Assembly: GCA_016870475.1 (NCBI GenBank)
Contig: VGBO01000012.1
Span: 1 to 50,655 of the forward strand
Source: Actinomycetota bacterium
GTDB lineage: Bacteria > Actinomycetota > Acidimicrobiia > Acidimicrobiales > CAIXPF01
Length of the DNA: 50,655 nt
Direction: 5' to 3'
The notes beneath the pieces were generated by a model. The model made no database searches, was not told the DNA's origin, and saw nothing but the letters and a program-made list of their open reading frames with translations. The position numbers were made by a program, and so were the translations under genes. Positions 1 to 50,655 of the stretch are shown here, one piece after another (positions within the stretch are counted from its first letter, which is position 1; every line of letters starts with the position of its first letter).

Positions 1-140
1 GACGCGAGTCGACCGGCCTCGCGCTCCGACACCCGCAACAGGTGGAACGCGATGCGCTGCGCGGACTTCGGACCGATCCCGGGGAGCCGACCCAACTCCT
101 CGATCAGGTCCTGCACCGGACCCGCGTACAGCGCCGTCAT
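1..140 (-). CDS. recR: Recombination protein RecR (5' part only)
   Basis: RecR works with RecF and RecO to load RecA at single-stranded gaps. Only the first 46 codons lie in the window. The visible N-terminus has the RecR opening ([16 protein letters not shown]) and the helix-hairpin-helix region [17 protein letters not shown]. The zinc-finger and Toprim parts are beyond the left edge. The ATG overlaps the ybaB stop as ATGA, so the two are translationally coupled at the end of the dnaX-ybaB-recR unit. The order is conserved in many bacteria, which supports the call. Confidence 0.93.
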
Positions 141-487
141 GACGGCTGACCGGCACCGCCGAGCAACCCGCCGAGCGCGCCGAGGTCGAGGCCGCCCATC
201 GCCGACGCCTGCACCTGCTGCACACGCGCCATGGCGTCACGCAGTGCGGCGAGCACCAGGTCCTCGACCAGTGCGGGATCCGACGGGTCGAGTACCGAGG
301 GGTCGAGCCGCACGCCGACGAACTCGCCGCCGCCCGTCACCCGGACCTCGACGAGGCCGCCGCCGGCCGTTCCGACGACCTCGGCCTGCGCCGCCGCCTG
401 CTGGGCCTGCATCATCTGGCCCGCTGCGCCGAGGAGCGCACCGAGATCCAAACCGCCTGCCTCCGCACCACCGACCTGCTCGGTCAC
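137..487 (-). CDS. ybaB: YbaB/EbfC family nucleoid-associated protein
   Basis: A 116-residue protein, the usual length for the YbaB/EbfC DNA-binding family. These proteins are thought to act as small nucleoid-associated dimers. The C-terminal half has the family core: [21 protein letters not shown] followed by an acidic stretch and [15 protein letters not shown]. The N-terminus is rich in Gly, Ala and Gln ([14 protein letters not shown]). The start is taken as GTG at 487, which overlaps the dnaX stop by four bases (GTGA). Its stop overlaps the recR start as ATGA. The family is clear from sequence and position; the exact cellular role is known only for homologues. Confidence 0.9.
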
Positions 488-2337
488 TCCACCACCTCTG
501 CTCCGGGGAACCGCTGCAACACCCGATCGATCGTGGAGACGGCGACATCCGGCGCGTCGGGCAGCGAACGGACCTCCGCGAGGTCGACGAGCTCGTCGGC
601 CGTCGGCATGGGGTCGTCGTCGTGCTCGGCGGGGGCGTCGCGCCCCGGTTCGACCACTGCCGCACCACGGCCGTCGTCGACCACGAGGTCGAGGCGAACC
701 GGACGGCCCACCTGATCGGCCAGGCGGGCCTCCACCTCGGAACTGCGCTCCGCACAACGATCACGGTGCACTGCGGAGGGAAGTGCGATCTGCACGACCG
801 CACCCGACACGCCGACGACCCGACCCGCACGGAACAGCGCCCGCACACCCGGCGGGACACCGTCGAGCACCTCGGTCGACCACACCGCCGCGACCGCAGC
901 GAGCGTGAGCTCCCCCACGGGCGCGCCGGCGGCCGGGGCCGGTTCGGGCTCGGTGGCGCGTTCGGGCGGCGGCGCCGGTTCCGGTTCCGGTGCGGGTTCG
1001 GGCGCTGCCGCGGCCACGGGCGGCGGCGGGGCAGCCGAGCGCGTGGGGTCGGCCTGCAGTTCGGCCAGCCGGCGACGGGCGGCAGCGGCAGGGCCCTCGC
1101 GGGTCGCGGCCGCCGGAGCCACCGGAGCCGCCGGGCGGGCCGTCGCCGCACGCTCGGGCGAGATCGGAGTCGCCGGAGGTGCGGCCGAGGGTGCAGCCGA
1201 CGTCGCAGGCGGAGCGGACGCGGCCACGGAGACCCCGGGGGCGAGCGCCGCCTCGAGCCGGGCGACCCGCTCGACCAGCGCAGTGACCGACACGTCGAGC
1301 TCGGCCCGGGTGAGCCGGACGAGGGCGACCTCGATCGGCACCCTCGGGTCGGGCGCCTGGCGCATCTCGAGCAGCGCCGCGCCGATCATCTCGAGGGATC
1401 GGGTGATCGCCGGTGCGCCGAGCCGGCGCGCCACCTCCTCGACCCGGGCGCGTTCGACATCGGGAAGCGACGCGACCCCCGGCGCAAGGAGCACCAGGAA
1501 CGCGCTGCGCAACCGGTCGAGCAGGTCCTCGGTCACGACCCGGGGCTCACGCCCCGTTGCGAGCGCCCCGGCGAACGCAGCGAGCGCCGCAGCGCCGTCG
1601 CGTTCGCACAGTGCCTCGAGCAGCTCGTCGAGCGGGGCGTCGCCCGCCTGCACGCCGCCGATCGCCGCCACCTGGTCGAGCGCGGAGAGCGTGTCGCGCG
1701 CCGAACCGGCGCCCTTGCGCACCACCCAGGTCACCGCGTCGACGTCGAGGTCGATCGAGGCGTCGGCCATGACCCGACGGACGTGCGCCTCGAGGTCCGA
1801 CGCCGGGATCAGCCCGAACTCGAAGTGCTGGGTGCGCGACCGGATCGTCGGGAGCACCTTCTGCGGGTCGGTCGTGGCGAGCACGAACGTGACGTGCTCC
1901 GGAGGTTCCTCGAGCGTCTTCAGCAGAGCGTTCGACGCCGCCGCCGTCAACATGTGCACCTCGTCGAGGATGTACACCTTCGTGCGGCCCGGCGACCCGA
2001 TCGCCACCCGACTCACGAGTTCGCGGATGTCCTCGACCTTGTTGTTCGACGCGGCGTCGAGCTCGAAGAGGTCGTAGCTCGTCCCCGAGTCGATCGACGT
2101 GCACGACCCGCACACCCCGCACGGTTCGCCCTCGACCGCCTCGGTGCAGTTCAGCGCCTTCGCGAGGATCCGGGCGAGCGAGGTCTTCCCCGTGCCACGG
2201 GGGCCGGAGAACAGGTATGCGTGGCCGGCCCGGTCGTCGCGCACGGCGTTCCGCAACGCCGCGACCACGTGCTCCTGGCCCACGACCTCCCCGAACCGGC
2301 GAGGTCGGTACCGCCGGTACAGGGACTGGTGCACCAC
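484..2337 (-). CDS. dnaX: DNA polymerase III subunit gamma/tau
   Basis: This is the ATPase of the clamp loader that puts the beta clamp on DNA. From GTG 2337 it has 617 residues. It opens with the typical QSLYRRYRPRRFGEVVGQ. It has a Walker A motif (SGPRGTGKTS, about 44-53) and a zinc site of four cysteines (C64, C73, C76, C79). It also has the Walker B region (KVYILDEVHML) and the SRC-type arginine-finger motif (SRTQHFEF). A long Ala/Pro-rich linker follows, then a C-terminal tau-like domain. A more distal in-frame GTG at 2391 would lie inside the SRP RNA, so I chose GTG 2337 (2334 is equally possible). It heads dnaX-ybaB-recR. I saw no slippery site for a separate gamma form. Confidence 0.96.
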   Translation of the reverse strand: MVHQSLYRRYRPRRFGEVVGQEHVVAALRNAVRDDRAGHAYLFSGPRGTGKTSLARILAKALNCTEAVEGEPCGVCGSCTSIDSGTSYDLFELDAASNNKVEDIRELVSRVAIGSPGRTKVYILDEVHMLTAAASNALLKTLEEPPEHVTFVLATTDPQKVLPTIRSRTQHFEFGLIPASDLEAHVRRVMADASIDLDVDAVTWVVRKGAGSARDTLSALDQVAAIGGVQAGDAPLDELLEALCERDGAAALAAFAGALATGREPRVVTEDLLDRLRSAFLVLLAPGVASLPDVERARVEEVARRLGAPAITRSLEMIGAALLEMRQAPDPRVPIEVALVRLTRAELDVSVTALVERVARLEAALAPGVSVAASAPPATSAAPSAAPPATPISPERAATARPAAPVAPAAATREGPAAAARRRLAELQADPTRSAAPPPPVAAAAPEPAPEPEPAPPPERATEPEPAPAAGAPVGELTLAAVAAVWSTEVLDGVPPGVRALFRAGRVVGVSGAVVQIALPSAVHRDRCAERSSEVEARLADQVGRPVRLDLVVDDGRGAAVVEPGRDAPAEHDDDPMPTADELVDLAEVRSLPDAPDVAVSTIDRVLQRFPGAEVVE

Positions 2338-2360
2338 AGCCCGAATGGTAGTGCGAGCCC

Positions 2361-2478
2361 TCGGAGGTGACGGCCAGGAAACCTGAGGCACACCACAGGT
2401 CCGCTGAGAGCTGCTGCCTTCCGGCCCTGACTCGGTTCACGGGCTGCGGTCGCGCAGGGCCCGACCGCCACCTCCGAA
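2361..2478 (-). ncRNA. ffs: Signal recognition particle RNA, small bacterial type
   Basis: On the minus strand the conserved SRP apical domain is visible: GTGAACCGAGTCAGGGCCGG followed by AAGGCAGCAGC. This is the Ffh-binding helix 8 with its GGAA tetraloop. The outer ends pair as a long stem: TCGGAGGTG near 2477 with CACCTCCGA near 2361-2369, extended by CGGTC/GGCCG. This gives about 118 nt. It ends 23 nt before the dnaX start, a common actinobacterial arrangement. Exact ends are estimated from the pairing. Confidence 0.93.
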
Positions 2479-2491
2479 GACTCGCCCCGCC

Positions 2492-2497
2492 AGACTA
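2492..2497 (-). promoter_or_regulatory. Probable -10 box of ffs
   Basis: TAGTCT on the minus strand lies about 13 nt before the predicted 5' end of the SRP RNA and fits the TANNNT form seen across this window. No convincing -35 box is visible. It faces away from the tRNA-Ser(GGA) promoter at 2521. Confidence 0.4.
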
Positions 2498-2520
2498 GCG
2501 CCGCCCGAGGGGCGACCACG

Positions 2521-2526
2521 TAGGCT
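2521..2526 (+). promoter_or_regulatory. Probable -10 box of tRNA-Ser(GGA)
   Basis: TAGGCT lies 14 nt before the first base of the mature tRNA, a normal distance for a short 5' leader. Confidence 0.45.
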
Positions 2527-2540
2527 GCTCCCGTTTCCCG

Positions 2541-2625
2541 GGAGGGATGCGAGAGCGGACGAATCGGCACGCCTGGAGAGCGTGTGTGGGGCAACTCACC
2601 GTGGGTTCGAATCCCACTCCCTCCG
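2541..2625 (+). tRNA. tRNA-Ser, anticodon GGA
   Basis: An 85-nt class II tRNA. The acceptor stem GGAGGGA pairs with TCCCTCC, followed by discriminator G at 2625; CCA is not encoded. The anticodon stem CACGC/GCGTG encloses loop CTGGAGA, so the anticodon is GGA, reading UCC and UCU. There is a long variable arm (TGTGGGGCAACTCAC) as expected for tRNA-Ser. The T arm is GTGGG-TTCGAAT-CCCAC. It lies upstream of tadA, with a strong hairpin in between. Confidence 0.96.
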
Positions 2626-2633
2626 CGGAGGCA

Positions 2634-2661
2634 CCCGGGGGGCCCCAACGGGCCCCCGGGG
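2634..2661 (+). terminator. GC-rich hairpin after tRNA-Ser(GGA)
   Basis: CCCGGGGGGCCC, loop CAAC, then GGGCCCCCGGGG forms a near-perfect 12-bp stem starting 9 nt after the tRNA. There is no T-tract, as is usual in GC-rich actinobacteria. It probably ends the tRNA transcript before tadA. Confidence 0.6.
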
Positions 2662-2685
2662 ACGCACCGTCCCGGCAGCGAGTTG

Positions 2686-2691
2686 TAGCGT
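2686..2691 (+). promoter_or_regulatory. TANNNT -10 box, leaderless start of tadA
   Basis: TAGCGT is followed by 8 nt and then GTG at 2700, so transcription would begin at or next to the start codon. Confidence 0.55.
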
Positions 2692-2699
2692 GCGCGCTC

Positions 2700-3149
2700 G
2701 TGGACGACCTCGACGCCATGGGCCTCGCCCTCGACGAAGCCCGCCTCGCCCTCGACCACGGCGACGTGCCGGTCGGGGCGATCGCCCTGCAAGACGGTGA
2801 GGTCATCGCCCGGGCCCACAACGAACGGGAACTGCTCGGCGACCCGACCGCCCATGCCGAACTGCTCGTCGTGCGGCGCGCGGCGGAGGCGCTCGGCCGC
2901 TGGCGGCTCGACGACGTCACGGTCGTCGTCACGCTCGAACCGTGCATGATGTGCGCCGGCGCGCTGCTCAGCGCCCGGGTCGCCCGCGTCGTCTTCGGCG
3001 CCGACGACCCCAAGGCGGGTGCGTGCGGGTCGCTCTACAACGTGTTCGCCGACCCGCGACTCAACCACGAGATCCCGCTGCGCCCGCGGGTACGCGCGGA
3101 GGAGTGCGGAAACCTGCTCACCAGCTTCTTTCTCGACCGTCGCGGCTGA
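2700..3149 (+). CDS. tadA: tRNA-specific adenosine deaminase TadA
   Basis: TadA converts A34 to inosine in the anticodon of tRNA-Arg(ACG). The 149-residue protein is of normal length and has the zinc cytidine-deaminase fold. HAE (H52, E54) carries one zinc ligand and the proton shuttle. PCMMC (C82, C85) carries the other two ligands. The downstream GADDPKAGACGSL segment is typical of TadA. GTG 2700 is chosen because a TAGCGT box ends 8 nt upstream; ATG 2718 is the alternative. Upstream in-frame codons run into the tRNA gene. It sits between two tRNA-Ser genes, although serine tRNAs are not its known substrate. Confidence 0.93.
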   Translation: MDDLDAMGLALDEARLALDHGDVPVGAIALQDGEVIARAHNERELLGDPTAHAELLVVRRAAEALGRWRLDDVTVVVTLEPCMMCAGALLSARVARVVFGADDPKAGACGSLYNVFADPRLNHEIPLRPRVRAEECGNLLTSFFLDRRG

Positions 3150-3154
3150 CGCGC

Positions 3155-3160
3155 TAGGAT
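3155..3160 (+). promoter_or_regulatory. Probable -10 box of tRNA-Ser(CGA)
   Basis: TAGGAT lies 11 nt before the tRNA 5' end and just after the tadA stop, so this tRNA probably has its own promoter. Confidence 0.5.
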
Positions 3161-3171
3161 TTCGGCCCCGA

Positions 3172-3258
3172 GGAAGGGTGCCAGAGCGGACGAATGGGAC
3201 GGTCTCGAAAACCGTTGTGGTCGCAAGGCCACCGTGGGTTCGAATCCCACCTCTTCCG
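3172..3258 (+). tRNA. tRNA-Ser, anticodon CGA
   Basis: An 87-nt class II tRNA. The acceptor GGAAGGG pairs with CTCTTCC (one G-T pair), with discriminator G at 3258 and no encoded CCA. The anticodon stem ACGGT/ACCGT encloses loop CTCGAAA, giving anticodon CGA, which reads UCG. It has a long variable arm (TGTGGTCGCAAGGCCAC). The T arm GTGGG-TTCGAAT-CCCAC is identical to that of the GGA tRNA upstream. Confidence 0.96.
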
Positions 3259-3276
3259 CAGTGAGGTCCGGCCGGG

Positions 3277-3304
3277 TGGCGGGGGTGTCAGCCCCCCGAC
3301 GCCC
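3277..3304. terminator. Hairpin between tRNA-Ser(CGA) and the small surface-protein gene
   Basis: GGCGGGGG, loop TGTCAG, then CCCCC...CGCC forms a stem about 20 nt after the tRNA. The loop contains the stop codon (TCA on the plus strand, 3288-3290) of the leftward gene, so it may terminate both transcripts. Confidence 0.5.
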
Positions 3305-3715
3305 GTGCCCGACCGACGATGATCCCGCCCGCTGCGACGAGCACGACCGCCCCGCCGAGCGCCACGTAGACGACCCACGACATGCCGCCGCCCCCGTCGG
3401 TGGCGACGTCGGCATCGGTCGAACCGGCCGTGCGCACGGTCCCACCGAGCTGACCGGCCCCCGAGGTCGGCCCCGGCCCGGCCGTGGTCGTGGTCGTCGT
3501 GGTGGTCGACGTCGTGGTCGTGGAGGAGGTGTCGATCGGCGGGATCGTGAGGAACGACGGGTTCACGAGGACGGTCGGCGGGATCGTGATGATTCGGAAC
3601 GTCGTCGCCGGGATACCCGCCTCGCCGACGTGACCGGCGTCAGCAGCAGCGCCACGGCGAAGGCCGCTCCGAGGAGGAGCGGGAGACCGGCGAGGAACCG
3701 ACGCAACGTCCGCAC
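3288..3715 (-). pseudogene. Small single-pass surface protein, apparently split by a frameshift
   Basis: Two reading frames together make one sensible protein. From GTG 3715 (7 nt after a TACGCT box) the first frame gives a signal peptide, VRTLRRFLAGLPLLLGAAFA then VALLLTP, but soon turns into Arg/Ser nonsense and stops at 3563. The other frame continues from about 3634 with GHVGEAGIPATTFRIITIPP, then a Ser/Thr-only linker. It then has an Ala/Gly segment, a membrane helix (WVVYVALGGAVVLVAAGGII) and a short basic tail, ending at 3288. One extra base near the CCGG at 3633-3636 would join them into about 140 residues: secreted, Thr-rich stalk, C-terminal anchor. It could be a true mutation, a sequencing error or programmed frameshifting. 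Function is unknown. Confidence 0.6.
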
Positions 3716-3722
3716 GGCGGGC

Positions 3723-3728
3723 AGCGTA
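3723..3728 (-). promoter_or_regulatory. TANNNT -10 box of the small surface-protein gene
   Basis: TACGCT on the minus strand lies 7 nt before GTG 3715. It overlaps one arm of the hairpin at 3726-3742 that follows infA. Confidence 0.45.
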
Positions 3729-3742
3729 CGCCTTCGGCGCAC
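3726..3742 (-). terminator. Possible hairpin terminator after infA
   Basis: On the minus strand GTGCGCC, loop GAA, GGCGTAC forms a 7-bp stem with one mismatch, 13 nt after the infA stop. It is short and has no T-tract. Confidence 0.35.
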
Positions 3743-3755
3743 GGCCCGCGGGACG

Positions 3756-3980
3756 TCACTTGTAGCGGTAGGTGATCCGCCCGCGCCCGAGGTCGTACGC
3801 CGACACCTCGACCTGCACCCGGTCACCCGGAAGGATCCGGATCCGGTGCTTGCGCATCTTCCCGCTGAGGTGCCCGAGCACCTCGTGGCCGTTGTCCAAC
3901 AGGATGCGGAAGTGGCCGCCCTTCAGGGCTTCCTCCGCACGACCCTCGAGCAGGATGGCGTCGTCTTTGATCTTCGGCAA
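3756..3980 (-). CDS. infA: Translation initiation factor IF-1
   Basis: IF-1 binds the ribosomal A site during initiation. The 74-residue protein is an S1/OB fold with the family core [20 protein letters not shown] and the invariant end [14 protein letters not shown] take the start as TTG 3980 ([13 protein letters not shown]) because AGAAGG lies 8 nt upstream. GTG 3998 would add six atypical residues and precede that Shine-Dalgarno. A TAGCAT box at 4029-4034 suggests a leader of about 40 nt. The gene stands alone, not in the usual rpmJ-rpsM-rpsK-rpsD-rpoA operon, so it may be an extra copy. Confidence 0.9.
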
Positions 3981-4028
3981 GCGGTGAACCTTCTGCACTC
4001 TCGCCCCGGCGGTCCGGGGAACTCCGAC

Positions 4029-4034
4029 ATGCTA
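4029..4034 (-). promoter_or_regulatory. Probable -10 box of infA
   Basis: TAGCAT on the minus strand is about 49 nt before the infA start. The leader carries the AGAAGG ribosome-binding site. Confidence 0.4.
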
Positions 4035-4058
4035 TCGGCCCGGGGAGCGCCCCGCCGA

Positions 4059-4064
4059 TAGCGT
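4059..4064 (+). promoter_or_regulatory. Probable -10 box of the ABC exporter-xseAB unit
   Basis: TAGCGT lies 26 nt before GTG 4091, leaving a short leader with GGGAG at 4082-4086. It diverges from the infA promoter. Confidence 0.4.
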
Positions 4065-4090
4065 GCACGAGCGAACCCCACGGGAGCGAC

Positions 4091-5944
4091 GTGTTCCATT
4101 GGTACGGCTACAACGACCCCGACAAGGTCAAGGGCAAGAGCCTCGACCGCTCCCTCCTGCGGCGCGTCGCCGGCGACGTCACCCCCTACCGGCGACAGAT
4201 CGCCGGGTTCCTCCTCACCGTCGTCATCGGCGCCCTCGTCGGCCTCGCCCCGCCGCTGATCATCCGCGCCCTCATCGACGACGCGATCCCCCGCGCCGAC
4301 CGGGGGCGCATCGACCTGCTCGCCGTGCTCCTCGTCGGCGCCGCCGCCGGCGGTGCGGTGCTCTCGCTCCTCGGCCGCCGCTGGTCGGCCCGCATCGGCG
4401 AAGGCCTCATCTACGACCTGCGCACCCGCCTCTACGACCACATCCAGGCGATGCCGATCGCGTTCTTCACGAACAGCCAGACCGGCTCGCTGATCTCCCG
4501 GCTCAACGGCGACGTCGTCGGCGCCCAGCGGGCCGTCACCGGCACCCTCGGCTCCGCGCTCGACCAGATCGTCACCGTGCTCACCGTCGGCGTCACGATG
4601 CTCGCCCTCGACTGGCGGCTCACCCTCCTCTCCCTCGCCGTGCTCCCCGTGCTCCTCGGGAGCTCGAAGCGGGTCGGTCGCACGCTCCGGGCGATCACCC
4701 GGGAGTCGATGGAGCTCAACGCGGCGATGAGCACGCAGATGACCGAACGATTCGGCGTGTCCGGCGCCCAGCTCGTCACCCTCTTCCGCGGCCAGCGCGC
4801 CGAACAGGCGGCGTTCGCCGGCCGGGCCGACCGGGTGCGGGCCATCGGCGTGCGTTCCGCCGTGTACTCGCGGGCGTTCATGCTCGGCCTCGACATCGTC
4901 GCCGCGCTCGGCACCGCCGCCGTGTACTGGTTCGGCAGCCGGCGTGTCGTCGGCGGCGACCTCGCCATCGGCGACCTCGTCGCCATGGGCCTGCTCGTGA
5001 ACCGGGTGTACCAGCCGCTCATTGCGCTCACCGGGCTGCGCGTCGACGTGCTCACGGCGTTCGTGTCCTTCGAACGGGTCTACGAGGTGCTCGACACCCC
5101 CAACCCGATCACCGACCGACCGGACGCCGTCGCACTGCCCGCACCCCGCGGAGCGATCCGGTTCGAGCACGTGGGGTTCACCTACGCCGCCGCCGCGGAC
5201 ACGACGCTCGCATCGCTCAGCGACGGGGCGACGCTGTCGCGATCCGCCGTGCCGGTCCTCGCCGACATCGACGTCGACGTGGAAGCCGGGCAGCTCGTCG
5301 CGCTCGTCGGGCCGTCGGGCGCCGGGAAGTCGACCCTCGCCGCCCTCCTCCCCCGACTCCACGACGTGACGGCGGGGAGCATCCGCATCGACGGGCACGA
5401 CCTGCGCGACGTCCGCCTCGCCGACCTGCGCGCCGCGATCGTCGTGGTGCCCCAGGACCCCCACCTCTTCCACGACACCATCGCCGCCAACCTCCGCTAC
5501 GCCCGGCCCGACGCAACCGACGACGACCTGCGCAACGCCTGCGAGCTCGCCCAGATCCACGACCTGATCGCGTCGCTGCCCGAGGAGTACGACACCGTCG
5601 TCGGGGACCGCGGCCACCGCATGTCCGGCGGTGAGAAGCAACGGCTCGCCATCGCCCGGATGTTGCTCACGGACCCCGCCGTCGTCGTGCTCGACGAGGC
5701 GACCTCCCACCTCGACGCCGAGAACGAGGTGCTCATCCAACAGGCCCTCGACCGGGCACTCGCCGGACGGACCGCGTTCGTGATCGCCCACCGCCTGTCC
5801 ACCATCGTCGCCGCCGACCAGATCCTCGTCCTCGACGGCGGACGCATCGTCGAGGCGGGCCGACACCACGAACTGCTCGCCGCCGACGGGCTGTACGCCG
5901 ACCTGTACCGGACCCTCCAGCGCGACGAGGCGACCACCGCCTGA
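4091..5944 (+). CDS. ABC transporter, fused membrane and ATPase domains (exporter type)
   Basis: A 617-residue half-transporter that would work as a dimer in the inner membrane. Residues about 30-320 form the six-helix exporter domain, with helices visible near IAGFLLTVVIGALVGLAPPL and IVTVLTVGVTMLALDWRL. The ATPase domain has Walker A GPSGAGKST (about 410), signature MSGGEKQRLAIAR (about 511; Met replaces the usual Leu), Walker B VVVLDEAT and switch IAHRLST. A 15-20 residue insert before VLADIDV is unusual. GTG 4091 follows GGGAG. It resembles lipid or drug exporters (MsbA/LmrA-like), but the substrate cannot be told. xseA starts 14 nt downstream. Confidence 0.9.
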   Translation: MFHWYGYNDPDKVKGKSLDRSLLRRVAGDVTPYRRQIAGFLLTVVIGALVGLAPPLIIRALIDDAIPRADRGRIDLLAVLLVGAAAGGAVLSLLGRRWSARIGEGLIYDLRTRLYDHIQAMPIAFFTNSQTGSLISRLNGDVVGAQRAVTGTLGSALDQIVTVLTVGVTMLALDWRLTLLSLAVLPVLLGSSKRVGRTLRAITRESMELNAAMSTQMTERFGVSGAQLVTLFRGQRAEQAAFAGRADRVRAIGVRSAVYSRAFMLGLDIVAALGTAAVYWFGSRRVVGGDLAIGDLVAMGLLVNRVYQPLIALTGLRVDVLTAFVSFERVYEVLDTPNPITDRPDAVALPAPRGAIRFEHVGFTYAAAADTTLASLSDGATLSRSAVPVLADIDVDVEAGQLVALVGPSGAGKSTLAALLPRLHDVTAGSIRIDGHDLRDVRLADLRAAIVVVPQDPHLFHDTIAANLRYARPDATDDDLRNACELAQIHDLIASLPEEYDTVVGDRGHRMSGGEKQRLAIARMLLTDPAVVVLDEATSHLDAENEVLIQQALDRALAGRTAFVIAHRLSTIVAADQILVLDGGRIVEAGRHHELLAADGLYADLYRTLQRDEATTA

Positions 5945-5958
5945 GCGGGTCCCCCACG

Positions 5959-7200
5959 ATGGACGAGACGCCCACCTTCTCCGTCACCGAGGTCTGCAAC
6001 GGCATCGGCCAGATGATCACCACCACGTTCCCCGACGAGTTCTGGGTGCGCGGTCAGGTGAGCGGGCTGAGTCGACCCCGGTCGGGGCACCTCTACCTCG
6101 ACCTCGTCGACGCCGACGGCGACGGGGGCCGCACCGTCCCCGTGCTGAAGGTCAACCTGTGGGCGGGACGCCGCGCCACCGTCGACCGGCAACTCGCCGA
6201 CGCCGGCGTCGAGCTCGTCGACGGCGTCGAGGTGCGCATCCGCGGGCGGCTCGAGTTCTACCCGCCGCAGGCGCGGGTCTCCTTCATCATGAGCGCCATC
6301 GATCCCGCGTTCACCCTCGGCCAGCTCGCCGAGAACCGCGACCGGATCCTGCGGGCGCTCCACGCCGAAGGGTTGCTGCGGGCGCAGGAACGACTCACCG
6401 TCCCGCTCGTCCCGCTCGACGTCGCGCTCGTCACCTCCCAGGGGAGCGCCGCGGAGGCCGACTTCCTCCACGAGCTCGGCCGCAGCGGCCACACCTTCCA
6501 CGTGCGACCCCACCCCACGCTCGTGCAGGGCACCGGGTCGGTCGCCGCCGTGTGCCGCTCGCTGCGCGAAGCCGCCGCCAGCGGCTGCGACGTCATCGCC
6601 CTCGTGCGCGGCGGCGGGTCGGCCACCGACCTCCAGACCTTCGACGCGGAGGACGTCGCCCGGACCATCGCCGGCCTCGAGGTCGTCGTGTGGACCGGCA
6701 TCGGCCATGAGGTCGACCGCAGCGTCGCGGACGAGGTCGCGCACACGGCCTTCAAGACGCCGACCGCGTGCGCCGCCGGCCTCGTCGAGACCGTCGACGC
6801 ATTCATCGCCGAACTCGCCGACCGTTGGGACGGCATCGCCGTGCGCGCCGGACGCCACCTCGACCGGGCCGCCCACAACCTCGACCATCGCAGCACGATG
6901 ATCGGCGAGCGGGCCGGACGCGTCCTCGCCCACGCCGGAGCGGGCATCGACGAACGCCGGCGACGCATCGGCCGCGACGCCCGGACCGTGCTCGCGCACG
7001 CGGAGGGCGACCTGCGGGTCGCCGAGGCGCGGGCCGTCGCCGCCGACCCGGTGCGTGCCCTCGCACGCGGATGGTCGATCACCCATACCGCGGACGGCCG
7101 CCTCGTCCGCAGCATCGGTGACGCACCACCCGGCACCGAACTCGCAACCCTGCTCGCGGACGGCACCGTCCGCAGTACCGTGCACGCCGATGGCGCGTAA
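5959..7200 (+). CDS. xseA: Exodeoxyribonuclease VII large subunit
   Basis: XseA with several XseB subunits degrades single-stranded DNA into oligonucleotides. The 413-residue protein starts with an OB fold (FWVRGQVSGLSRPRSGHLYLDL). The catalytic region has VALVTSQGSAAEADFL, the IALVRGGGSATDLQTFD motif and GIGHEVDRSVADEVA followed by FKTPTACA, all hallmarks of XseA. The C-terminal coiled-coil segment that binds XseB is present, then the ALARGWSIT motif. Its TAA stop overlaps the start of xseB by 11 bp, so both subunits are made together. It lies in line with the ABC exporter and may share its promoter. Confidence 0.97.
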   Translation: MDETPTFSVTEVCNGIGQMITTTFPDEFWVRGQVSGLSRPRSGHLYLDLVDADGDGGRTVPVLKVNLWAGRRATVDRQLADAGVELVDGVEVRIRGRLEFYPPQARVSFIMSAIDPAFTLGQLAENRDRILRALHAEGLLRAQERLTVPLVPLDVALVTSQGSAAEADFLHELGRSGHTFHVRPHPTLVQGTGSVAAVCRSLREAAASGCDVIALVRGGGSATDLQTFDAEDVARTIAGLEVVVWTGIGHEVDRSVADEVAHTAFKTPTACAAGLVETVDAFIAELADRWDGIAVRAGRHLDRAAHNLDHRSTMIGERAGRVLAHAGAGIDERRRRIGRDARTVLAHAEGDLRVAEARAVAADPVRALARGWSITHTADGRLVRSIGDAPPGTELATLLADGTVRSTVHADGA

Positions 7201-7444
7201 GGGCGACAACGCGAAGCAGATCCCGGAGCCGGACGGCTACGCCGCCGCGCTCGCCGAGCTCGACACGATCCTGCGGGAGCTCGACGACCCGGCGCTCGAC
7301 ATCGACCGGCTCGGTTCCCAGGTGCGGCGCGCCGCCGAACTCGTCGCGTTCTGCCGGCTGCGGATCGAGGGCGCCCGCGCCGACGTCGACGCCGTCGCCG
7401 CCCTCCTCGACGGCGACGAGGACGACGAGGACGACGAGGACTGA
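7190..7444 (+). CDS. xseB: Exodeoxyribonuclease VII small subunit
   Basis: An 84-residue helical protein that binds the XseA coiled coil. The core YAAALAELDTILRELDD then LDIDRLGSQVRRAAELVAF matches the XseB family. The C-terminus is a run of Asp/Glu (DGDEDDEDDED) encoded by a GACGAG-type repeat, longer than in many homologues. ATG 7190 overlaps the xseA end by 11 bp. The stop lies in the left arm of a hairpin shared with the facing gene. Confidence 0.93.
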   Translation: MARKGDNAKQIPEPDGYAAALAELDTILRELDDPALDIDRLGSQVRRAAELVAFCRLRIEGARADVDAVAALLDGDEDDEDDED

Positions 7445-7460
7445 GCGGACGGGGGCTCAG
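7441..7460. terminator. Shared hairpin at the convergent xseB / hydrolase stops
   Basis: CTGAGC, 8-nt loop, GCTCAG. The TGA of xseB (7442-7444) and the TCA of the facing gene (7457-7459) sit in opposite arms. It could act on both strands. Confidence 0.55.
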
Positions 7461-8125
7461 CCGGGAGCGGCGAGGGCCTCGAGGGCGACGGCGATCGGCG
7501 ACCGGACCACACCCGGCACGGCGAGGACCGCGGCGACCCAGCCCTCCGGTTCGGTGACCGCCACCACGACCGCGGGTTCCACCGGGGAAGCGGCGACCGC
7601 TGCCGCCGCAAACGCTGCGGCGTAGGCGTCCGGTCGCACGTCGGCCGACAGCTCGGCCAGCGCGTAGGGGTCGGGGGTGCCGGCCGAACCCGCACCGGGC
7701 ACCGTGACCGGCGCCGCGACGCCCGCGACGGGTGAACCGCCGAGCAACCCCGGACCGTCGGCCACGACCACCCCGCGTACCTGCCCGGCGCGGGCCCCGG
7801 CGACGAGCAGGGCCACGTAGCCGCCGAGCCCGAACCCGAGCAGCGTCACCGGACCGAGGTCGGCGAGCACCGTGTCGACGTCGGCGGCGAGGACCTCCGG
7901 ACCGTACCCGCCGCCGAGCGGCACCGACGACGCTCCGTGACCGGTGAGGTCGAGCCCCCAGATCGCGCCCGGCCAGCCGACCGCTCCGGGGGTGACCCCG
8001 TCCGTCCGCTCGCCGAGACCGTGCACCACGAGCAGCGGCCCCACCGAGGAGCCGTCCAGGGCGGCCCGCAACGACCACAGGGTGAGATCCACACGGTGAT
8101 GACGCAACCGGCGCGGCTCGGGCAC
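7457..8125 (-). CDS. Alpha/beta-hydrolase-fold protein lacking the catalytic serine
   Basis: A 222-residue protein that follows the alpha/beta hydrolase pattern: a beta strand LLVVHGLGE (oxyanion region), DLTGHGAS, and the nucleophile elbow LLGFGLGGYVALL. In active members the elbow is G-x-S-x-G; here it is G-F-G-L-G, with Gly at the serine position. No histidine follows in the C-terminal half, and the protein is shorter than most family members. It is probably not a hydrolase; it may bind a ligand or be decaying. GTG 8125 lies 8 nt after TAGGGT, back to back with the fur-like gene. Confidence 0.7.
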   Translation of the reverse strand: MPEPRRLRHHRVDLTLWSLRAALDGSSVGPLLVVHGLGERTDGVTPGAVGWPGAIWGLDLTGHGASSVPLGGGYGPEVLAADVDTVLADLGPVTLLGFGLGGYVALLVAGARAGQVRGVVVADGPGLLGGSPVAGVAAPVTVPGAGSAGTPDPYALAELSADVRPDAYAAAFAAAAVAASPVEPAVVVAVTEPEGWVAAVLAVPGVVRSPIAVALEALAAPG

Positions 8126-8133
8126 GGAGCGGG

Positions 8134-8139
8134 ACCCTA
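8134..8139 (-). promoter_or_regulatory. TANNNT -10 box of the hydrolase-like gene
   Basis: TAGGGT on the minus strand is 8 nt before GTG 8125. It lies only 26 bp from the divergent TAGGGT of the fur-like gene. Confidence 0.55.
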
Positions 8140-8165
8140 CCGCCGTCGGCCCCGACCCCTCTCGC

Positions 8166-8171
8166 TAGGGT
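8166..8171 (+). promoter_or_regulatory. TANNNT -10 box of the fur-like gene
   Basis: TAGGGT is 8 nt before ATG 8180. The region between it and the divergent box is a natural place for regulator binding, but I see no clear 19-bp Fur-type palindrome. Confidence 0.55.
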
Positions 8172-8179
8172 GAGCGGCG

Positions 8180-8611
8180 ATGTCCGCCGACGTGCACGAC
8201 CTCGCCGCCCGGCGACTCGCCGCCGCCGGCCAGCGCTACACCCCGAGACGACGTGCGCTCGTCGACCGGCTGCACGCCGCCGACGCACCCATCACCGTCA
8301 CCGACATCGCCGACGGACGGGCCCTCGCCACCTCCACGGTGTACCGGAACCTGCGGGTGCTCGAGGACGCGGGCGTGGTCGCCCGCATCGTCACCTCGGG
8401 TGACTTCGCCTGCTTCGAGCTCGCCGAGGAGCTCGGCTCCCACCACCACCACCTGATCTGCCGGAACTGCCACGCCGTCGCCGACTTCGACGTCCCCCAC
8501 GACCTCGAGGGCGCCCTCCACGACCTGCCCGACCTCGTCCGCACCGGGACCGGCTTCCACGCCGACCGGCACCGCCTCGACCTGCTCGGCACCTGCGCCG
8601 CCTGCAGCTGA
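8180..8611 (+). CDS. Fur-family metal-dependent transcriptional regulator
   Basis: A 143-residue protein with the Fur layout. The N-terminal winged helix includes AAAGQRYTPRRRALVDRL and the recognition part ATSTVYRNLRVLEDAGVV. The metal/dimer domain has HHHH at about 88-91, then C94-x2-C97, and a second C-x2-C pair at the very end (C139, C142), which form the structural zinc site. The sequence does not decide between Fur, Zur, PerR or Mur; the His cluster and two CxxC pairs look Zur-like. It starts 8 nt after its own -10 box. prfC follows 10 nt after the stop and may be co-transcribed. Confidence 0.9.
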   Translation: MSADVHDLAARRLAAAGQRYTPRRRALVDRLHAADAPITVTDIADGRALATSTVYRNLRVLEDAGVVARIVTSGDFACFELAEELGSHHHHLICRNCHAVADFDVPHDLEGALHDLPDLVRTGTGFHADRHRLDLLGTCAACS

Positions 8612-8621
8612 GAGAACTCCC

Positions 8622-10214
8622 ATGACCCACGACGTCATCGCCGAAGCGGCGCGCCGCCGCACCTTCGCGATCATCTCCCACCCCGACGCCGGCAAGACGA
8701 CGCTCACCGAGAAGTTCCTGCTCTACGGCGGCGCGCTCACCGGCGCCGGATCGGTGAAGGCGAGGTCCGGCGGCCGGGCCGCCGCATCGGACTGGATGGA
8801 ACTCGAGCAGAAGCGCGGGATCTCGATCTCGTCGACCGCGCTGCAGTTCCCCTACCGGGACGCAGCGGTGAACCTGCTCGACACCCCCGGCCACCGCGAC
8901 TTCTCCGAGGACACCTACCGGGTGCTCGCGGCGTGCGACGCTGCGATCATGGTCCTCGACGCGGCCAAGGGCATCGAACCGCAGACCCTCAAGCTCTTCG
9001 AGGTGTGCCGCGAACGACGCATGCCGCTCCTCACGTTCTTCAACAAGTGGGACCGGCCCGGCAGGGAGATCCTCGAGCTGCTCGACGAGATCGAACAACT
9101 CCTCGGCATCCCGGCCACCCCGGTCACGTGGCCGGTCGGCATCGCCGGTGACTTCCGTGGGGTCGTCGACCGGCGCGACGGCACCTACACGCGGTACACG
9201 CGGGTCGCCCGCGGCGCACAGATCGCCCCCGAGGAGGAGGTCGAACCGGCCCGGGCCGCCGCCGAGGAGGGCGACGCGTGGACGACCGCGCAGGAGGAGC
9301 TCGAACTCCTCCACGAGATCGGCGCCGACCTCGACGTCGCATCGTTCCGACGCAACGAGTCCACACCCGCCTTCTTCGGATCAGCGCTCACCAACTTCGG
9401 TGTCGCGAAGCTCCTCGACGCCGTGATCGACCTCGTCCCGCCGCCCACCGACCGCCCCACCGCCGACGGCGGCACCCGGCCGATCGACGCGCCCTTCAGC
9501 GGGTTCGTGTTCAAGGTCCAGGCGAACATGGACCCCGCCCACCGCGACCGGATCGCGTTCCTGCGCGTGTGCTCGGGGCGGTTCGAGCGCGGCATGGTCG
9601 TCACCCACGACCGCACCGGCAAACCGTTCGCCACCAAGTACGCGGCGACGCTGTTCGGCCAGGACCGTTCGACCGTGGAGGAGGCGTACCCGGGCGACGT
9701 GATCGGCCTGGTCAACGCGACGGACGTCCGGGTCGGCGACGCCCTCTATGACCCGACCGGCCCGCCCGTGTCGTTCCCACCGATCCCGAGCTTCGCCCCC
9801 GAGCACTTCATGACCGCCCGGGTGCGGGACACCGGACGGTTCAAGCAGTTCCGCCGCGGCGTTGCGCAGCTCGACGAGGAAGGCGTCGTGCAGGTGCTGC
9901 GCGACCGCGACCTCGGCGACCAGGCACCGGTGCTCGCCGCGGTCGGCCGGCTGCAGTTCGAGGTCGCCGTCCACCGGCTCGAGCACGAGTTCGGCGCCCC
10001 GACCGAACTGTCGGCGACGAGCTACCGGGTCGCCCGGCGGACCGACGAGACCTCCGAGACGGAACTCCGACGGATGCGCGGCGTCGCCGTGCTGCAACGG
10101 GCCGACGGCACCCGGTTCGCGCTGTTCGAGTCGCCCTACTGGCTCGAACGCGTCGAACAGGACCACCCCGACCTGCTACTCGAACGGCTCGTCGCCGAAG
10201 GCACCGCCGGCTGA
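8622..10214 (+). CDS. prfC: Peptide chain release factor 3
   Basis: RF3 is the GTPase that removes RF1/RF2 from the ribosome after termination. The 530-residue length fits. It has P-loop SHPDAGKTTLTEKFLLYGGA, switch II LDTPGHRDFSEDTYR and the NKWDRPGRE base-specificity motif. The insertion AGSVKARSGGRAAASDWMEL then EQKRGISI separates RF3 from EF-G. Domains II and III (FVFKVQANMDPAHRDRIAFL) follow. ATG 8622 has GAGAG just upstream. It converges with an MFS gene. Confidence 0.96.
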   Translation: MTHDVIAEAARRRTFAIISHPDAGKTTLTEKFLLYGGALTGAGSVKARSGGRAAASDWMELEQKRGISISSTALQFPYRDAAVNLLDTPGHRDFSEDTYRVLAACDAAIMVLDAAKGIEPQTLKLFEVCRERRMPLLTFFNKWDRPGREILELLDEIEQLLGIPATPVTWPVGIAGDFRGVVDRRDGTYTRYTRVARGAQIAPEEEVEPARAAAEEGDAWTTAQEELELLHEIGADLDVASFRRNESTPAFFGSALTNFGVAKLLDAVIDLVPPPTDRPTADGGTRPIDAPFSGFVFKVQANMDPAHRDRIAFLRVCSGRFERGMVVTHDRTGKPFATKYAATLFGQDRSTVEEAYPGDVIGLVNATDVRVGDALYDPTGPPVSFPPIPSFAPEHFMTARVRDTGRFKQFRRGVAQLDEEGVVQVLRDRDLGDQAPVLAAVGRLQFEVAVHRLEHEFGAPTELSATSYRVARRTDETSETELRRMRGVAVLQRADGTRFALFESPYWLERVEQDHPDLLLERLVAEGTAG

Positions 10215-10238
10215 GCCGGCCCGGGGCTTCTCAGGCGG
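10207..10238. terminator. Shared hairpin at the convergent prfC / MFS stops
   Basis: CCGGCTGAG pairs with CTCAGGCGG (one mismatch). The prfC TGA (10212-10214) and the TCA of the facing MFS gene (10231-10233) are in opposite arms. Confidence 0.5.
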
Positions 10239-11508
10239 GAACGGCGGCGGCGGCCGCCCGTTCGGCGACCACCCGCTGATGCTGTTCGGCGGGTCCGGCC
10301 GCCAGGAACAGCACGAACGCCAACGCGGAGGAACCCGCCGCGACGAGATAGCTCAGGCGGTAATCGCTCAGGTCGTGCAGCACACCCATCGCCGACGGAC
10401 CGACACCGACCCCGATCGTGGTGATGAGCTGGGCGAAGCTGTAGATCCGCGGGTACTCCCGCACACCGAACGCATCGGCGAGCAGCAACGGCTGCAACAT
10501 GAGCAGGTTGCCGACCGACAGGCCGAAGATCACGCACGTCACGAGCAGCATCGTGGATGTCTCCGCGAACGCGAACATCGCGAGCGCCACGCCCTGCACG
10601 ACGATCAGCACCGTCGAGAACTTCTTCACCGGGTAGCGCGAGGCCACGACCCCGCCGGCGAGCCGACCGCACACCGACGACCCGGCGACCACCGTCACCG
10701 ACAGGGCCGCCATCCACTCCTGGCGTTCGGTCACCAGCTTCACCTGCTGGGCGATCCCGCCGACCTGGCCGAACATGATGCACAGGTACGCCGCCGCAGC
10801 GAACGCGTAGAACCTCGTCCGGCGCGCCTCCGCGAACGTGTAGCCCGCCGGAGGCGCCAACGGCCCGCCCGACGCCGGAGCCGGATCGCCGTCGGGGTAC
10901 TGGCCGACTGCGGCGGGCGACGACCGCACGACGAAGATCGTCACCGGCAAGCTGACCGCCACCCACACGAGCGCGAGCCACGGTGTCACCGCCGCGATCC
11001 CTTGGCTCTTCACGAGCGACGCCACGAACGGGGTCACCACGATCCCACCAGCCGACAGACCCGTCGACGCCACCGACAACGCCACCGACCGCCGACGCAC
11101 GAACCAGCGCGCCACCGTCGTCGTCGCCGGCACGAGACCCGACAGGGCGAACCCGATGCCGAACACGACGTTCGCACCGAACATCTGCCACTCGGCCTCG
11201 GCCCGACCGATCAACAACAATCCGCACGCTGCGATCAGTGAGCCGACCACGATGATGCGCCGGACGTCGATGCGCTGCATGTACGGCGCCGCCAGGTACC
11301 CGGCGAGACCCGACACCACGAAGAACACGGCGGTACCCGTGCTCGTCACGCCCGTCGACCAGCCCCGCTCCCGCACGAGCGCGTTCAGGAACACCGACTG
11401 GGCGTAGAACCCCATGCCCGACGAGGTCATCAGCACGACGAACAGGCCGGCGATCACCCACCAACCCCGGAACGCCTTCGTGTTCGCCACCGCTGCGTTG
11501 TCATCCAT
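10231..11508 (-). CDS. MFS transporter, monocarboxylate/oxalate-formate type
   Basis: A 425-residue protein with 12 predicted membrane helices, for example WWVIAGLFVVLMTSSGMGFY and VFFVVSGLAGYLAAPY. The opening FRGWWVIAGLFVVLM and the conserved YLAAPYMQRIDVRRI loop match the oxalate/formate antiporter and monocarboxylate transporter groups of the major facilitator superfamily. A likely role is organic-acid exchange across the inner membrane; the substrate is not determined. ATG 11508 lies 9 nt after TAGGCT on the minus strand. The divergent neighbour is an FAH-fold hydrolase, so it might feed that pathway (inference only). Confidence 0.82.
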   Translation of the reverse strand: MDDNAAVANTKAFRGWWVIAGLFVVLMTSSGMGFYAQSVFLNALVRERGWSTGVTSTGTAVFFVVSGLAGYLAAPYMQRIDVRRIIVVGSLIAACGLLLIGRAEAEWQMFGANVVFGIGFALSGLVPATTTVARWFVRRRSVALSVASTGLSAGGIVVTPFVASLVKSQGIAAVTPWLALVWVAVSLPVTIFVVRSSPAAVGQYPDGDPAPASGGPLAPPAGYTFAEARRTRFYAFAAAAYLCIMFGQVGGIAQQVKLVTERQEWMAALSVTVVAGSSVCGRLAGGVVASRYPVKKFSTVLIVVQGVALAMFAFAETSTMLLVTCVIFGLSVGNLLMLQPLLLADAFGVREYPRIYSFAQLITTIGVGVGPSAMGVLHDLSDYRLSYLVAAGSSALAFVLFLAAGPAEQHQRVVAERAAAAAVPA

Positions 11509-11517
11509 CGGGGCCGC

Positions 11518-11523
11518 AGCCTA
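11518..11523 (-). promoter_or_regulatory. TANNNT -10 box of the MFS gene
   Basis: TAGGCT on the minus strand is 9 nt before ATG 11508. Confidence 0.45.
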
Positions 11524-11559
11524 CGGCGACCACCCGGTCAGCGTCGCGACGACCGACGG

Positions 11560-11565
11560 TAGGGT
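11560..11565 (+). promoter_or_regulatory. TANNNT -10 box of the FAH-fold operon
   Basis: TAGGGT is followed by 6 nt and GTG 11572. Confidence 0.55.
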
Positions 11566-11571
11566 CGGCCC

Positions 11572-12429
11572 GTGCAGCTCGTCACCTACATCGGCCCCGG
11601 CCGCCGCCCCACCCTCGGTGCCGTCCTCGGCGAAGGTGTGGTCGACCTCACCGCCCGCCTCGACCCCGACCACGGCACGATGCGCGGCCTGCTCGCCGGT
11701 GGGTCCGACGCCCTCGACCGGGCGCGCCACGTCGCCGCCACCGAAGGACCCGACGTGCTCGTCGGCGCGGTCACGCTGCTCCCGCCCGTGCCCGACCCGG
11801 CCCGCATCCTCTGCGCCGGGGTGAACTACGAGGCGCACCGGATCGAGACGGGGCGCGACCCGACCCTGCAACCGACGATCTTCACCCGGTTCCCGTCGTC
11901 GCTCGTCGGCGCCGGCACGCCGCTCACCAAACCACAGGAGAGCGACCGGTACGACTACGAGGGCGAACTCGCCGTCGTGATCGGCACGACCTGTCGGCGT
12001 GTCGCCGTCGCCGACGCCCTCGCCCACGTCGCCGGCTACGCGTGCTTCATGGACGGCACGGCGCGCGACTACCAGCGACTCACCACACAGTTCACCCCCG
12101 GCAAGAACTTCGACCGGTCCGGAGCGTTCGGGCCGTGGATCACCACCGCCGACGAGATCCCCGACCCGCAGGCGCTCCGCCTGCAGACCGTCGTCGACGG
12201 CGAGGTCCGCCAGGACACCACCACCGACCTGATGATCCACACCGTCGCCGAACTGATCGCCTTCTGCTCCACGTTCACCACCCTCGAGCCCGGCGACGTG
12301 ATCGCCACCGGCACCCCCGGCGGGGTCGGCGACCGGCACGACCCGCCGCGCTACCTGCGCGCCGGCGCGCTCGTCGACGTCGCCGTGACCGGCGTCGGAC
12401 GGCTCACGAACACCGTCGTCGACGGGTGA
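11572..12429 (+). CDS. Fumarylacetoacetate hydrolase (FAH) family protein
   Basis: A 285-residue member of the FAH superfamily, whose members cleave or decarboxylate beta-diketo acids in aromatic and sugar-acid breakdown. The catalytic domain starts near ILCAGVNYEAHRIE. Metal ligands are the ExE pair in DYEGELAVVIG (about 129-131) and the Asp in CFMDGTARDYQR (about 161). The TPGKNFDRSGAFGPWI motif and the closing LEPGDVIATGTPGGVG are canonical. The exact substrate is unknown. It begins a run of four rightward genes; the next gene may start as an overlapping GTGA or at 12483. Confidence 0.88.
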   Translation: MQLVTYIGPGRRPTLGAVLGEGVVDLTARLDPDHGTMRGLLAGGSDALDRARHVAATEGPDVLVGAVTLLPPVPDPARILCAGVNYEAHRIETGRDPTLQPTIFTRFPSSLVGAGTPLTKPQESDRYDYEGELAVVIGTTCRRVAVADALAHVAGYACFMDGTARDYQRLTTQFTPGKNFDRSGAFGPWITTADEIPDPQALRLQTVVDGEVRQDTTTDLMIHTVAELIAFCSTFTTLEPGDVIATGTPGGVGDRHDPPRYLRAGALVDVAVTGVGRLTNTVVDG

Positions 12430-12469
12430 GCGACCGGGCACCGGCCGTCACGACGGCAACGGCCGGCGC

Positions 12470-12475
12470 TACGGT
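12470..12475 (+). promoter_or_regulatory. TANNNT -10 box of the MBL-fold gene
   Basis: TACGGT is 7 nt before GTG 12483, so this gene may be transcribed separately from the FAH gene. Confidence 0.45.
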
Positions 12476-12482
12476 CCCGACC

Positions 12483-13502
12483 GTGGACGCACTGCGACTG
12501 CACGACCGGGACTACGCACGAGGCCTGCAGGAGATCGCGGACGGGGTGTTCGCCTACCTCCAACCCGACGGCGGCTGGTGCTTGTCCAACGCCGGGCTCG
12601 TCCGCGTCGGCGGCGAGAGCCTGCTCGTCGACACCCTCACCGACCTCCCGCGCACCCGGACCATGCTCGACACGATGGCGCCGATCACCGCCACCGCGCC
12701 GATCCGTCGACTCGCGATCACCCACGGCAACCTCGACCACTACTACGGCAACCAGCTCGTGGACGGTGCCGAGATCATCGCCTCGCGTGCCACCGCCGAC
12801 GACATCGCGGACGGTCCGACCCCGGCGTCGATGCAGGCGATGCTGCACACCGACCTCGGAGCCGAACTGAACGGCTTCCTCCGCCACGCGTTCGGGTCCT
12901 TCGACTGGACCGGCATCACCGTCACCCCGCCGACCCGCACGTTCGAGGACCGGCTCGACCTCGACGTCGGTGGCACGCCGGTCGAACTCATCGAGGTCGG
13001 CCCGGCACACACCCACGGCGACACCATCTGCCACCTCCCCGACCGACGGATCGTGTTCACCGGCGACATCCTCTTCGTACACGGGACCCCCATCGTGTGG
13101 GCGGGTCCGTTCGCCAACTGGTACCGGGCATGCGACACCCTCCTCGGCCTGCACGCCGACGTGTACGTGCCGGGCCACGGTCCGCTGACCGACCGGCGCG
13201 GCGTGGAGACCGTGCGCTCCTACCTCGACCACGTGCACCGGGAGGCCCGACTGCGCTTCGACGCCGGGATGTCCTCCCTCGACGCCACCTTCGACATCGA
13301 CCTCGGTGCGTTCGCCGACCTCGGCGACGCCGAACGGCTCGCCATCAACGTCGTCGCCGCCTACCGGGAGTTCGATCCGTCCGGCGACGAACCCAACGAC
13401 CTGCTGGAGCTGCTGCGTCGCATGGCCGCACTCCGCAACCGGACCCACCGCGGTCGCCGAGGTGGCGCCGCCACCGAACCGCAGAACAGGATGCACCCGT
13501 GA
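12483..13502 (+). CDS. Metallo-beta-lactamase-fold hydrolase with an HxNxDH metal motif
   Basis: A 339-residue GloB-like metallo-hydrolase. The first metal motif reads ITHGNLDHYYGN (about 79-90): H-G-N-L-D-H, with Asn where the second His of HxHxDH normally is. This fits the known THxNxDHxxGN subgroup. The other ligands are present: AHTHGD, VFTGDILF and VPGHGP. The helical C-terminus ends in a basic tail. GTG 12483 is chosen for its TACGGT box. GTG 12426 would overlap the FAH stop as GTGA and add 19 residues. The stop overlaps the next start (GTGA). Substrate unknown. Confidence 0.85.
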   Translation: MDALRLHDRDYARGLQEIADGVFAYLQPDGGWCLSNAGLVRVGGESLLVDTLTDLPRTRTMLDTMAPITATAPIRRLAITHGNLDHYYGNQLVDGAEIIASRATADDIADGPTPASMQAMLHTDLGAELNGFLRHAFGSFDWTGITVTPPTRTFEDRLDLDVGGTPVELIEVGPAHTHGDTICHLPDRRIVFTGDILFVHGTPIVWAGPFANWYRACDTLLGLHADVYVPGHGPLTDRRGVETVRSYLDHVHREARLRFDAGMSSLDATFDIDLGAFADLGDAERLAINVVAAYREFDPSGDEPNDLLELLRRMAALRNRTHRGRRGGAATEPQNRMHP

Positions 13503-14509
13503 AGATGCGCAAGCTCACCACCACCGACGCCTTCGTCCTGCTCGACCTCGAGGACGGACCCGTCCACGTCGGGACCGTGCGCAGCGCACCGAAGATCCTC
13601 CAGAGCGGCGCCGAGATGCTCGCCCGGTCGGTCACCTACTCCTTCGCGGCGTTCGGCATCGAAGCCGGCGGTGCCTCCGCCGGCGTGAACGCCGCCCCCG
13701 AGGACCGTGCCGCAGCCGTCGCAGCGTTCGCTGCCGAGGTCGCCGGCTGGGACGGGATCCGTCTCGACGCCGGCAAGGGCGTCGACGCCGCGGACCTCGC
13801 CGAGCTGCAGGCCGCGGACCCCCGGCCCGCCGTCCTGACCGACGCCGTCGACGGCATCACCGGCGCCGAACGGCTCACCCTCGCCGGGATCGTCGCCGCT
13901 GCGACCGCCGCTGCTGGCGCCCTCTCCGGCGCACGGGTCGCGATCGAGGGGTTCGGCCCCGCCGGCCTCGCGCTCGCCCGGGCCGTCGAAGCCGCCGGCG
14001 GCGGGGTCACCGCCGTCGCCACCGGCGCCGGCACGCTCCTCGCCCCCGACGGCATCTCGGCCGACACCCTCGCCGCCGGATGGGACGCCCACGGTGAAGG
14101 CCTCGTCAAGCAGCTCGAGGGCACCCAGAAGCCCGGCTGGGCGATCTGGGGTGCCCCCGCCGACATCGTGTTCACCGGGTCGAAGGCCGGGGCGCTCACC
14201 CACGAGGGCGTCCCGCACCTCGGCGCCCGAGCCGTCGTCCCGACCGGGCCGGTCCCCGTCACCACGAAGGCCGTCGCCGCGATGCTCCGCAGCGGCGTGA
14301 TCTACGTCCCCGACTTCCTCGCCCTCGCCGCGCCGCTCCTCGTCGGGGCCGAAGCCGCGAGCGTCGACGACGCACCCGGACGGATCACCGAGGCGGTCGG
14401 CCGCCATGCCGGTCACCCCGACGGGCTCCTCCTCGGTGCGTGCGCCGCCTCCGAGGACTTCCTGCGGACCTGGCGTCCGGCACCGCCCTTCGGCCGACCG
14501 CTCGCCTGA
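13499..14509 (+). CDS. Glu/Leu/Phe/Val-dehydrogenase-like protein without the catalytic lysine
   Basis: A 336-residue protein with both halves of the amino-acid dehydrogenase fold. The N-terminal GGASAGVNAAPEDR (about 55-68) aligns with the family GGAKGGVNxDP motif, but the substrate-binding Lys is replaced by Ser. The Rossmann domain has ARVAIEGFGPAGLALARAVE (about 147-166). The region DIVFTGSKAGALTHEGVPHL then GVIYVPDFLALAAP matches the end of glutamate dehydrogenase. It is shorter than hexameric GDH (about 410-450) and may not use an amino acid. It overlaps the MBL gene by GTGA; ATG 13505 is an alternative start. Confidence 0.72.
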   Translation: MKMRKLTTTDAFVLLDLEDGPVHVGTVRSAPKILQSGAEMLARSVTYSFAAFGIEAGGASAGVNAAPEDRAAAVAAFAAEVAGWDGIRLDAGKGVDAADLAELQAADPRPAVLTDAVDGITGAERLTLAGIVAAATAAAGALSGARVAIEGFGPAGLALARAVEAAGGGVTAVATGAGTLLAPDGISADTLAAGWDAHGEGLVKQLEGTQKPGWAIWGAPADIVFTGSKAGALTHEGVPHLGARAVVPTGPVPVTTKAVAAMLRSGVIYVPDFLALAAPLLVGAEAASVDDAPGRITEAVGRHAGHPDGLLLGACAASEDFLRTWRPAPPFGRPLA

Positions 14510-14525
14510 GCAGGAGCAGCACCCC

Positions 14526-15521
14526 ATGATCGCTGTTGACCCGTCCTCCTTCGACCACCGGACCGTCGATGCCGGTGGGGTCCGCATCCACTGCGTCGAG
14601 GCCGGCACCGGTCCCGCGGTGCTGTTCGTCCACGGGTTCCCGGAGTCGTGGTACTCGTGGCGCCACCAGCTCCCCGCGCTCGCCGGCGCCGGGTACCGGG
14701 CGATCGCCATCGACGTGCGGGGCTACGGCCGGTCGAGCGCACCGACCGCCGTCGACGCGTACCGCATGGTCTGCCACGTCGGCGACAACGTCGGCGTCCT
14801 CGACGCGCTCGGCATCGACCGGGCGGTGGTCGTCGGCCACGACTGGGGGGCGCCCATCGCGTGGAACTCGGCGCTGCTGCGACCCGACCGGTTCGTCGCC
14901 GTGGCGGGCCTCTCGGTGCCGTTCGCACCGCGTACGCCCACCCGGCCGACCGACGCCTTCCGGGCGATGGGCGGCGACGAGGAGTTCTACATCTCCTACT
15001 TCCAGGAGCCGGGCCGGGCCGAGGCCGAGATCGAACCCGACGTGCGCACCTGGCTCGCCGGCTTCTACTACTCGGCGTCGGGCGATGCGCCGCCGATGGT
15101 CCCCGGCACCGGGTCGATGGCGACGATCCCCCACGGCGGTCGCATGCTCGACCGGTTCCACCTGCCCGCCGACGGCGCGATGCCCGCATGGCTCGACGAG
15201 GACGATCTCGGGTTCTACGCGGGGGAGTTCGAACGGACCGGGTTCGCCGGGGCACTCCACCGGTACCGCAACGTCGACCGCGACTGGGAGGACCTGGCGT
15301 TCACGAGCGGTCGACCGATCGACGTGCCGTCGTTCTTCCTCGGCGGATCGAAGGACGGTCCGACGATCTGGGGCGCGGCCGCGATCAAGCGGTTCGAGCG
15401 GACGCTCCCGAACCTGCGGGGCATGCGCATCCTCGACGGGTGCGGCCACTGGGTGCAGCAGGAACGGCCCGCCGAGACCAACGAGGCGCTGCTCGGCTTC
15501 CTCGCCGACCTCACCTGGTGA
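14526..15521 (+). CDS. Epoxide hydrolase (EphA-like alpha/beta hydrolase)
   Basis: A 331-residue soluble epoxide hydrolase. HGFPESWYSWRHQLPALA (about 36-53) is the classic oxyanion motif of this group. The nucleophile is Asp in VVGHDWGAPIAW (about 106), not Ser, which separates it from esterases. The cap domain contains tyrosines (GFYYSASG, LGFYAGEFERTGF) of the kind that polarise the epoxide. The catalytic His is in GCGHWVQQERP (about 307). It would add water to an epoxide to give a diol. It lies 16 nt after the dehydrogenase-like gene, completing a four-gene run that suggests a breakdown pathway. Confidence 0.9.
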   Translation: MIAVDPSSFDHRTVDAGGVRIHCVEAGTGPAVLFVHGFPESWYSWRHQLPALAGAGYRAIAIDVRGYGRSSAPTAVDAYRMVCHVGDNVGVLDALGIDRAVVVGHDWGAPIAWNSALLRPDRFVAVAGLSVPFAPRTPTRPTDAFRAMGGDEEFYISYFQEPGRAEAEIEPDVRTWLAGFYYSASGDAPPMVPGTGSMATIPHGGRMLDRFHLPADGAMPAWLDEDDLGFYAGEFERTGFAGALHRYRNVDRDWEDLAFTSGRPIDVPSFFLGGSKDGPTIWGAAAIKRFERTLPNLRGMRILDGCGHWVQQERPAETNEALLGFLADLTW

Positions 15522-15533
15522 ACACCTGCGGAC

Positions 15534-16373
15534 TCAGTGCCGGGCGTCGACCTCGGCGGTGATCCGCAGCGCCACCCCGTCGAGACGTTCCTCCACGATC
15601 CGGACCCCCGGCGGGAACAGCGACCGGGTCTCCTCGACCGTCGGGAACACGATCCCCGACGGTCCGAGCGCGGCCTGCAACAGACGCCCCGGGGTCGACG
15701 ACGCCCGCACCAGGCTCATCGTGAAGATCCGTCCACCCGGACGCACGACCCGACCCATCTCGGCGAGCGCACCCCGCAGGTCACCGATCTCGTTGAGCGA
15801 CCCGCCCATCACGGCGGCATCGGCGGCACCGGTGCGCACCGGCAGCCGCTGTGCCCGGGCCCGGACCGGCAGCACACGGTCGGCGATCAGCTCCGCCGCA
15901 GCGCGGTCGCGTGCCCGACGCGCGAACGGGGCGCTGTGGTCGACCATCACGACGTCGGCGCCACGTGCGGCGAGGTGACGGCCGTAGAGACCCTCCGACG
16001 CGGCGACGTCGACGACGAGCCCGCCGGTGACCTCGCCGACGGCGGCGGCGAGCTCGGCGAGCTCCTCCTCGATCGGGAACGGGCGACCTGCGAGCAACCC
16101 GAGCGACCGGACCCGCCAGAACCGTTCGTAGACGAGCGGGGTGAGCGGCACCAGGTTCGAGAGCTGCGCGACGCTGAGATGCGGGCGGTCACCACCCATC
16201 GCGTCGAGCACGCCGTCGTGCCACGGCAGCACACCACCCGCCTCGCAACGGACCGTGCCGTCGTCGCCGACGACGAGGCCGTGCGACGGGTCGGTCGGGC
16301 ACGCGAGCGACGTGATCCGACGCAGCAACAGGACGGAGGGCGGCTCGACGTGGCTCGACCGGGACGGCGACAT
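15534..16373 (-). CDS. Class I SAM-dependent methyltransferase
   Basis: A 279-residue methyltransferase. The N-terminal 50 residues carry two spaced Cys (LACPTDPSHGL and VRCEAGGVLPW), resembling a Trm112/RlmA-like entry segment, although a full four-Cys zinc site is not present. The SAM core has GGLVVDVAASEGLYGRHLA (motif I), VVMVDHS, and GALAEMGRVVRPGGRIFTM (post-motif region). The target is unknown. ATG 16373 follows AGGGGG directly; a TACGAC sequence just before it is a weak -10 candidate. Its stop lies 12 nt from that of the convergent epoxide hydrolase gene. Confidence 0.8.
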   Translation of the reverse strand: MSPSRSSHVEPPSVLLLRRITSLACPTDPSHGLVVGDDGTVRCEAGGVLPWHDGVLDAMGGDRPHLSVAQLSNLVPLTPLVYERFWRVRSLGLLAGRPFPIEEELAELAAAVGEVTGGLVVDVAASEGLYGRHLAARGADVVMVDHSAPFARRARDRAAAELIADRVLPVRARAQRLPVRTGAADAAVMGGSLNEIGDLRGALAEMGRVVRPGGRIFTMSLVRASSTPGRLLQAALGPSGIVFPTVEETRSLFPPGVRIVEERLDGVALRITAEVDARH

Positions 16374-16439
16374 CCCCCTGTCGTACCGGGTGGCGACCGC
16401 GTCCGGCAACCCGTCCGACACCGGCGCACCGCCCCGCCC

Positions 16440-16445
16440 TAGGGT
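16440..16445 (+). promoter_or_regulatory. TANNNT -10 box of the amidohydrolase gene
   Basis: TAGGGT is 6 nt before ATG 16452. Confidence 0.55.
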
Positions 16446-16451
16446 CGGGGC

Positions 16452-17549
16452 ATGGCGATCGGGCTCACGATCCGGACCCTCGACGGCACCGTCCACGACC
16501 TGGCGATCGACGACCACGGCCACTTCGCGGACCCGGCCGACGTCACCCTCGACGCCGTCTGGGACACCGGAGCGTGGTACGCGGTGTCCGGCCTCGCCGA
16601 CTGCCACGCGCACCTCTCGGGCGACGAGGTCGGCGAACGGGTCGGTCCCGACGAGCTCCCGGCGTTCGTCGCCGCGAGTGCGTGGGCGCAACTCCAGGGG
16701 GGCGTGTTCCTCGTCGCCGACAAGGGCACCCACGACGAGTTGACGCTGCGCATCCTCGACGCCCCGCCGACCGAACGGCCCGACCTGCAGATGGCCGGCC
16801 GGATCATCACGAGCCCCGGCGGCTACTACGGCGACTTCGGTGAGGAGGTCGACCCGGCGGATCTCGCGCACGCCGTGCGCGCCGCCGCCGGTCGCAACGG
16901 GTCGACCTGGGTGAAGATCGTCGGCGACTGGCCGAAGAAGGGCGTCGGCCCGACCCCGAACTTCGACGAGGAGGCGTTGCGCGCCGCGGTGGAGGTCGCC
17001 CACGCCGCCGGGGTGCGCACCGCGATCCACACCTGCGCCCCCCGCACCGCGAGCCTCGCCGTCGCCGCCGGCGTGGACTCGATCGAACACGGCCTGTTCC
17101 TCACCGTGGAGGACATCGAGGCCCTCGGCCGCCGGGGCGGGGCATGGGTGCCGACCATCGACGCCATGGAGGCCATCCGGGACATGCTCGGCGAGAGCTC
17201 CTCCGGTGGGCGGCTGTTCGCAGAAGGCCTCGGCAACGTTCGGGAACTGCTTGCCGGCGCACCGGGCGTCGGGGTCACCGTGCTCGCCGGCACCGACCTG
17301 CACCTCGCACACGGCCACGTCGCCGAGGAAGCCCTCAAGCTGCACGAGTACGGCCTCGACGCCGCTGCGGTGGTGCATGCCATGACGACGGCCGCCTACG
17401 ACTACCTCGGACACCACCACGCGTTCCGGCCCGGGGAGGACGCCGACGTCGTGTTCTTCGACCGCGACCCGCGCGACGACCTCACCGTGCTGCAGCGCCC
17501 CCGCCTCGCCGTCCGCCACGGGCGGATCGTGGCGGGGTCACCGGCCTGA
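16452..17549 (+). CDS. Metal-dependent amidohydrolase
   Basis: A 365-residue TIM-barrel amidohydrolase (imidazolonepropionase/prolidase-like branch of COG1228). The metal ligands can be followed: HxH in LADCHAHLSGD (about 53-55), a Lys in TWVKIVGDW that may be the carboxylated bridging Lys, His in RTAIHTCAP, His in SIEHGLFL and Asp in AGTDLHLAHGH. The C-terminal PGEDADVVFFDRDP is the usual end of the composite beta-sandwich. It hydrolyses an unknown cyclic amide or lactone; no neighbouring gene points to a substrate. A leaderless-type promoter precedes it. Confidence 0.87.
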   Translation: MAIGLTIRTLDGTVHDLAIDDHGHFADPADVTLDAVWDTGAWYAVSGLADCHAHLSGDEVGERVGPDELPAFVAASAWAQLQGGVFLVADKGTHDELTLRILDAPPTERPDLQMAGRIITSPGGYYGDFGEEVDPADLAHAVRAAAGRNGSTWVKIVGDWPKKGVGPTPNFDEEALRAAVEVAHAAGVRTAIHTCAPRTASLAVAAGVDSIEHGLFLTVEDIEALGRRGGAWVPTIDAMEAIRDMLGESSSGGRLFAEGLGNVRELLAGAPGVGVTVLAGTDLHLAHGHVAEEALKLHEYGLDAAAVVHAMTTAAYDYLGHHHAFRPGEDADVVFFDRDPRDDLTVLQRPRLAVRHGRIVAGSPA

Positions 17550-17552
17550 ACC

Positions 17553-18449
17553 TCAATCGAGGAGCGCCTGCGCCTCCCGCACGACGAGCGGACGGTCGAC
17601 CGTCGACGTGACCGGCGGATCGACCCGGAACGGCCCCCGACCCTCGAAGGTGTAGGAGATGTCGAAGCGCGCCGTTGCGGCGACGGTCAGTGCAGCGTCG
17701 GGCGAGGGGACGGTCGAACGGTGCGTGTACCGACGCCACGGCGCCCCACGGGCACCCGGGACCCCGAGACCCTGCGGTCCGAGCCGATCACCCGTCCCGT
17801 CGCCGTAGTCCCAGTCGACGGCCACGAGGTCGAACCGCACGTCGACCGTGAACCCGACGACGTCATGTCGGGAGAACAGCGGCGCACCCCGGTACCCCTC
17901 GATCCAGAACCACGTCTCGGTCCCCACGACCGCGCGCCCGGCCGGCGACACGCCGATCGCCATCGGCGGCGGGGCCACCTCGGCGAGGTACCAGGCGGCG
18001 AACGACCACACCTCGGCGTCGACGTCGACGATGTCGGCGATCCAGCCGATCTCGTCGAACCGGCCGCCGAGGCCGTCGACACAGGTCACCCAGTAGCGAC
18101 CGAACGTCGCGACCCCCACCGGCGCGGGGAGGAACACCACATCGGGCGGCAGCACGCCGTGCACCGGCGCGTCGACGAGGGCGTCGTCGATGTCGAACGT
18201 CGCGGTCCAGCACGACCAGCTCCCCGCCGACCGGTCGACGTCGGCGACGAGATCGAACCCGCCGCCGAGCCGCAGCCCCCACACCCGGGCCCGGGACCCG
18301 TCGCTCATGACCGGTGGGAGCTGCGCCCCCGCTGGGGGACCACCCACCTCGACCGTGCCCGCGCCGAAGGACACCACGAGCGCGACCACGGCGCCGATCA
18401 CCCATCGAGGGCGGCGAGCGCCCCGCCGTCGGATCGGTGCCGATCCCAC
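17553..18449 (-). CDS. Secreted protein of unknown function
   Basis: A 298-residue exported protein. A twin-basic N-terminus ([10 protein letters not shown]) is followed by a hydrophobic stretch (VIGAVVALVVSFGAGT) and a likely cleavage region near PAGAQLPP. The mature part is rich in Trp, Asp and Val and has a segment VDWDYGDGTGDRLGP resembling the DxDGDG-type turn of PKD domains. Cysteines are few (two). I do not recognise a family. GTG 18449 is chosen because AGGAGG lies 4 nt upstream; GTG 18467 is possible but has no spacing from its purine run. A TACACT box at 18493-18498 would start the transcript. A 7-bp inverted repeat lies in the leader. Confidence 0.7.
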   Translation of the reverse strand: MGSAPIRRRGARRPRWVIGAVVALVVSFGAGTVEVGGPPAGAQLPPVMSDGSRARVWGLRLGGGFDLVADVDRSAGSWSCWTATFDIDDALVDAPVHGVLPPDVVFLPAPVGVATFGRYWVTCVDGLGGRFDEIGWIADIVDVDAEVWSFAAWYLAEVAPPPMAIGVSPAGRAVVGTETWFWIEGYRGAPLFSRHDVVGFTVDVRFDLVAVDWDYGDGTGDRLGPQGLGVPGARGAPWRRYTHRSTVPSPDAALTVAATARFDISYTFEGRGPFRVDPPVTSTVDRPLVVREAQALLD

Positions 18450-18462
18450 GTCGCCTCCTGAC

Positions 18463-18482
18463 GTCACCCCCCTCCGGGTGAC
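18463..18482. repeat. Inverted repeat in the leader of the secreted-protein gene
   Basis: GTCACCC, 6 nt, GGGTGAC is a perfect 7-bp inverted repeat between the TACACT box and the ribosome-binding site. It overlaps a TGACGTCA palindrome at 18459-18466. It could be an operator or an RNA hairpin near the start codon. Confidence 0.55.
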
Positions 18483-18492
18483 AGGGATGGAG

Positions 18493-18498
18493 AGTGTA
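18493..18498 (-). promoter_or_regulatory. Probable -10 box of the secreted-protein gene
   Basis: TACACT on the minus strand, about 44 nt before GTG 18449, next to an A/T-rich patch (GAAAAACT) that is rare in this window. Confidence 0.4.
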
Positions 18499-18544
18499 CG
18501 AAAAACTGTGAGTCGGTGCCCGGCCGACGGGGACGGCCGGTCGG

Positions 18545-18550
18545 TAACGT
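18545..18550 (+). promoter_or_regulatory. TANNNT -10 box of a luciferase-like gene
   Basis: TAACGT is followed by 6 nt and GTG 18557. Confidence 0.5.
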
Positions 18551-18556
18551 CGGGGG

Positions 18557-19390
18557 GTGCGCGTCGGCCTGGTCCTCCCGCAACGTTCCCACGACGGCGG
18601 TCCGCTGCGCCGGGGCGACCTCGCCCGGGGTGCGGCCCGCATCGAGGCCCACGGGTTCGCCTCCGTTTGGGCGTTCGACGCCGTCGGCCGCGGCTTCCTA
18701 CTGCCCGACGCCCTCACCGCGCTCGCCGTCGCCGCAGGCGCGACCACCACCGTCGAACTCGGCACCGGCGTGCTCCAACTCCCGCTCCGCCCGCCCTTCG
18801 AGCTCGCGCAGCGGGTCGCTACCGCCCACCACGTCATCGGCGACCGGTTCCTGCTCGGCGTTGGGGCCGGGTCGACCGAGGACGACTTCGTCGTGACCGG
18901 GACCGCCTACGCCGACCGGTTCCGGACCTTCGGCCACCACCTCGACGTCCTCGGGCGCCTGCTCGACGGCGAGGTCGTGGACGGTCGGCGGCTCGGCGTC
19001 TGGGACGACGTGCGCGGCGGACCGCCGATACTCATCGGGTCGTGGGTGGGCAGCCGGTGGATCGACCGTGCCGCCCGCGACCACGACGGGTGGATCGGAT
19101 CGGGCGCCCGAACGAGCTGGACGCTGCTCGCCGAGGGGATCGCACGGTTCCGCGCCGCCGGGGGACGACGTGCGGTCGTCACCAACGTCGCCGTCGACCT
19201 CGACGCCGACCCCGGCCCCGTCGGACCGGACGACCCCGTCGACCTGCGGTGCGACCTGGAGGAGGCGGTGCGCCGACTGCGCCGGCTCGCCGAGCTCGGG
19301 TTCGACGACGTCGTGGGCGTCCTCGGCCGGCACACCGACGCCGCACTCGGCGCGCTCGCCGACGTGGTTCGGGCGGCGGCGACCGACTAA
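18557..19390 (+). CDS. Luciferase-like (LLM) flavin/F420-dependent oxidoreductase
   Basis: A 277-residue TIM-barrel protein of the bacterial luciferase superfamily, in actinobacteria often using F420. It starts on the first strand (MRVGLVLPQR). It has GFASVWAFDA, the TTTVELGTGVLQLPLRPPFE strand, and the core RFLLGVGAGSTEDDFVVTGT then YADRFRTFGHHLDVLGRLLDG. GGPPILIGSWVGSRWIDRAA is the usual cofactor-phosphate region. It is shorter than most members (300-350). Substrate and choice of FMN or F420 cannot be read from the sequence. It has a leaderless-type promoter and converges with an SDR gene. Confidence 0.85.
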   Translation: MRVGLVLPQRSHDGGPLRRGDLARGAARIEAHGFASVWAFDAVGRGFLLPDALTALAVAAGATTTVELGTGVLQLPLRPPFELAQRVATAHHVIGDRFLLGVGAGSTEDDFVVTGTAYADRFRTFGHHLDVLGRLLDGEVVDGRRLGVWDDVRGGPPILIGSWVGSRWIDRAARDHDGWIGSGARTSWTLLAEGIARFRAAGGRRAVVTNVAVDLDADPGPVGPDDPVDLRCDLEEAVRRLRRLAELGFDDVVGVLGRHTDAALGALADVVRAAATD

Positions 19391-19401
19391 AGGGCGGCGC
19401 G

Positions 19402-20334
19402 TCAGTCGATGGACTTCGACGGGCGGCCCGGGCCCTCGCGGTCGCGGCCCCGGACGTCGGCGTTCAGCCGGGCGTCCGCCATCAGCCCGGCGACGATCGG
19501 TCGCAGGGTCGTCGGGTCGTCGACCGGCGGCACGCTCGGCCCACGGTGCCACCCCTCGGCGATCGCGAGCTCACGTCCCGACACCTGGAACGCCCGGCCG
19601 GTCACCTTCGCCGACTCGGTGCTCGCCAACCACGTGACGATCGGGGCGATCCAACGGGGCGACCGTTGCTCCCGTTCGGCGTCGTCGGCGGGAGCCGGGC
19701 CGAGCCCTTCGGTCATCCGCGTGAGCGCGCCCGGCGACACGCAGTTCACCGTCACCCCGTAGCGGGCGAGCTCCATCGCCGCGATGACCGTGAACGCAGC
19801 GATCCCCGCCTTCGCCGCCCCGTAGTTCGTCTGACCCGGGTTGCCGTAGATCCCCGACACCGACGTCGTGTTGATGATGCGAGCGTCGACCGTCTCGCCG
19901 GCCTTCACCTGGTCACGCCAGTAGGCGGCCGCCCAGCGGCTCGGCGCGAACGTGCCCTTCAGGTGCACGTCCATCACGGCGTCCCACTCGCCCTCGGTCA
20001 TGTTCGTGAGCATCCGGTCCCGCAGGATCCCGGCGTTGTTCACCACGACATCGAGGCGCCCGAAGGACTCCACCGCGGTGTTGATCATCCGCTGGGCACC
20101 CTCCCACGACGACACGCTGTCGCCGTTCGCGACGGCCTCCCCGCCGAGCGCACGGATCTCGGCGACGACCTGCTCGGCCGGCGACAGATCGCCGCCCGTG
20201 CCGTCAACCGCGCCGCCGACGTCGTTCACGACCACCTTCGCGCCGTGCTCCGCGAGCATGAGCGCGTGCTCTCGGCCGATGCCGCGCCCCGCACCCGTCA
20301 CCAGGCACACCCGTCCCTCGCACAACCTCGCCAC
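19402..20334 (-). CDS. Short-chain dehydrogenase/reductase (HSD17B4-like)
   Basis: A 310-residue classical SDR. The cofactor motif is VTGAGRGIGREHALMLAEHG (TGxxxGIG). VVNNAGILRDRML carries NNAG. The catalytic Ser-Tyr-Lys set is NTTSVSGIYGNPGQTNYGAAKAG (Y and K in YGAAK). The segment ILRDRMLTNMTEGEWD and the NDVGG pattern after the second strand resemble the dehydrogenase part of peroxisomal multifunctional enzyme 2, which oxidises 3-hydroxyacyl-CoA. A fatty-acid or steroid substrate is therefore likely (inference). GTG 20334 has GGGAGG 6 nt upstream. Confidence 0.88.
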   Translation of the reverse strand: MARLCEGRVCLVTGAGRGIGREHALMLAEHGAKVVVNDVGGAVDGTGGDLSPAEQVVAEIRALGGEAVANGDSVSSWEGAQRMINTAVESFGRLDVVVNNAGILRDRMLTNMTEGEWDAVMDVHLKGTFAPSRWAAAYWRDQVKAGETVDARIINTTSVSGIYGNPGQTNYGAAKAGIAAFTVIAAMELARYGVTVNCVSPGALTRMTEGLGPAPADDAEREQRSPRWIAPIVTWLASTESAKVTGRAFQVSGRELAIAEGWHRGPSVPPVDDPTTLRPIVAGLMADARLNADVRGRDREGPGRPSKSID

Positions 20335-20370
20335 GACGTCCTCCCCTGACCGCGTCGACTGCGGCGGAGC

Positions 20371-22071
20371 CTACGACCCCGTCGACACCACGGCCGTCAC
20401 CGCGACGAGGCGGAACCCGAGGCCCCCGTCGTGGACGACGTCGACGAGCGTCCGCAACGGCCCCACCCCCGCCTCGACGTTGTCGAGTGCCTCGGCGACG
20501 AACGCCGGCGACCCGTACACGACGACCGGGCGACGGACCCCGTTGCGGATCTCCGCAGCGAATTCCGGGGCGAGCACGCCCCGGTCATGGGGCAGGAGGC
20601 GGCCGGCGACGTGCGCGCCGTATGCGGCGGTGTTGTTGCTCGCCTGCCCGGTCTCGGCCACGAAGGAGGCCGCAGCGTCGTCCGGGACGGCGTCCATCCG
20701 TTCGACGAACCAGACGAACTCGTCGAGGATCTGCGGGGTGCGCAGCTCGTCGTTGCGGAACACCAGGTCGTAGCGCGGCGAGTAGTTGATCCCGAACACC
20801 GGGTCGGGCTCGTAGGGCGGCGGGCCGAGGTGCGCGACGGCGACGACGACGAGCAACACCGGCGCGGCCACCACGGGTCGGACGGCGACGACCACCACCG
20901 CGACCACGCCGAGCGCGACGAACGCCGGCCAGGACGGGACGTGCGCCCACGACGGCAACCCGACGGCGAGCACCGCCAGCCAACCCGCCGTCGTCACGCC
21001 GACCGCCCAGGTCGGCAACCGTTCGAACGTGCGCACGAGCACCACCGCCGTTGCCGTGCCGAACGCCGGGGTGATGAACGCCCAGTAGTAGGGGATCTCG
21101 AGTCCGCTCTGCCCGGCGAAGAGCTGCGAGCCGATGTGGATCGCGTACTGGACGGCGCACAGCACGAGCAGCGCCCGCTCGACCCGGCCGAACCGCACCG
21201 CCCCCGTCGCCCGCAGCGCTGCGGCTGCGACGAGCAGCACCGCCGGCGCCCATAGCCAGGTGAACGCACCGAGCCAACCGAGCGACGGCGACCGGAACAC
21301 GTCCTGGGTCTGCGGGTTGACGACGAGGAAGGCCAACGTCGGACGGTAGATGTTGCGCACCCCGAACCCGACGAAGAAGAACGCCCACCCGGCGACGAAC
21401 GTGACCACGCCCGCAGCGCCGGCGACCACCGCGTGGCGGACCAGCGCACGCACCCCCGACCAGGAGAGCACGACACCGAGCAGCACCGTCGTCGACACGA
21501 GCACGATCGACCACGGGTTGGCGATGCCGAGCAGCGCCGCCAGCACACCGACCGCCGCAGCGCTGCGGTCGTCGTGCCGGGGACGGGTGCAGAGCGCGAC
21601 GAGGACGAACCCGAGGCTCACCGCCACGTACTCGACGTAGTCGGAGAAGAACGCCCGCACGAACACGGGCAGGGTGAGGACGACCGTGCCGGCAGCGACG
21701 GTGTGGGCGCGACGCCATCCGCAACGGCGTCCGAGCGCGGCGACGGCCGCCAGCACGGCGGCGGCCAGCGCCCACCGCAGGAGCAGCCGACCGGTCGCAT
21801 AGGGGAACACGGCGTCGACCGCGGCGAGCGGCAGGTAGGCGGACCAGCGGCTGACGAAGTACCAGTTCTGACCGACCGCAGCGAGGAAATCGTCGAGGTT
21901 CGTGCCGAGGCCGGTGTAGAAGCGCGGGTCGAGATCGTTCGACAACAGCGCGTACGGGTCCGGTCGGAGCACCACGAACAGCACGACTGGGAGCACGGCG
22001 ACGACGACGAACCGCTCGAGGCGCGCCCGGTCCGCCGTCGGACGGCGGGGACGGCGCCGTGTCCCGGTCAC
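20371..22071 (-). CDS. Polytopic membrane protein, probable GT-C glycosyltransferase
   Basis: A 566-residue inner-membrane protein with about 13 hydrophobic helices and a final soluble domain of about 110 residues. After the first helix the loop reads LLSNDLDPRFYTGLG; the D-L-D fits the acidic motif that GT-C enzymes carry in their first extracytoplasmic loop. Helices include LLLRWALAAAVLAAVAALG and VVAAPVLLVVVAVAHLG. GT-C enzymes move a sugar from polyprenyl phosphate to an acceptor outside the membrane. Its GTG overlaps the stop of the aminotransferase gene (GTGA), which itself overlaps an ArnC-like gene, so an ArnT-like role is the best guess. No family match is certain. Confidence 0.65.
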   Translation of the reverse strand: MTGTRRRPRRPTADRARLERFVVVAVLPVVLFVVLRPDPYALLSNDLDPRFYTGLGTNLDDFLAAVGQNWYFVSRWSAYLPLAAVDAVFPYATGRLLLRWALAAAVLAAVAALGRRCGWRRAHTVAAGTVVLTLPVFVRAFFSDYVEYVAVSLGFVLVALCTRPRHDDRSAAAVGVLAALLGIANPWSIVLVSTTVLLGVVLSWSGVRALVRHAVVAGAAGVVTFVAGWAFFFVGFGVRNIYRPTLAFLVVNPQTQDVFRSPSLGWLGAFTWLWAPAVLLVAAAALRATGAVRFGRVERALLVLCAVQYAIHIGSQLFAGQSGLEIPYYWAFITPAFGTATAVVLVRTFERLPTWAVGVTTAGWLAVLAVGLPSWAHVPSWPAFVALGVVAVVVVAVRPVVAAPVLLVVVAVAHLGPPPYEPDPVFGINYSPRYDLVFRNDELRTPQILDEFVWFVERMDAVPDDAAASFVAETGQASNNTAAYGAHVAGRLLPHDRGVLAPEFAAEIRNGVRRPVVVYGSPAFVAEALDNVEAGVGPLRTLVDVVHDGGLGFRLVAVTAVVSTGS

Positions 22072-23195
22072 GGTCGGAACGAGGTCACCGCGTCGAGCAC
22101 CCGATCGACCTCGACGTCGGTCAGGCCGGCGAACAGCGGCAGGCGGACGAGCGTGTCGCCCGCGTCCTCGGTGACCGGATGCTGTCCGGGTCGGCCGCCG
22201 AGACGTTCGCCGACCGTGGAGAGGTGCAACGGCTGGTAGTGGAACACCGCGAGCACCTCACGCTCACGCAGGTGAGCGATGAAGCGAGTGCGCACCTCGA
22301 GCGACGCGAACCGCAGGTGGTAGAGGTGCGCGGTGTGCGGTGCGGTCGCGGGGTCGAGCGGCCGTCGCACCCCGTGCTCCGCCGCCCAACCGGCCGTCGC
22401 CGCGTGGTAGCGGTCCCAGATCGCGTGCCGTCGCGCCTGGAGGTCCTCGAACCGTTCGAGCTGGCCGACGAGCACGCCGGCGAGCAGATCCGAGAGCACC
22501 CACGACGACCCGACGTCGACCCAGGTGTACTTGTCGACCTGGCCGCGCAGGAACCGGCTGCGGTCGGTCCCCTTCTCGCGCAGGATCTCCGCCCGTTCCA
22601 CGAGGACCGGGTCGTTGCCGTGCAGCGCGCCGCCCTCGCCGCAGGTGACGTTCTTCGTCTCGTGGAAGCTGAGGGTGGACAGGTGCCCGAACGTACCGAG
22701 CACACCACCGTCTTCGACACCGAACAGCCCGTGAGCGTTGTCCTCCACGAGGAGCAGCCCGTGCCGGTCCGCGATCTCCCGGAACCGTCGCGGGGTCGCG
22801 CCGACGCCGCCGTAGTGCACGATGCAGATCGCCCGGGTTCGCTCGGTGATCGCCGCCTCGACGAGATCCGGACACAGGTTCAGCGTGTCCGGACGGACGT
22901 CGACGAACACCGGTGTCGCCCCGTGCAGCAGGAACGCCGACGCGGTCGACACGAACGTGTAGGCGGGCACGATCACCTCGTCGCCCGGCGCGAACCGGCC
23001 GAGCAGCGCGGCCATCTCGAGCGCGTGCGTGCAGGACGTCGTGAGCAACGTCCGACCCGTTCCGTGCCCGACCTCGAGCGCCGCCTCGGCGCGCCGGGTG
23101 AACGGACCGTTGCCCGAGACGTGGCCGTCGGCGACCGCCTGCGCGAGGTAGGCGAGCTCCTTGCCGTCGAAGGTCGCCCGGTTGAACGGGATCAT
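22068..23195 (-). CDS. rffA: dTDP-4-amino-4,6-dideoxygalactose transaminase (RffA/WecE type)
   Basis: A 375-residue PLP aminotransferase of the DegT/DnrJ/EryC1 family. It matches enterobacterial RffA/WecE along its length: MIPFNRATFDGKELAYL, TRRAEAALE, the PLP-lysine motif SFHETKN followed by GEGGAL, and ILREKGTDRSRFLRGQVDKY then TWVDVGSSW. RffA turns dTDP-4-keto-6-deoxyglucose into dTDP-Fuc4N with glutamate as donor. One difference is LVEDNAHG where VEDAAQG is usual, beside the cofactor. It overlaps the ArnC-like gene (ATGA) and the membrane-protein gene (GTGA). No rmlA or rmlB lies in the window to supply the substrate. Confidence 0.9.
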   Translation of the reverse strand: MIPFNRATFDGKELAYLAQAVADGHVSGNGPFTRRAEAALEVGHGTGRTLLTTSCTHALEMAALLGRFAPGDEVIVPAYTFVSTASAFLLHGATPVFVDVRPDTLNLCPDLVEAAITERTRAICIVHYGGVGATPRRFREIADRHGLLLVEDNAHGLFGVEDGGVLGTFGHLSTLSFHETKNVTCGEGGALHGNDPVLVERAEILREKGTDRSRFLRGQVDKYTWVDVGSSWVLSDLLAGVLVGQLERFEDLQARRHAIWDRYHAATAGWAAEHGVRRPLDPATAPHTAHLYHLRFASLEVRTRFIAHLREREVLAVFHYQPLHLSTVGERLGGRPGQHPVTEDAGDTLVRLPLFAGLTDVEVDRVLDAVTSFRP

Positions 23196-24163
23196 CGCGG
23201 GCCCTCCGGCAGAGAACGCCCGACCCGTTCGGCGACCACGTAGCTCGGTCGGCGCATCACCCGGAAGTGCATGCGGGCGAGGTACTCACCGATCACGCCG
23301 AGGGTCATGAGCTGCACCCCCGAGAAGATCGCGATCATCGAGGCGAGGAAGGGGAACCCCGGCGCCGAGCTTCCCGTCAGCAGCAGGCGACCCAGCACCC
23401 ACAGCAACAGGACGACCCCGAAGAACGCCGTCACGAGACCGACCGTCGTCGCCACCTGCAACGGGAGCGCGCTGTACCCGGTCGCGATGTCGATCGCGAA
23501 GCGGAAGAGGCGGCGGAACGTGTAGTTCGATCGGCCCGCGGCACGGTCGTGATGGGCGACGTCGCGCGCCGTGAACCGGGACGTCGACCACGACAGCAGC
23601 GCGTCCAACGACACGCCCGGGCCGAGGTCGGCGGCGAACCCGTCCCGCAACGCCGTGCGGAACACCCGGTAGGAGCTGAGCAGCGCTGCGTGCTCGACCC
23701 CGAGCACGCCGGACATCACCGTCCGAAGGCCGTTCGACCCGCCCCGACGCCACCGTCGCTGGGCCACCGCACGAGGTCGGCCGTAGACGACGTCGACGTC
23801 GTCGGTGAGCGCCGCGAGCAGTCCCGGCAGCTCCTCCGGCGGGTTCTGCAGGTCGTCGTCGAGGGTGGCGGTGAGCTCGTAGCGGGCGGTGCGCACACCG
23901 GCGAGTAACGCGCTGTGCTGGCCGGCGTTGCGACCGAGCCGAACCCCCATGACGTGGGCATGCTGCGCGGCGAGCTCCCGGACCACCGCCCACGTCGCCG
24001 CAGGGCTCCCGTCGTCGACGAGGACGACCTCGTGCGGCACCCCGGCGAGCGCGACGCCGATCCGTTCCACGAGCACCGGCAAGGTGTCGGTGCTGCGGTA
24101 CACCGGCACCACCACCGACACCCCGGGCACCGGATCGACGGGCATGGCACCGGTTCGGGACAC
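23192..24163 (-). CDS. ArnC/DPM-like polyprenyl-phosphate glycosyltransferase (GT2)
   Basis: A 323-residue family 2 glycosyltransferase with two C-terminal membrane helices. It carries VSVVVPVYRSTDTLPVLV, VVLVDDGSP, GRNAGQHSALLAGV, and TATLDDDLQNPPEELPGLL with the DxD metal site. The helices are PLQVATTVGLVTAFFGVVLL and LASMIAIFSGVQLMTLGVIG, followed by EYLARMHFRVMRRPSYVV. This is the ArnC/GtrB pattern, which attaches a nucleotide sugar to undecaprenyl or decaprenyl phosphate. GTG 24163 lies 6 nt after TAGAGT; an ATG seven codons in is an alternative. It is the first gene of the three-gene unit with rffA and the GT-C protein. Confidence 0.9.
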   Translation of the reverse strand: MSRTGAMPVDPVPGVSVVVPVYRSTDTLPVLVERIGVALAGVPHEVVLVDDGSPAATWAVVRELAAQHAHVMGVRLGRNAGQHSALLAGVRTARYELTATLDDDLQNPPEELPGLLAALTDDVDVVYGRPRAVAQRRWRRGGSNGLRTVMSGVLGVEHAALLSSYRVFRTALRDGFAADLGPGVSLDALLSWSTSRFTARDVAHHDRAAGRSNYTFRRLFRFAIDIATGYSALPLQVATTVGLVTAFFGVVLLLWVLGRLLLTGSSAPGFPFLASMIAIFSGVQLMTLGVIGEYLARMHFRVMRRPSYVVAERVGRSLPEGPR

Positions 24164-24169
24164 GGTCGC

Positions 24170-24175
24170 ACTCTA
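24170..24175 (-). promoter_or_regulatory. TANNNT -10 box of the amino-sugar cassette
   Basis: TAGAGT on the minus strand is 6 nt before GTG 24163. It overlaps by 2 bp the divergent TACGCT box of the methyltransferase gene (24174-24179), so the two promoters may compete. Confidence 0.5.
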
Positions 24176-24179
24176 CGCT
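24174..24179 (+). promoter_or_regulatory. Probable -10 box of the methyltransferase gene
   Basis: TACGCT would give a leader of about 30 nt that contains GGGGAGC before GTG 24217. Confidence 0.4.
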
Positions 24180-24216
24180 GCCCCCGACATCACCTTCGAA
24201 AGGACGGGGAGCAGAC

Positions 24217-25089
24217 GTGGGTGCCACGGGGACGCCGGCGAGCGGGTTGATCGACGAGCTGGTGCGCCGCGGCTGGTCGCCGCCGCCCGTCGTCGACGGC
24301 GTGTACCGGCCCGCCGGGACCACCGACCCGGCCGCCGTGTCGTACCCCGGATCGGGGATCGACGTGCTCGCGAGCCACGCCGAGGGGAGCTGGTGGACCG
24401 CCCACCGCGCCGCATGGGCGGCACGCGAGCTCGCCGACCACGGGATCCGCTCACTGCTCGACGTGGGCGCCGGCAGTGGGTCGATGGCGGTCGCGCTACG
24501 CGCCGGCGGCGTCGACGTCGTCGGGGTCGAACCCCACCCGCACGGTGCAGCGGCGATCGCCGCCGCCGGGGTGGCCGCCGTCTGCGGTGGACTCGCCGAC
24601 CTCGCCCTCCCCGACGGGAGCGTGCCGGCGATCGGGTTCTTCGACGTGCTCGAACACCTCCCCGACCCCGTCGACGTGCTCCGCGAAGCCGCCCGGGTGC
24701 TCCGTCCCGACGGGGTCGTCCTCCTCGCCGTGCCCGCCTACCGGTGGTTGTGGAGCTCCGAGGACGAGCACGCCGGGCACTTCCGCCGCTACGACCGGGC
24801 GATGGTGCGCGCCGAGGCGCGGGCGGCCGGCCTGCTCGTCGTGCGGACCGAGCACCTGTTCGCGTCGCTCGTCCCGCTCGTCACCGCGGCCCGCCGGGTG
24901 CCCTACCTGCTCGGCAGGCGGCCCGACCCCGCCGCCGTCGACCGGACCGTCGGCCGCCAGCTCGACCCGCCCGCAGTACTCGCCCGCGCCGCAGGGATGG
25001 TGCTCGGCATCGAGAACCGCATCGCCCGGGTCGCACCCCTCCCGGTCGGCACGTCACTCGTCGCCGTGCTGCGTCGACCCTCCCGCTGA
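24217..25089 (+). CDS. Class I SAM methyltransferase next to the amino-sugar cassette
   Basis: A 290-residue methyltransferase of the UbiG-like type. Motif I is SLLDVGAGSGSMAVALRAGG; the acidic end of strand 2 is VVGVEPHP. FFDVLEHLPDPVDVLREAAR and VLRPDGVVLLAVPAY are the typical downstream motifs. The N-terminal 60 residues are an extra segment before the SAM fold. Such enzymes often methylate sugars or lipids beside glycosyltransferase genes. Here the gene diverges from the ArnC-like gene through overlapping promoters, so a sugar or lipid acceptor is possible (inference). It converges with lepB. Confidence 0.82.
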   Translation: MGATGTPASGLIDELVRRGWSPPPVVDGVYRPAGTTDPAAVSYPGSGIDVLASHAEGSWWTAHRAAWAARELADHGIRSLLDVGAGSGSMAVALRAGGVDVVGVEPHPHGAAAIAAAGVAAVCGGLADLALPDGSVPAIGFFDVLEHLPDPVDVLREAARVLRPDGVVLLAVPAYRWLWSSEDEHAGHFRRYDRAMVRAEARAAGLLVVRTEHLFASLVPLVTAARRVPYLLGRRPDPAAVDRTVGRQLDPPAVLARAAGMVLGIENRIARVAPLPVGTSLVAVLRRPSR

Positions 25090-25110
25090 GGCGGGCGGCC
25101 CCGAGCTCAG
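25086..25110. terminator. Shared hairpin at the convergent methyltransferase / lepB stops
   Basis: CTGAG at 25086 pairs with CTCAG at 25106, with inner CGGG/CCCG. The TGA (25087-25089) and TCA (25107-25109) stops sit in opposite arms. Confidence 0.5.
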
Positions 25111-25730
25111 AGCAGACCGATCCGCCCCACCGGCCAGAGCCGGACGAAGGCGTGGCCGACGATCTCGTCCTCGTCGACGGGCCCGTAGCAGCGACCGTCG
25201 AGGCTCTGACCCCGGTTGTCGCCGAGCACGAAAACGTGCCCGTCGGGGACAACGATCTCCTCGTCGGGGCGGTAGCGACCGCACGCCCCCTGCATCGTCG
25301 TCGTTCCCGGAGCACCCGCCGCATCGGGCTTCACCCAGGGTTCGTCCTGCACCTCGCCGTTGACGATGAGCCGGCCGTCCGCCGCTGCGACCGTGTCGCC
25401 CCCGACGGCGACGACCCGCTTGATGAGCTGGCCGGGCTGGCCGGGTTGCGGGGTCGGGTTGTCGAACACGATCACGTCACCCCGATCGACGTCGCCGAGC
25501 CGGTACGACAGCTTCGACACGAGCACCCGGTCGCCGACGAGCAGCGTGTTCTCCATCGACCCGCTCGGGATCACGAACGCCTGAGCGACCCACGTCTTGA
25601 TGACGAGTGCGGCGACCACCGCGACCCCGACCGCGACCACCCACTCGAGCGCACCTCGACGACCGGCGGCGACCCGCCGGCGACGCCGGGCTGCGGCGAG
25701 CGCCCGGACGGCGTCGTCGGAGGACCCCAT
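25107..25730 (-). CDS. lepB: Signal peptidase I
   Basis: LepB removes signal peptides from exported proteins at the outer face of the membrane. The 207-residue protein has a basic N-terminus and one membrane helix (ALEWVVAVGVAVVAALVIKTW). The serine box is VIPSGSMENTLLVGDRVLV. The lysine box is LIKRVVAVGGDTV. The final box is GDNRGQSLDGRCYGPV. Both catalytic residues are present. ATG 25730 shares one base with the stop of the upstream MBL gene (TGATG), so translation is probably coupled. Confidence 0.94.
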   Translation of the reverse strand: MGSSDDAVRALAAARRRRRVAAGRRGALEWVVAVGVAVVAALVIKTWVAQAFVIPSGSMENTLLVGDRVLVSKLSYRLGDVDRGDVIVFDNPTPQPGQPGQLIKRVVAVGGDTVAAADGRLIVNGEVQDEPWVKPDAAGAPGTTTMQGACGRYRPDEEIVVPDGHVFVLGDNRGQSLDGRCYGPVDEDEIVGHAFVRLWPVGRIGLL

Positions 25731-26635
25731 CAAGCGGCCACGCAGAACCGACCGGGTTCGACCTCGACGACCTGCCCGGACGCGACGAACGCGGCGAGGT
25801 GCAGCTCGGCGGTGCGGCGTTCCACCATGTCGACGAAGGACAGGTCGACACCGGGGCGGTACACGAAACGGTGCCGCACGAGGTCGTCGAGCGTGCGGGG
25901 CTCGGCGAGGTGCTCGAGCATGGCGACCTCGCGCCGGTCGATGACCGCCTCGAAGTCGTCGAGGAGTGCGAGGAACGTGGCCCGACCCTCGATCACTCCC
26001 TTGTGGTGGAAGGTGCCGAACCAGCGGGCGTCGACCTCACGGCAGCGGGCGATGCTGCGGCGGAACCCTTCGAGGGTGGACGACGCGTCGCCGTAGTACG
26101 GGCCGAACCCGGTCAGGTCGATGTCGCCGATCGCGAAGAACCCGTCGGGTTCGACGAGGAACCCGCAGTGGCCGGCGGTGTGCCCCGGGAGGAAGATCGC
26201 GGTGACGGTCCGGCCGCCGCCGAGATCCCAGCGCATGCCGTCCTCGAACGCGGTGGCGTCGGGCCGGCCGACGTAGTGGAAGTCCCGCAGGACCTCTTCC
26301 TGCCAGTGGGCGCGGAGCTCGCCCTCATAGCCGTAGGCGTCCATCAGGCCGTCGATGGAGACCATCGCCGGGTGGTCGTCACGGTGCACCCACACCGGCA
26401 GCGTCGGGTAGTGGGTGAGACCGGGGACATGGTCCTCGTGCACGTGAGAGAGCAGCACCCCGTCGACGGGGACGGGCGCGCCGCCACGGCCGTGGACGGT
26501 CATCGACGGGTCGACGAGCAGCCGACTCTCCGAGCCCTCGAACACGAACGAGTTGCCGTCGGGGTACTTCCCGCCGTCGGCGCCGCCCATGACGAGCACA
26601 CCGCCGTAGCGTTGATCCTCCGCCGTCGACCCCAT
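25730..26635 (-). CDS. Metallo-beta-lactamase-fold hydrolase
   Basis: A 301-residue MBL-fold protein with a full metal set: LLSHVHEDHVPG (HxHxDH), FLPGHTAGHCGF, AIGDIDLTGFGPYYGDASS and FGTFHHKGV. The last 60 residues (LDDLVRHRFVYRPG then VERRTAELHLAAFVASGQV) look like the winged-helix tail found in several MBL hydrolases. Substrate unknown. ATG 26635 has GAGGAGG 7 nt upstream. Its stop overlaps the lepB start, but a link to protein export is not obvious. It diverges from a Nudix gene. Confidence 0.86.
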   Translation of the reverse strand: MGSTAEDQRYGGVLVMGGADGGKYPDGNSFVFEGSESRLLVDPSMTVHGRGGAPVPVDGVLLSHVHEDHVPGLTHYPTLPVWVHRDDHPAMVSIDGLMDAYGYEGELRAHWQEEVLRDFHYVGRPDATAFEDGMRWDLGGGRTVTAIFLPGHTAGHCGFLVEPDGFFAIGDIDLTGFGPYYGDASSTLEGFRRSIARCREVDARWFGTFHHKGVIEGRATFLALLDDFEAVIDRREVAMLEHLAEPRTLDDLVRHRFVYRPGVDLSFVDMVERRTAELHLAAFVASGQVVEVEPGRFCVAA

Positions 26636-26679
26636 CACCGGACCTCCTCGTCCATCGGTCCGCCACGGTAGCCGCCCAC

Positions 26680-26685
26680 TACGAT
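26680..26685 (+). promoter_or_regulatory. TANNNT -10 box before the Nudix gene
   Basis: TACGAT is 8 nt before GTG 26694, the start of a 6-codon ORF, and 25 nt before the Nudix ATG. Confidence 0.45.
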
Positions 26686-26693
26686 CCGCCGAC

Positions 26694-26714
26694 GTGCGGA
26701 GCACAAGGCGATGA
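26694..26714 (+). CDS. Possible leaderless 6-codon leader ORF before the Nudix gene
   Basis: GTG CGG AGC ACA AGG CGA TGA (MRSTRR). Its start is at the leaderless distance from TACGAT and its stop overlaps the Nudix ATG as ATGA. It would couple translation of the Nudix gene to a leaderless start. The bases AAGG near its end could instead serve as a weak ribosome-binding site. It is too short to judge by codon use. Confidence 0.3.
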   Translation: MRSTRR

Positions 26715-27196
26715 GCTTCACCTGGCGGCGACAGGCGGCACGGGTCGTGCCGCTCGACGAGCACGGGCGGGTGTACCTGATCAACGCCCGCGACCCGGGC
26801 GACTGGTCGAAGCCGGCCTGGTGGGAGATCCCCGGCGGGGGGATCGAGGCGTTCGAGTCCTCCGCCCACGCGTGTGCCCGCGAGCTGTGGGAGGAGGCGG
26901 GGATCCGCGACGCCGAGATCGGCCCCGTCGTGTGGACCCAGCACGTGAACTTCACCTTCGCCGGCTACCACTTCGACCAGGACGAGGTCATCCACGTCGC
27001 CTGGTGCCGGTCCGACAGCCAGCACGAACCGCAGGGGCTCGAACTGTTCGAGGCGATGGCGTTCGAGGGCGGCCGCTGGTGGACCCTCGAGGAACTGCTC
27101 GCGTCGGACGAACCGACGCTCCCGCCGCGCCTGCGCGAGTTCCTCCCGGCGCTGCTCGCCGGCGAACTGCCGGACGAGCCGATCAACATCGAGTGA
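26711..27196 (+). CDS. Nudix hydrolase
   Basis: A 161-residue Nudix protein. The Nudix box is complete: G-x5-E-x7-REL-x-EE-x-GI in GGIEAFESSAHACARELWEE then AGI (about 42-64). Nudix enzymes cleave nucleoside diphosphates linked to another group. The segment before the box, VYLINARDPGDWSKPAWWEI, and the final EPINIE do not identify the substrate. ATG 26711 is preceded by AAGG and by a possible 6-codon leader ORF. An enoyl-CoA hydratase gene follows with its own promoter. Confidence 0.92.
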   Translation: MSFTWRRQAARVVPLDEHGRVYLINARDPGDWSKPAWWEIPGGGIEAFESSAHACARELWEEAGIRDAEIGPVVWTQHVNFTFAGYHFDQDEVIHVAWCRSDSQHEPQGLELFEAMAFEGGRWWTLEELLASDEPTLPPRLREFLPALLAGELPDEPINIE

Positions 27197-27222
27197 CCGG
27201 GACGCGCCGACCCGCCGCTGGG

Positions 27223-27228
27223 TAGGGT
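27223..27228 (+). promoter_or_regulatory. TANNNT -10 box of the enoyl-CoA hydratase gene
   Basis: TAGGGT is 7 nt before ATG 27236. Confidence 0.55.
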
Positions 27229-27235
27229 CCCCGCC

Positions 27236-28000
27236 ATGTCCGCCACGCTGCTCGACGTCCGCAAGGGCGTCGCCACGATCACCCTGAACCGCCCCGAGAA
27301 CCGCAACGCGCTGTCCGTCGAGCTCGTCAACAGCCTCGGGGACCACCTCGAGGCGGCGCTCGCCGACCCGGCGGTACGGCTCGTGGTCCTCACCAACAAC
27401 GGCACGACGTTCTGCGCGGGTGCCGACCTGAAGGCCGGGGCGGTCGGTCAGCGCACCGAAGGCAACCGGCACTTCGTCGAGATCTTCGAGATGATCCTGC
27501 AGTCCGACAAGCCGGTCATCGCACGGGTCGCCGGCAACGCGATGGCCGGTGGCCTCGGCCTCGCCGCCGCGTGCGACATCTCGATCATGTCGGCGTCGGG
27601 GATGCTCGGGTTCACCGAGGTGCGCATCGGCGTCGCCGCCGCAGTGATCTCCGTGGTGTGCCTGCCGAAGATGCGCCGCGCCGACGCTCTCGACCTGTTC
27701 CTCACCGGGGAGCGGATCAGCGCGGCGCGCGGCGTCGAAGTCGGTCTCATCAACTACGCGGTGCCGGACGACGAGCTCGACGCGAAGGTCGACGAGATCG
27801 TCGGCAAGGTCGTGCGCGGCGGACCGATCGCCCTCGCCCGTTCGAAGGAGCTCGTCTACCGGGTTCCCGAGCTCCGCGACCGGGCCGAGGCGTTCGCGTG
27901 GACCGGCCAGCTCTCCGCCGCCCTGTTCGCCTCCGAGGAGGGCCAGGAAGGGATCGCGTCGTTCCGGGAGAAGCGCGACCCGAGCTGGATCCCCCGGTGA
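27236..28000 (+). CDS. Enoyl-CoA hydratase/isomerase family protein
   Basis: A 254-residue crotonase-fold protein, normal length. It has ITLNRPENRNALSVELV, the first oxyanion part TTFCAGADLKAGA and the second MAGGLGLAAACDISIM. In active hydratases two Glu flank the active site; FTEVRIGVAAAVISVV keeps one Glu at the start, while the second position is not clearly acidic. So the reaction (hydration, isomerisation or other) is open. Fatty-acid or branched-acid breakdown is likely. It has a leaderless-type promoter. Confidence 0.88.
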   Translation: MSATLLDVRKGVATITLNRPENRNALSVELVNSLGDHLEAALADPAVRLVVLTNNGTTFCAGADLKAGAVGQRTEGNRHFVEIFEMILQSDKPVIARVAGNAMAGGLGLAAACDISIMSASGMLGFTEVRIGVAAAVISVVCLPKMRRADALDLFLTGERISAARGVEVGLINYAVPDDELDAKVDEIVGKVVRGGPIALARSKELVYRVPELRDRAEAFAWTGQLSAALFASEEGQEGIASFREKRDPSWIPR

Positions 28001-28034
28001 CCGGCGCGGTGACGGGGCCGACCGGCGACGCCGG

Positions 28035-28040
28035 TAGCCT
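28035..28040 (+). promoter_or_regulatory. TANNNT -10 box of the ABC-F gene
   Basis: TAGCCT is 9 nt before GTG 28050. Confidence 0.4.
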
Positions 28041-28049
28041 CCTCGCCTC

Positions 28050-30095
<2,046 letters not shown>

Positions 30096-30138
30096 CGACG
30101 GGCGGACCCCGTCCGGTTCCGGGTCCGGGTCGCTGCGG

Positions 30139-30144
30139 TAGCGT
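30139..30144 (+). promoter_or_regulatory. TANNNT -10 box of the dehydrogenase / NAD-kinase-like pair
   Basis: TAGCGT is 8 nt before GTG 30153. Confidence 0.5.
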
Positions 30145-30152
30145 CGGCGGGC

Positions 30153-31196
30153 GTGGCGGAGGAGATCGAGGTCGTCGTCGGCGACGCGGCGGATGCGCTC
30201 GCTGGCGTCGGCTCGTGCACGGTCGTCGCCGGGCCGACGGCCGCTGCCGCCATCCGCCTCGACCGGTTGACCCCACTCCGGACGATCACCCCCGGTTCGC
30301 TCGAGGAACTCGCGCTGGACCGGCTCGTCGAGTCCGAACGCAGGGTCGACGCGACGACCGTCGTCGGCGTCGGCGGTGGCGTCGCGCTCGACACCGCGAA
30401 GTACCTGGCGCTGCGTACCGGCAAGGACCTGCTCCTCGTACCGACGACGCTTGCATCACTCGCACCGTTCACCACCGAGGTCGCCCGACGGATCCGTCGG
30501 CAGATGACCCCGGTGGGCGACGTCGCCGGCCGCACCGTCGTCGACGTCGACCTGCTCGGCGGGGCGCCGGCGGCACGCAACCGGGCCGGGGCGGCGGAGG
30601 TGGTGGCCACGATCCCGGCGGTGTGGGACTGGCGGTTCGCCGACAGCCGCGACCGGGGTCTGCCCGTCTCCACGCAGGTCGTCGACGTCGCCGAACGGTG
30701 TCGGCGTCTCCTCGGCGAGGGGGCGGAGGAGGTCGCCGCGTGCACCCCGGCGGGGCTGCGCCTGCTCGCCGACCTGCTCGCCGCGCTCGGCACGGCATGC
30801 TCGAGGTCGGGGCACCGCCGGGTGGTCGACGGCTCGGAGCACACCTACGTCCAGTCCTTCGAGCACCGATTCGGCCCGCACCGCAGCTACGGCGGCCTGC
30901 TCGGTCTCGGCGCGGTCGCGATGAGCACGCTGCAGGCGTGGTTCGGGCTGTCCGCCGGCGGGCCGGTCGACCCGGCCGAGGCGATCGACCTGCTGAACCG
31001 TTGCCGGGTCGAGGCGAACCCAGGCCAGCTCGGCCTCGACGAGGGCACGTTCCGTGGGCTGCTCCGGCACACGGTCCGCTTCGCGGTCGGCGAGTTCCTG
31101 CCCTATTCGGTGCTGAACGAGGCCGACGTCAACTGGTCGATGTCGGAGGAGATGTGGCGCCACTGCTGGCGTGTCGACCGGGTCGAAGGGGTCTGA
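30153..31196 (+). CDS. Glycerol-1-phosphate-dehydrogenase-like (iron-alcohol-dehydrogenase fold) protein
   Basis: A 347-residue protein of the DHQ synthase / glycerol dehydrogenase fold. The nucleotide-binding part has VVGVGGGVALDTAKYLA and LLVPTTLASLAPFT. The metal region NRAGAAEVVATIPAVWDW has Glu where family members usually have Asp (G-x-A/G-D). The His part reads GSEHTYVQSFEHRFGPHRSY then GGLLGLG. It is closest in pattern to the EgsA/AraM group, which makes sn-glycerol-1-phosphate, but the changed ligand leaves metal use and substrate open. Its partner gene begins 4 nt after the stop, so they form a unit. Confidence 0.75.
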   Translation: MAEEIEVVVGDAADALAGVGSCTVVAGPTAAAAIRLDRLTPLRTITPGSLEELALDRLVESERRVDATTVVGVGGGVALDTAKYLALRTGKDLLLVPTTLASLAPFTTEVARRIRRQMTPVGDVAGRTVVDVDLLGGAPAARNRAGAAEVVATIPAVWDWRFADSRDRGLPVSTQVVDVAERCRRLLGEGAEEVAACTPAGLRLLADLLAALGTACSRSGHRRVVDGSEHTYVQSFEHRFGPHRSYGGLLGLGAVAMSTLQAWFGLSAGGPVDPAEAIDLLNRCRVEANPGQLGLDEGTFRGLLRHTVRFAVGEFLPYSVLNEADVNWSMSEEMWRHCWRVDRVEGV

Positions 31197-31200
31197 CCGG

Positions 31201-32256
31201 ATGACCGGAACGGTCGGGATCGTCCCCAACCCGGTGTCCGGAAAGGACATCCGACGGCTCGTCGCGAACGCCGCGTCCTCGACCCTCGCCGAGAAGTACA
31301 CGATCGTGCGTCGCGCCGTGCTCGGCGCCGTCGAGGCGGGCGCCGACCGGTTCCTGTTCCTCCGCGAGCCGCACGGCCTGTGCGCCCGGGCGGTCGAGAC
31401 CCTCACCCTCGACGGGGTGACCTTCGAACACGTGGCCGTCGAGACGCGCAACGACGAGACCGACACGACCCGCACGGTCGCCGCGATGCGCGAGGCCGGC
31501 GTCGGAGCGGTGATCGTGCTCGGCGGCGACGGGACGAGCCGGGCAGCGACACTCGGGTGGCGGGACGTGCCGCTGATCGCCATGTCGACGGGCACGAACA
31601 ACGTGTTCCCCCGGTTCGTGGAGGCGACGGTCGCCGGGGAGGCCGCCGGACTCGTCGCCGCCGGGCACGTGACCCTCGACGAGGTCGCTGCGGTGGCGAA
31701 GCTGGTCGAGGTCGTCGTCGAGGGCGACGATCGGGTCGACCTGGCGCTCATCGACGCGCTCGTCCTCGACGAACGTCTCGTCGGCGACCGGTCGCTGTTC
31801 GACCCGGCGAAGCTGCGGGTCGCGGTGCTGACCCGCGCCGAGCCGGCCTCGGTGGGCATCAGCTCGATCGGTGGGCTGGTGCACCCCTGCGGTGCAGCCG
31901 ACCCCGGCGGGGTGGTCGTGCGGTTCGCCCCACCGGCGGCCGCTCGTCGCCACCTACGCGCCCCGCTGGCGCCGGGCTGGTACGCGACCGTCGGCCTCGA
32001 CGACGTCGCCGCGCTCCCCGAGGGTGAACCCGTCGAGGTGGTCGGACCGGCCGTGCTGGCCTTCGACGGCGAACGGCAACGGTTCCTCGAGGCGGGCCGT
32101 CGGGCGGTGCTGCGGGTGCGACGAGCTGGCCCTCGGGTGATCGACACGACCCGGGCGCTCACCCTCGCCGCCGAACGCGGGGTGTTCGTGCACGCGGCCG
32201 GGTCGGTCGCGTTCCGCCCGGATGGGCCGCGTCACCTTCCGGGTGGCTGCTGCTGA
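31201..32256 (+). CDS. ATP-NAD-kinase-fold protein (AcoX-like)
   Basis: A 361-residue protein with NAD/diacylglycerol-kinase features: VGIVPNPVSGKDIRRLVANA at the start, VIVLGGDGTSRAA (the GGDGT nucleotide motif, about 103-115) and MSTGTNNVFPRF, matching the STGTNN motif of the ATP-NAD kinase/AcoX group. AcoX proteins occur beside acetoin dehydrogenase genes, which are absent here. It may phosphorylate a dinucleotide or other cofactor, but activity is not shown. ATG 31201 lies 4 nt after the dehydrogenase-like gene. The last 25 bp overlap the 3' end of the facing membrane-protein gene. Confidence 0.75.
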   Translation: MTGTVGIVPNPVSGKDIRRLVANAASSTLAEKYTIVRRAVLGAVEAGADRFLFLREPHGLCARAVETLTLDGVTFEHVAVETRNDETDTTRTVAAMREAGVGAVIVLGGDGTSRAATLGWRDVPLIAMSTGTNNVFPRFVEATVAGEAAGLVAAGHVTLDEVAAVAKLVEVVVEGDDRVDLALIDALVLDERLVGDRSLFDPAKLRVAVLTRAEPASVGISSIGGLVHPCGAADPGGVVVRFAPPAAARRHLRAPLAPGWYATVGLDDVAALPEGEPVEVVGPAVLAFDGERQRFLEAGRRAVLRVRRAGPRVIDTTRALTLAAERGVFVHAAGSVAFRPDGPRHLPGGCC

Positions 32257-34613
32257 ACTCCGCCCCGGCGACACCGGGGGAGCTCGGGGACCGACAGGTC
32301 GTTGTTCAGGAAATACTCGTCACGGGGCGCGAGGTCACGGTTGTAGAGCCGCCTCGGGACGTCGCGGAGCAGCTCCCCGTTCTGCACGCAGGCCGATCGA
32401 AGTTCGCCGAGGTACCGCCGCAGCGAACCCCGTTGCTCGTCCCGATAGGCGGTCGGGTCGACCCGGCCGAACCGTTCGAGCAGGCCGGCCGGATCGATGG
32501 TGATCGGGGCCTTCGACGCGACCATGAACCGGGAGCTCCCGTAGGCGGCGACCTCGAGCGCCTCCACATGCGGGAAGACCTGCGCCGCGGTGTTGAGGAC
32601 CCGGCTCGTCGGGATCCACTGGGTGAAGATGCCACCGTCGTTCAGACGTTCGGCGACGAGCTCGTAGAACTCCTTCGAGTACAGGCTGCCGCTGTAGCCG
32701 CTCTGCGGGCGCAGCGTATCGACGGTGATCACGTCGTAGCGGTCGTCGACGACGAGGAGATGCTCACGACCGTCGCCGACGACGGTCTTCACACGGGGGT
32801 CGGCGAACAGCCGAGTGAGCTCGAACGCCGGGCGTTGCTCGGCGAGCGTCTCGAGAAGCGGGTACTGACCGCCGCAGAGCTCCACGACCTCGACCCTTCG
32901 CACCGACGGGTCAGTGGCCATGCCGTAGGCGGTGGCTCCGATACCGAGTCCGATGGCGAGCACGTTCGTCGGTTCAGGGTGGGCGAGTGCCGGGACGAGG
33001 CCGATGAGCACGTGGTAGTCGTCGAAGGGGTACCCGTTCTGCGACGAGCCGTTGATGTGCAGGATGTCGTTGCCGGTGCCGTCACGCCTGAGGGCGACGG
33101 CACAGCTCCGCTGCTCCTCGAGCACGAGCGAACCGTCGGCCGAGTGCAGGAACGACCACAGGCGGTCGTTCGACGGCGCACCGACGAGCAGTGCGGCGCC
33201 GAGCACCCCGACCGCTGCGACGCCGGCCGTCGACCGGCGACCGACCCGGCTCGTCGCGAGCGAGGCGACGACGACACCGCCGAGCAGCAGACCGGCGAGG
33301 AGTCGCAACGTCCCGGCGGTGCCGAGGCGATCGATCAGCACGTACCCGGTCAGCAGGGTTCCGGCGACGTTCCCGACGATGTTCGAGAACAGCAGGGTTC
33401 CCGTCCGGCGGCCGAGCTGGTCGATGCGGTCGCTCACCGTCGCCTGGATGCAGGGGTACGCGGCGCCGGCGCACAGCACGGGAACCGCCATGAACAACAT
33501 CGGTGCGACCACGTAGGCGAACACGAACCCGGCGAACCCTCGCGCCGAGGTGATCTGACCGAACCCGATGTTGAACCCGTCCGAGGCGAAGTATTCCTCG
33601 AGCGGCCCGCCGAGTCCGACGCGGGGCAGGACCTCCAGGAGCACGAACGGTCCGGCCAACGCGCCGACCGCCGCGCCGGCCTGCAGGAGCAGGAACCACC
33701 GTTGGGTGTCGACGCCTCGTCGGACGAGCCGGGACCCGATCGCTGCGCCGATGCCGAACAGCAGCAGGTAGAGCGACAGCACGTGGGCGAAGCTGTAGGA
33801 GTTCGACCGCATCACCGTGTCGACGAGACGGAAGAACACCTGCTCGAGCCCGAGTGCGACCGCGCCGGTTCCGGCGTAGGCGACCATCCACGGCCAGATC
33901 GGCCGTCCCTCGACCGGCGTCGGCTCCGCCGTTGCGGCCACGGCGGTCCGCTCCCCAACGTCATCGATCGTGGTGTCGGAGCGCGTCCGAGCGAACACGA
34001 CGAGCCCGACGACGAGGTTCACCCCGCCGGCGAACAGGGTGACCGGGACGAACCCGAACGTACCGACGAGCACCCATCCGGCGACCGCGGCCCCCGCAGC
34101 GGCACCCATCGTGTTGATCCCGTAGAGACGGCCGACGACGGGGCCGGCGTCGTGCAGACGATGGACCACCCCTCGGGTGAGGAGCGGGAGCGAGAGCCCC
34201 ATGAGGGTGGTCGGAACGACGACGACCGCAGCGTTGAACGCGAACGTCGCCGCCGCCGAGCCCAGACTCGGGGCGATCGCCCGGTACAGGTCGTAGAAGA
34301 GCCAGGTGCTCACCGCTGCGAACGCCCCGATCGCGACGTTCGCGCCGGCGAAGAACTCGAGCGAGCGGCGAGGGCCGACCCGGTCGGCGAGACGACCGCC
34401 GAGCAGGCTGCCGAGCCCGAGTCCGCCGAGGAACGCGGCGACGACGGTCGTCGTCGACGCCAGGTCGACGCCGGAGTGGAGCGAGATCACCCGCTGCCAC
34501 GTCACCTGCAGGGTGAGCGCGGAGAAGCCGGTCGCAGCGAACAGGACGGCGAGGAGACGACGGAGGCCGTCACCCGAGGTGGAGGGGCGGGAGGTCCCGT
34601 TCGTGACGGCCAT
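32232..34613 (-). CDS. Membrane protein with a C-terminal spermidine-synthase-like domain
   Basis: A 793-residue fusion. About 500 N-terminal residues form some 12-14 membrane helices (LLAVLFAATGFSALTLQVTW; VVVVPTTLMGLSLPLLTRGV). The C-terminal domain has the spermidine-synthase Rossmann pattern: VLAIGLGIGATAYGM, VEVVELCGGQYPLLE, TVVGDGREHLLVVDDRYDVI. The catalytic region reads VDTLRPQSGYSGSLYSKEFY. The first Asp is kept but the D-x-D-P of true spermidine synthases is replaced by TLRP. It is therefore probably not an aminopropyl transferase but one of the widespread membrane-fused homologues of unknown role. A minus-strand TAGCGT at 34629-34634 precedes it. Confidence 0.82.
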   Translation of the reverse strand: MAVTNGTSRPSTSGDGLRRLLAVLFAATGFSALTLQVTWQRVISLHSGVDLASTTTVVAAFLGGLGLGSLLGGRLADRVGPRRSLEFFAGANVAIGAFAAVSTWLFYDLYRAIAPSLGSAAATFAFNAAVVVVPTTLMGLSLPLLTRGVVHRLHDAGPVVGRLYGINTMGAAAGAAVAGWVLVGTFGFVPVTLFAGGVNLVVGLVVFARTRSDTTIDDVGERTAVAATAEPTPVEGRPIWPWMVAYAGTGAVALGLEQVFFRLVDTVMRSNSYSFAHVLSLYLLLFGIGAAIGSRLVRRGVDTQRWFLLLQAGAAVGALAGPFVLLEVLPRVGLGGPLEEYFASDGFNIGFGQITSARGFAGFVFAYVVAPMLFMAVPVLCAGAAYPCIQATVSDRIDQLGRRTGTLLFSNIVGNVAGTLLTGYVLIDRLGTAGTLRLLAGLLLGGVVVASLATSRVGRRSTAGVAAVGVLGAALLVGAPSNDRLWSFLHSADGSLVLEEQRSCAVALRRDGTGNDILHINGSSQNGYPFDDYHVLIGLVPALAHPEPTNVLAIGLGIGATAYGMATDPSVRRVEVVELCGGQYPLLETLAEQRPAFELTRLFADPRVKTVVGDGREHLLVVDDRYDVITVDTLRPQSGYSGSLYSKEFYELVAERLNDGGIFTQWIPTSRVLNTAAQVFPHVEALEVAAYGSSRFMVASKAPITIDPAGLLERFGRVDPTAYRDEQRGSLRRYLGELRSACVQNGELLRDVPRRLYNRDLAPRDEYFLNNDLSVPELPRCRRGGVQQQPPGR
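32263..32279 (+). terminator. Hairpin after the NAD-kinase-like gene
   Basis: CCCCGG, loop CGACA, CCGGGG, starting 7 nt after the plus-strand stop. It lies inside the last codons of the facing gene. Confidence 0.45.
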
Positions 34614-34628
34614 GGGGGATCAGCCCGA

Positions 34629-34634
34629 ACGCTA
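34629..34634 (-). promoter_or_regulatory. Probable -10 box of the spermidine-synthase-like gene
   Basis: TAGCGT on the minus strand, 15 nt before ATG 34613, leaving a very short leader. Confidence 0.4.
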
Positions 34635-34659
34635 CCGGTTCGGTACCTACGCTCGGCCG

Positions 34660-34716
34660 ATGGTCACCTCGGCTGTGCCCGACCGGACGCGTCCGGCGCG
34701 CGGACCGCTACGCTGA
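34660..34716 (+). CDS. Possible leaderless 18-codon ORF upstream of the M15 peptidase
   Basis: ATG 34660 lies 6 nt after a TACGCT box (34648-34653) and encodes MVTSAVPDRTRPARGPLR. A second TACGCT (34709-34714) overlaps its end and could be the peptidase promoter. No homology can be judged; this may be chance. Confidence 0.2.
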   Translation: MVTSAVPDRTRPARGPLR

Positions 34717-34811
34717 GTGATGTTCGTCGGCCGGCTCGGGCACCCAGGGGGACCGCCGACACCGTGGACGCTCCGCGTCCGCGGGCCCCAGCTGTCCGTC
34801 CCGGAGCGCCC

Positions 34812-36056
34812 GTGCCCCACCCCACTCGCCTGCTCACCGTCGCCGTACTGACCGTCGCCCTGCTCACGGGTGGCACCGTCGGCGCGCAACAGAGCGGGAG
34901 CGAGTCCGAGCGCAACGCCGTCCGTGACCAGCTCGGCTCCGTCACCGCCGACCTCGACGTGCTCGCCGCGACCGACGCCGAGATCCGGGCCGAACTGGAC
35001 CGAATCGACGCAGCGCTCGCCGACCAGGCCACGAAGATCGCCGACGCCCGAACCGCCGCCGAGACGGCAAAGGCATCGGAGGCCGCCGCCGACGCCGCCG
35101 TCGCCACCGCCACGGCAGAGGTCGACGCGCTGACCGTCCGCGCCCGGGAACTCGCCGTGCAGCTCTACACCCGACCGGCTGACCAGGAGACGATCCTCGC
35201 GGTGATCCGCGCCACGCCCGGCGACGCGGCGAAGCGCCTCGCACTCGCCCGGTTCCGGGTCGAGGACGCGAACGTGCTGCTCGCCGAGCTCATCGCCCGG
35301 AAGGTCGACCTCGAGACCGCCCGGCGGTCGGCAGCCGATGCGCGCCTCGCCGCCGAACAGGCCGCCGCCGCCGAGCAGGAGCGCCTCGACGAGCTGCAGG
35401 CCCTGCGGGTCGAACAGTTCGCGTTCGCCGAGGACCTCGCGAACCGGATCGAGCACAAGCTGTTCGAGGCCGAGTTCTTGCGGGGCCGCGACGCCGAACT
35501 CGCCGCACGCATCGAGGCGGAGCAGCGCGACCTCATCGGCCGCCTGCCCCAGGGCCCGCCGCCGACCACCGCGCCGCCCACGACCGCACCCCCCACCGGC
35601 GGTGGTTCGACACCCCCGCAGACGACCGCGCCGCCGAGCTCGTCCCGCAACCCGGTGGTGACCCCGGTGGAGACGACCTGGGTCGGCGGCATCGAGGTCG
35701 CCACGTCGATCGCCGGGCAGGTCCAGGCGATGCTCTCCGCGGCGGCGGCCGACGGGATCGGCCTGTGGGGCTACGGCTACCGGGACATCTACGTGCAGAT
35801 CGAGTTGCGGCGGGCGCACTGCGGCACGTCCGACTACGAGATCTGGGACATGCCGTCGTGGCAGTGCACCCCGTGGGTGGCGCGCCCCGGCACGTCGATG
35901 CACGAGTTCGGTCTCGCCATCGACTTCGTGGCGAACGGCGACCTGATCCGCAGCCAGAGCAGCCCCGGGTTCGTGTGGCTGTCGAACAACGCCGCCCGGT
36001 TCGGCCTGTACAACCTCCCGTCCGAACCGTGGCACTGGTCGACGAACGGGCGCTGA
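34812..36056 (+). CDS. Secreted coiled-coil protein with M15 (VanY-like) peptidase domain
   Basis: A 414-residue exported protein. The signal peptide is PHPTRLLTVAVLTVALLTGG with cleavage near TVGAQQ. Residues about 30-230 form a long Ala/Glu/Arg coiled coil as in CwlO/RipA-type cell-wall hydrolases. A Pro/Thr linker (PPTTAPPTTAPPTGGG) leads to an M15B domain with the zinc motif SMHEFGLAIDF (H-x6-D) and EPWHWS. It would cut the D-Ala end or a peptide of peptidoglycan. GTG 34812 has GGAG 5 nt upstream. GTG 34764, 11 nt after AGGGGGA, is an in-frame alternative that lengthens the N-region. Confidence 0.87.
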   Translation: MPHPTRLLTVAVLTVALLTGGTVGAQQSGSESERNAVRDQLGSVTADLDVLAATDAEIRAELDRIDAALADQATKIADARTAAETAKASEAAADAAVATATAEVDALTVRARELAVQLYTRPADQETILAVIRATPGDAAKRLALARFRVEDANVLLAELIARKVDLETARRSAADARLAAEQAAAAEQERLDELQALRVEQFAFAEDLANRIEHKLFEAEFLRGRDAELAARIEAEQRDLIGRLPQGPPPTTAPPTTAPPTGGGSTPPQTTAPPSSSRNPVVTPVETTWVGGIEVATSIAGQVQAMLSAAAADGIGLWGYGYRDIYVQIELRRAHCGTSDYEIWDMPSWQCTPWVARPGTSMHEFGLAIDFVANGDLIRSQSSPGFVWLSNNAARFGLYNLPSEPWHWSTNGR

Positions 36057-36079
36057 CGACGGACCCACCCGCCGCCGGA

Positions 36080-36085
36080 TAGCGT
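36080..36085 (+). promoter_or_regulatory. Probable -10 box of the LLM-SDR pair
   Basis: TAGCGT leaves a leader of about 23 nt containing GGGGGA (36104-36109), 5 nt before ATG 36115. Confidence 0.45.
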
Positions 36086-36114
36086 CGCCCGACAGGAACG
36101 AACGGGGGACGCAC

Positions 36115-37149
36115 ATGCACATCGACCTGATGACCGGTGGGAACACGCTCCACGAGATGGCCGTCATGGCGCGGAACGTCCAGGAGATCGGGTTCAGCGG
36201 GATCACCCTCACCGAGACCGGGCGCACCGCCTACCTCGCCGCCGCGGTCGCCGCGCTCGAGGCGCCCGAGCTGTCGCTCACGACCGGCATCGCGGTCGCG
36301 TTCCCCCGCTCGCCGATGATCACCGCGCAGGTCGCCTGGGAGCTCGCTGAGGCGACCCGGGGCAAGTTCCTGCTCGGGCTCGGCACCCAGGTGAAGGCCC
36401 ACATCGAACGGCGGTTCTCCTCACCGTTCGACCCGCCCGGCCCGCGCCTGCGCGACTACGTGAAGGCGGTCCGTGCGTGCTTCGAGGCGTTCGCGGGTCG
36501 CGCCAAGCTCGACTACCAGGGCGAGTACTACCGGATCAGCCTGCTGCCCGAGGCGTGGGCGCCGGGTCGGATGGACCACCCGGACATCCCGATCTACATC
36601 TCGGCCGTCGGCCCGTGGATGACCCGGATGGCCGGTGAGGTCGCCGACGGCATCCACGTGCACCCCTTCCACTCGCTGCGCTACCTGAACGAGGTGCTGC
36701 TCCCGAAAGTCGCCGAGGGCGCGGCGACCGCGAACCGTTCGGTCGACGACGTGAAGCTCGCCGTGCCGGTGTTCACCATCGTCGGTGACACGCCGGAGGA
36801 GCAGGCACCGTGGCGCGACCGGGCGCGCAGCCAGATCGCGTTCTACGGCTCCACGAAGAACTATGCGTTCCAGTTCGACATGCTCGGCTTCGAGGGCGTG
36901 TCCGCCAAGCTGAACGAACGCCTGAAGGCGGGCGACATCGCCGGGATGAGTGAGCTGATCACCGACGAGATGCTCGAGGAGTACGCTGTCACCGCACGTT
37001 GGGACGAGCTCGCCGACCGGCTGGTCGGCCGCTACCAGGGCGTCGCCGACCGGCTGATCATGTACTTCGCCGACCCGCAGATGGTCCGGGATCCCTCGAG
37101 CACCGGCCGTTGGGCCGAGGTCGCACGCGCCGTGCGTGCGGCGGGCTGA
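36115..37149 (+). CDS. Luciferase-like F420-dependent oxidoreductase (TIGR03617-like)
   Basis: A 344-residue luciferase-fold protein. It starts MHIDLMTGGNTLHEMAVMAR and has GFSGITLTETGRTAYLAAAV, TTGIAVAFPRSPMITAQVAW and the core GKFLLGLGTQVKAHIERRFS. The last motif and overall length fit the actinobacterial F420 subgroup TIGR03617 (family assignment from memory). IPIYISAVGPWMTRMAGEVA is the phosphate-binding region. Substrate unknown; such enzymes act on xenobiotics, lipids or antibiotics. It has a good ribosome-binding site, and an SDR gene follows 10 nt after its stop, so the two probably act in sequence. Confidence 0.9.
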   Translation: MHIDLMTGGNTLHEMAVMARNVQEIGFSGITLTETGRTAYLAAAVAALEAPELSLTTGIAVAFPRSPMITAQVAWELAEATRGKFLLGLGTQVKAHIERRFSSPFDPPGPRLRDYVKAVRACFEAFAGRAKLDYQGEYYRISLLPEAWAPGRMDHPDIPIYISAVGPWMTRMAGEVADGIHVHPFHSLRYLNEVLLPKVAEGAATANRSVDDVKLAVPVFTIVGDTPEEQAPWRDRARSQIAFYGSTKNYAFQFDMLGFEGVSAKLNERLKAGDIAGMSELITDEMLEEYAVTARWDELADRLVGRYQGVADRLIMYFADPQMVRDPSSTGRWAEVARAVRAAG

Positions 37150-37159
37150 GGCGACCGTC

Positions 37160-38038
37160 GTGGGAGACCGACTCACCGGCAAGGTCGCGGTCATCACCGG
37201 CGGCGCGAGCGGCATGGGCAAGGCGACGGCCCTGCGGTTCTGCGAGGAAGGCGCCCGGGTCGTCGTCGCCGACCGGAACGCCGAGAGCCTGACCGCCTAC
37301 GCCGCCGAAGCGGCGGCCCTCGGGTTCGGCGCCGACCGGACCCGCACCATCGCCGTCGACGTCGCCGTCGAGGACGACGTCGCGGCGATGATCGATCTCG
37401 CTGCGACGGCGTTCGGCCAGTGCGACATCGTGTTCAACAACGCGGGTGTCGGCGGGGCGTTCGGGTCGATCGCCGACCTGCACGTCGAGGACTGGGACTA
37501 CACCTTCGCCGTGCTCGTCCGCGGGGTGTTCCTCGGCATGAAGCACGCCGTCCGCCAGATGCGTTCGCAGGGTTGGGGCGGGTCGATCATCAACACGGCG
37601 TCGGTCGCCGGTCTGAGCGGCGGCGGCGGGCCGATGTGCTACTCGGCGGCGAAGGCTGCGGTGATCAATCTCACGAAGGGGGCAGCGATCGAGCTCGCCG
37701 CCGACCGGATCCGCGTGAACGCGATCTGCCCGGGCGGGATCCTCACCCCGCTGTTCTCCGGCGGGAACGACGCGACCGCTGAGCGGCTGCTGCAGAGCTT
37801 CCAGCCCTGGCCGGAGATCGGCCGGCCGGAGCACATCGCCGGCGCGGCGCTGTTCCTCGCCTCCGACGACGCTGCGTTCGTCACCGGGGAACACCTCGTC
37901 GTGGACGGCGGCCAGACCGCCGCGGGACCGTCCGCGCAGCTCGAGCGGTCCCCGACCGCGTTCACGAAGGCCGGGCTGGTCGGCGTGAACCGGGGAACCA
38001 CCGGCGAGGGCGCGACGATCCGCTCCACCCCCGCCTGA
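37160..38038 (+). CDS. Short-chain dehydrogenase/reductase
   Basis: A 292-residue classical SDR: GKVAVITGGASGMGKATALRF (cofactor motif), DIVFNNAGVGGAFG, and the catalytic IINTASVAGLSGGGGPMCYS then AAKAA (Ser, Tyr, Lys present). RIRVNAICPGGILTPLF and TGEHLVVDGGQTA are typical. The C-terminus is about 30 residues longer than most SDRs (from AGPSAQLERSP). GTG 37160 is chosen for GAGG 8 nt upstream; GTG 37136 would overlap the preceding gene. It is linked to the upstream LLM gene. Its stop lies in a strong shared hairpin. Confidence 0.9.
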   Translation: MGDRLTGKVAVITGGASGMGKATALRFCEEGARVVVADRNAESLTAYAAEAAALGFGADRTRTIAVDVAVEDDVAAMIDLAATAFGQCDIVFNNAGVGGAFGSIADLHVEDWDYTFAVLVRGVFLGMKHAVRQMRSQGWGGSIINTASVAGLSGGGGPMCYSAAKAAVINLTKGAAIELAADRIRVNAICPGGILTPLFSGGNDATAERLLQSFQPWPEIGRPEHIAGAALFLASDDAAFVTGEHLVVDGGQTAAGPSAQLERSPTAFTKAGLVGVNRGTTGEGATIRSTPA

Positions 38039-38062
38039 GCCGGAGCGACCGGGTGCTCAGGC
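38033..38062. terminator. Strong shared hairpin at the convergent SDR / LLM stops
   Basis: GCCTGAGC pairs perfectly with GCTCAGGC (8 bp), with inner CGG/CCG. The SDR TGA (38036-38038) and the TCA of the facing gene (38057-38059) are in opposite arms. This is the clearest of the shared hairpins in the window. Confidence 0.65.
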
Positions 38063-39073
38063 CAGGCGCGGCAGGACGTCCTCGCTGAGGTCGCGCAACG
38101 CCTGCATCTGCCGCTCGTGCGACACGCCCGGGTGGGCGAGGCGCAGGACGAGCTCGTCGATGCCGAGCTCGTCCCGGTAGCGGGCGATCTCGGCGGCGAC
38201 CGTCGCCGCGTCCCCGATGATGAACCGGTCGGTCCAGAACTCCGGGCTGTCGTAGAACGGATCGGCTGCGTCGGTGATCTGGCGACGCCGACCGTCGGGG
38301 TCCCTCACCGCGAACATGGCGTTCGGCGGGGCGTAGACCTCGCGGTACGTGTAGTGCAGGTGCGGGAGCACCTCGCTGACGTCACCGATCCAGCACTCCC
38401 GGATGAGCGCCGTTCGGCCGGTGCCGCCCGCCGCACGGAACTCGTCGAACTGCGCCTTCGTGTGGTGGATGTCGGTGAGCAGGGAGATCAGGAGGTTGTG
38501 GTTCCGGTCGACGATGCGACGACGCGCGACCGGCGTCGCCGCCCCCAACCAGATCGGGATCGGCTGTTGCACCGGCTGCGGGGTGAGGATCGCCCCCATG
38601 GCGTCGTAGTAGCGCCCCTCGTAGGAGAACCGTTCGCCGGTGAACGCCCGCTCGATGATGTCGAGTCCCTCGTCGAACCGGCCCTTGCGCGTGCGCAGCT
38701 CCATGCCGAACGCGTCGAACTCGTCCTGGCGGTAGCCCATGCCGACACCGAGCTCGAACCGGCCGCCGGAGAGCAGGTCGATCGCCGCGGAGTCCTCGGC
38801 GAGTCGCAGCGGATGCCCGTAGAGGGGGAGCAACACGATCCCCTGCGCGATGCGCAGCCGGCACGTGCGGGCGGCGACCGCACCGGCGATCACCATGGGC
38901 GACGCCATGTACCCGTCGGCGAACCCGTGGTGCTCGGTCAGCCACACGCTGTCCACGCCCGGGGCGTGCTCGTCGACCCACGCGATCTGGGCGAGGCTCT
39001 CCCGGTACAGGTCGACGGTGCGTACCCCGAACCGCGCCGGTGCCTGCATGCTGTACATGAGACCGATCTTCAC
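38057..39073 (-). CDS. Luciferase-like (LLM) flavin/F420-dependent oxidoreductase
   Basis: A 338-residue member of the luciferase superfamily. MKIGLMYSMQ begins strand 1. It has VDSVWLTEHHGFADGYMASP (EHH near the flavin is common in FMN-type luciferase homologues), RLRIAQGIVLLPLYGHPLRL, GGRFELGVGMGYRQDEFDAF and PIPIWLGAATPVARRR. The EHHGF motif suggests a true monooxygenase subgroup rather than an F420 reductase, but this is not decisive. GTG 39073 follows GGAGGGGG by 5 nt; a TACGGT box (39105-39110, minus strand) fits a 25-nt leader. It diverges from an MFS exporter gene. Confidence 0.88.
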   Translation of the reverse strand: MKIGLMYSMQAPARFGVRTVDLYRESLAQIAWVDEHAPGVDSVWLTEHHGFADGYMASPMVIAGAVAARTCRLRIAQGIVLLPLYGHPLRLAEDSAAIDLLSGGRFELGVGMGYRQDEFDAFGMELRTRKGRFDEGLDIIERAFTGERFSYEGRYYDAMGAILTPQPVQQPIPIWLGAATPVARRRIVDRNHNLLISLLTDIHHTKAQFDEFRAAGGTGRTALIRECWIGDVSEVLPHLHYTYREVYAPPNAMFAVRDPDGRRRQITDAADPFYDSPEFWTDRFIIGDAATVAAEIARYRDELGIDELVLRLAHPGVSHERQMQALRDLSEDVLPRLA

Positions 39074-39104
39074 GGCGTCCCCCTCCGTGTGGTGTGTTCC
39101 GCGG

Positions 39105-39110
39105 ACCGTA
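39105..39110 (-). promoter_or_regulatory. Probable -10 box of the LLM gene at 38057
   Basis: TACGGT on the minus strand, 31 nt before the start, with a GGAGGGGG ribosome-binding site in the leader. Confidence 0.4.
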
Positions 39111-39119
39111 GCGGGCGCC

Positions 39120-39125
39120 TACCAT
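39120..39125 (+). promoter_or_regulatory. TANNNT -10 box of the DHA2 MFS gene
   Basis: TACCAT is 9 nt before ATG 39135. Confidence 0.4.
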
Positions 39126-39134
39126 CCGGGGCAC

Positions 39135-40568
39135 ATGACGGGGGCGGGAGCGACGGCGGGGGCGACGCCGACGGAGGGTGGCACGACGCAGGTCGACGCT
39201 GCCGCGTGGCGGGCGCTCGCGCTCATCTCCGCGGCGATGTTCACGATCATCCTCGACAACAACGGGGTGAACGTCGCGTTCCCCTACATCGAACGAACCT
39301 TCGACGGCACGCCCCGGTCGACCCTCGCCTGGGTCTCGACCGGCTACTCGATCGTGCTCGCGGCGTTGCTGCTCGTCGCCGGGCGCGTCGCCGACCGGCA
39401 GGGTCGACGCCGGGTGTTCCTCGCCGGCATGGCCGTGTTCACCGTGGCGTCGATCGGCACCGCGCTGGCCCCGGGAGTGGCGCTGCTGATCGCCGCCCGG
39501 GCCGTGCAGGGCACCGGCGCAGCGATGATGACCGCAACCGGCGTGGCGCTGATCCTGCCCCTGTTCCCGCCGGCGCGACGCGGGTTCGCCGTGGGGATCT
39601 GGGGGACGGTGGGCTCCGCCGGGGCGGCGGCCGGACCGACCCTCGGCGCGCTGGCGATCGAGGCGTTCTCGTGGCGGTGGGTGTTCCTCATCAACGTGCC
39701 GATCGCCGCGGTGGTGCTGCTGCTCGGGCGCCGGCTCATCCCCGCCGATACCCCCTCCGACGACGCCGGCCGGCCGATCGACGCGATCGGCACGGTCGTC
39801 GGCACGGCCGGAGTGGGTGCGCTCACCTTCGCCGTGCTGCAGGGGCCCCGGTGGGGGTGGACGTCGTCGGGGGTGGGCATCGCCGCGGCGGCGTGCGTCG
39901 TGCTGCTCGCCTGGTTCTTCCTGCGGTGCGCACGGTCGGAGAACCCGCTGCTCGACCTCTCGCTGTTCCGCCACCGCCCCTTCGCCACGGCGAACCTGTC
40001 GCAGGCCGGCACCCAGATGGCGATCTTCTCGTGGTTCTTTACGACGCCGCTGTTCCTCATCAACGTGTGGGAGTACTCGGCCTTCGCCGGCGGGAGCGCG
40101 GTAGCGATCGGGATGCTGATCAGCTTCGTGTCGATCCCCGTCGGGAAGTACTCCGACCGGGCGGGCTACCGCCACGTGCTCGTCGCCGGTGGCGTGGTCA
40201 CCGCAGCGGGCATGGTGTGGTGGCTGCTCTTCGTCGGGGAGACCCCGAACTACGTCGTCGACTACCTGCCGGGGTTGTTCCTTTTCGGCGTCGGTGCGGG
40301 CATGGTCGGGATCGTCGTCACGAACGCCGCACTCGCCGGGCTACCGGAGGCGTCGCTCGCCTCGGCGAACGCCGTGTTCCAGACGATCCGGCGCCTGCTC
40401 GGGGCGATCGGCGTGGCACTGGCCGTGGCCCTCCTCGGCGGCGACCGGACGACGGACAGCGTCGAGGCGTTCCGCCGCACGTGGTGGCTGGTCGCCGGCG
40501 GCTACCTGTTCTCCCTCGTCGGAGCGCTGGCCTACCCGCCCGGTGAGCGCCGACGCCGGGCGTCGTAG
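39135..40568 (+). CDS. MFS exporter, DHA2 (EmrB/QacA) family
   Basis: A 477-residue membrane protein with about 14 helices, as in the DHA2 drug:H+ antiporters. Helix 1 carries MFTIILDNNGVNVAFPYIER, matching the LDxTIVNVALP family motif. GRVADRQGRRRVFLAGM is motif A; ARAVQGTGAAMM is the QGxGAA motif; FSWRWVFLINVPIAAVVLLL is motif C-like (WRWxFxINxP). It probably exports a hydrophobic compound. Its TAG stop forms part of the TAGCAT box of the next gene. Luciferase-like genes lie on both sides, so export of their substrate or product is possible (inference). Confidence 0.88.
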   Translation: MTGAGATAGATPTEGGTTQVDAAAWRALALISAAMFTIILDNNGVNVAFPYIERTFDGTPRSTLAWVSTGYSIVLAALLLVAGRVADRQGRRRVFLAGMAVFTVASIGTALAPGVALLIAARAVQGTGAAMMTATGVALILPLFPPARRGFAVGIWGTVGSAGAAAGPTLGALAIEAFSWRWVFLINVPIAAVVLLLGRRLIPADTPSDDAGRPIDAIGTVVGTAGVGALTFAVLQGPRWGWTSSGVGIAAAACVVLLAWFFLRCARSENPLLDLSLFRHRPFATANLSQAGTQMAIFSWFFTTPLFLINVWEYSAFAGGSAVAIGMLISFVSIPVGKYSDRAGYRHVLVAGGVVTAAGMVWWLLFVGETPNYVVDYLPGLFLFGVGAGMVGIVVTNAALAGLPEASLASANAVFQTIRRLLGAIGVALAVALLGGDRTTDSVEAFRRTWWLVAGGYLFSLVGALAYPPGERRRRAS

Positions 40569-40571
40569 CAT
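40566..40571 (+). promoter_or_regulatory. TANNNT -10 box that includes the upstream stop codon
   Basis: TAGCAT, 7 nt before ATG 40579; its first three bases are the TAG stop of the MFS gene. Confidence 0.5.
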
Positions 40572-40578
40572 CCGCCAC

Positions 40579-41472
40579 ATGCAGATCGGCGTGATCCTCC
40601 CGAGCAACGAGATCGGCGCCGACTCGTCGGCCGTGCGCCGGTTCGCCACGGCGGCCGAGGAGCTCGGGTTCGCCCACCTCGTCGTGTTCGACCATGTCGT
40701 CGGCCGGCCCGGCGGGGACGACTACGCCGGTCGGCTGTGGCGTGAACCGTTCGTGCTGCTCGGGCATCTCGCCGCTCTGACCTCACGCATCGAGCTCGCG
40801 ACGGGCATCGTGATCCTCCCGCAGCGGCAGACGGCGCTCGCCGCGAAGCAGGCGGCTGAGGTCGACCTGTTGAGCGACGGTCGGCTGCGGCTCGGGCTCG
40901 GCGTCGGCTGGAACCCCGACGAGTTCGACGCTCTCGGACGAGACTTCCACCGGCGCGGTCGGCGCCTCGACGACCAGATCGACGCGTTGCGGGACCTGTG
41001 GGCGAACGAACGCGTGCACCGAAGCGTCGGCACCGCCGACGAACGCGGCGGGGCGGAGGTCCTCGACGGCGTCGGGCTGAACCCGCTGCCGGGTCGCGAC
41101 ATCCCGATCTGGATCGGCGGCCGTTCCGCTGCGGCGCACCGTCGTGCGGTCACCCGCAGCGACGGCTGGCTGTCGAACTTCCAACAACACATCACCGCCG
41201 ACCGGGACGACTTCGTCGCCGCGAAGGCGAGCCTCGCGGCGGCCGCCGGCGGTGAGCTGCCGGCCGGGTTCGGGATCGAGGTGTGGACGAGCCCGGGCCG
41301 CACCGACGAGGCGTCGTGGGCGGACGAGGCGGCGGAGTACGCAGCCCTCGGGGTCACCCACCTGTCGTTGCGCACCGACGAGTCCCGGCAGGTCGCGCTC
41401 GGTCCGCCCCGCACGCTCGCCGAGCACCTCGCGCTGCTCGAGCGGTACGCGGCCACCGTGCCGCTCGGCTGA
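40579..41472 (+). CDS. Luciferase-like F420-dependent oxidoreductase
   Basis: A 297-residue luciferase-fold protein: MQIGVILPSNEIGADSSAVR, GFAHLVVFDHVVG, RIELATGIVILPQRQTALAA, GRLRLGLGVGWNPDEFDALG and IPIWIGGRSAAAHRRAV. The GWNPDEFxALG and PQR-x-T segments match the common mycobacterial/actinobacterial F420-dependent LLM group. Substrate unknown. It starts 7 nt after a TAGCAT box that uses the preceding stop codon. Its stop pairs with that of purN in a shared hairpin. Confidence 0.9.
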   Translation: MQIGVILPSNEIGADSSAVRRFATAAEELGFAHLVVFDHVVGRPGGDDYAGRLWREPFVLLGHLAALTSRIELATGIVILPQRQTALAAKQAAEVDLLSDGRLRLGLGVGWNPDEFDALGRDFHRRGRRLDDQIDALRDLWANERVHRSVGTADERGGAEVLDGVGLNPLPGRDIPIWIGGRSAAAHRRAVTRSDGWLSNFQQHITADRDDFVAAKASLAAAAGGELPAGFGIEVWTSPGRTDEASWADEAAEYAALGVTHLSLRTDESRQVALGPPRTLAEHLALLERYAATVPLG

Positions 41473-41490
41473 GCCCGCGCTGCGGGTCAG
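41469..41490. terminator. Shared hairpin at the convergent LLM / purN stops
   Basis: CTGAgCCCGC, loop GCT, GCGGGTCAG: 9 bp with one bulged base. The LLM TGA (41470-41472) and the purN TCA (41487-41489) lie in opposite arms. It probably ends the purine operon. Confidence 0.6.
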
Positions 41491-42068
41491 GTCGGTTCGG
41501 CCAGCAACCGGCGCAACGTGTCCACGAGCAGCACGTGCTCGGTGGCGTGCATGCGTTCGGTGAGCGCGTCGATCGTGTCGCCCGGTTGGATCGGTACGAC
41601 GGCGGTGGCGAGGACCGGTCCTTCGTCGACCCGCTCGTCGGGGACGAGGTGCACCATCACCCCGGTGTGGGTGATCTCGCCCCGGCCGTAGGCGGCGAAC
41701 GCGTCGGCGATGCCGTGTGCGCCGGGGAACGTGCCGGGGAGGGCCGGGTGCAGGTTCACGACCCGGTTCGGGAAACGGTCGAGGAACGCAGACGACAGCA
41801 CGTGCATCCACCCGGCGAGCACGACGAACGCCGGGTCGTGGCGGGCCACGACGTCGGCGAGGTCGGCGTCGTAGTCACGGCGGGTGCGGCCGGCGTCGAG
41901 GACCGGACGCAACGGCACGTACTCGGTGGCGATCCCCGCGTCGGCGGCGCGCTGCAGGGCGTAGGCGTCGCGTCGGTTCGACACGACGACCGTCACGGGG
42001 AGGTCCGCGGCGAGGAGTGCGGCGAGGTTCGACCCGCTCCCCGAGACGAGCACGGCGAGGCCGGCCAC
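41487..42068 (-). CDS. purN: Phosphoribosylglycinamide formyltransferase
   Basis: PurN moves a formyl group from 10-formyl-tetrahydrofolate to GAR (step 3 of purine synthesis). The 193-residue protein has LAVLVSGSGSNLAALL (phosphoribosyl binding) and VVNLHPALPGTFPGAHGIAD with the catalytic His. The Asn of the catalytic NxHxD set is in the NLHP segment and the Asp is in VHLVPDERVDEGPVLA. GTG 42068 lies 5 nt after the purM stop. It is the last gene of the purine operon in this window. Confidence 0.95.
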   Translation of the reverse strand: MAGLAVLVSGSGSNLAALLAADLPVTVVVSNRRDAYALQRAADAGIATEYVPLRPVLDAGRTRRDYDADLADVVARHDPAFVVLAGWMHVLSSAFLDRFPNRVVNLHPALPGTFPGAHGIADAFAAYGRGEITHTGVMVHLVPDERVDEGPVLATAVVPIQPGDTIDALTERMHATEHVLLVDTLRRLLAEPT

Positions 42069-42073
42069 GGCGC

Positions 42074-43039
42074 TCAGACCAGTTCGACGGCGACGCCGTC
42101 GCGTCGCGGGACGACCTCGCCGATCGGGAACGCCCCGGCCGGCGGGGTGCCGCCGATGCCGACCATGCCGAGACCCATGTTGAAGGTTCGGAACGCCTCG
42201 TGACGTTCGAGGGACCCCCAGGCGACCAGGTCACGGAACAGCGGCGGGACCTCCCAGCTCTCCAGGTCGACGCGCACGGCGAGCGCCTCGGGCAGCACCC
42301 GGGGCACGTTCTCGACCAACCCGCCGCCGGTGATGTGCGCGAACGCCACCGCGTCGCTGTCACGGAGATCGTCGAGGTAGCAGCGGTGGGGGGCGAGCAG
42401 CGCGTCGGCGAGCGCATCGTCGATCGTGCGGTCCGCGAGGAGGTGGCGGATCAGCGAGTAACCGTTCGTGTGCGGGCCCGAGGACGGCAACGCCCACACC
42501 CCCAGCCCGGCAACGACCTCGTCGAGACGGGGCAGCACCCGGTCGCGTTCGACGTGCCCGACGATCGTGCCGGCCACGTCGACCGCACCGTCGACGTACA
42601 CCCCGGGCATCTCGGCGGTCTCCCCGCCGAGGAGGGCACAGCCGACCGCCCCGCACGCCTCGGCGAGCCCGGTGACGATCTCGACGATGACGGCCGGGTC
42701 GAGGCGGGCGGTGGCCACGTAGTCGAGGAAGAACAACGGTCGGGCACCCTGCACGAGGATGTCGTTCACGCAGTGGTTCACGAGGTCGTGCCCGATGCCC
42801 CGCCACCGTCCGAGCTGCGCGGCGAGCTTCACCTTGGTGCCGACCCCGTCGGTGGACGCCACGAGCACCGGGTGCGTGCCGAGCCCGTCGAGGGAGAACA
42901 GGCCGCCGAAGCTGCCCACGTCGGACAGCACACGGGGCGTGTAGGTGGCCCGCACGGCGGCGGCCATCCCGGCGACGGCGGCGTTCGCGGCGTCGATGTC
43001 GACGCCGGCGTCCCGGTAGCTGGCGGAGGGTGTGGTCAT
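42074..43039 (-). CDS. purM: Phosphoribosylformylglycinamidine cyclo-ligase (AIR synthetase)
   Basis: PurM closes the imidazole ring, FGAM to AIR, using ATP (step 5). The 321-residue protein shows SYRDAGVDIDAANAAV, SFGGLFSL, LVASTDGVGTKVKLA (metal and phosphate region), VNHCVNDILVQGARPLFFLD, LLGGETAEMPGVY and SGPHTNGYSLIRHLL. All are PurM hallmarks. ATG 43039 overlaps the purD stop as ATGA. Length is slightly below the usual 340-350. Confidence 0.96.
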   Translation of the reverse strand: MTTPSASYRDAGVDIDAANAAVAGMAAAVRATYTPRVLSDVGSFGGLFSLDGLGTHPVLVASTDGVGTKVKLAAQLGRWRGIGHDLVNHCVNDILVQGARPLFFLDYVATARLDPAVIVEIVTGLAEACGAVGCALLGGETAEMPGVYVDGAVDVAGTIVGHVERDRVLPRLDEVVAGLGVWALPSSGPHTNGYSLIRHLLADRTIDDALADALLAPHRCYLDDLRDSDAVAFAHITGGGLVENVPRVLPEALAVRVDLESWEVPPLFRDLVAWGSLERHEAFRTFNMGLGMVGIGGTPPAGAFPIGEVVPRRDGVAVELV

Positions 43040-44289
43040 GCGGTCCGTCCGATGTCGCTGCGGTGCTGGGCGCCGGGGAAGGAGATCGCGGCGACCCCCT
43101 GGTAGGCGAGCCGGAGTGCTGCCGCTGCGTCGTCGCCGACGGCGGTCACGGCGAGGACGCGCCCGCCGGCGGTGCGGGGGCCGTCGGCGGTGGCGACGGT
43201 CCCGGCGTGGAAGACGAGGCAACCGGCCGCCGCGGCGGCGGCGAGTCCCTCGATCGCGTCGCCCGTGCGCGGGCTCGCCGGGTAGCCGTCGGCGGCCAGC
43301 ACCACGGTGGCGGCGTGCTGGTCGGTCCACCGCACGGGTTCGTCGGCGAGCCGCCCCTCGATCGCCGCTTCGAGCAGGTCGACCGGGTCGTTGGCGACGA
43401 GGGGCAGGATCACCTGGGTCTCCGGGTCGCCGAACCGGCAATTGAACTCGAGCACCCGGATCCCGTCGGCGGTGAGCATGAGCCCCGCGTACAGCACGCC
43501 GAGGTACGGGGTCCCCTCCGCGGCGAGGCCTCGGAGCGTGGGTTCGAACACGGTTGCGCCTACCTCGGCGTGGAACGCCGGGTCGGCGAGGTCGGCGACG
43601 GGGGCGAAGGCACCCATCCCGCCGGTGTTCGGCCCACGGTCGCCGTCGAGGAGCCGCTTGTGGTCCCGGGCGAGCGGGAGGAAGGAGTAGGTGGTGCCCG
43701 AGCACACGGCGAGCACGGACACCTCGTCGCCGACGAGCCGTTCCTCGAGCACGACCTCGGCGCCCGCGTCACCGAACCACCCGCCTTCGAGCATGCCGAC
43801 GAGCGCCTCGTCGGCTTCGGCGACGGTCTCGGCGACCACGACGCCCTTGCCGGCGGCGAGGCCGCTCGCCTTGATGACCGGCGGGTCGGCGAACGTGGCG
43901 AGCGCCGCCCGACCGGCGGCGACGTCGCGCACCGTGACCGACCGGGCGGTGGGGATGCCCCATCGGGTGAACGCGTCCTTCGCGAACGCCTTCGAGCCCT
44001 CGAGCCGAGCGCAGGCCGCCGTCGGGCCGAAGGTCGCGACCCCGGCGGCGACGAGCGCGTCGACGACCCCGGCGACGAGCGGGACCTCCGGTCCGACGAC
44101 GACGAGGTCGACCGCCTCGGTGCGGGCGAGGGCGACGATCCCCTCGACGTCGTCGGCCGCGACCGGCCGGTTGCCGGGGGTGCCACCGTTGCCCGGGGCG
44201 CACAGCACCTCCTCGACCCGTGGCGACGTGGAGAGCCACCAGGCGAGGGCGTGTTCACGTCCGCCCCCGCCGACGACGAGGACCCGCAT
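43036..44289 (-). CDS. purD: Phosphoribosylamine-glycine ligase (GAR synthetase)
   Basis: PurD joins glycine to phosphoribosylamine (step 2). The 417-residue ATP-grasp enzyme has MRVLVVGGGGREHALAWWLS and the PGNGGTPGNRPV region. It also has LVVVGPEVPLVAGVVDALVA, VIKASGLAAGKGVVVAETV (ATP-grasp), RDHKRLLDGDRGPNTGGMGA and LEFNCRFGDPETQVILP. All key motifs are present. Its ATG shares one base with the purF stop (TGATG), and its stop overlaps the purM start (ATGA). Confidence 0.97.
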   Translation of the reverse strand: MRVLVVGGGGREHALAWWLSTSPRVEEVLCAPGNGGTPGNRPVAADDVEGIVALARTEAVDLVVVGPEVPLVAGVVDALVAAGVATFGPTAACARLEGSKAFAKDAFTRWGIPTARSVTVRDVAAGRAALATFADPPVIKASGLAAGKGVVVAETVAEADEALVGMLEGGWFGDAGAEVVLEERLVGDEVSVLAVCSGTTYSFLPLARDHKRLLDGDRGPNTGGMGAFAPVADLADPAFHAEVGATVFEPTLRGLAAEGTPYLGVLYAGLMLTADGIRVLEFNCRFGDPETQVILPLVANDPVDLLEAAIEGRLADEPVRWTDQHAATVVLAADGYPASPRTGDAIEGLAAAAAAGCLVFHAGTVATADGPRTAGGRVLAVTAVGDDAAAALRLAYQGVAAISFPGAQHRSDIGRTA

Positions 44290-45764
44290 CAGCCGTGCCC
44301 GAGCACTTCGGCCGGTTCCCGACGGCCGAGCTCGACGGGGATCGACGCGAAGGGGTACACGCCGGTGAAGCAGGCGTTGCAGTAGCCGTGCGGACGGTCG
44401 TGCTCGGGAGACGCCGGCGACTCGTCGACGAGCGCTCGCTGCAGTCCGTCGAGGGACAGGTAGGCGAGGGAGTCGGCGCCGACGAGCGCGGCGATCTCGT
44501 CGATCGTGTGCGTGGCGGCGATCAGCTCGTCACGGTTCGCCATGTCGACGCCCATGAAGCACGGATGCGCGATCGGCGGGCACGCCACCCGCAGGTGCAC
44601 CTCCGCCGCGCCGGCCTTCCGCAGCAACGCCACGAGCGGCCCCGAGGTCGTCCCCCGAACGATCGAGTCGTCGACGAGCACGACCCGCTGGCCGGCGAGG
44701 TTCGCCGCGAGCGGGTTGAACTTCATCGCCACCCGGTCACGACGGAGCTGGGCCGTCGGTTCGATGAACGTGCGGCCGATGTACCGGCTCTTGATGAGCC
44801 CTTCGCTGTAGGGGATCCCGCTCGCGGCGGCGTACCCGATCGCGTGCGGCACCCCGGAGTCGGGCACGGGGACGACGATGTCGGCACCGGTGGCGGCGGG
44901 GGCCTCGAGCGCGAGCTGGCGTCCGATCGCCTGACGGACCTGGTGGACGAGGCGCCCGCGGAACACCGAGTCGGGTCGGGCGAAGTAGATCTCCTCGAAC
45001 GTGCAGAAGCTCGGCGCCCGGGGTGCCGCACCGACGACGATGTGGTACCCGTTGCGGTCGAGGCGGACGATCTCCCCGGCGCCGATCTCGCGGATCGCTC
45101 GGGCGCCGATCGTGGCGAACGCGCAGCTCTCCGAGGCGAGCGCGTACCCGCCGCCGTCCTCGAGCTCGCCGAGGACGAGCGGGCGCAGACCCCAGGGGTC
45201 GCGCACCCCGTAGACGGCGTCGCGGGTGAGGATCGTGAGCGTGTACGCCCCTTCCGCGCGGGCCATGAGCACCCGGATGCGGGTCTCCCAGTCGGCGCCC
45301 TGCCCACCGGCGCCGGCGAGGAGGTGGACCATCACCTCGGTGTCCGAGCTCGACGACAGTCCGATGCCCCGTTCGAGGAGCTCGCGGCGGAGCTGCGGGG
45401 CGTTGACGAGGTTGCCGTTGTGGGCGAGCGCGAGCGGTCCGTCGAGCGTCTCGATAACGTAGGGCTGGGTGTTCCGCAGGGCGGACGAGCCGGTCGTGGA
45501 GTACCGCGTGTGGCCGACGGCGAGGTGGCCGACGAGGTTCGCGAGGTTCTCCTCGTTGAAGACCTGGGAGACGAGCCCGAGTCCCTTGTGCAGGTGCGCC
45601 TGGGTGCCGTCGCTCGTGACGATCCCCGCACCTTCCTGGCCGCGGTGCTGCAACGCGTACAACGCGAAGAACGACAGCCGTGCCACGTCGTGGTCCGGCG
45701 CCCAGATGCCGAACACCCCGCACTCCTCGTGCGGATGGTCGTCCCAGAGATACTCAGTGGACAA
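44289..45764 (-). CDS. purF: Amidophosphoribosyltransferase
   Basis: PurF makes phosphoribosylamine from PRPP and glutamine, the first committed step. The 491-residue protein has a short propeptide before the catalytic Cys (HPHEE|CGVFGIWAP). The glutaminase motif is HRGQEGAGIVTSDG; the PRPP motif is VVLVDDSIVRGTTSGPLV. Cysteines in SFCTFEEIYFARPDS, RVACPPIAHPCF and GYCNACFTG match the Fe-S ligands of the Bacillus-type enzyme. The start is TTG 45764, with GGAG 5 nt upstream, inside the end of purK (11-bp overlap). Feedback control by AMP/GMP is known for the family. Confidence 0.96.
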   Translation of the reverse strand: MSTEYLWDDHPHEECGVFGIWAPDHDVARLSFFALYALQHRGQEGAGIVTSDGTQAHLHKGLGLVSQVFNEENLANLVGHLAVGHTRYSTTGSSALRNTQPYVIETLDGPLALAHNGNLVNAPQLRRELLERGIGLSSSSDTEVMVHLLAGAGGQGADWETRIRVLMARAEGAYTLTILTRDAVYGVRDPWGLRPLVLGELEDGGGYALASESCAFATIGARAIREIGAGEIVRLDRNGYHIVVGAAPRAPSFCTFEEIYFARPDSVFRGRLVHQVRQAIGRQLALEAPAATGADIVVPVPDSGVPHAIGYAAASGIPYSEGLIKSRYIGRTFIEPTAQLRRDRVAMKFNPLAANLAGQRVVLVDDSIVRGTTSGPLVALLRKAGAAEVHLRVACPPIAHPCFMGVDMANRDELIAATHTIDEIAALVGADSLAYLSLDGLQRALVDESPASPEHDRPHGYCNACFTGVYPFASIPVELGRREPAEVLGHG

Positions 45765-46890
45765 GGGCGCTCCGTGCGGCGAGGACGCGGGCGAGTGCGT
45801 CGTCGGGGGTGTCGGCGAGTGCCGTCAGATGGCCCATCTTACGACCGGGCCGCGGATCGGTCTTGCCGTACAGGTGGAGGGTGACCCCGGGGACGGCGAG
45901 CGCTGCGGCCCAGTCGGGTTCGCCGCCGGCGGCCACCCACACGTCGCCGAGGAGGTTCGCCATCGCCGCGGGCCGGAACGGAGTCGTGGCGCCGAGCGGG
46001 AGCCCGCACGCGGCGCGGAGCTGCTGGTCGAACTGGCTGGTCGGCGCCGCCTCGATGGTGAGGTGGCCGGAGTTGTGCGGCCGTGGGGCCAACTCGTTGA
46101 CGACCACGTCACCGGCGGTGGTGACGAACAGTTCGACGGCGAGCACCCCGACGAGCTCGAACGCCTCGGCGATGCGCCGGGCGTGCGCGTCGGCCGCGGC
46201 GGCGACCGGGGCGGGCAGACGGGCGGGGGCGACCGACCAGTCGAGGATGTGGTCGGTGTGGTGGTTCTCGACGAGCGGATAGGTGACGACGGTGCCGTCG
46301 ACCCCGCGGGCGACGATGACGGAACACTCCGCGGCGAGGTCGACGAGCTCCTCGGCGACGAGGTCGACGTCGGTGGGCAGGGCGGCGACGTCCGCCGGGC
46401 CGTGGACCCGCCACTGCCCTTTGCCGTCGTATCCGAACGCTGCGGTCTTCACGACGGCGGGGAACCCGAACGCGGCGACGTCCTCCGGCTCGGTGAGGTC
46501 GGCCCAACGGACCGTCGGCACACCGGCGTCGCGGAGGAACGCCTTCTCCCTCGCCCGGTTCTGACAGGTCGACGCCACCCGGGCGGACGGGCGGGCGGGC
46601 GGCCCGTCCCGGCCGGCGTCGAGTGAGGCGGCCGGCACGTTCTCGAACTCGATGGTGACGACGTCGACCTCGGCGCGGAACGCCGCGAGCGCCACCGGGT
46701 CGTCGTAGGGGGCGACGACCTCCCGGTCGGCGACCTGCCCGCAGGGCGTGGGCGACGGACCGTCACCGAGGGTGACGGTCCGGTACCCGGACCGCCGTGC
46801 GGCGAGCGCAAGCATGCGGCCGAGCTGACCGGTTCCGAGCACGCCGACGGTCGAGCCGGGCGGCAGCGGGACGGCCGGCCGCTCAGCCAT
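45754..46890 (-). CDS. purK: 5-(carboxyamino)imidazole ribonucleotide synthase
   Basis: PurK makes N5-CAIR from AIR, bicarbonate and ATP. The 378-residue ATP-grasp enzyme has [51 protein letters not shown] (ATP grasp), [20 protein letters not shown] and [17 protein letters not shown], all typical. ATG 46890 overlaps the purE end by 8 bp. Its presence means that PurE here is the class I mutase. Confidence 0.96.
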
Positions 46891-47383
46891 CGGTGTCGAG
46901 CTCGATGGCCTCGATCTCGGCGGCCCGGACGGCCCGGCGACGTTCGAGCTCGGCGCGCAGGTTGTCTCGGGTGTCGGCGAGCACGGCGACGGCGAACAGC
47001 GCCGCGTTCGTGGCACCCGCCTCGCCGATCGCCATGGTCGCCACGGGCACCCCGGCGGGCATCTGCACGATGGAGAGCAGCGAGTCGACGCCGGCGAGCG
47101 TGCGGGAGCGCACCGGCACGCCGACGACGGGGAGGACGGTGTGGGAGGCGAGCATCCCGGGGAGGTGGGCGGCACCGCCCGCACCGGCGATGATGAGCCG
47201 GATCCCCCGGCCGGCGGCCTCCTCGGCGTAGCGGACGAGCAGGTCGGGGGTGCGATGCGCCGACACGACCTTCGCCTCATAGGGGATCCCGAAGTCGGCG
47301 AGGGTGTCGGCGGCGTGCCGCATCGTCTCCCAGTCGGACTGCGATCCCATGACGACACCGACGATCGGCGACGGCTCGGTCAC
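46883..47383 (-). CDS. purE: N5-CAIR mutase
   Basis: PurE moves the carboxyl group of N5-CAIR to give CAIR. The 166-residue protein has [57 protein letters not shown] and [20 protein letters not shown]. The SAHR and [11 protein letters not shown] motifs are the class I signature. GTG 47383 overlaps the purC stop (GTGA). It works with PurK, encoded next. Confidence 0.96.
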
Positions 47384-48306
47384 GTCGGGCTCCCTTCGTC
47401 GGCGCGGTCCTTCCAGCGTCGCAGATTCGTCTCGATGCGGCCCACGGCAGGCTCGACGCCGGGTTCGAACACGGTGCCGGTGAGCCGTTCGAAGACCTCG
47501 ACGATGCGAGCGGCGAGCTCGTCGACGAGGGCGGCGGGGAGTGCGGGAGCCTCACCGTCGCCCCGGTAGCCGGCCTCGGCGAACCAGCGGCGCACGAGCT
47601 CCTTGTCGAGGTGGTCGCGGGTCCCCGCCCGCCAGAACCGTGACGAGTCGGGGGTGTGCACCTCGTCGATGAGTCGGAGTCGGCCGTCGGGGTCGACACC
47701 GAACTCGTACTTCGTGTCGACGAGGACGAGGCCGGCAGCGGACGCCCGGTCGACGCCGCGGCGGAACACCGCGAGGGCGGTCTCGCACACCTCCTCCCAC
47801 CGGTCGGCGGCGACGAGGCCGGTGCGGACAACGTCGGCGGAGGAGATTGGTTCGTCGTGCGCTCCGGCCTGCGCCTTGGTCGTCGGCGTGATGATCGGCG
47901 TGGGGAGCGGGTCGCCCTCGGCGAGTCCGTCGGGGAGGCGCACGCCGTAGAGCTCCCGGGCGCCGTCCCGGTACCGCGGCCACAACGACGTCGAGGTGAC
48001 ACCGGTCAGCGCCCCGCGCACGACGACCTCGACGGGCAGCGCGTCGCAGGCCCGCACGATGCTCACCGCCGGGTCGGGCACCTCGAGCAGGTGGGAGGGG
48101 ACGATGTCGGCGAGCTCGCCGAACCACCAGGCGGAGAGCCGGGTGAGCACCTCGCCCTTGCGGGGGATGAGGCCGACGACCCGGTCGAAGGCGGAGAGGC
48201 GGTCGGTGGCGACGAGCGCGAGGGTCGTCCCGTCGACGCGGTACACGTCACGGACCTTGCCCCGGGTGCAGGGCCCGAGGAAGTCGAGGTCAGTGCGGTC
48301 GAGCAC
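47380..48306 (-). CDS. purC: SAICAR synthase
   Basis: PurC joins aspartate to CAIR. The 308-residue protein is longer than the roughly 240 of the Bacillus enzyme and resembles the actinobacterial/yeast type. It has [20 protein letters not shown] then [38 protein letters not shown] and [12 protein letters not shown] followed by DKELVRRW. The start lies 17 bp inside the end of purQ, and its stop overlaps purE. Confidence 0.96.
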
Positions 48307-49057
48307 GGCGGCGTTCCACGGCGAGGGCGACGAAGGAGCGGAACAGCGGCAACCCGGAACGACCGGGCCGGTCGGGGAACGCGTTCTGCGCGTCGGTGAC
48401 GTGGTCCTCCGGGTGGGGCATCAGCCCCCACACGGTGCCCGCGTCGTCGACGAGCCCGGCGATGTCGTCGACGGACCCGTTCGGGTTGGTGCCCTCCACG
48501 TAGCGGAGCAGCACGTTGCCGTTGGCGGCGAGGTGGGCGACGAGGTCGGGGTCGGCGACCGCGATGCGACCCTCGCCGTGAGCGACCGGACAGGCGATCA
48601 CCCCGTCCGCGTCGGCGTGCAGTGCCGCACGGCTCACGGTCGGCGGCTGCAGGGTCACCCACCGGCAGACGAACCGGCCGTCCGTGTTGTGGGTGAGCGT
48701 GAGCTCCTGGGCCGTTCCCGCCGGTCCGGGGAGGAGTCCGGCGCGCACCAGCACCTGGAACCCGTTGCAGATGCCGAGCACCGGGCGGCCGGTGGCGGCG
48801 ACGCCGGCGAGCAGGTCGCCGGTCTCGAGCGCGAGCCGGGTGCCGGCGCCGAGCGCGTCCCCGTAGGAGAACCCGCCGGGGACGAGCACGGCGTCGAACT
48901 CGCCGAGCCGCCGTGCGGCCGCGGGCCCGTCGAGTCGGCCGAGCTCGAGCACGTGGACGGTCTCGCTGGTCGCGCCGGCGAGGTGGAACGCCCGGGCGGC
49001 CTCGTCGTCCCGGTTGGTGCCGGGGGCGTGGAGGACGGCGACGCGGACGGCGCTCAT
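48290..49057 (-). CDS. purQ: FGAM synthase subunit PurQ (glutaminase)
   Basis: PurQ supplies ammonia to PurL for FGAR to FGAM (step 4). The 255-residue class I glutaminase has VRVAVLHAPGTNRDDEAARA, VLVPGGFSYGDALGAG, the nucleophile motif VLGICNGFQVLV (Cys) and the His-Glu pair in GLMPHPEDH. All active-site parts are present. ATG 49057 overlaps the purL stop (ATGA). Separate PurQ and small PurL normally need PurS, which is not seen in this window. Confidence 0.96.
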   Translation of the reverse strand: MSAVRVAVLHAPGTNRDDEAARAFHLAGATSETVHVLELGRLDGPAAARRLGEFDAVLVPGGFSYGDALGAGTRLALETGDLLAGVAATGRPVLGICNGFQVLVRAGLLPGPAGTAQELTLTHNTDGRFVCRWVTLQPPTVSRAALHADADGVIACPVAHGEGRIAVADPDLVAHLAANGNVLLRYVEGTNPNGSVDDIAGLVDDAGTVWGLMPHPEDHVTDAQNAFPDRPGRSGLPLFRSFVALAVERRRARPH

Positions 49058-50655
49058 CGGGTGAACGCCTCGACGAGACGTTCGACGGTGACGTCGATCG
49101 TGGGCGCCCCGTCGACGGCGACGCGGAGGCGTCCGTCGGCGGCGGGGGTGCCGAGCCGCCGCCAGGGGATCCCGTCGAGGGCGGCCTCGAGGGCCGCTTC
49201 CGCTCCGGGTGCCGCCTGCAGGAGCATGCGTCCGGTGCTCTCGGCGAACAGCGCGGCGGTCGGGCTGATCGCGTCGCCCGCGGCCGCGACGTCGACGATG
49301 AGTCCGCAGCGACCGGCGAGGGCGAACTCGGCGAGGGCGACCGCGAGCCCGCCTTCGGAGGGGTCGTGGGCGGCCGCGACGTGGCCGGCCCGGATCGCCG
49401 TGTGCACGGCCCGGTAACGGCGGAGCGGTTCGGCGTCGGGCAGGCCGGCGACGACCCCGCCGTCGACTCCGTGCAGTTCGGCGACGAGCGACCCGCCGAA
49501 GTGCGCGCCCGTGCGACCCACGAGGTACACGGCACCGCCGGTCGGGCGGAGCGCCGCGCCGACGACCCGGCGGTGGTCGGGCACGATCCCGAGCGCGGTG
49601 ACGAGCAGGGTCGGTGGGACGGGTCGGCCGTCGAACTCGTTGAACAGGCTGTCCTTGCCGGACACGAACGGTGCCGAGTAGGCGAGGGCGCCGTCCCGGC
49701 ACCCCTCGACCGCCCGGACGAGCGAGCCGAGCCGGTCGGGGAGCGTCGGGTTCCCCCAGCAGAAGTTGTCGAGCAGGGCGACGCGGTCGGGGTCGGCGCC
49801 GACGACGACGAGGTTGCGGAACGCCTCGTCGATCACGGCGAGCGCCATCGCGTGCGGGTCGACGCGTCCGAGTCGGGGGTTGACGCCGAGCCCGAGCGCG
49901 ACGGCTCGTCCCCCCTCCCAGCGCCCGAGCGGCACGAACGCCGTCCCGTCGGACGGTCCGTCGGCGGCCGGCCCGCACCACGGGCGCACCAGCGTCCCCC
50001 CGCGGACCTCGTGGTCGTAGGACTCGACGATCGCCGCCTTCGACGCGACCGTCGGCGAGGCGAGCAGGGCGAGCAGGGTCGCCGACGGGTCGGCGACGGC
50101 CGGTTCGCCTGCGGCCGGCGCCGGGTCCTGCCAGACGGCGGTCATCTCCCGGCGGGGGCATCCGCCGTGCACCATGTCCATCGGCAGGTCGACGACGGTC
50201 CGATCGGCGTGCCGGACCCGGAGGCGGTGATCGCCGGTGAGGCGACCGACGACGCTGATCTCGACCCCCCAGCGCTCGCCGAGCGCCTCGAGGTCGCCGA
50301 GCCGGTCGGCGGGAACGGCGAGCACCATCCGTTCCTGCGCTTCCGACAGCCACACCTCCCACGGCCGGAGGCCCGCGTACTTGCGGGGCACGGTCGTGAG
50401 GTCGACGTCGACGCCGACCTCGGCGGCGAGCTCGCCGATCGCCGAGGAGAACCCGCCGGCGCCGCAGTCGGTGATCGCCCGGTACATCCCGGCGTCACGG
50501 GCCTCGACGACGAGTTCGAGCACGCCCTTCTCGGTGATCGGGTCGCCGATCTGCACTGCGGACCCGGCGACGTCGACGGTGGTGTGGTCGAGTTCGGCGG
50601 AGGAGAACGTGGCGCCGTGGATGCCGTCCCGGCCGGTGCGTCCACCGATGACGAC
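49054..50655 (-). CDS. purL: FGAM synthase subunit PurL (C-terminal part, cut by window edge)
   Basis: PurL binds FGAR and ATP and makes FGAM with ammonia from PurQ. About 533 codons are visible and the frame is open to the right edge. The visible part begins GGRTGRDGIHGATFSS, then QIGDPITEKGVLELVVEARD, ITDCGAGGFSSAIGELAAEV, PWEVWLSEAQERMVLAVP, FCWGNPTLPDRLGSL and VSGKDSLFNEFDGRP. These are PurL motifs starting near residue 200 of the small form. It precedes purQ (ATGA overlap). The operon promoter is beyond the window. Confidence 0.95.
   Translation of the reverse strand, partial: VVIGGRTGRDGIHGATFSSAELDHTTVDVAGSAVQIGDPITEKGVLELVVEARDAGMYRAITDCGAGGFSSAIGELAAEVGVDVDLTTVPRKYAGLRPWEVWLSEAQERMVLAVPADRLGDLEALGERWGVEISVVGRLTGDHRLRVRHADRTVVDLPMDMVHGGCPRREMTAVWQDPAPAAGEPAVADPSATLLALLASPTVASKAAIVESYDHEVRGGTLVRPWCGPAADGPSDGTAFVPLGRWEGGRAVALGLGVNPRLGRVDPHAMALAVIDEAFRNLVVVGADPDRVALLDNFCWGNPTLPDRLGSLVRAVEGCRDGALAYSAPFVSGKDSLFNEFDGRPVPPTLLVTALGIVPDHRRVVGAALRPTGGAVYLVGRTGAHFGGSLVAELHGVDGGVVAGLPDAEPLRRYRAVHTAIRAGHVAAAHDPSEGGLAVALAEFALAGRCGLIVDVAAAGDAISPTAALFAESTGRMLLQAAPGAEAALEAALDGIPWRRLGTPAADGRLRVAVDGAPTIDVTVERLVEAFTR

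Follow-up and report, generated by a model that had tools for sequence, protein, structure and literature searches.

A three-gene cassette with a divergent methyltransferase gene

Within the window, the whole 50,655-nucleotide stretch of DNA analysed here, three overlapping genes on the reverse strand, termed GT2, AT and TM, form a compact cassette that is flanked by a divergent methyltransferase gene:

GT2, 23192 to 24163, reverse strand: ArnC/GtrB-type GT2, putative undecaprenyl-phosphate (Und-P) 4-amino-4,6-dideoxyhexose synthase with two C-terminal membrane helices
AT, 22068 to 23195, reverse strand: WecE/RffA-type dTDP-4-keto-6-deoxyglucose 4-aminotransferase (by homology), PLP lysine K181
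TM, 20371 to 22071, reverse strand: membrane glycosyltransferase with 13 transmembrane segments and a predicted GT-C fold, unnamed family, small C-terminal extracytoplasmic domain (residues ~446-560)
SAM-methyltransferase, 24217 to 25089, forward strand: Methyltransf_23/11, divergent from GT2, putative fourth cassette member

The coordinates of the three open reading frames were confirmed, as were the four-nucleotide overlaps described in the initial annotation, ATGA at 23192-23195 (GT2/AT) and GTGA at 22068-22071 (AT/TM). The motifs it had named, NAGQHSA and DDDLQNP in GT2 and SFHETKN in AT, were all found. As each reading frame has homologues too similar for chance, the three represent real genes: AT matched PF01041 (6.9e-80), GT2 matched PF00535 (2.1e-22), and TM has a homologue with 41% identity (E 4.6e-106). 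Large antisense reading frames in these high-GC genes were judged not to be genes and were rejected. The methyltransferase gene, which matched PF13489 (3e-17), was absent from the initial annotation.

A WecE-type aminotransferase and an ArnC-like synthase

AT scored 475.7 bits against the WecE model NF008687, above its equivalog threshold (cut-off 375), and 429.8 bits against the stricter TIGR02379, just below the cut-off of 434.85. Alignment with E. coli WecE was full-length (47.6% identity over 374 columns), with the PLP-binding lysine K181 at the same position in both proteins, and the best PDB match was 6blg, a WecE-type structure (1.3e-108). Identity to ArnB was 30%, versus 48% to WecE, and a score of 184.4 bits against NF008658 (cut-off 631) ruled out AT as an ArnB. 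These homologies support the proposed RffA/WecE-type assignment and, with it, a predicted action on dTDP-4-keto-6-deoxyglucose.

GT2 aligned over its full length with the ArnC model NF007986 (5.2e-45), placing it in the same fold family as ArnC, although its score of 153.8 bits lies below the cut-off for ArnC orthologues (529). It matched solved ArnC structures (6.6e-42) and GtrB-type (sll0501) polyprenyl-phosphate synthases end to end, C-terminal helices included, with 32% identity to E. coli ArnC and 25% to GtrB. The DDDLQNP motif starts at residue 102 of GT2; its counterpart in E. coli ArnC, DADLQNP, starts at residue 100. The C-terminus contains two hydrophobic segments, in line with the two helices noted initially, and scores with the ArnC and PgfS models far exceeded those with other GT2 models. 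Together, the sequence comparisons support a predicted activity of GT2 as an ArnC/GtrB-type polyprenyl-phosphate sugar synthase. The substrate of ArnC is formylated; no formyl- or acetyltransferase is linked to the cassette, which counts against the pathway proposed below.

The membrane protein is predicted to adopt a GT-C fold

TM showed no sequence match in Pfam, NCBIfam or PDB. Searches with a profile of nine family members returned two non-significant matches only, and the profile gave no significant alignment with either E. coli ArnT or a PMT_2-type protein. The protein was modelled with AlphaFold2 from an alignment of nine homologues (nine rows; pLDDT 75.4, pTM 0.71); a two-row alignment gave a pLDDT of 39. 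The nine-row model contains 13 membrane helices, the number counted initially. When it was compared with PDB structures, the top 49 entries were all GT-C glycosyltransferases (Z 10.7-20.9), and the next entry scored 5.5. Pmt4 and Pmt1-Pmt2 reached the highest Z values (20.9-19.3), and ArnT, the enzyme that adds aminoarabinose to lipid A in Gram-negative bacteria, scored 18.0. Foldseek ranked ArnT with undecaprenyl phosphate first (E 3.1e-5) and placed AftD and AftA, arabinosyltransferases of mycobacteria, at the top as well. Because GT-C enzymes fill the top 49 entries and ArnT leads the Foldseek search, the model supports TM as a GT-C enzyme with the same fold as ArnT, as the initial annotation had proposed and suggested checking by structure search. 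Its family appears to be a GT-C family not yet described, without a Pfam model.

Residues D48, R75, D144 and Y145 are invariant across the nine-member family. A positive-inside count places the N-terminus inside and the C-terminus outside, with D48 following TM1 in the first outside loop, where model confidence is low (pLDDT <50 for residues 37-74), and D144 in the second outside loop. A D-L-D in the first loop had been likened to that of GT-C enzymes; the predicted outside position of the loop and the invariance of D48 are consistent with this, but only D48-P49 of the N-D-L-D-P stretch at 45-49 is conserved.

Gene sets, but not gene order, recur in relatives

Related genomes, up to the level of the phylum, were searched for TM homologues; few turned up outside one family, and plasmids gave none. 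Six loci had enough context to be counted (the window, L091, L140, L142, L148 and L149). An ArnC/GtrB-like GT2 lies beside the TM homologue in all of these except L149, and WecE lies near it in four of the six, across three families; besides that of the window, three genomes thus hold TM, GT2 and WecE together. In L091, which retains GT2, an NAD-dependent epimerase stands in place of WecE, and the family member in L149 has no accompanying sugar genes. From their sequences we read L091, L140 and L142 as polysaccharide loci; transporters of the Wzm/Wzt type are encoded there, along with GT4-type genes.

GT2 adjoins WecE in 49 of 80 WecE loci from many phyla, and a WecD-like or WbqC acyltransferase is present in 42 of these 49. 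The actinobacterial setting emphasized initially is therefore not special to such modules. The nearest GT2-WecE relatives found (L011, L012 and L013) lack the TM protein, indicating that the pair does not need it; in the closest, L011, GT2, WecE and a divergent WecD lie among unrelated genes. Conservation of the three-gene order, a check set out in the initial annotation, was not borne out: TM homologues occur in rearranged loci that keep the gene set but not its order, and we rejected a strict order as the conserved unit.

A methyltransferase occupies the WecD position

In the four nearest GT2 relatives (L011, L012, L013 and L071), a WecD-like GNAT acetyltransferase is encoded divergently from GT2. 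There was no WecD-like match in the window and none convincing in its genome, in searches of which one had no positive control; the weak matches there reached 22.5 bits at best (cut-off 195). Of 80 WecE loci, 13 have a methyltransferase similar to that of the window no more than 4 kb from wecE. As the four nearest relatives keep WecD in this position, the methyltransferase looks like a replacement of a lost WecD. From the absence of WecD and the methyltransferase in the same slot, we infer that the cassette sugar is probably a free-amine or methylated Fuc4N rather than Fuc4NAc.

An RmlB above its cut-off, with RmlA-like neighbours, was located elsewhere in the same genome, where the initial annotation had advised looking for both. 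No flippase (GtrA, Wzx, SMR/MATE) was present among the neighbouring genes scanned; the genome encodes two GtrA proteins away from the cassette, one at C2:7825, whose long open frame also contains an adjacent GT2 match, and one at C4:12865. The window genes scanned included no initiating phosphoglycosyltransferase, Wzx or Wzy, and a scan of the genes surrounding the cassette found no ArnA, ArnD or ArnE/F. With a divergent methyltransferase in the WecD slot, rmlAB unlinked and no linked flippase, the system is not the minimal one first described.

A proposed pathway and its alternatives

We consider it likely that the genes form a cassette that joins donor synthesis to a GT-C transferase, as in multi-component transmembrane glycosylation, and decorates an envelope acceptor with a rare amino sugar. 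RmlA and RmlB, encoded elsewhere, would provide dTDP-4-keto-6-deoxy-D-glucose, which AT would aminate to dTDP-Fuc4N. GT2 would then load the sugar onto undecaprenyl phosphate at the inner face, a flippase outside the cassette, perhaps an unlinked GtrA protein, would turn the lipid-linked sugar over, and TM would transfer it to the acceptor outside. Given the methyltransferase in the WecD slot, the amine would probably be free or methylated, not acetylated. As the TM family sits in ABC-transporter polysaccharide loci in relatives, a cell-surface polymer is our first guess for the acceptor.

The methyltransferase might instead be unrelated to the cassette, with an unlinked GNAT acetylating the amine to yield plain Und-P-Fuc4NAc. 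Genomes hold many GNATs, and the weak WecD-like matches noted above lie elsewhere in this one; yet the position held by WecD in the four nearest relatives is now that of a methyltransferase, and the recurrence of this type near wecE also speaks against coincidence, so that we regard plain Fuc4NAc as possible but doubtful. The Z values of Pmt4 and Pmt1-Pmt2, above that of ArnT, raise the question of whether TM works like a PMT, O-glycosylating secreted proteins with Fuc4N(R) instead of modifying a polymer, and GT39 protein O-mannosylation has been studied in actinobacteria (PMC11727336). An acceptor is not readable from a fold, however; Foldseek leads with ArnT, AftD and AftA, and three TM homologues (L091, L140 and L142) belong to polysaccharide loci, making a protein acceptor unlikely.

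A chance adjacency, in which GT2 and AT make Und-P-Fuc4N(R) and TM handles another lipid-linked sugar, would fit L011, where the pair and WecD do without TM, as well as the epimerase in L091 and the absence of sugar genes in L149. The four-nucleotide translational overlap and the frequency of GT2 and WecE by TM across the six loci make this improbable, and the GT2 kept in L091 fits a GT-C family with a varying donor sugar. Least plausible, and in our view very unlikely, is that GT2 is a cytoplasmic WecF-like transferase adding Fuc4N(R) to a lipid-linked oligosaccharide, with TM as polymerase or ligase. In E. coli, WecE does supply WecF, an enzyme working on a diphosphate-linked oligosaccharide, but the ArnC alignment spans GT2 to its C-terminal helices, the ArnC and PgfS models outscore other GT2 models by far, and the initiating transferase, Wzx and Wzy are missing from the window genes scanned.

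Relation to known glycosylation systems

The proposed donor-synthesis and GT-C cassette is a variant of multi-component transmembrane glycosylation systems already known, with a new TM family. The three-component systems of Gram-positive bacteria (GtlA-GtcA-GtlB, CsbB-GtcA-YfhO; PMC8035078) pair a GT-A C55-P-sugar enzyme with a polytopic GT-C acting outside, as the cassette would; their GT-Cs share with TM 8-13 transmembrane segments and an acidic motif in an outside loop, and both kinds belong to Gram-positive-type cells. Their sugars, in the sections of PMC8035078 drawn on here, are Gal and GlcNAc. Unlike them, the cassette has its own WecE, no linked flippase and a GT-C without a Pfam model.

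With the Arn system (PmrHFIJKLM), the cassette shares an aminotransferase, an Und-P sugar synthase and a GT-C in series, the first two represented by a dTDP-linked WecE-type enzyme in place of ArnB and by the ArnC-like GT2, and the third by TM with its predicted ArnT fold. The initial description as ArnC-ArnB-ArnT-like thus stands for GT2 and TM but not for AT, and because AT is not an ArnB (184 bits versus 631), the likeness is one of logic, not membership. Linked ArnA, ArnD, ArnE and ArnF are lacking, and lipid A is not expected as acceptor. The Fuc4NAc branch of enterobacterial common antigen (RffG, RffH, WecD, WecE, WecF) resembles the cassette in WecE (48% identity), in rmlA/rmlB in the genome and in the WecD-like gene of close relatives. 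It differs in that the cassette sugar would go to Und-P through an ArnC-like GT2, versus to lipid II through WecF, and in that the window has no WecD. The undecaprenyl-phospho-ribofuranose system with GT136, for which ArnT served as structural yardstick, likewise has an Und-P donor synthase and a GT-C, encoded in one locus with a separate flippase; its pentofuranose donor, MATE flippase and Gram-negative O-polysaccharide acceptor are its own (PMC11127046). Literature searches of partial coverage turned up no account of a unit made of an ArnC-like GT2, WecE and a GT-C, an absence that carries little weight.

If the pathway is correct, the known surface-glycosylation systems would be extended by a donor that carries 4-amino-4,6-dideoxyhexose on a lipid and by a new GT-C family, with a case of Arn-like positive-charge decoration outside Gram-negative bacteria. 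Only tentatively do we suggest that the envelope of a Gram-positive-type bacterium carries free-amine or N-methylated 4-amino-4,6-dideoxygalactose through a functional parallel to Arn, in which WecE is combined with an ArnC-like synthase, a methyltransferase in place of WecD and an undescribed GT-C family. As the ArnC-like GT2-WecE module, mostly with an acyltransferase, occurs across many phyla, enterobacterial common antigen, the best-studied use of this sugar, may greatly understate how common Und-P-linked Fuc4N derivatives are.

Enzymes of the cassette

Three overlapping open reading frames on the minus strand, joined by ATGA and GTGA overlaps as initially annotated, lie in a draft genome of 2.45 Mb (completeness 98.7%), next to a methyltransferase gene:

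20371-22071, minus strand, TM, membrane protein; clear homologues in other genomes
22068-23195, minus strand, AT, aminotransferase; strong Pfam match
23192-24163, minus strand, GT2, candidate polyprenyl-phosphate sugar synthase; strong Pfam match
24217-25089, SAM-methyltransferase, at the position where relatives have a WecD-like gene

As the Pfam matches of AT and GT2 are strong and TM homologues are clear in other genomes, all three are, judged by homology, genuine genes rather than chance frames. The predicted RffA/WecE type of AT was upheld: it passes the NCBIfam equivalog cut-off for dTDP-4-amino-4,6-dideoxygalactose transaminase (475.7 bits, cut-off 375) and shares with E. coli WecE 48% identity (ArnB, 30%) and the PLP lysine, K181 in both. 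Its best solved structure match is 6blg, and its closest relatives are from actinobacterial MAGs, several of them Acidimicrobiia, which makes a host of that class likely. When rmlA and rmlB were sought by profile search, a different contig of the genome was found to encode, close together, an RmlB that passes its cut-off and an RmlA-like protein that does not. AT substrate is therefore plausibly supplied by the genome's own RmlA/RmlB.

GT2 aligns end to end with solved ArnC structures (6.6e-42), and the GtrB-type sll0501 also aligns over its whole length (identity to ArnC 32%, to GtrB 25%). Two hydrophobic segments at the C-terminal end agree with the two helices described initially. Because its score is under the ArnC equivalog cut-off, GT2 is classed as ArnC-like, not ArnC proper.

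A predicted GT-C fold in the membrane protein

Sequence searches of Pfam, NCBIfam and PDB gave no match for TM. Homologues were collected from related genomes and aligned; the invariant residues include P37, D48, P49, F51, Y52, R75, P81, R99, P135, D144 and Y145. The structure model derived from this alignment (pLDDT 75.4, pTM 0.71) has 13 membrane helices plus a small domain at the C-terminus. The structure search supports the proposed GT-C fold: the first 49 VIA-align entries for the model are GT-C enzymes only (Pmt4 20.9, ArnT 18.0, AftB lowest at 10.7), after which the score falls to 5.5, and the sole Foldseek match below 0.001 is ArnT with undecaprenyl phosphate. Lys/Arg bias in short loops (inside 11 per 37 residues, outside 3 per 52) puts D48 and D144 on the predicted outer side. 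D48 would correspond to the first-loop acid of ArnT, D55 (PMC7801869), at the level of the loop and not of the single residue, as the D48 loop is poorly modelled.

The likeness to the Arn pathway holds for the ArnC-like GT2 and the ArnT Foldseek match, but not for ArnB, whose model AT matches with 184 bits against a cut-off of 631. Membership of that pathway was rejected, as AT scores far below the ArnB and GT2 below the ArnC cut-off.

Gene sets in related loci

TM-family loci with sufficient context were the window, L091, L140, L142, L148 and L149; L141 and L135, cut by contig ends, were excluded. A GT2 accompanies the family in 5/6 and WecE in 4/6, window included. Gene order differs in every locus compared, so the three-gene order expected in relatives is not conserved.

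Gene content of TM-family loci in other genomes
L091: GT2, NAD-epimerase, methyltransferase, TM
L140: GT2, WecE and methyltransferase on the same strand; TM on the opposite strand; Wzm-type permease nearby
L142: TM faces methyltransferase-GT2; WecE further along
L148: GT2, methyltransferase and TM in tandem; beyond them WecE and RmlA/RmlB-like genes
L149: TM alone

At L091 (6258-11391, minus strand), the NAD-epimerase stands in place of WecE beside the same GT-C family, GT2 and methyltransferase; from this replacement, the family's donor sugar seems exchangeable. Genes for an ATP-grasp enzyme, an FkbM-type methyltransferase and a Gfo/Idh oxidoreductase adjoin WecE and GT2 at L140 (941-7138, minus strand), where the Fuc4N amine could receive an amino acid or an acid through the ATP-grasp enzyme. 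At L142 (12065-13566, with a glyoxalase-family gene nearby), genes for a methyltransferase and a hexapeptide-repeat acyltransferase form a pair; ORFs at L148 (3399-4960) resemble them, and these pairs are perhaps a further tailoring set. The L149 member (8671-11487, plus strand) has no sugar genes around it and is a second copy in genome G1176.

Among 80 WecE relatives retrieved by AT similarity alone, 49 have an ArnC-like GT2 partner (at least 150 bits, same strand, at most 5 kb from WecE), and the tree of these partners spans Actinomycetota, Chloroflexota, Acidobacteriota, Myxococcota, Verrucomicrobiota and others. A WecD-like GNAT or WbqC protein is within range in 42 of the 49; the GNATs match WecD models below cut-off. 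Polytopic proteins of at least 400 aa occur within 6 kb in 29/49, some with a PMT_2 domain, but diverge too far from TM for an alignment. Across L011-L090, GT2-acyltransferase-WecE modules occur in many phyla, some with WbqC and a methyltransferase replacing WecD.

The window GT2 clusters with those of L011, L012, L013 and L071 (support 100/99), loci in which GT2 and a WecD-like gene are divergently arranged. Because the SAM-methyltransferase fills this slot and no WecD-like match was found in the window, and none convincing in the rest of the genome, we infer that acetylation was lost in this cassette; methylation may have taken its place, with this sugar as putative methyl acceptor. In 13/80 loci, a methyltransferase of similar type is encoded no more than 4 kb from wecE.

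Proposed pathway and acceptor

With enzyme families, fold, co-occurrence and rml genes established computationally, we propose that dTDP-Fuc4N would be the sugar donor, that the sugar would be moved to undecaprenyl phosphate and tailored by the methyltransferase, and that the lipid-linked sugar would be flipped by a protein encoded outside the cassette, for transfer by TM on the outer side. Two GtrA proteins are encoded elsewhere in the genome. The Pmt-like Z-scores of the TM model make a protein acceptor possible; we favour a surface polymer, because TM homologues sit in polysaccharide loci.

The cassette has the same plan as multi-component transmembrane glycosylation systems, known in Gram-positive bacteria (PMC8035078) and for Gram-negative O-polysaccharides (PMC11127046). 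What is new relative to the systems described there is the GT-C family of TM, together with amino-sugar synthesis encoded in the cassette itself and a probable absence of acetylation. Another contig of this genome (C2, 7273-10982; L123, L130) has GT2 and GtrA matches in one long open frame, adjoined by a large membrane ORF, and probably encodes a second such system.

Other genes in the window

An iron-alcohol-dehydrogenase family gene (30153-31196, plus strand; PF13685 Fe-ADH_2, 34 bits), whose product looks like a glycerol-1-phosphate dehydrogenase relative, overlaps a gene for an ATP-NAD kinase/DAGK-like protein (31171-32256, plus strand). The 793-aa ORF at 32232-34613 (minus strand), read by eye, is an apparent fusion of a membrane domain and a spermidine-synthase-like domain.
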